From: Coleofasciculus sp. S288
Lineage (GTDB): Bacteria > Cyanobacteriota > Cyanobacteriia > Cyanobacteriales > Coleofasciculaceae
Direction of reading: 5' to 3'
Assembly (NCBI GenBank): GCA_020216575.1
Contig: JAIUYC010000005.1
Span: 1 to 14,568, forward strand
DNA: 14,568 nucleotides
In this document: one piece after another, positions 1 to 14,568 of the stretch
How the letters are laid out: every line of letters starts with the position of its first letter
Position numbering within the stretch: position 1 is the stretch's first letter
The notes under the pieces: generated by a model
Databases searched by the model: none
Told to the model about the DNA's origin: nothing
The model's input: the letters and a program-made list of their open reading frames with translations, nothing else
Position numbers and translations under genes: made by a program

Positions 1-75
1 AGCCTGCCGAAGTGAGTCGAAGCATGGTAGGTAACACGCTATGGGTCTCGCATCCCCGTGTGAAACCTGATAACT

Positions 76-96
76 GGTCACTGTTCACTGATTTAA
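76..96. repeat. Dispersed spacer repeat, inverted copy at 9673-9700
   Basis: This 21-base stretch reappears as its reverse complement at 9673-9700, where one 7-base unit (GAACAGT type) is present once more. Both copies sit in gene-free DNA. The neighbouring TGATAACTG motif at 68-76 also recurs in tandem at 9779-9794. No function is apparent. Apart from this and the MITE-like element, 1-500 shows nothing I can support as a gene. Confidence 0.5.
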
Positions 97-135
97 TGAC
101 CTTGTGTTTGTCGCCAGCGACTGCTATCAAAACCA

Positions 136-228
136 CAGAACTTACGCACAGACACCACATCTGGTAGGGGCATGGCATGCCATGCCCCTATCATTGATGC
201 TTGAGAGACTTTCTTTGCGTAAGTCCTG
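136..228. mobile_element. 93-bp MITE-like element with terminal inverted repeats and 5-bp direct repeat
   Basis: The ends are imperfect inverted repeats: 136-152 matches the reverse complement of 212-228 at 15 of 17 positions, with the core ACTTACGCA/TGCGTAAGT. Immediately outside both ends stands the same pentamer AACCA (131-135 and 229-233), as expected for a target-site duplication. The interior holds a perfect 26-bp palindrome (165-190). There is no coding capacity, so it would have to be moved by a transposase supplied elsewhere. Ends of the ACTTACGCA type are, from memory, common in cyanobacterial intergenic DNA. The family is not identified, and the pentamer could be chance. Confidence 0.6.
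165..190. repeat. Perfect 26-bp palindrome
   Basis: TAGGGGCATGGCA is followed directly by its exact reverse complement, with no loop bases. It can form a cruciform in DNA or a hairpin in RNA. It lies inside the MITE-like element at 136-228. Confidence 0.85.
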
Positions 229-500
229 AACCAGAATGAACTTAAAACTCTAAAGTTATACTTGATGTTCTTACAGTCAAGCCCTGACAGCATCAAAAGA
301 AGTGAATATACCGGATGGAGGAATCTAGGACTAGAACATTGGAATTGAGTTGAGCAGCTTATAGCGTTGGGGCAAAAATCTGTGAGACGATAGCCAAGGC
401 GTCTTCTACAGGTTGTCTTAGCGTCACCTGCCCTTCGGCAATCTGTTCTCCTCTGCCTTGCCAAGATCGTTTTCCCTGAGTTCAGTCATCGCATCTTCAT

Positions 501-2288
501 ATGCCACTGTCACTGTCAAATCATCTGCGTCGGACAAAGATTGTTGCCACGATTGGTCCTGCAACCAGTCACCCAGACGTTCTCAAGGCACTGATTAAAG
601 CCGGTGCCACAACATTGCGACTCAACTTCTCCCACGGCACTCATGAAGATCACCATCGCAGTATTCGCCTGATTCGCCAGACGGCATTTGAACTGGATCA
701 GCCCGTCGGTATTTTACAGGACTTGCAAGGACCGAAGATTCGCTTGGGGCGGTTTGAGAACGGTTCGATTGTACTCAACAAAGGCGATCGTTTTACACTC
801 ACCAGCGAACCTGGCCTTGGTACTCAGGACATGAGTTCCGTCACCTACGAACCCTTAGCAGATGAAGTTCCTGAAGGTGCGATCATTCTCTTGGATGACG
901 GCAAAGTTGAGATGAAGGTCGAAGAGATCAACCGCATCAAACGCACCTTGCACTGTCGCGTTGTCGTCGGCGGTACTCTCTCCAACAACAAAGGCGTTAA
1001 CTTCCCCGGTGTTTACCTCTCCATCAAAGCGCTCACTGACAAAGACCGGCGGGATTTAATGTTCGGTCTGGATCAGGGGGTGGATTGGGTTGCCCTAAGC
1101 TTTGTTCGTAACCCTCAAGATATCTTGGAAATTAAAGAACTGATTGCTAGTGCCGGTAAGGACATACCGGTGATTGCCAAGATTGAGAAGCACGAAGCCA
1201 TTGAAAACATGGAGGCAATTCTCTCCCTGTGTGATGGTGCCATGGTTGCCAGAGGTGATTTAGGCGTGGAACTGCCAGCCGAGGACGTTCCCATCCTGCA
1301 AAAGCGGTTGATTGCCACAGCTAACCGATTGGGAATCCCCGTCATTACCGCCACTCAAATGCTGGACAGCATGGTGAACTCGCCTCGACCCACCCGTGCT
1401 GAAATTTCCGATGTTGCCAATGCTATCCTCGATGGCACGGATGCCGTGATGCTGTCCAACGAAGCGGCTGTCGGTAAATATCCTGTTGAAGCGGTGGAGA
1501 CAATGGCACGGATTGCTGTCCGGATCGAGCAGGAACAAATTGTTAACAATGTTAAGGATACGCGGCGATCGATTCCCAACGCCATTTCTCAAGCTGTCGG
1601 TCAAATTGCCGAGCAGTTGCAGGCATCAGCGATTATGACGCTGACGAAGACGGGAGCTACGGCGCGGAATGTCTCCAAGTTCCGTCCCAGCACGCCAATT
1701 CTAGCCGTTACCCCCCACGTTGATGTGGCACGACGCCTGCAACTGGTGTGGGGCGTCAAACCCTTATTAGTCCTGGATTTACCCTCCACGGGTCAAACCT
1801 TCCAAGCAGCAATTAATGTCGCTCAGGAAAAGCATTTGCTTAGGGAAGGAGATTTGGTGGTAATGACGGCAGGTACGCTCCAAGGCATTCCAGGCACAAC
1901 GGACTTGATTAAGGTAGAAGTCGTGACTGCGGTTCTCGGTCATGGAGTCGGCATCGGTCAAGGTTACGTGAGCAGTCTCGCTCGCGTAGCACACAGTCCA
2001 GTGGATATCAATAATTTTAATCCTGGAGAAATTCTCGTAGCTGAGTCAACGAATGCCGACTATGTAGACGCCATGCGTCGGGCGGCTGGGATTATCACCG
2101 AGGACGAGAGTATCACCTGCCATGCAGCCGTGATTGGCTTGCGTCTAGGAGTACCCGTGATTGTGGGTATCAAGAACGCCACACAGATTATTCGCGATGG
2201 TGCAATCATCTCCCTGGATATCCAACGGGGCTTAGTTTATTCCGGTGCAACCAGCACGAGTCCCGCCACCGGAGTGCTGATGGTATGA
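501..2288 (+). CDS. pyk: Pyruvate kinase, long form with C-terminal PEP-utiliser domain
   Basis: Catalyses the last step of glycolysis in the cytoplasm: PEP + ADP to pyruvate + ATP. The 595 residues comprise the (beta/alpha)8 barrel with B domain (about 10-345), the allosteric C domain (about 355-475) and an extra swivelling PEP-utiliser domain (about 500-585). Visible active-site residues include R40, N42 and S44 in RLNFSHG, the signature lysine K227 and E229 in IPVIAKIEK, D253 in RGDLG and T285 in TATQM. The extra domain keeps the histidine of the PPDK-type motif (TCHAAV, H541). Cyanobacterial Pyk2-type enzymes have this length (about 590 aa). The motif DLQGPKIR carries Leu75, Gln76 and Lys79 where potassium-dependent enzymes have Thr, Lys and Glu, which predicts potassium independence. 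No Shine-Dalgarno is obvious before the ATG. Confidence 0.97.
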   Translation: MPLSLSNHLRRTKIVATIGPATSHPDVLKALIKAGATTLRLNFSHGTHEDHHRSIRLIRQTAFELDQPVGILQDLQGPKIRLGRFENGSIVLNKGDRFTLTSEPGLGTQDMSSVTYEPLADEVPEGAIILLDDGKVEMKVEEINRIKRTLHCRVVVGGTLSNNKGVNFPGVYLSIKALTDKDRRDLMFGLDQGVDWVALSFVRNPQDILEIKELIASAGKDIPVIAKIEKHEAIENMEAILSLCDGAMVARGDLGVELPAEDVPILQKRLIATANRLGIPVITATQMLDSMVNSPRPTRAEISDVANAILDGTDAVMLSNEAAVGKYPVEAVETMARIAVRIEQEQIVNNVKDTRRSIPNAISQAVGQIAEQLQASAIMTLTKTGATARNVSKFRPSTPILAVTPHVDVARRLQLVWGVKPLLVLDLPSTGQTFQAAINVAQEKHLLREGDLVVMTAGTLQGIPGTTDLIKVEVVTAVLGHGVGIGQGYVSSLARVAHSPVDINNFNPGEILVAESTNADYVDAMRRAAGIITEDESITCHAAVIGLRLGVPVIVGIKNATQIIRDGAIISLDIQRGLVYSGATSTSPATGVLMV

Positions 2289-2331
2289 CATCCTCGCCTA
2301 TGCTCACCCCATGGAACATTTTAGGAGCATC

Positions 2332-2365
2332 GTAGGTTGGGTTTCGTTGCCTCGATCCAACCTAC
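2332..2365. repeat. Intergenic hairpin repeat (GTAGGTTGG ... CCAACCTAC)
   Basis: A perfect 9-bp stem (2332-2340 with 2357-2365) surrounds a 16-base loop, 43 bases after the pyk stop. There is no T-run after it, so it is not a classical terminator. The arms match a palindrome that is, from memory, dispersed in many cyanobacterial genomes. It may still stabilise the pyk mRNA 3' end. Confidence 0.6.
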
Positions 2366-2405
2366 CAAGCAACTGCAACAACAATCGCGATCGCTCGAAT
2401 TTCTA

Positions 2406-2648
2406 TCAAAGTCTCCCGATGAGTTCGTCTGATTCGCGAGCGAGCAATTCATTGACGATCGCCCGATTGTTTTGATAAATTTCCAATCGGATCGTGTTTG
2501 GGTCTGAATATCGGAAAGTTACAACATAGGTAACATCTCGCTCTGGGTCAGTAAATCGATATTGTGGTCGGCTCGTTGTACCCATGACCTTGAAACCTGT
2601 TAGGTTAATCGTACTACCATCTTTCTGGTTTTTAACGTAGAGGATGTA
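2406..2648 (-). pseudogene. C-terminal 80 codons of a small gene split by the tnpB element
   Basis: Read on the minus strand from the element's right tip, the frame is open for 80 codons, beginning YILYVKNQKDGSTINLTGF and ending ESDELIGRL before TGA (2408-2406). There is no start codon near its beginning; the first Met is residue 22. It is rich in alternating beta-type stretches (VTYVVTFRYS, TIRLEIYQNN), so it is probably an extracytoplasmic or cytoplasmic beta domain behind a membrane anchor. Together with the 18 codons at 4047-4100 it forms one uninterrupted frame of 98 codons once 2649-4046 is taken out. I do not recognise the family. As it stands the gene is broken, unless the element excises. 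Confidence 0.8.
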
Positions 2649-2800
2649 TTGACACTCTCCGGTCTAAAGACGCGGAGATTCTTGGTTCAATGACTCGCCG
2701 TTAGACGACAGGATTGCTCCAATCGCCCAAGAGGGCAAATCTCCCCAAGCGTAAGTTCCGGTATGCCCTACCGTACACAGTGCTAATTTCAAGATGTTGA
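2629..2800 (-). ncRNA. Predicted reRNA (omegaRNA) of the first tnpB element
   Basis: Inference from family knowledge. TnpB guide RNAs arise from the 3' end of tnpB through the element's right end and continue into flanking DNA. Here the scaffold would overlap the tnpB 3' end and the hairpin at 2657-2677. The guide would start at 2648 on the minus strand (TACATCCTCTACGTTAAAAA), inside the interrupted gene. The 5' limit is only a guess, since scaffolds are usually 100-150 nt or more. Confidence 0.4.
2657..2677 (-). other. Right-end hairpin (IPR) of element 1
   Basis: On the minus strand: CTCCG, bulged C, GTCT, TT loop, AGAC, CGGAG. It follows GAAT (2681-2678) directly and is followed by AGTGTCAA. 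The tnpB stop codon (2666-2664) lies inside it, so it also belongs to the tnpB 3' end and the predicted guide RNA. Confidence 0.75.
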
Positions 2801-3878
2801 TGGCAGCGTTGATGTCTCTATCTTCAACGAATCCGCAATGTGGACATACATGGGTTCTTGTTGATAGGGACTTTTGAACTTTGCTACCGCATTTCGAGCA
2901 GTTCTGGCTTGTATTGTAGGGAGGTACGGCAACCGTAACCTTTCCGTATTTAAAGCCAAAGTATTCTAGCCATTGACGGAATGTAGACCATCCAGCATCA
3001 CTGATTGATTTAGCAAGATGCCGATTCTTAACAAGCCCTTTCACATTTAAGTCTTCATAGGCTATCAAGTCGTTAGACTGAATCACGGAGTACGCGACTC
3101 GCTTGCAGTACTCTTTTCGCTGCCTACTTACTCTCAGATGCTTCCGGGCATATCGGTTTCTTGCCTTGTGGTAGTTTTTAGACTGCGGATGAGTACCTTT
3201 AATGAACTTCTTGGATTTTTTCCGATTGGCTCGATTGAGTTGCCTCTCCGACTTCCGGTAAAACTGAGGACAGGGTTCTGTGTTGCCTTTGTTGTCGGCA
3301 ATGAAGAACTTTAGCCCTAAGTCTAAACCTATGGCTTGTCCGGTTGGTTCAGTTTCTATTTGTACTTTCACATCAATCGCAAATTGAGCATAGTATTCGT
3401 CAGCCCTGCGGACTAATCTAACTCGCTTAATCTGCTTAATGTCGTAGTAATTAAGATCATAGGTTCCCTTGAGCTTAAGAGTTCCTATGTTTTTCCCATC
3501 CCGAAACGTGATAGCCTTCCTATTTCCAGAAAGCTTCCAACCCGATGTTTTATACTCAACTGAGCGACAGTGTTTTTTGAATTTCGGGTATCCTTTTTTA
3601 CCCTTAATCTTCTTCTTGCAATTGTCGTAAAACCGAGCAATTGCACTCCAAGCTCGTTCTGCTGCAGACTGTCTAGCCATTGAATTAAGTTCATCCGCAA
3701 AGGGAAATTCAGATGCTAGTACGGCGCAATATTTGTTGAGGTCATATCTACCTATGCCCCTGTTATCCATCCAGTAGCGGAGACACTTATTCTGGATGAA
3801 TTGGGAGGTACGAATAGCCTCATCAATCGCTCTGTACTGGGTTTGTTTTCCTTTTACTCGGAACTCGTAAATTATCAT
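2664..3878 (-). CDS. tnpB: TnpB RNA-guided nuclease, element 1
   Basis: The 404-residue TnpB carries all three RuvC acidic residues: D186 in IGLDLGLK, E275 in AYEDLN and D355 in DRDINAA. The four zinc-ribbon cysteines are C327, C330, C345 and C348. The N-terminal half (about 1-175) is the usual helical/WED region (RAWSAIARFYDNCKKK, KGYPKFKK). TnpB proteins are guide-RNA-directed DNA nucleases that favour retention of their element, and are ancestors of Cas12. All key residues are intact, so it is probably active. The start is the first ATG after an in-frame stop; a GGAGG lies somewhat far upstream (about 16 nt). No TnpA is encoded beside it. It differs strongly from the TnpB at 10144-11424. 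Confidence 0.93.
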   Translation of the reverse strand: MIIYEFRVKGKQTQYRAIDEAIRTSQFIQNKCLRYWMDNRGIGRYDLNKYCAVLASEFPFADELNSMARQSAAERAWSAIARFYDNCKKKIKGKKGYPKFKKHCRSVEYKTSGWKLSGNRKAITFRDGKNIGTLKLKGTYDLNYYDIKQIKRVRLVRRADEYYAQFAIDVKVQIETEPTGQAIGLDLGLKFFIADNKGNTEPCPQFYRKSERQLNRANRKKSKKFIKGTHPQSKNYHKARNRYARKHLRVSRQRKEYCKRVAYSVIQSNDLIAYEDLNVKGLVKNRHLAKSISDAGWSTFRQWLEYFGFKYGKVTVAVPPYNTSQNCSKCGSKVQKSLSTRTHVCPHCGFVEDRDINAAINILKLALCTVGHTGTYAWGDLPSWAIGAILSSNGESLNQESPRL

Positions 3879-3955
3879 GGCTCGACCCTATCCACCTCCA
3901 TTATTATGTACTATATGCAGACATAAAGTAAACGGCGTTAACAAAACTTAGTCTC

Positions 3956-3973
3956 GGTGGACTGAAGTCCACC
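3956..3973. repeat. Second palindrome inside the left end of element 1
   Basis: GGTGGACT, GA, AGTCCACC: an 8-bp perfect stem with a 2-base loop, between the left-end hairpin and the tnpB start. The ACTGAAGT/ACTAAAGT cores of this and the 4007-4027 hairpin are similar. It may be a duplicated end motif. Confidence 0.65.
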
Positions 3974-4006
3974 TGCCCTTACCCTTCGGGAAGGCTTCGC
4001 CTACAT

Positions 4007-4027
4007 CCCTGGACTAAAGTCACAGGG
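4007..4027 (-). other. Left-end hairpin (IPL) of element 1
   Basis: On the minus strand: CCCTG, bulged T, GACT, TT loop, AGTC, CAGGG. It is preceded by GAAAA and lies 19 bases from the inferred tip. The bulge sits in the same place as in the right-end hairpin. A mid-stem unpaired T is what TnpA of IS608 recognises. Confidence 0.65.
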
Positions 4028-4046
4028 TTTTCAGGTATGCTCCTTA

Positions 4047-4100
4047 TAAAGAAAGCGATAAAGTGCAAACAATTACTAAGGTGATCGATCTAAGTTTCAT
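4047..4100 (-). pseudogene. N-terminal 18 codons of the small gene split by element 1
   Basis: The frame MKLRSITLVIVCTLSLSL starts at ATG 4100-4098, 12 bases after the stop of the cyclase gene, and runs into the element, where TAA follows at once (4046-4044). Two basic residues followed by a hydrophobic run look like the start of a membrane anchor. Joining to the C-terminal part extends the hydrophobic run to ITLVIVCTLSLSLYILYV before KNQKDG, a complete transmembrane helix. That continuity supports the join. No Shine-Dalgarno is clear, so translational coupling to the cyclase gene is likely. Confidence 0.7.
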
Positions 4101-4112
4101 GCGGATTTGGTA

Positions 4113-5720
4113 TTATTGCAGCTTGGTCTGATAAACTCGGACGGGTCTGTGAATTCCTTTAAACTGGTACTCTCCCATTACCACCAAGCCTTGCTTTTGC
4201 CCAAGCATCTGATAGGTGGCTTCACTCACGACACATTCACCAGGAGGACAAATCGCTTCCATGCGGGAGGCTAGGTTAATCGTTGCGCCTAAGGCAGTAT
4301 AATCTACCCGTTGAGAACTGCCGACATCTCCAACCACAGCCTTCCCACTGTTGACGGCAATCCGTAATTGTAGCGGCTCCCTCAAAACTCGGTTTGTATT
4401 CAGCCTCTCCAGACGGGTTAGCATTCCCCTAGCGGCGACAAAAGCGCGATCGGCATGATCGGGTTGAGGTTCGGGAGCGCCGAAAAATGCCATGATACAA
4501 TCTCCGATATACTTATCCAAAGTCCCACCGACAGCAAAGACTTCTTGCAGCATTTCCTCGAACAACCCATTGAGCAATTCAGCAAGCTGTACTGGACTTA
4601 GCCGTTCCGACAGGGCAGTAAAGCCGACAATATCTGCAAACAGGATGCTGATTTCACCTTCGGCGGGGGGCAGGCGGCCTTCTGCCATGCTGCCTACAGC
4701 AATGAGTTGCTGCACGACGGCGGGAGAGTGATAGCGCTCTAGTCTTTGCCGAATCATGGCTTCGCTTCTGAGTTTCTGTGCTAGAAGCCAACGTTGTACG
4801 CTAGACGCTACGAGGTTTGCCAAAGCCGAAAAAAAGCTGAGGTCTTCTTCTCCTTCTTCACTCCAATGGTCTGAAGAATGGTGGGCATCGGCATAAAGGA
4901 CGCCCACGACCTTATTTTCATCCCAGAGAGGGACAGCCATGGCGCTGCGAATTCCTTTATCTAAAATACTCTTTTGCCCCTGAAAACGCTCATCCATCTG
5001 GGTATCAGCAGTTTGAACCGCCACCTTTTCTTCAAAGACCTTTTGACAGATGGTGCGGCTAATCCAACTGCCATCACCTACTAGATTCTGCTGTTGAGAA
5101 ACGTTTCTAGCGGCGGCATTGAGCAATTCAAGCTTGCCCGAACTGCTAACATCGATCAACAATGCCAAACGGTCAATACTCTTGAGATAACGGAAAACAA
5201 CGTCCTGCACCTTAGAAAAAATTGCTTCTATGGATTCAGCCGCGCTTAGACCCTTAGCTATTTCCACTAGGTCTTTCAGGCGAGCAATGGCTTTTTCCTT
5301 GTTGCCGCTCTCCTCTCCCCGACCATTCGCTTGTATCCATTGCTGTTGCAAGTCTTTGACGTTACGCAGGATAGTCAGTCCGTTAGCTTGAGATTGTAAA
5401 TTGCTCTTATTTGGTTGAGAGGGATCGACTAAAAGAACCCAAAGGCTAATATCCCCTATCCAAATAACGTCGCCGTGATTTACTTTTTGAGGAGAGGATA
5501 TAGAGCTTTCGTTTAATCGCGTTCCGTTTTTGCTACCCATATCTTCAATAGTCCATACCCCGGAAGGCGTTTTCACAAAGCGGGCATGGTATCGAGAAAT
5601 TCCCTCAAAAGGTAAGGTTAAGTCGCATTCTGGCAACCGACCGAGCGTGAATTCATCTCGATTCACCGTCACTGTTCTTTGGGTATTTCCCTGTTGTAGG
5701 CGTAGTTTGAGTTCAGCCAT
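4113..5720 (-). CDS. Adenylate cyclase with FHA and GAF domains
   Basis: Makes cAMP from ATP. Domains in order over 535 residues: FHA (about 1-98), GAF (about 155-312), a short helical link, and a class III cyclase catalytic domain (about 350-533). The FHA phosphothreonine-binding residues are present: G27, R28, S42, R43, H45, N65, G66. In the catalytic domain I see metal-binding D363 (FADIVGFT) and D407 (KYIGD), base-selecting K403 and T475 (DYTALG), and transition-state N482 and R486 (INLASR). A Lys/Thr pair is the adenine-specific combination of cyanobacterial CyaC-type enzymes, so adenylate rather than guanylate cyclase is favoured. There is no membrane segment, so it is soluble. It is divergent from a Ser/Thr kinase gene, and the split small gene followed it closely. 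The GAF ligand is unknown. Confidence 0.93.
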   Translation of the reverse strand: MAELKLRLQQGNTQRTVTVNRDEFTLGRLPECDLTLPFEGISRYHARFVKTPSGVWTIEDMGSKNGTRLNESSISSPQKVNHGDVIWIGDISLWVLLVDPSQPNKSNLQSQANGLTILRNVKDLQQQWIQANGRGEESGNKEKAIARLKDLVEIAKGLSAAESIEAIFSKVQDVVFRYLKSIDRLALLIDVSSSGKLELLNAAARNVSQQQNLVGDGSWISRTICQKVFEEKVAVQTADTQMDERFQGQKSILDKGIRSAMAVPLWDENKVVGVLYADAHHSSDHWSEEGEEDLSFFSALANLVASSVQRWLLAQKLRSEAMIRQRLERYHSPAVVQQLIAVGSMAEGRLPPAEGEISILFADIVGFTALSERLSPVQLAELLNGLFEEMLQEVFAVGGTLDKYIGDCIMAFFGAPEPQPDHADRAFVAARGMLTRLERLNTNRVLREPLQLRIAVNSGKAVVGDVGSSQRVDYTALGATINLASRMEAICPPGECVVSEATYQMLGQKQGLVVMGEYQFKGIHRPVRVYQTKLQ

Positions 5721-5780
5721 GACTTTGATTGAGTTGTGAAGCGAAAGGCGGACAAGAAATCCTGAGGCAAGGGGGTTTTC

Positions 5781-5957
5781 ATGGGGTCTAGCCTTACCTC
5801 CCCCGTTAGTTATGGCACTGTCCCCGTCATTGGTGCAACCCTGTTAAAATTTACACGCCTGGTTTATCGCTATCGGGGAATTTGGTTGCTGTTAACCGTT
5901 GTTGAAATTTATCGCGGTTCTCACATAACTGGAGTACGGGCGGGTTTATCGGATTGA
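5781..5957 (+). CDS. Possible small protein, 58 aa, hypothetical
   Basis: ATG at 5781 follows a G-rich AAGGGGG about 5 bases upstream and opens a 58-codon frame ending TGA. It contains basic and hydrophobic stretches (LLKFTRLVYRYR, IWLLLTVVEIYR), which might form one amphipathic or membrane helix. It lies in the region between the divergent cyclase and kinase genes. Composition is protein-like, but the frame is short and I recognise no family. It could equally be chance within a regulatory region. Confidence 0.25.
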   Translation: MGSSLTSPVSYGTVPVIGATLLKFTRLVYRYRGIWLLLTVVEIYRGSHITGVRAGLSD

Positions 5958-6034
5958 TTTTGTGGGAAAGCAGATATCTGGGTAAAATGAGCCCCTACAA
6001 CTCCTGAATCTAGGTGTACTCCGCTCGCATGAGA

Positions 6035-6055
6035 ATCGCTAAAAATTATAGCGAT
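6035..6055. promoter_or_regulatory. HIP1-containing inverted repeat upstream of the kinase
   Basis: ATCGCTA and TAGCGAT (7 bp each) flank a 7-base AT-rich spacer, about 107 bases before the kinase start. The right arm runs into a HIP1 octamer (6051-6058). It could be an operator or just a HIP1-associated hairpin. In the rest of 5721-6161 I see only the possible small gene at 5781. I found no TGTGA-N6-TCACA site for a CRP-type cAMP receptor. Confidence 0.3.
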
Positions 6056-6161
6056 CGCACTTCGGTAGGTATATCCCCGCGAAAATCCGGACGACACGGC
6101 TGTCGCCTGAAGAGTCTATATAGGCCAACGGTTCACTCCAGGGAAACGATATAGCAATACC

Positions 6162-7643
6162 ATGATAGGCACATTACTAGACCAGCGTTACCAGGTGGTC
6201 CGGGTATTAGGCGAAGGCGGATTTGGCCATACTTACATAGCCCAAGACACTCGCCGACCTGGCAACCCCACTTGTGTCGTCAAACATCTTAAACCCGCCA
6301 CGAGCGATCCCGATTTTTTACAAACAGCTAGACGCTTATTCAATAGCGAAGCCGAAACCTTGGAAAAGTTGGGCGCTCACGATCAGATTCCACGGCTACT
6401 AGCCTACTTTGAGGAAAACGAAGAGTTCTATCTGGTGGAGGAGTACGTTCCCGGACATCCGCTCAGTGCAGAACTGCAACCCGGTCAGCGGTGGAGTGAA
6501 AGCCATGTGCTTAACCTGTTGCAAGAAGTCTTGCCTATCCTGGAATTTGTTCACTCTCAAGGGGTTATCCATCGAGATATCAAGCCCGATAACTTAATCC
6601 GTCGTGAGCAGGACAACAAGTTAGTCTTGGTTGACTTCGGTGCGGTGAAGCAAGTCAAGATGCAATCTATCATTGCTCAAGAACCAGTCAACGAAACGGT
6701 TGCCATTGGTACTCCAGGCTACATGCCCAGTGAGCAAGGACAGGGCAGACCGCGTCCGAGCAGTGATATTTATGCGCTCGGTATGGTTGGTATTCAAGCC
6801 TTAACGGGATGCAATCCCAGGCAATTATCAGAAGACCCTGCAACTGGGGAGATCATCTGGCGAGAGTATGCTCAAGTCAGCGATGGGTTAGCCACTATCC
6901 TGACCAAGATGGCACGTCACTACTTTAAATACCGCTACCAGTCAGCAACTGAGGTATTGCAATCACTCCAGCAACTCACCAATCCCAGCACACCCTCGGC
7001 GTTGGTTATCGTCACGGGTCAGAAAGTGGGTTCCTACTTCAGAAACAGCTATCTATCTACAGCTAGAGCGCTGCGGCTGCTTCAGTATCAGTTTGCCACT
7101 AAGGCGCTTCAGGTGATCGAGCCAATGACCAAGCCCCACATACCACCAGACGGGGCAACGACTCCCGGGGCTACACCACCGTTGGGAGTTCCAACATCCC
7201 CATCTACCCATTCGGGTCAAAATACGATTACCATTGCTCCTGCCAACCCCTACGTTTCGTCAGTTGGTTCACCTTACGGCCAGGGTTCGGTTCCCCAATC
7301 TTCCAATAAATTGCCTCTGATTCTGGGGACGGGTATCGCTGTTGCTGGAATTGCGATCGCGTTTTATATGACTCGTAAACCAGAGCCTTCTCCTAACGCC
7401 AATCGAACGAAAACGGAAGTAACAGCAAATCAACCGAAACCTGAACCCAAGCCGACTTGTGTTGTGGGACGTTCATCCAATATCCGCTCTGCACCTGGGG
7501 GAGGGAGAACGGGACAAGTTGCTAAAGCAGGAAGCAAAATAACCATTACCGGACAAGAAAAAAATGGCTGGGCTGAGATTAGCGCTCCGGAGGCAGGCTG
7601 GATTTATAAGAGTCGCGCACGCATTACCTGTCCTCCTAGCTGA
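6162..7643 (+). CDS. Membrane-anchored serine/threonine protein kinase with SH3-like domain
   Basis: Hanks-type kinase of 493 residues. The kinase domain occupies about 9-275, with glycine loop GEGGFGHTY (17-25), ATP-binding K41, HRDIKPDN (H137, catalytic D139, K141, N144), DFG (158-160) and the GTPGYMPSEQ activation-segment end. All catalytic residues are present. A Pro/Ser/Thr-rich link (about 322-382) leads to one transmembrane helix (about 384-403, LPLILGTGIAVAGIAIAFYM). A bacterial SH3-like domain (about 433-490, RSSNIRSAPG, GWIYKSR) follows, presumably outside the membrane and possibly sensing cell wall. This is the layout of cyanobacterial Spk kinases. It is divergent from the FHA cyclase, a plausible but unproven target. 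The Uma2 gene follows 63 bases later on the same strand. Confidence 0.94.
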   Translation: MIGTLLDQRYQVVRVLGEGGFGHTYIAQDTRRPGNPTCVVKHLKPATSDPDFLQTARRLFNSEAETLEKLGAHDQIPRLLAYFEENEEFYLVEEYVPGHPLSAELQPGQRWSESHVLNLLQEVLPILEFVHSQGVIHRDIKPDNLIRREQDNKLVLVDFGAVKQVKMQSIIAQEPVNETVAIGTPGYMPSEQGQGRPRPSSDIYALGMVGIQALTGCNPRQLSEDPATGEIIWREYAQVSDGLATILTKMARHYFKYRYQSATEVLQSLQQLTNPSTPSALVIVTGQKVGSYFRNSYLSTARALRLLQYQFATKALQVIEPMTKPHIPPDGATTPGATPPLGVPTSPSTHSGQNTITIAPANPYVSSVGSPYGQGSVPQSSNKLPLILGTGIAVAGIAIAFYMTRKPEPSPNANRTKTEVTANQPKPEPKPTCVVGRSSNIRSAPGGGRTGQVAKAGSKITITGQEKNGWAEISAPEAGWIYKSRARITCPPS

Positions 7644-7706
7644 GCTAAGATCTTGTCGTTAAACTGGAAGCATAGTTCCCATGCCCTAGGCTCTCTAGCT
7701 TGTGCT

Positions 7707-8411
7707 ATGTCATTCACCCAGGATGTAGAATCTCCTAATATTACCCAAGACGATGCTATCCAAGACGATATCATCTTCCCGCCTGGTGATTTAGAGAGCA
7801 ACGAACCTCCTTTGGAAACCTATCTCCACTTACAGCAGATGCTGCTGTTGATTAAATGTTTGGATTGGTGGTGGCGAGAGCGGAATGACTACTTCGCTAC
7901 GGGGAATTTGACGATTTACTACAGCCCCCAACAGCGCAAGTCAGAAGATTTCCGAGGGCCCGATTTCTTTGTCGTACTAAATACGGAACATAAGCCTCGC
8001 AAAAGTTGGGTAGTTTGGGAGGAAAACGGCAAGTATCCCAATGTCATTGTAGAGCTGTTATCGAATTCAACGGCAGCAACAGACCGGGGATTGAAAAAGC
8101 AAATTTATCAAGATACCTTTCGCACTCCAGAATACTTCTGGTTTGATCCACAGAGTCTGGAATTTCAAGGGTTTGAGTTAGTGCGGGGGACGTATCGGGA
8201 GCTACAACCGAATGAGCAAGGTTGGCTGTGGAGTGAGCAATTAGAACTTCATTTAGGTATTCACGAGCAGAAACTACGCTTTTTCACTCGCGAGGGGCAA
8301 TTAGTCCCAACACCAGAAGAAGCAGCTATTGCTGAACAACAACGAGCTAACCAAGCTGAGGCGTTATTAGCTCGGTATCGAGAACGCTTTGGGGAGTTTT
8401 CAGAAGAGTGA
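7707..8411 (+). CDS. Uma2 family (DUF820) endonuclease-like protein
   Basis: Uma2 proteins have a PD-(D/E)XK restriction-endonuclease-like fold, are greatly expanded in cyanobacteria and have no settled role. In this 234-residue version I see the family pattern: D86 in GPDFFVV, E116 in NVIVELLS, then ST..D126...K131..Y134 and EYFWFDP (142-148). The C-terminal end (about 204-230, AIAEQQRANQAEALLARYRERFG) is the usual short charged coiled-coil tail. I prefer ATG 7707 (MSFTQDVES). The frame can be extended to TTG 7653, but that extension looks unlike the family. It lies 63 bases after the kinase gene on the same strand and could be cotranscribed with it. Confidence 0.85.
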   Translation: MSFTQDVESPNITQDDAIQDDIIFPPGDLESNEPPLETYLHLQQMLLLIKCLDWWWRERNDYFATGNLTIYYSPQQRKSEDFRGPDFFVVLNTEHKPRKSWVVWEENGKYPNVIVELLSNSTAATDRGLKKQIYQDTFRTPEYFWFDPQSLEFQGFELVRGTYRELQPNEQGWLWSEQLELHLGIHEQKLRFFTREGQLVPTPEEAAIAEQQRANQAEALLARYRERFGEFSEE

Positions 8412-8473
8412 TTCTGACTCCTGATTTCACAATGCGATCGCATAATAATCCAACTCTTCTAACCCACGGCTGT

Positions 8474-8518
8474 AAGGAAGACAAGGGAGACAAGGAAGAC
8501 AAGAGGGACAAGGGGGAT
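8474..8518. repeat. Five tandem 9-bp units, AAGGGAGAC type
   Basis: Five consecutive degenerate 9-mers: AAGGAAGAC, AAGGGAGAC, AAGGAAGAC, AAGAGGGAC, AAGGGGGAT. They lie 62 bases after the Uma2 stop, in DNA without a supported gene. Such (GGGGACAAG)n-like tracts are, from memory, frequent in filamentous cyanobacteria. A 60-codon frame across them is an artefact of the repeat. Confidence 0.75.
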
Positions 8519-8622
8519 AGTACAGAGAAGGAAAAATATATTTGCTGGCATTGGGATGCTCCCCAAGAGTCGCCTTGGCGATTGCTATAACAAACATATT
8601 CCATTTCTTCACCGAGGCTTTA

Positions 8623-8650
8623 AATTTATTGATTGATATTTTAATAAATT
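8623..8650. promoter_or_regulatory. AT-rich inverted repeat upstream of the secreted protein
   Basis: AATTTATT and AATAAATT (8 bp arms, 12-base spacer) lie in an AT-rich stretch about 155 bases before the next gene. They might be an operator or part of an upstream promoter element. In such AT-rich DNA they could be chance. The rest of 8519-8790 shows nothing I can name. Confidence 0.2.
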
Positions 8651-8803
8651 AATGCATATCTTAACCCAGAACTAGTATTGTAAAGTTTCAGTGAATAAAT
8701 CGTTATTCCGAGCCATCCAACTGAGGGATTAGGAACTTATATTTTCTCCCCAAGTCTCCTAAATTAGTTCAACATTTTCGGGAGAATTCCAAAGGTGAAA
8801 ACC

Positions 8804-9406
8804 ATGAAAAAAGCAATGGTTGGAGCTGTTTTAGCAGTATTAAGCCTTAGCCTTCCAGCATTTGCCAACACCACCAACAAATTTCAGATTAAAGGGCAAA
8901 CGGCTGATGCATACTTTTACCAATCTGACGAGTGTAATTACACCAGTGTTGGGATTTTTGCTTCCGATAATGTCAGCAAGAGCAGTTCAGGTATCCCCAC
9001 TTCGCAGAAGGGAGCCTACGTTCATTACTCTAACTATAATTTCTGTACGGGACAGGGTTCGTATGGTGATGGCTTTGCTCCAGATGTGACATTCACCAGC
9101 GACAACTCGCTTAGATCAGCAACATTAAATGGTACTGTCACACTTAATGATTATTCATCAGGAAGTACCAAAACTGTTAACGTGGCGTTGACATGGACAG
9201 GTACGGGAGATACGTTCCGTGGCAACAGCCATTCCCACCAACAAGGACCGCGCTTTACATCGAATTATCGATACGTAGGGGCTTATCGTCAGGCGCAAGT
9301 TTCAGGGAACGTCACCTTGGATGGTAAAAACCTGATTTCTGGTCTATCCAGCTATGCTTCTCTAAATTCGACTAACAGTGGTTCTGTGGAAATTGTGAGA
9401 AAGTAA
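8804..9406 (+). CDS. Secreted beta-rich protein of unknown function
   Basis: The 200-residue product starts with a clear Sec signal peptide: MKKAMVG, a hydrophobic core, then LPAFA with cleavage expected after A21. The mature part (about 179 aa) is rich in Ser, Thr, Asn, Gly and Tyr and looks all-beta. It has exactly two cysteines (C44 and C81), which could form a disulphide. The most distinctive stretch is SATLNGTVTLNDYSSG, then VALTWTGTGDTFRGNSHSH (about 106-145). I recall similar LTWTGTG..R..SH.H motifs in uncharacterised secreted proteins of other bacteria, but cannot name a family. ATG 8804 has AAAGGTG 6 bases upstream; a GTG at 8795 is the alternative start. It stands alone between gene-free stretches. 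Confidence 0.85.
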   Translation: MKKAMVGAVLAVLSLSLPAFANTTNKFQIKGQTADAYFYQSDECNYTSVGIFASDNVSKSSSGIPTSQKGAYVHYSNYNFCTGQGSYGDGFAPDVTFTSDNSLRSATLNGTVTLNDYSSGSTKTVNVALTWTGTGDTFRGNSHSHQQGPRFTSNYRYVGAYRQAQVSGNVTLDGKNLISGLSSYASLNSTNSGSVEIVRK

Positions 9407-9672
9407 ACCGTAGATAAACAATTCAGAAAACTTCTTTGGTACTCAGTTCGAGCAAGAACTAAACTACCTTATTAATTGGGAAGTAAGTGAAGGAGCGATC
9501 GCGTCTCAATGCTGTGTCGAACCCTAACGGTTTAGTATTGGCATTGCCAACTTATACGTCTATGCGATCGCATTCCATTCTATTTGATTGGACTTGAATT
9601 GTTTGGAAGTATTTTGGTGGCGATTGCTCTCTCTACAATCACTCTTTAATAATTATAGCGGTTCTCTCTCAT

Positions 9673-9700
9673 TTAAATCAGTGAACAGTGAACAGTGACC
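9673..9700. repeat. Dispersed spacer repeat, inverted copy of 76-96
   Basis: The core CAGTGAACAGTGAACAGTGA is an array of 7-base GTGAACA units. It matches 76-96 on the opposite strand with one extra unit. A TTCGACTAAGCTCAGC-type repeat follows (9722-9740) and tandem TGATAACTGATAACTGA is at 9778-9794. This makes 9660-9850 a composite of dispersed repeats rather than a gene. Confidence 0.55.
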
Positions 9701-9823
9701 GTTCGGACTTCGACGTGAGGCTTCGACTAAGCTCAGCAGCCATCTTTGATGGGAGCCGTTACTACTCAGGTATTAACTGATAACTGATAACTGAAAGGTG
9801 AGGCACAACACGATCCCCCTAAA

Positions 9824-9842
9824 TCCCCCTTAAAAAGGGGGA
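9824..9842. repeat. Hairpin repeat TCCCCCTT / AAGGGGGA
   Basis: A perfect 8-bp stem with loop AAA. The surrounding CCCCCTAAATCCCCCTTAAAAAGGGGGACTT text is, from memory, a very common intergenic repeat of cyanobacteria. Confidence 0.7.
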
Positions 9843-9955
9843 CTTGAAGCTCAAGGATGTACCTCACGAGACTATGAAAGGCTATAGCATGCCATTGAGG
9901 GCATACAAATGTGTGCGCTGCTACAGAATGGCACAATTATTGGGTTGATCTGTAG

Positions 9956-9981
9956 GGGTACGACATTGTCGTACCCTTTTT
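9956..9981 (+). terminator. Rho-independent-terminator-like hairpin
   Basis: GGGTACGAC and GTCGTACCC form a perfect 9-bp stem with loop ATT, followed directly by five T. No supported gene ends within 500 bases upstream on this strand. It may end a small RNA, or be one of the dispersed GTAGGGG-type palindromes. Nothing else in 9407-10108 supports a gene; HIP1 octamers lie at 9495, 9564 and 10058. Confidence 0.5.
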
Positions 9982-10088
9982 GATTTGGATGAATCACTCT
10001 ATTCCAGGCGTTGCATTAACAGGTTCCCTCGACTCTGATATGGGAGAATTAACCTGAGCGATCGCAAAACTCATTGCATAACGCCTCC

Positions 10089-10270
10089 ACCTATCAGAGA
10101 TATAAACATTGACGTACTCCCCTGAGTGAAGTCGAGGGGATTCTTAAAAAGTTGTTACGAGGCGGGCGAGAAAACACGCCTCTCCACTTTTCTTCCTGTC
10201 TCTAGAACTCTTAACTAGACTGTTGCCAGTCCCCGTCAGACCGTCTCCACAGGCAATTTCTTTAACGTCT
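10089..10270 (-). ncRNA. Predicted reRNA (omegaRNA) of the second tnpB element
   Basis: By analogy with characterised TnpB systems, a scaffold covering the tnpB 3' end and right-end hairpin would continue past TCAA into the flank. The guide would begin at 10108 on the minus strand (TGTTTATATCTCTGATAGGT). The 5' limit is a guess. Confidence 0.4.
10119..10139 (-). other. Right-end hairpin (IPR) of element 2
   Basis: On the minus strand: CCCCT, bulged C, GACT, TC loop, ACTC, AGGGG. The inner stem has one mismatch. It sits between GAAT and AGTACGTCAA and has the same layout as the hairpin at 2657-2677, though the sequences differ. Confidence 0.7.
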
Positions 10271-11424
10271 AGGATGCGTCCCACCCCAGACAGTCCACGA
10301 TTGCGGACAATTTGCGCTGCTGCTACATCGCGATGTGTTGTGTATCCACATTCTGGGCAAGAGTGAACTCTATCTTTTAGTTCTTTCTTACCTGTGTGTG
10401 CATCGCATTGAGGGCAAACTTGAGAAGTATAATTTTTGTCCACCTTACCGAAGTACACACCCCGCTTCCAACACACAAACTTCAAGATGGATAAAAACTG
10501 ACCAAAACCAGCATCTAAAGTATGCTTGCCGAATAGTCCTTTTGCCCATGCACGGAAGTCGATATCTTCAACAAATATCATCCCAGCACCGTCACATAAT
10601 TTGTGAGCTAGCTTGAAGTGCCAGTCTTTCCTTGTATCACTGATGCGCTGGTGCAACCTGGCAATCTTTCTATTGAGTTTGTGACGATTGTTTGACCCTT
10701 TCTTTTTGTGCTTAAGTCTGCGTTGCAGTAATTTCAACTTGCGATGCAGCGAGTTCAAGAATCGAGGTCTATCTATCACATCTCCATCAGATGTTGCCAC
10801 GAATTTGTCTAGTCCTAAGTCAATACCAACTGGATGACCGTCAGGTATTGTATCAGGGACATTGACATCACACTCCAAGGTCAACATCACAAAATATCCA
10901 GATGCTTTACGGACAATCCTTGCTTGTTTGACCATGAAGCCATCTGGAATTTCTCGTGACTTGACATATTCGAGCCACCCCAACTGAGGTAACTTGATTT
11001 TATTCCCCTGCAAGAACTGAGATTTACCCAACTGCGGATAAACAAAAGACCGCATCCGGTATCTGTTCTTAAATCGAGGAAATCCCACACGAGAGCGTCC
11101 CATATCCAAGAAGGCTGTTTCCAGTTTTCTTAAAACCTGTTGCAGCACTTGAGCGTTGACGGTTTTAAGTTCTGGAAATTTCTCCTTGGCTGCGGTCAGT
11201 GTCTTACACTGTTGTGCATAAGTGGGACGAGGTGCATCCACACTCATGATGTACTCAGAGGTAATTGAGCAAGCATTAATCTGACACTTCCGAGAATTCA
11301 ACCAATCCTTACGCTCACGCAAAGCAAAATTCCAGACTTTGCGACACACCGTTAAAGTATGTTCAATTATCTGGATTTGTTCTGCTGTGGGGATTGCTTT
11401 GTACTCGTAAGTCAAACTTAACAT
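10144..11424 (-). CDS. tnpB: TnpB RNA-guided nuclease, element 2
   Basis: The 426-residue TnpB has an intact RuvC triad: D202 in VGIDLGLD, E286 in IFVEDIDF and D366 in HRDVAAA. Its zinc-ribbon cysteines are C337, C340, C356 and C359. The N-terminal part (KVWNFALRERKDWLNSR, GFPRFKNRYRMRSFVYPQ) is the typical helical/WED region. It is only distantly like the TnpB at 2664-3878, so the two elements come from different lineages. I chose ATG 11424 because AGGAGGTGA lies just upstream (about 11434-11441). The longer frame would use a GTG at 11436 that overlaps that ribosome-binding site. The Cys-containing tail after the RuvC-III motif extends about 60 residues. Confidence 0.93.
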   Translation of the reverse strand: MLSLTYEYKAIPTAEQIQIIEHTLTVCRKVWNFALRERKDWLNSRKCQINACSITSEYIMSVDAPRPTYAQQCKTLTAAKEKFPELKTVNAQVLQQVLRKLETAFLDMGRSRVGFPRFKNRYRMRSFVYPQLGKSQFLQGNKIKLPQLGWLEYVKSREIPDGFMVKQARIVRKASGYFVMLTLECDVNVPDTIPDGHPVGIDLGLDKFVATSDGDVIDRPRFLNSLHRKLKLLQRRLKHKKKGSNNRHKLNRKIARLHQRISDTRKDWHFKLAHKLCDGAGMIFVEDIDFRAWAKGLFGKHTLDAGFGQFLSILKFVCWKRGVYFGKVDKNYTSQVCPQCDAHTGKKELKDRVHSCPECGYTTHRDVAAAQIVRNRGLSGVGRILDVKEIACGDGLTGTGNSLVKSSRDRKKSGEACFLARLVTTF

Positions 11425-11481
11425 TTGCTGCGTCACCTCCTACATTCTTTATACACGATTTTGTAGGATATTTCTGGAAAC

Positions 11482-11499
11482 GAAAGGATTTATCCTTTC
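11482..11499. repeat. Palindrome in the left end of element 2
   Basis: GAAAGGAT, two bases, ATCCTTTC: an 8-bp perfect stem between the left-end hairpin and the tnpB ribosome-binding site. It parallels the second palindrome of element 1 (3956-3973) in position, not in sequence. Confidence 0.6.
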
Positions 11500-11511
11500 T
11501 GTCGCTTTCAT

Positions 11512-11533
11512 CCACCTGAGTAGAGCTAGGTGG
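11512..11533 (-). other. Left-end hairpin (IPL) of element 2
   Basis: CCACCT and AGGTGG (6 bp) enclose a 10-base loop region. Sequence on both sides (CTGAGAG before, GGATGAAAGCGA after, minus strand) aligns with the left-end hairpin context of element 1. Confidence 0.55.
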
Positions 11534-11587
11534 CTCTCAGCTTCTAGGATGTTTTGGTAGAGCGCACAAATTGCTTTCTGATTTGAT

Positions 11588-11593
11588 AGAGGA
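11588..11593 (+). promoter_or_regulatory. Ribosome-binding site AGAGGA of the TPR-CHAT gene
   Basis: AGAGGA stands 7 bases before ATG 11601 and supports that start. Only about 48 bases separate the start from the inferred left tip of element 2, so the native promoter may have been displaced. Confidence 0.55.
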
Positions 11594-11600
11594 CTAGCTT

Positions 11601-14568
11601 ATGCATTTGCGTCTTAGAACCCTTGGCCTTGCCACTGCTACTCTCCTGCTTTCTGTCACCTCTCCCTTCTTACCCCCTTCCTTAACTCTCTCGCCTTCAG
11701 TCGCAGAGGCACAAACCAATCAAGATCGGAAAACTGAAGCCGATCGCCTCTTGGAAGAAGGGATAGAACTGTATGACAAAATTAATTTAGGAGGCGCACT
11801 TGCTAGATTCGAGGAAGCCTTATTAATTTATCAAGAAATAGGCGACAAGGTAGGCGAAGGGACAACCCTCCACCAAATCGGGTTAGTTTACAACAGCAGG
11901 AACGAGTATCAGCAGGCGTCGGATTACTACCAACGAGCTTTGGCAGTTCAACGGGACGTGCCTGATGGTGCAGGTGCTAGAGTAACCCTCTACAGAATTG
12001 GCAAAATTTACGATAGGCTGGGAGACTATCAGCAGGCGCTCGATTACTACCAGCAAGCTGTAGCCATTCAACAGGAATTGAATGATGATACACAACATAG
12101 CGCTGCTTGTCGCGATCGCGCTTGGCAAGGGATAACCTTTGAAGGAATTGGGAAAGTTTACCAACGATTGGCAGACTATCAGCAGTCGCTTGATTCCTAT
12201 CAGCAAGCCTTAGCAATTCAACAGGAACTGAGTTCTTGCGCTGATAAAGATATACCCCCTTCCTACGCTAGAGGCGCAACCCTCCTCCAAAATACGGGGT
12301 TAGTCGCTCAGGAAGTGGGAGAGTATCAGCAGGCGTTGGATTCCTACCAGCAAGCTTTAGCAATTTATCAAGAACTTGACGAGCGTGATGAGCAATGGGG
12401 AATCCTCAACCAGATTGGGGTAGTTTACCGCAAAATGGGAGAGTATCAACAAGCGATCGATACCTTCCAAAAAGCACAGAAAATGAACGTCTTCCTTGGT
12501 AGTAATTTCGGTCAAGGTGGAGTGTTCAACAATATAGGCTTAGTTTACTACGAGTTAGAAAACTATCAACAGGCGCTTGATTCCTACCAAAAAGCGCTAG
12601 CCTTTGCCCAGAACATTGATGATAGGGCGGGTGAAGGAGTAAGTCTCAACAATCTGGGGGGAGTTTACCACAAGTTAGAAAAGTATCAACAAGCGCTAGA
12701 TTATTACCAACAAGCCTTAGCAATTATGCAGGAAGTGGGCGACAAGAAAGGGGAAGGAGTAACCCTTAACAATATTGGTGCAGTTTACGACAAGCTAGGA
12801 CAGTATCAGCAGGCGATCGAGTTTTATCAACAAGCATTGGCAATTTTCCAAAAAATGGGTGACAGAGCTTTTGAAGCAGTCACACTCACCAATATTGGGG
12901 TAACTTACGACCATCTTGGAGAATCTCATAAGGCACTCGATTACTATCAACAAGCCTTGGTAATTCAGCCGGAAATTGGCAACAAGACAGGTAAAGAAAC
13001 ACCCCCTTTGCCGATTACCTTGAACCTTGAGCCTCTGATTCTTCCAGAGTCCCCGACAGCAGTCAAAGAAGAACAGGAAGTTCAGCTCTATCAAAAAGGA
13101 ATGCAACTCTCCAAGCGAGGTCAATATCGAGAAGCCCTAGAGACATTCCAGAAAGCCTTGGTGATTGCTAGAGAACTTGGCGATAAGGCGAGGGAATGGA
13201 AAAATCTTAACCAAATTGGGCTAGTTTATAACAGCCTAGGTGAGTATAAATTCGCACTGGATTTCTTACAGCAAGCCTTAGCGATTCCCAAACAAGTGTT
13301 TGAGAATACAGGCGCAATCCACTACAACATGGGGCTAGTTTACAGTAGCTTGGGAGACTACACCAAAGCTCTAGAATTCTATCAACAAGCCTCAGCACTC
13401 GCCCAAAAACGTGGCAATAAGGCAGGAGAAGTGAGAATTCTCAACACGATTGGCAATGTTCATTCCAAGCTAGAACAGTACGAATTAGCGTTGGATTTTT
13501 ATCAGCAAGCCTTAGCACTCCTCAAAACCGTTGACTTTGAAAAAAAATTGCTGGAAGGAGCAACACTCAATAATATTGCACAAGTTTACAGCAACCAGAA
13601 AAAGTACGACTTAGCCTTAGAGTTCTATCAACAAGCTTTAACGATTCAAAAACAATTTGGTTCCAAGGCAGGTGAAGGGGCAATCCTCGACAATATTGGA
13701 GAAGCTTACTATCAATTGGGACAGTATCAAACCGCCCTAGGGTATTACCAGCAAGCTTTAGTAATCAGTCAAGAGACGGGTGATCGAGCGAGAGAAGGAG
13801 AAAATATGAGTAATATCGGTTACTTACTAGAGAAACAGAACAAACCTGAATTAGCCATTGTTTTCTTCAAACAATCCGTTAACGTCAGAGAAGCAATTCG
13901 GGAAAATATCAAGGGACTTCCTCAAGAACAACAGCAATCCTACACCGAAACCATTGCTGAGGATTATCGCCACTTAGCTGACTTATTCTTACAACAAAAC
14001 CGCATCCTCGAAGCCCAACGAGTCCTCGATTTACTCAAAGTTCAAGAACTCGACGACTATCTGCGTAATGTGCGTGGGAGTAGAGGAACTGCGCAAGGCG
14101 TACCAAATCTACCTCCAGAACAACAAATTGAAGAGAGCTACCAAGAAATTATCGACAAAGCGATCGCTATTGGTAAAGAACTCACCCAACTGCGAGAAAA
14201 AGGCAACCGCACTCCCCAAGAAGAACAGCGCCTTACCCAACTCGTGAAAGCACAGGAAAAAATTACCGCAGATTTCAATACCTTTATCGAAAGTGACGAA
14301 GTATTAGCACTCGTTAACCAACTCACTCCCAAAACACGCAACGCTGATTTAGTAGACGACTTAGAAGGCCTTCTCAGTATCCAAGACAACCTGAAAAATC
14401 TGCAACAAAATGCCGTTCTTCTCTACCCTCTCATCCTAGACGATCGCCTCGAACTCGTCCTCACCACTCCCGACTCTCCCCCCATTCGCCGCACTGTTCC
14501 AGTTAGCAAAGAGCAACTTTCTAAAACCATCCTCGCCTTCCGCCAAGCCTTACGCAACCGTACATCTG
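11601..14568 (+). CDS. Secreted TPR protein, N-terminal part of a TPR-CHAT protein (runs off the window)
   Basis: The frame stays open from ATG 11601 to the last base: 989 codons without a stop, the largest gene here. It begins with a signal peptide (MHLRLR, hydrophobic stretch, SVAEA, cleavage expected after about residue 37). About 17 TPR units follow (about 45-770), most with a 40-residue period and the consensus LNNIG.VY..LG.YQQALDYYQQALAI. The array is broken after unit 10 by a Pro-rich link (about 461-491). Next come a charged helical region (about 780-930) and LLYPLILDDRLELVL (from 940), the sequence that in cyanobacterial TPR-CHAT proteins introduces the caspase-like CHAT domain. The catalytic His and Cys would lie beyond the window, so CHAT is inferred. 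TPRs bind protein partners; substrates are unknown. Confidence 0.9.
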   Translation, partial: MHLRLRTLGLATATLLLSVTSPFLPPSLTLSPSVAEAQTNQDRKTEADRLLEEGIELYDKINLGGALARFEEALLIYQEIGDKVGEGTTLHQIGLVYNSRNEYQQASDYYQRALAVQRDVPDGAGARVTLYRIGKIYDRLGDYQQALDYYQQAVAIQQELNDDTQHSAACRDRAWQGITFEGIGKVYQRLADYQQSLDSYQQALAIQQELSSCADKDIPPSYARGATLLQNTGLVAQEVGEYQQALDSYQQALAIYQELDERDEQWGILNQIGVVYRKMGEYQQAIDTFQKAQKMNVFLGSNFGQGGVFNNIGLVYYELENYQQALDSYQKALAFAQNIDDRAGEGVSLNNLGGVYHKLEKYQQALDYYQQALAIMQEVGDKKGEGVTLNNIGAVYDKLGQYQQAIEFYQQALAIFQKMGDRAFEAVTLTNIGVTYDHLGESHKALDYYQQALVIQPEIGNKTGKETPPLPITLNLEPLILPESPTAVKEEQEVQLYQKGMQLSKRGQYREALETFQKALVIARELGDKAREWKNLNQIGLVYNSLGEYKFALDFLQQALAIPKQVFENTGAIHYNMGLVYSSLGDYTKALEFYQQASALAQKRGNKAGEVRILNTIGNVHSKLEQYELALDFYQQALALLKTVDFEKKLLEGATLNNIAQVYSNQKKYDLALEFYQQALTIQKQFGSKAGEGAILDNIGEAYYQLGQYQTALGYYQQALVISQETGDRAREGENMSNIGYLLEKQNKPELAIVFFKQSVNVREAIRENIKGLPQEQQQSYTETIAEDYRHLADLFLQQNRILEAQRVLDLLKVQELDDYLRNVRGSRGTAQGVPNLPPEQQIEESYQEIIDKAIAIGKELTQLREKGNRTPQEEQRLTQLVKAQEKITADFNTFIESDEVLALVNQLTPKTRNADLVDDLEGLLSIQDNLKNLQQNAVLLYPLILDDRLELVLTTPDSPPIRRTVPVSKEQLSKTILAFRQALRNRTS
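11880..13880 (+). repeat. 120-bp-period tandem repeats encoding TPR units
   Basis: Blocks such as TATCAGCAGGCGCTCGATTA recur about every 120 bases, longer where residues were inserted at 12090-12125 and 12228-12275. The DNA copies are similar enough to allow slippage or recombination between units. Minus-strand frames in this stretch are shadows of the repeats. Confidence 0.8.

Follow-up and report, generated by a model that had tools for sequence, protein, structure and literature searches.

A tnpB-only IS200/IS605-type insertion in a cyanobacterial gene with 182 bp of the target gene missing between two TTAT sites

The window, by which we mean the whole 14,568-nucleotide stretch of DNA analysed, lies on contig C619 of a 5.57-Mb draft assembly (1069 contigs, 67% complete), and is read as cyanobacterial from the records that supply relatives of the broken gene described here, named Cyanobacteria bacterium UBA8543, Argonema, Coleofasciculus and Microcoleus, among others. 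The locus consists of a small gene on the minus strand interrupted by an IS200/IS605-type element, with the start of the broken gene 12 bp (4101-4112) past the stop codon of an FHA-GAF-cyclase gene (Table 1). Rfam and tRNA scans of the window returned no matches.

Table 1. Coordinates of the broken gene, the inserted element and the neighbouring gene within the window.
Feature	Position	Strand	Basis
Right gene part, still open from Y80 (intact-protein numbering) through the stop codon	2406..2648	minus	alignments to relatives
IS200/IS605-type element, tnpB only, 1397 bp, tips AAGGAG...GTGTCAA	2649..4045	minus	tips from other copies
Right tip TCAA	2649..2652	minus	34/35 right ends
Right guide GAAT (2681-2678) and right-end hairpin (2677-2657)	2657..2681	minus	sequence and fold
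tnpB, 404 aa, open throughout, motifs GLDLG, YEDLN, DRDIN and two CxxC	2664..3878	minus	Pfam, NCBIfam, motifs
Left-end hairpin with one bulged base	4007..4027	minus	fold
Left guide AAAA, pairing with the TTAT target by the IS608 rule	4028..4031	minus	38 left ends
TTAT target, retained on the left side; probably doubles as the TnpB motif	4046..4049	minus	other copies
Left gene part, ATG to TTAT, 55 nt, including the TTAT target; putative secreted-protein start	4046..4100	minus	82% identity to L029/L030
FHA-GAF-cyclase gene	4113-5720	minus	Pfam

The insertion appears to be an ordinary IS200/IS605 element of the IS608-like kind, in the form of a non-autonomous, tnpB-only derivative. When the right ends of 35 copies, that of the window included, were lined up, 34 ended in TCAA with unrelated DNA beyond, the exception being L084 (TAAA), and most of the right-end matches of other copies, among the matches listed, begin at window position 2649 or 2648. 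Left-end matches that reach the tip typically extend through TTAT, with the element in other copies beginning AAG or AA directly past TTAT or TTAC. From the tips and target of these copies the element is taken as 2649-4045 and base 4046 as target. An earlier note on this DNA, made from the sequence alone, had chosen the same right tip, and had set the left tip at 4046, which proves to be the last base of the target. Other copies carry the same hairpins at both ends as the window element, with no inverted repeats in their place.

In IS608 of Helicobacter pylori the target TTAC goes with the left guide AAAG, and the right tip TCAA with the guide GAAT, according to PMC5934647. The window element resembles IS608 in its right tip and right guide, in the four-base left guide at the foot of the hairpin, which pairs with a TTA- target that stays in the left flank, and in the hairpins at both ends and the lack of a target duplication, and differs in having TTAT/AAAA instead of TTAC/AAAG (one base pair exchanged), in carrying no tnpA, and in the 182 bp missing from its target gene. 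Among 38 left ends, anchored on the guide and hairpin with the four bases before the tip then read, target and guide are TTAT/AAAA in 31, TTAC/AAAG in four, TTAC/AAAA in one (L195) and another tetranucleotide with AAAA in two (L160, L172); these copies were gathered by similarity, and are related rather than independent. Target and left guide covary among these natural copies, as seen in L155, L156, L162 and L176 against the other left ends, with L195 as the exception.

The tnpB product matches Pfam OrfB_IS605 and Cas12f1-like_TNB above cut-off and the NCBIfam model guided_TnpB at 263.9 bits (cut-off 100), and carries the acidic motifs and zinc ribbon. The solved ISDra2-type TnpB chains 8bf8 and 8h1j match it with an E-value of 1.6e-38, making it the same kind of TnpB as that of ISDra2 from Deinococcus radiodurans, which likewise inserts 3' of a fixed short target (PMC2806898); the ISDra2 target is however TTGAT (PMC8612924 and PMC2806898) rather than TTAT, and the window copy is tnpB-only. 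Neither the ORF list nor Pfam yielded a tnpA frame within 2649-4045, and a TnpA from another locus presumably mobilised the element. Matches to PF01797 (TnpA) inside elements with the same left-end type are found at G017:C718 and G000:C735, the latter a short frame of 100 aa and one of five PF01797 matches in the genome. A second tnpB of the window (10144-11436, minus strand, 430 aa, GTG start, HTH_OrfB domain) looks unrelated to the first, and the right-end motif of the first element type was not found beside it.

The element looks mosaic on sequence comparison. Over 42 bp its left end shares 95% identity with L126/L127, where tnpB has 52-53% identity to the window gene, and the window tnpB is 88-90% identical to L132/L131, whose upstream DNA is different. 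A search for further copies with this left end ahead of this tnpB start found none in 20 family genomes, nor in 388 class genomes searched at E<=1e-8 with up to two candidates scored per genome.

The view that the element splits a small undescribed gene is borne out by comparison with two intact relatives, L029 and L030, in which both ends of the broken gene are recognisable. The left 55 nt are 82% identical (45/55) to the 5' ends of the two intact genes, and the right 240 nt are 90% (L029) and 82.5% (L030) identical to their 3' parts, which shows the flanks to be pieces of a single gene, correctly ordered and oriented. This order and orientation also speaks against an assembly error, in which two places would have been wrongly joined at the element; whilst the fragmentation and incompleteness of the draft leave room for such a join, elsewhere in the assembly the element finds no better match than 92% over 130 bp, and we regard this as the least probable of the explanations weighed here.

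A search with the 98-aa translation obtained by joining the flanks, in which only proteins of ~54-171 aa were considered, gave 83 database matches. Of these, 81 are 139-170 aa long, and the remaining two are fragments, P0065 (59 aa) from the window itself and P0066 (76 aa); intact relatives are typically ~159 aa. The match P0001, with 90% identity over the matched 82% of the query, has MKLRSIALATVCTLPLSLSLSF at its start, then a middle part, then AYYILYVKNQ. The left piece in the window, MKLRSITLVIVCTLSLSL, corresponds to the beginning of this protein and the right piece to P0001 from Y80, leaving ~61 residues that are present in 13 aligned full-length homologues and absent from the window. 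A 98-codon ancestral gene was considered and rejected, with that length seen in 0/83 matches and the middle part present in those 13 homologues.

The left part reads as the signal-peptide-like start of a longer secreted protein, in place of the membrane protein envisaged before, whose proposed helix spans the deletion. An AlphaFold model of P0001 built with 48 homologues has a mean pLDDT of 86.6 and 11 strands, and the intact protein, which is ~159 aa long and reads as secreted, is predicted to be beta-rich; the loss removes residues 19-79, including four strands of the model. As Pfam gave no match above cut-off for three homologues, NCBIfam gave no match, and a Foldseek comparison of the P0001 model with the PDB gave 675 matches at E<=10 (best 50 examined) and none at E<=1e-3, no function is claimed for the protein.

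In the intact genes of both L029 and L030, 182 bp that are missing in the window lie between the two parts. In both, the first TTAT ends at gene nt 52/55 and a second TTAT at nt 234/237, 182 nt further, and the window pieces stop at these two sites, with the loss running from just past one TTAT (gene nt 55) to just past the other (gene nt 237). With slashes marking the junctions, the window reads CTTTCTTTAT/element/TACATCC, and both L029 and L030 read CTTTAT/CTCTATC at the first site and GCTTAT/TACATCC at the second. Both TTATs stand at aligned places in these two intact relatives only (L010 is the same place as L030), with L013 and L032 having TTCT and GCAT at the place of the second, and L031 and L033 differing in sequence around the first. 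A search of the window's own genome for an intact second site elsewhere, allowing up to three mismatches, matched only the element-bearing copy; a reversed control pattern matched about as often, and distant matches therefore mean little.

That the loss is bounded by TTAT at both ends raises the possibility of slippage between two 4-bp direct repeats, with the element inserting later at the one TTAT that remained. Only four TTATs lie on the gene strand in L029 and in L030, and reinsertion at this one would not be rare once the gene was struck. However, amongst all possible repeat-mediated deletions spanning 30-400 bp and sharing 4 bp of homology or more, counted in these relatives as proxy loci, only 2/491 (L030) and 1/446 (L029) use the TTAT beside the element, and none of the 83 homologues has the shortened length. 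On these sequence counts, a random repeat-mediated deletion is unlikely to be the cause, and we place slippage just below the TnpB-directed repair considered later.

The missing DNA also explains why the insertion had seemed clean. Removal of 2649-4046 does yield the 98-codon open frame that the earlier note quoted, as our recomputation confirms, but this frame is open because the misplacement of the tip by one base together with the loss of 182 bp makes 183, which is divisible by three. Excision at the tips 2649/4045 joins TTTATTACATCC and yields MKLRSITLVIVCTLSLSLLHPLR followed by a stop, the frame ending after 23 residues, so the halves do not rejoin exactly in frame. It had also been held that no base was duplicated or lost; there is indeed no target duplication in the window, whereas the 182 bp seen in L029/L030, and the corresponding residues of the aligned homologues, are gone, and the intact genes mismatch the predicted join. 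The loss of the gene would not be undone by excision, since a frameshifted fragment would remain, and the picture of a clean and reversible knock-out falls with it. Furthermore, the suggestion that an intact orthologue might lie downstream of the same cyclase found no backing, with neither the FHA-GAF cyclase nor a pyruvate kinase matched beside the gene in 13 related loci, several of which have only ~1.5 kb of flank and one of which (L010) repeats L030. The gene neighbours in L029 and L030 seem to differ from those of the window.

We infer that the 182-bp loss was driven by the element, with recombination between two copies of it being the leading explanation, at a probability of a little under one half (about 0.47). 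Recombination between direct copies of an insertion sequence leaves one element with flanks from two sites, and the intervening DNA is lost. Here, copies in the same orientation would have occupied both TTATs, both lying on a single chromosome or, following a short hop, divided between sister chromosomes, and recombination between them would have deleted the DNA in between and left a single element with the left tip of the first copy and the right tip of the second. Each tip would then be the product of an ordinary clean insertion, which would account for both tips being perfect and both endpoints lying just past TTAT, and this reading is ranked first because it needs no new chemistry. It is also favoured by the missing 182 bp being bounded by TTAT in both relatives that have the two sites, and by the mosaic look of the window element, although the mosaic could predate this insertion. 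Compared with two-copy IS deletions in general, the window loses only 182 bp within one gene, and the two-copy state is one we infer rather than observe. Unless hopping is local, it would be a coincidence for a single gene to have received two insertions in the same orientation at a distance of 182 bp; both TTATs are aligned in only two intact relatives, and in a draft of this completeness reads or other alleles could alter the picture.

Insertions elsewhere allow the tip itself to be compared. Twelve other insertions were recovered with both ends by pattern, and the joined flanks of 11 were searched in 20 family genomes, L157 being left out for its right flank of 27 bp. An empty site spanning the junction was found for five of the 11 (L129, L058, L158, L159 and L165), with no loss at the junction in any of the five; support on the right side extends ~60 nt for L058 and L129, the latter with small indels, but in L158, L159 and L165 the relative diverges after only 14, 15 and 11 nt. 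For the other six (L126, L125, L130, L082, L049/L179 and L167) the 20 genomes gave no junction-spanning match. The target is TTAT in some of the empty relatives and altered in G010:C308, G010:C331 and G003:C20. A loss right at the tip, as in the window, is the exception in this small set, and a target-to-target loss of 182 bp at an IS200/IS605-type insertion appears uncommon.

This set bears on a second way in which the element could have caused the loss, an adjacent deletion made by TnpA, which we consider doubtful. The element would have inserted at the first TTAT, and TnpA would perhaps later have cut the right tip (TCAA) while the left guide AAAA was paired with the second TTAT instead of its own, so that the right tip was joined past the second TTAT and a 182-nt circle was released. 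Such a reaction would suit endpoints that both obey the cutting code and a right-tip junction without a shared repeat, and IS608 is described as finding its target by pairing between guide and target tetranucleotide (PMC5934647). Against it stand the five of five empty-site controls without a junction loss, the absence of tnpA from the window copy, and a literature in which, as far as the searched part reaches (most subscription papers lying outside it), no adjacent deletion by an IS200/IS605 element is reported. Cutting by TnpA at a second target is thus less likely than recombination between two copies. Were it to occur, an IS608-like TnpA could trim host genes from target to target whilst re-guiding TnpB, with the window a natural product of this activity, an idea to which we give no great weight.

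The guide of TnpB is relevant to the second site in its own right. If TnpB is expressed, the predicted guide would carry the sequence TACATCCTCTACG...; in L029 this sequence follows TTAT, and the second site there is identical to the 24 nt past the window element. With 1 mismatch in 20 it also follows TTAT at G016:C731 and G003:C444, and in L013 (G011:C118) it is preceded by TTCT. An active TnpB might therefore be able to cut intact alleles. It is improbable that such cutting made the loss. In that event TnpB would have cleaved an empty copy of the second site, and error-prone repair, in which the four bases TTAT of the first site paired with the TTAT next to the element, would have copied the element in and lost 182 bp. 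The open tnpB with its motifs and the 24 identical nucleotides are consistent with this route, as is the cutting by ISDra2 TnpB 15-21 bp from its motif (PMC8612924), but priming by four bases is weak where repair normally uses long homology, and the route presupposes an active TnpB.

A seemingly perfect in-frame rejoining can mislead when host DNA has been lost and a tip is misplaced by one base, and intact relatives must be compared before an insertion is called reversible. The junction of a right tip to the base following a target tetranucleotide offers a search pattern for other IS200/IS605 insertions. If TnpA does make target-to-target losses, gene trimming and the re-guiding of TnpB would occur in one step.

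In two of the empty-site comparisons the G010 relative has extra DNA, ~165 bp (L158) and ~90 bp (L159), from 14-15 nt past the junction. This DNA is repeat-like and looks inserted in G010, with a loss in G016 as the alternative. Set against L207/L208, the extra DNA of L158/L159 starts near the 15-21 bp at which ISDra2 TnpB is described as cutting (PMC8612924), which could reflect chance or insertions in the relative.

Smaller relatives of the element were also observed. Mini-elements of 47 bp occur in L130 (plus strand, 1968-2014; G002:C150) and L179 (plus strand, 1968-2014; G003:C375), in which the right tip follows the left hairpin without a break (TTAT/AAGGAGCATACC...GGGGAGTGTCAA) and no gene is present. 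The G016 loci L158, L159, L165 and L167 hold copies of 266-294 bp that share the ends of the element but contain no gene, and many other G016 left ends are found close to the ends of contigs, a pattern to be expected if the repeat is present in many copies.
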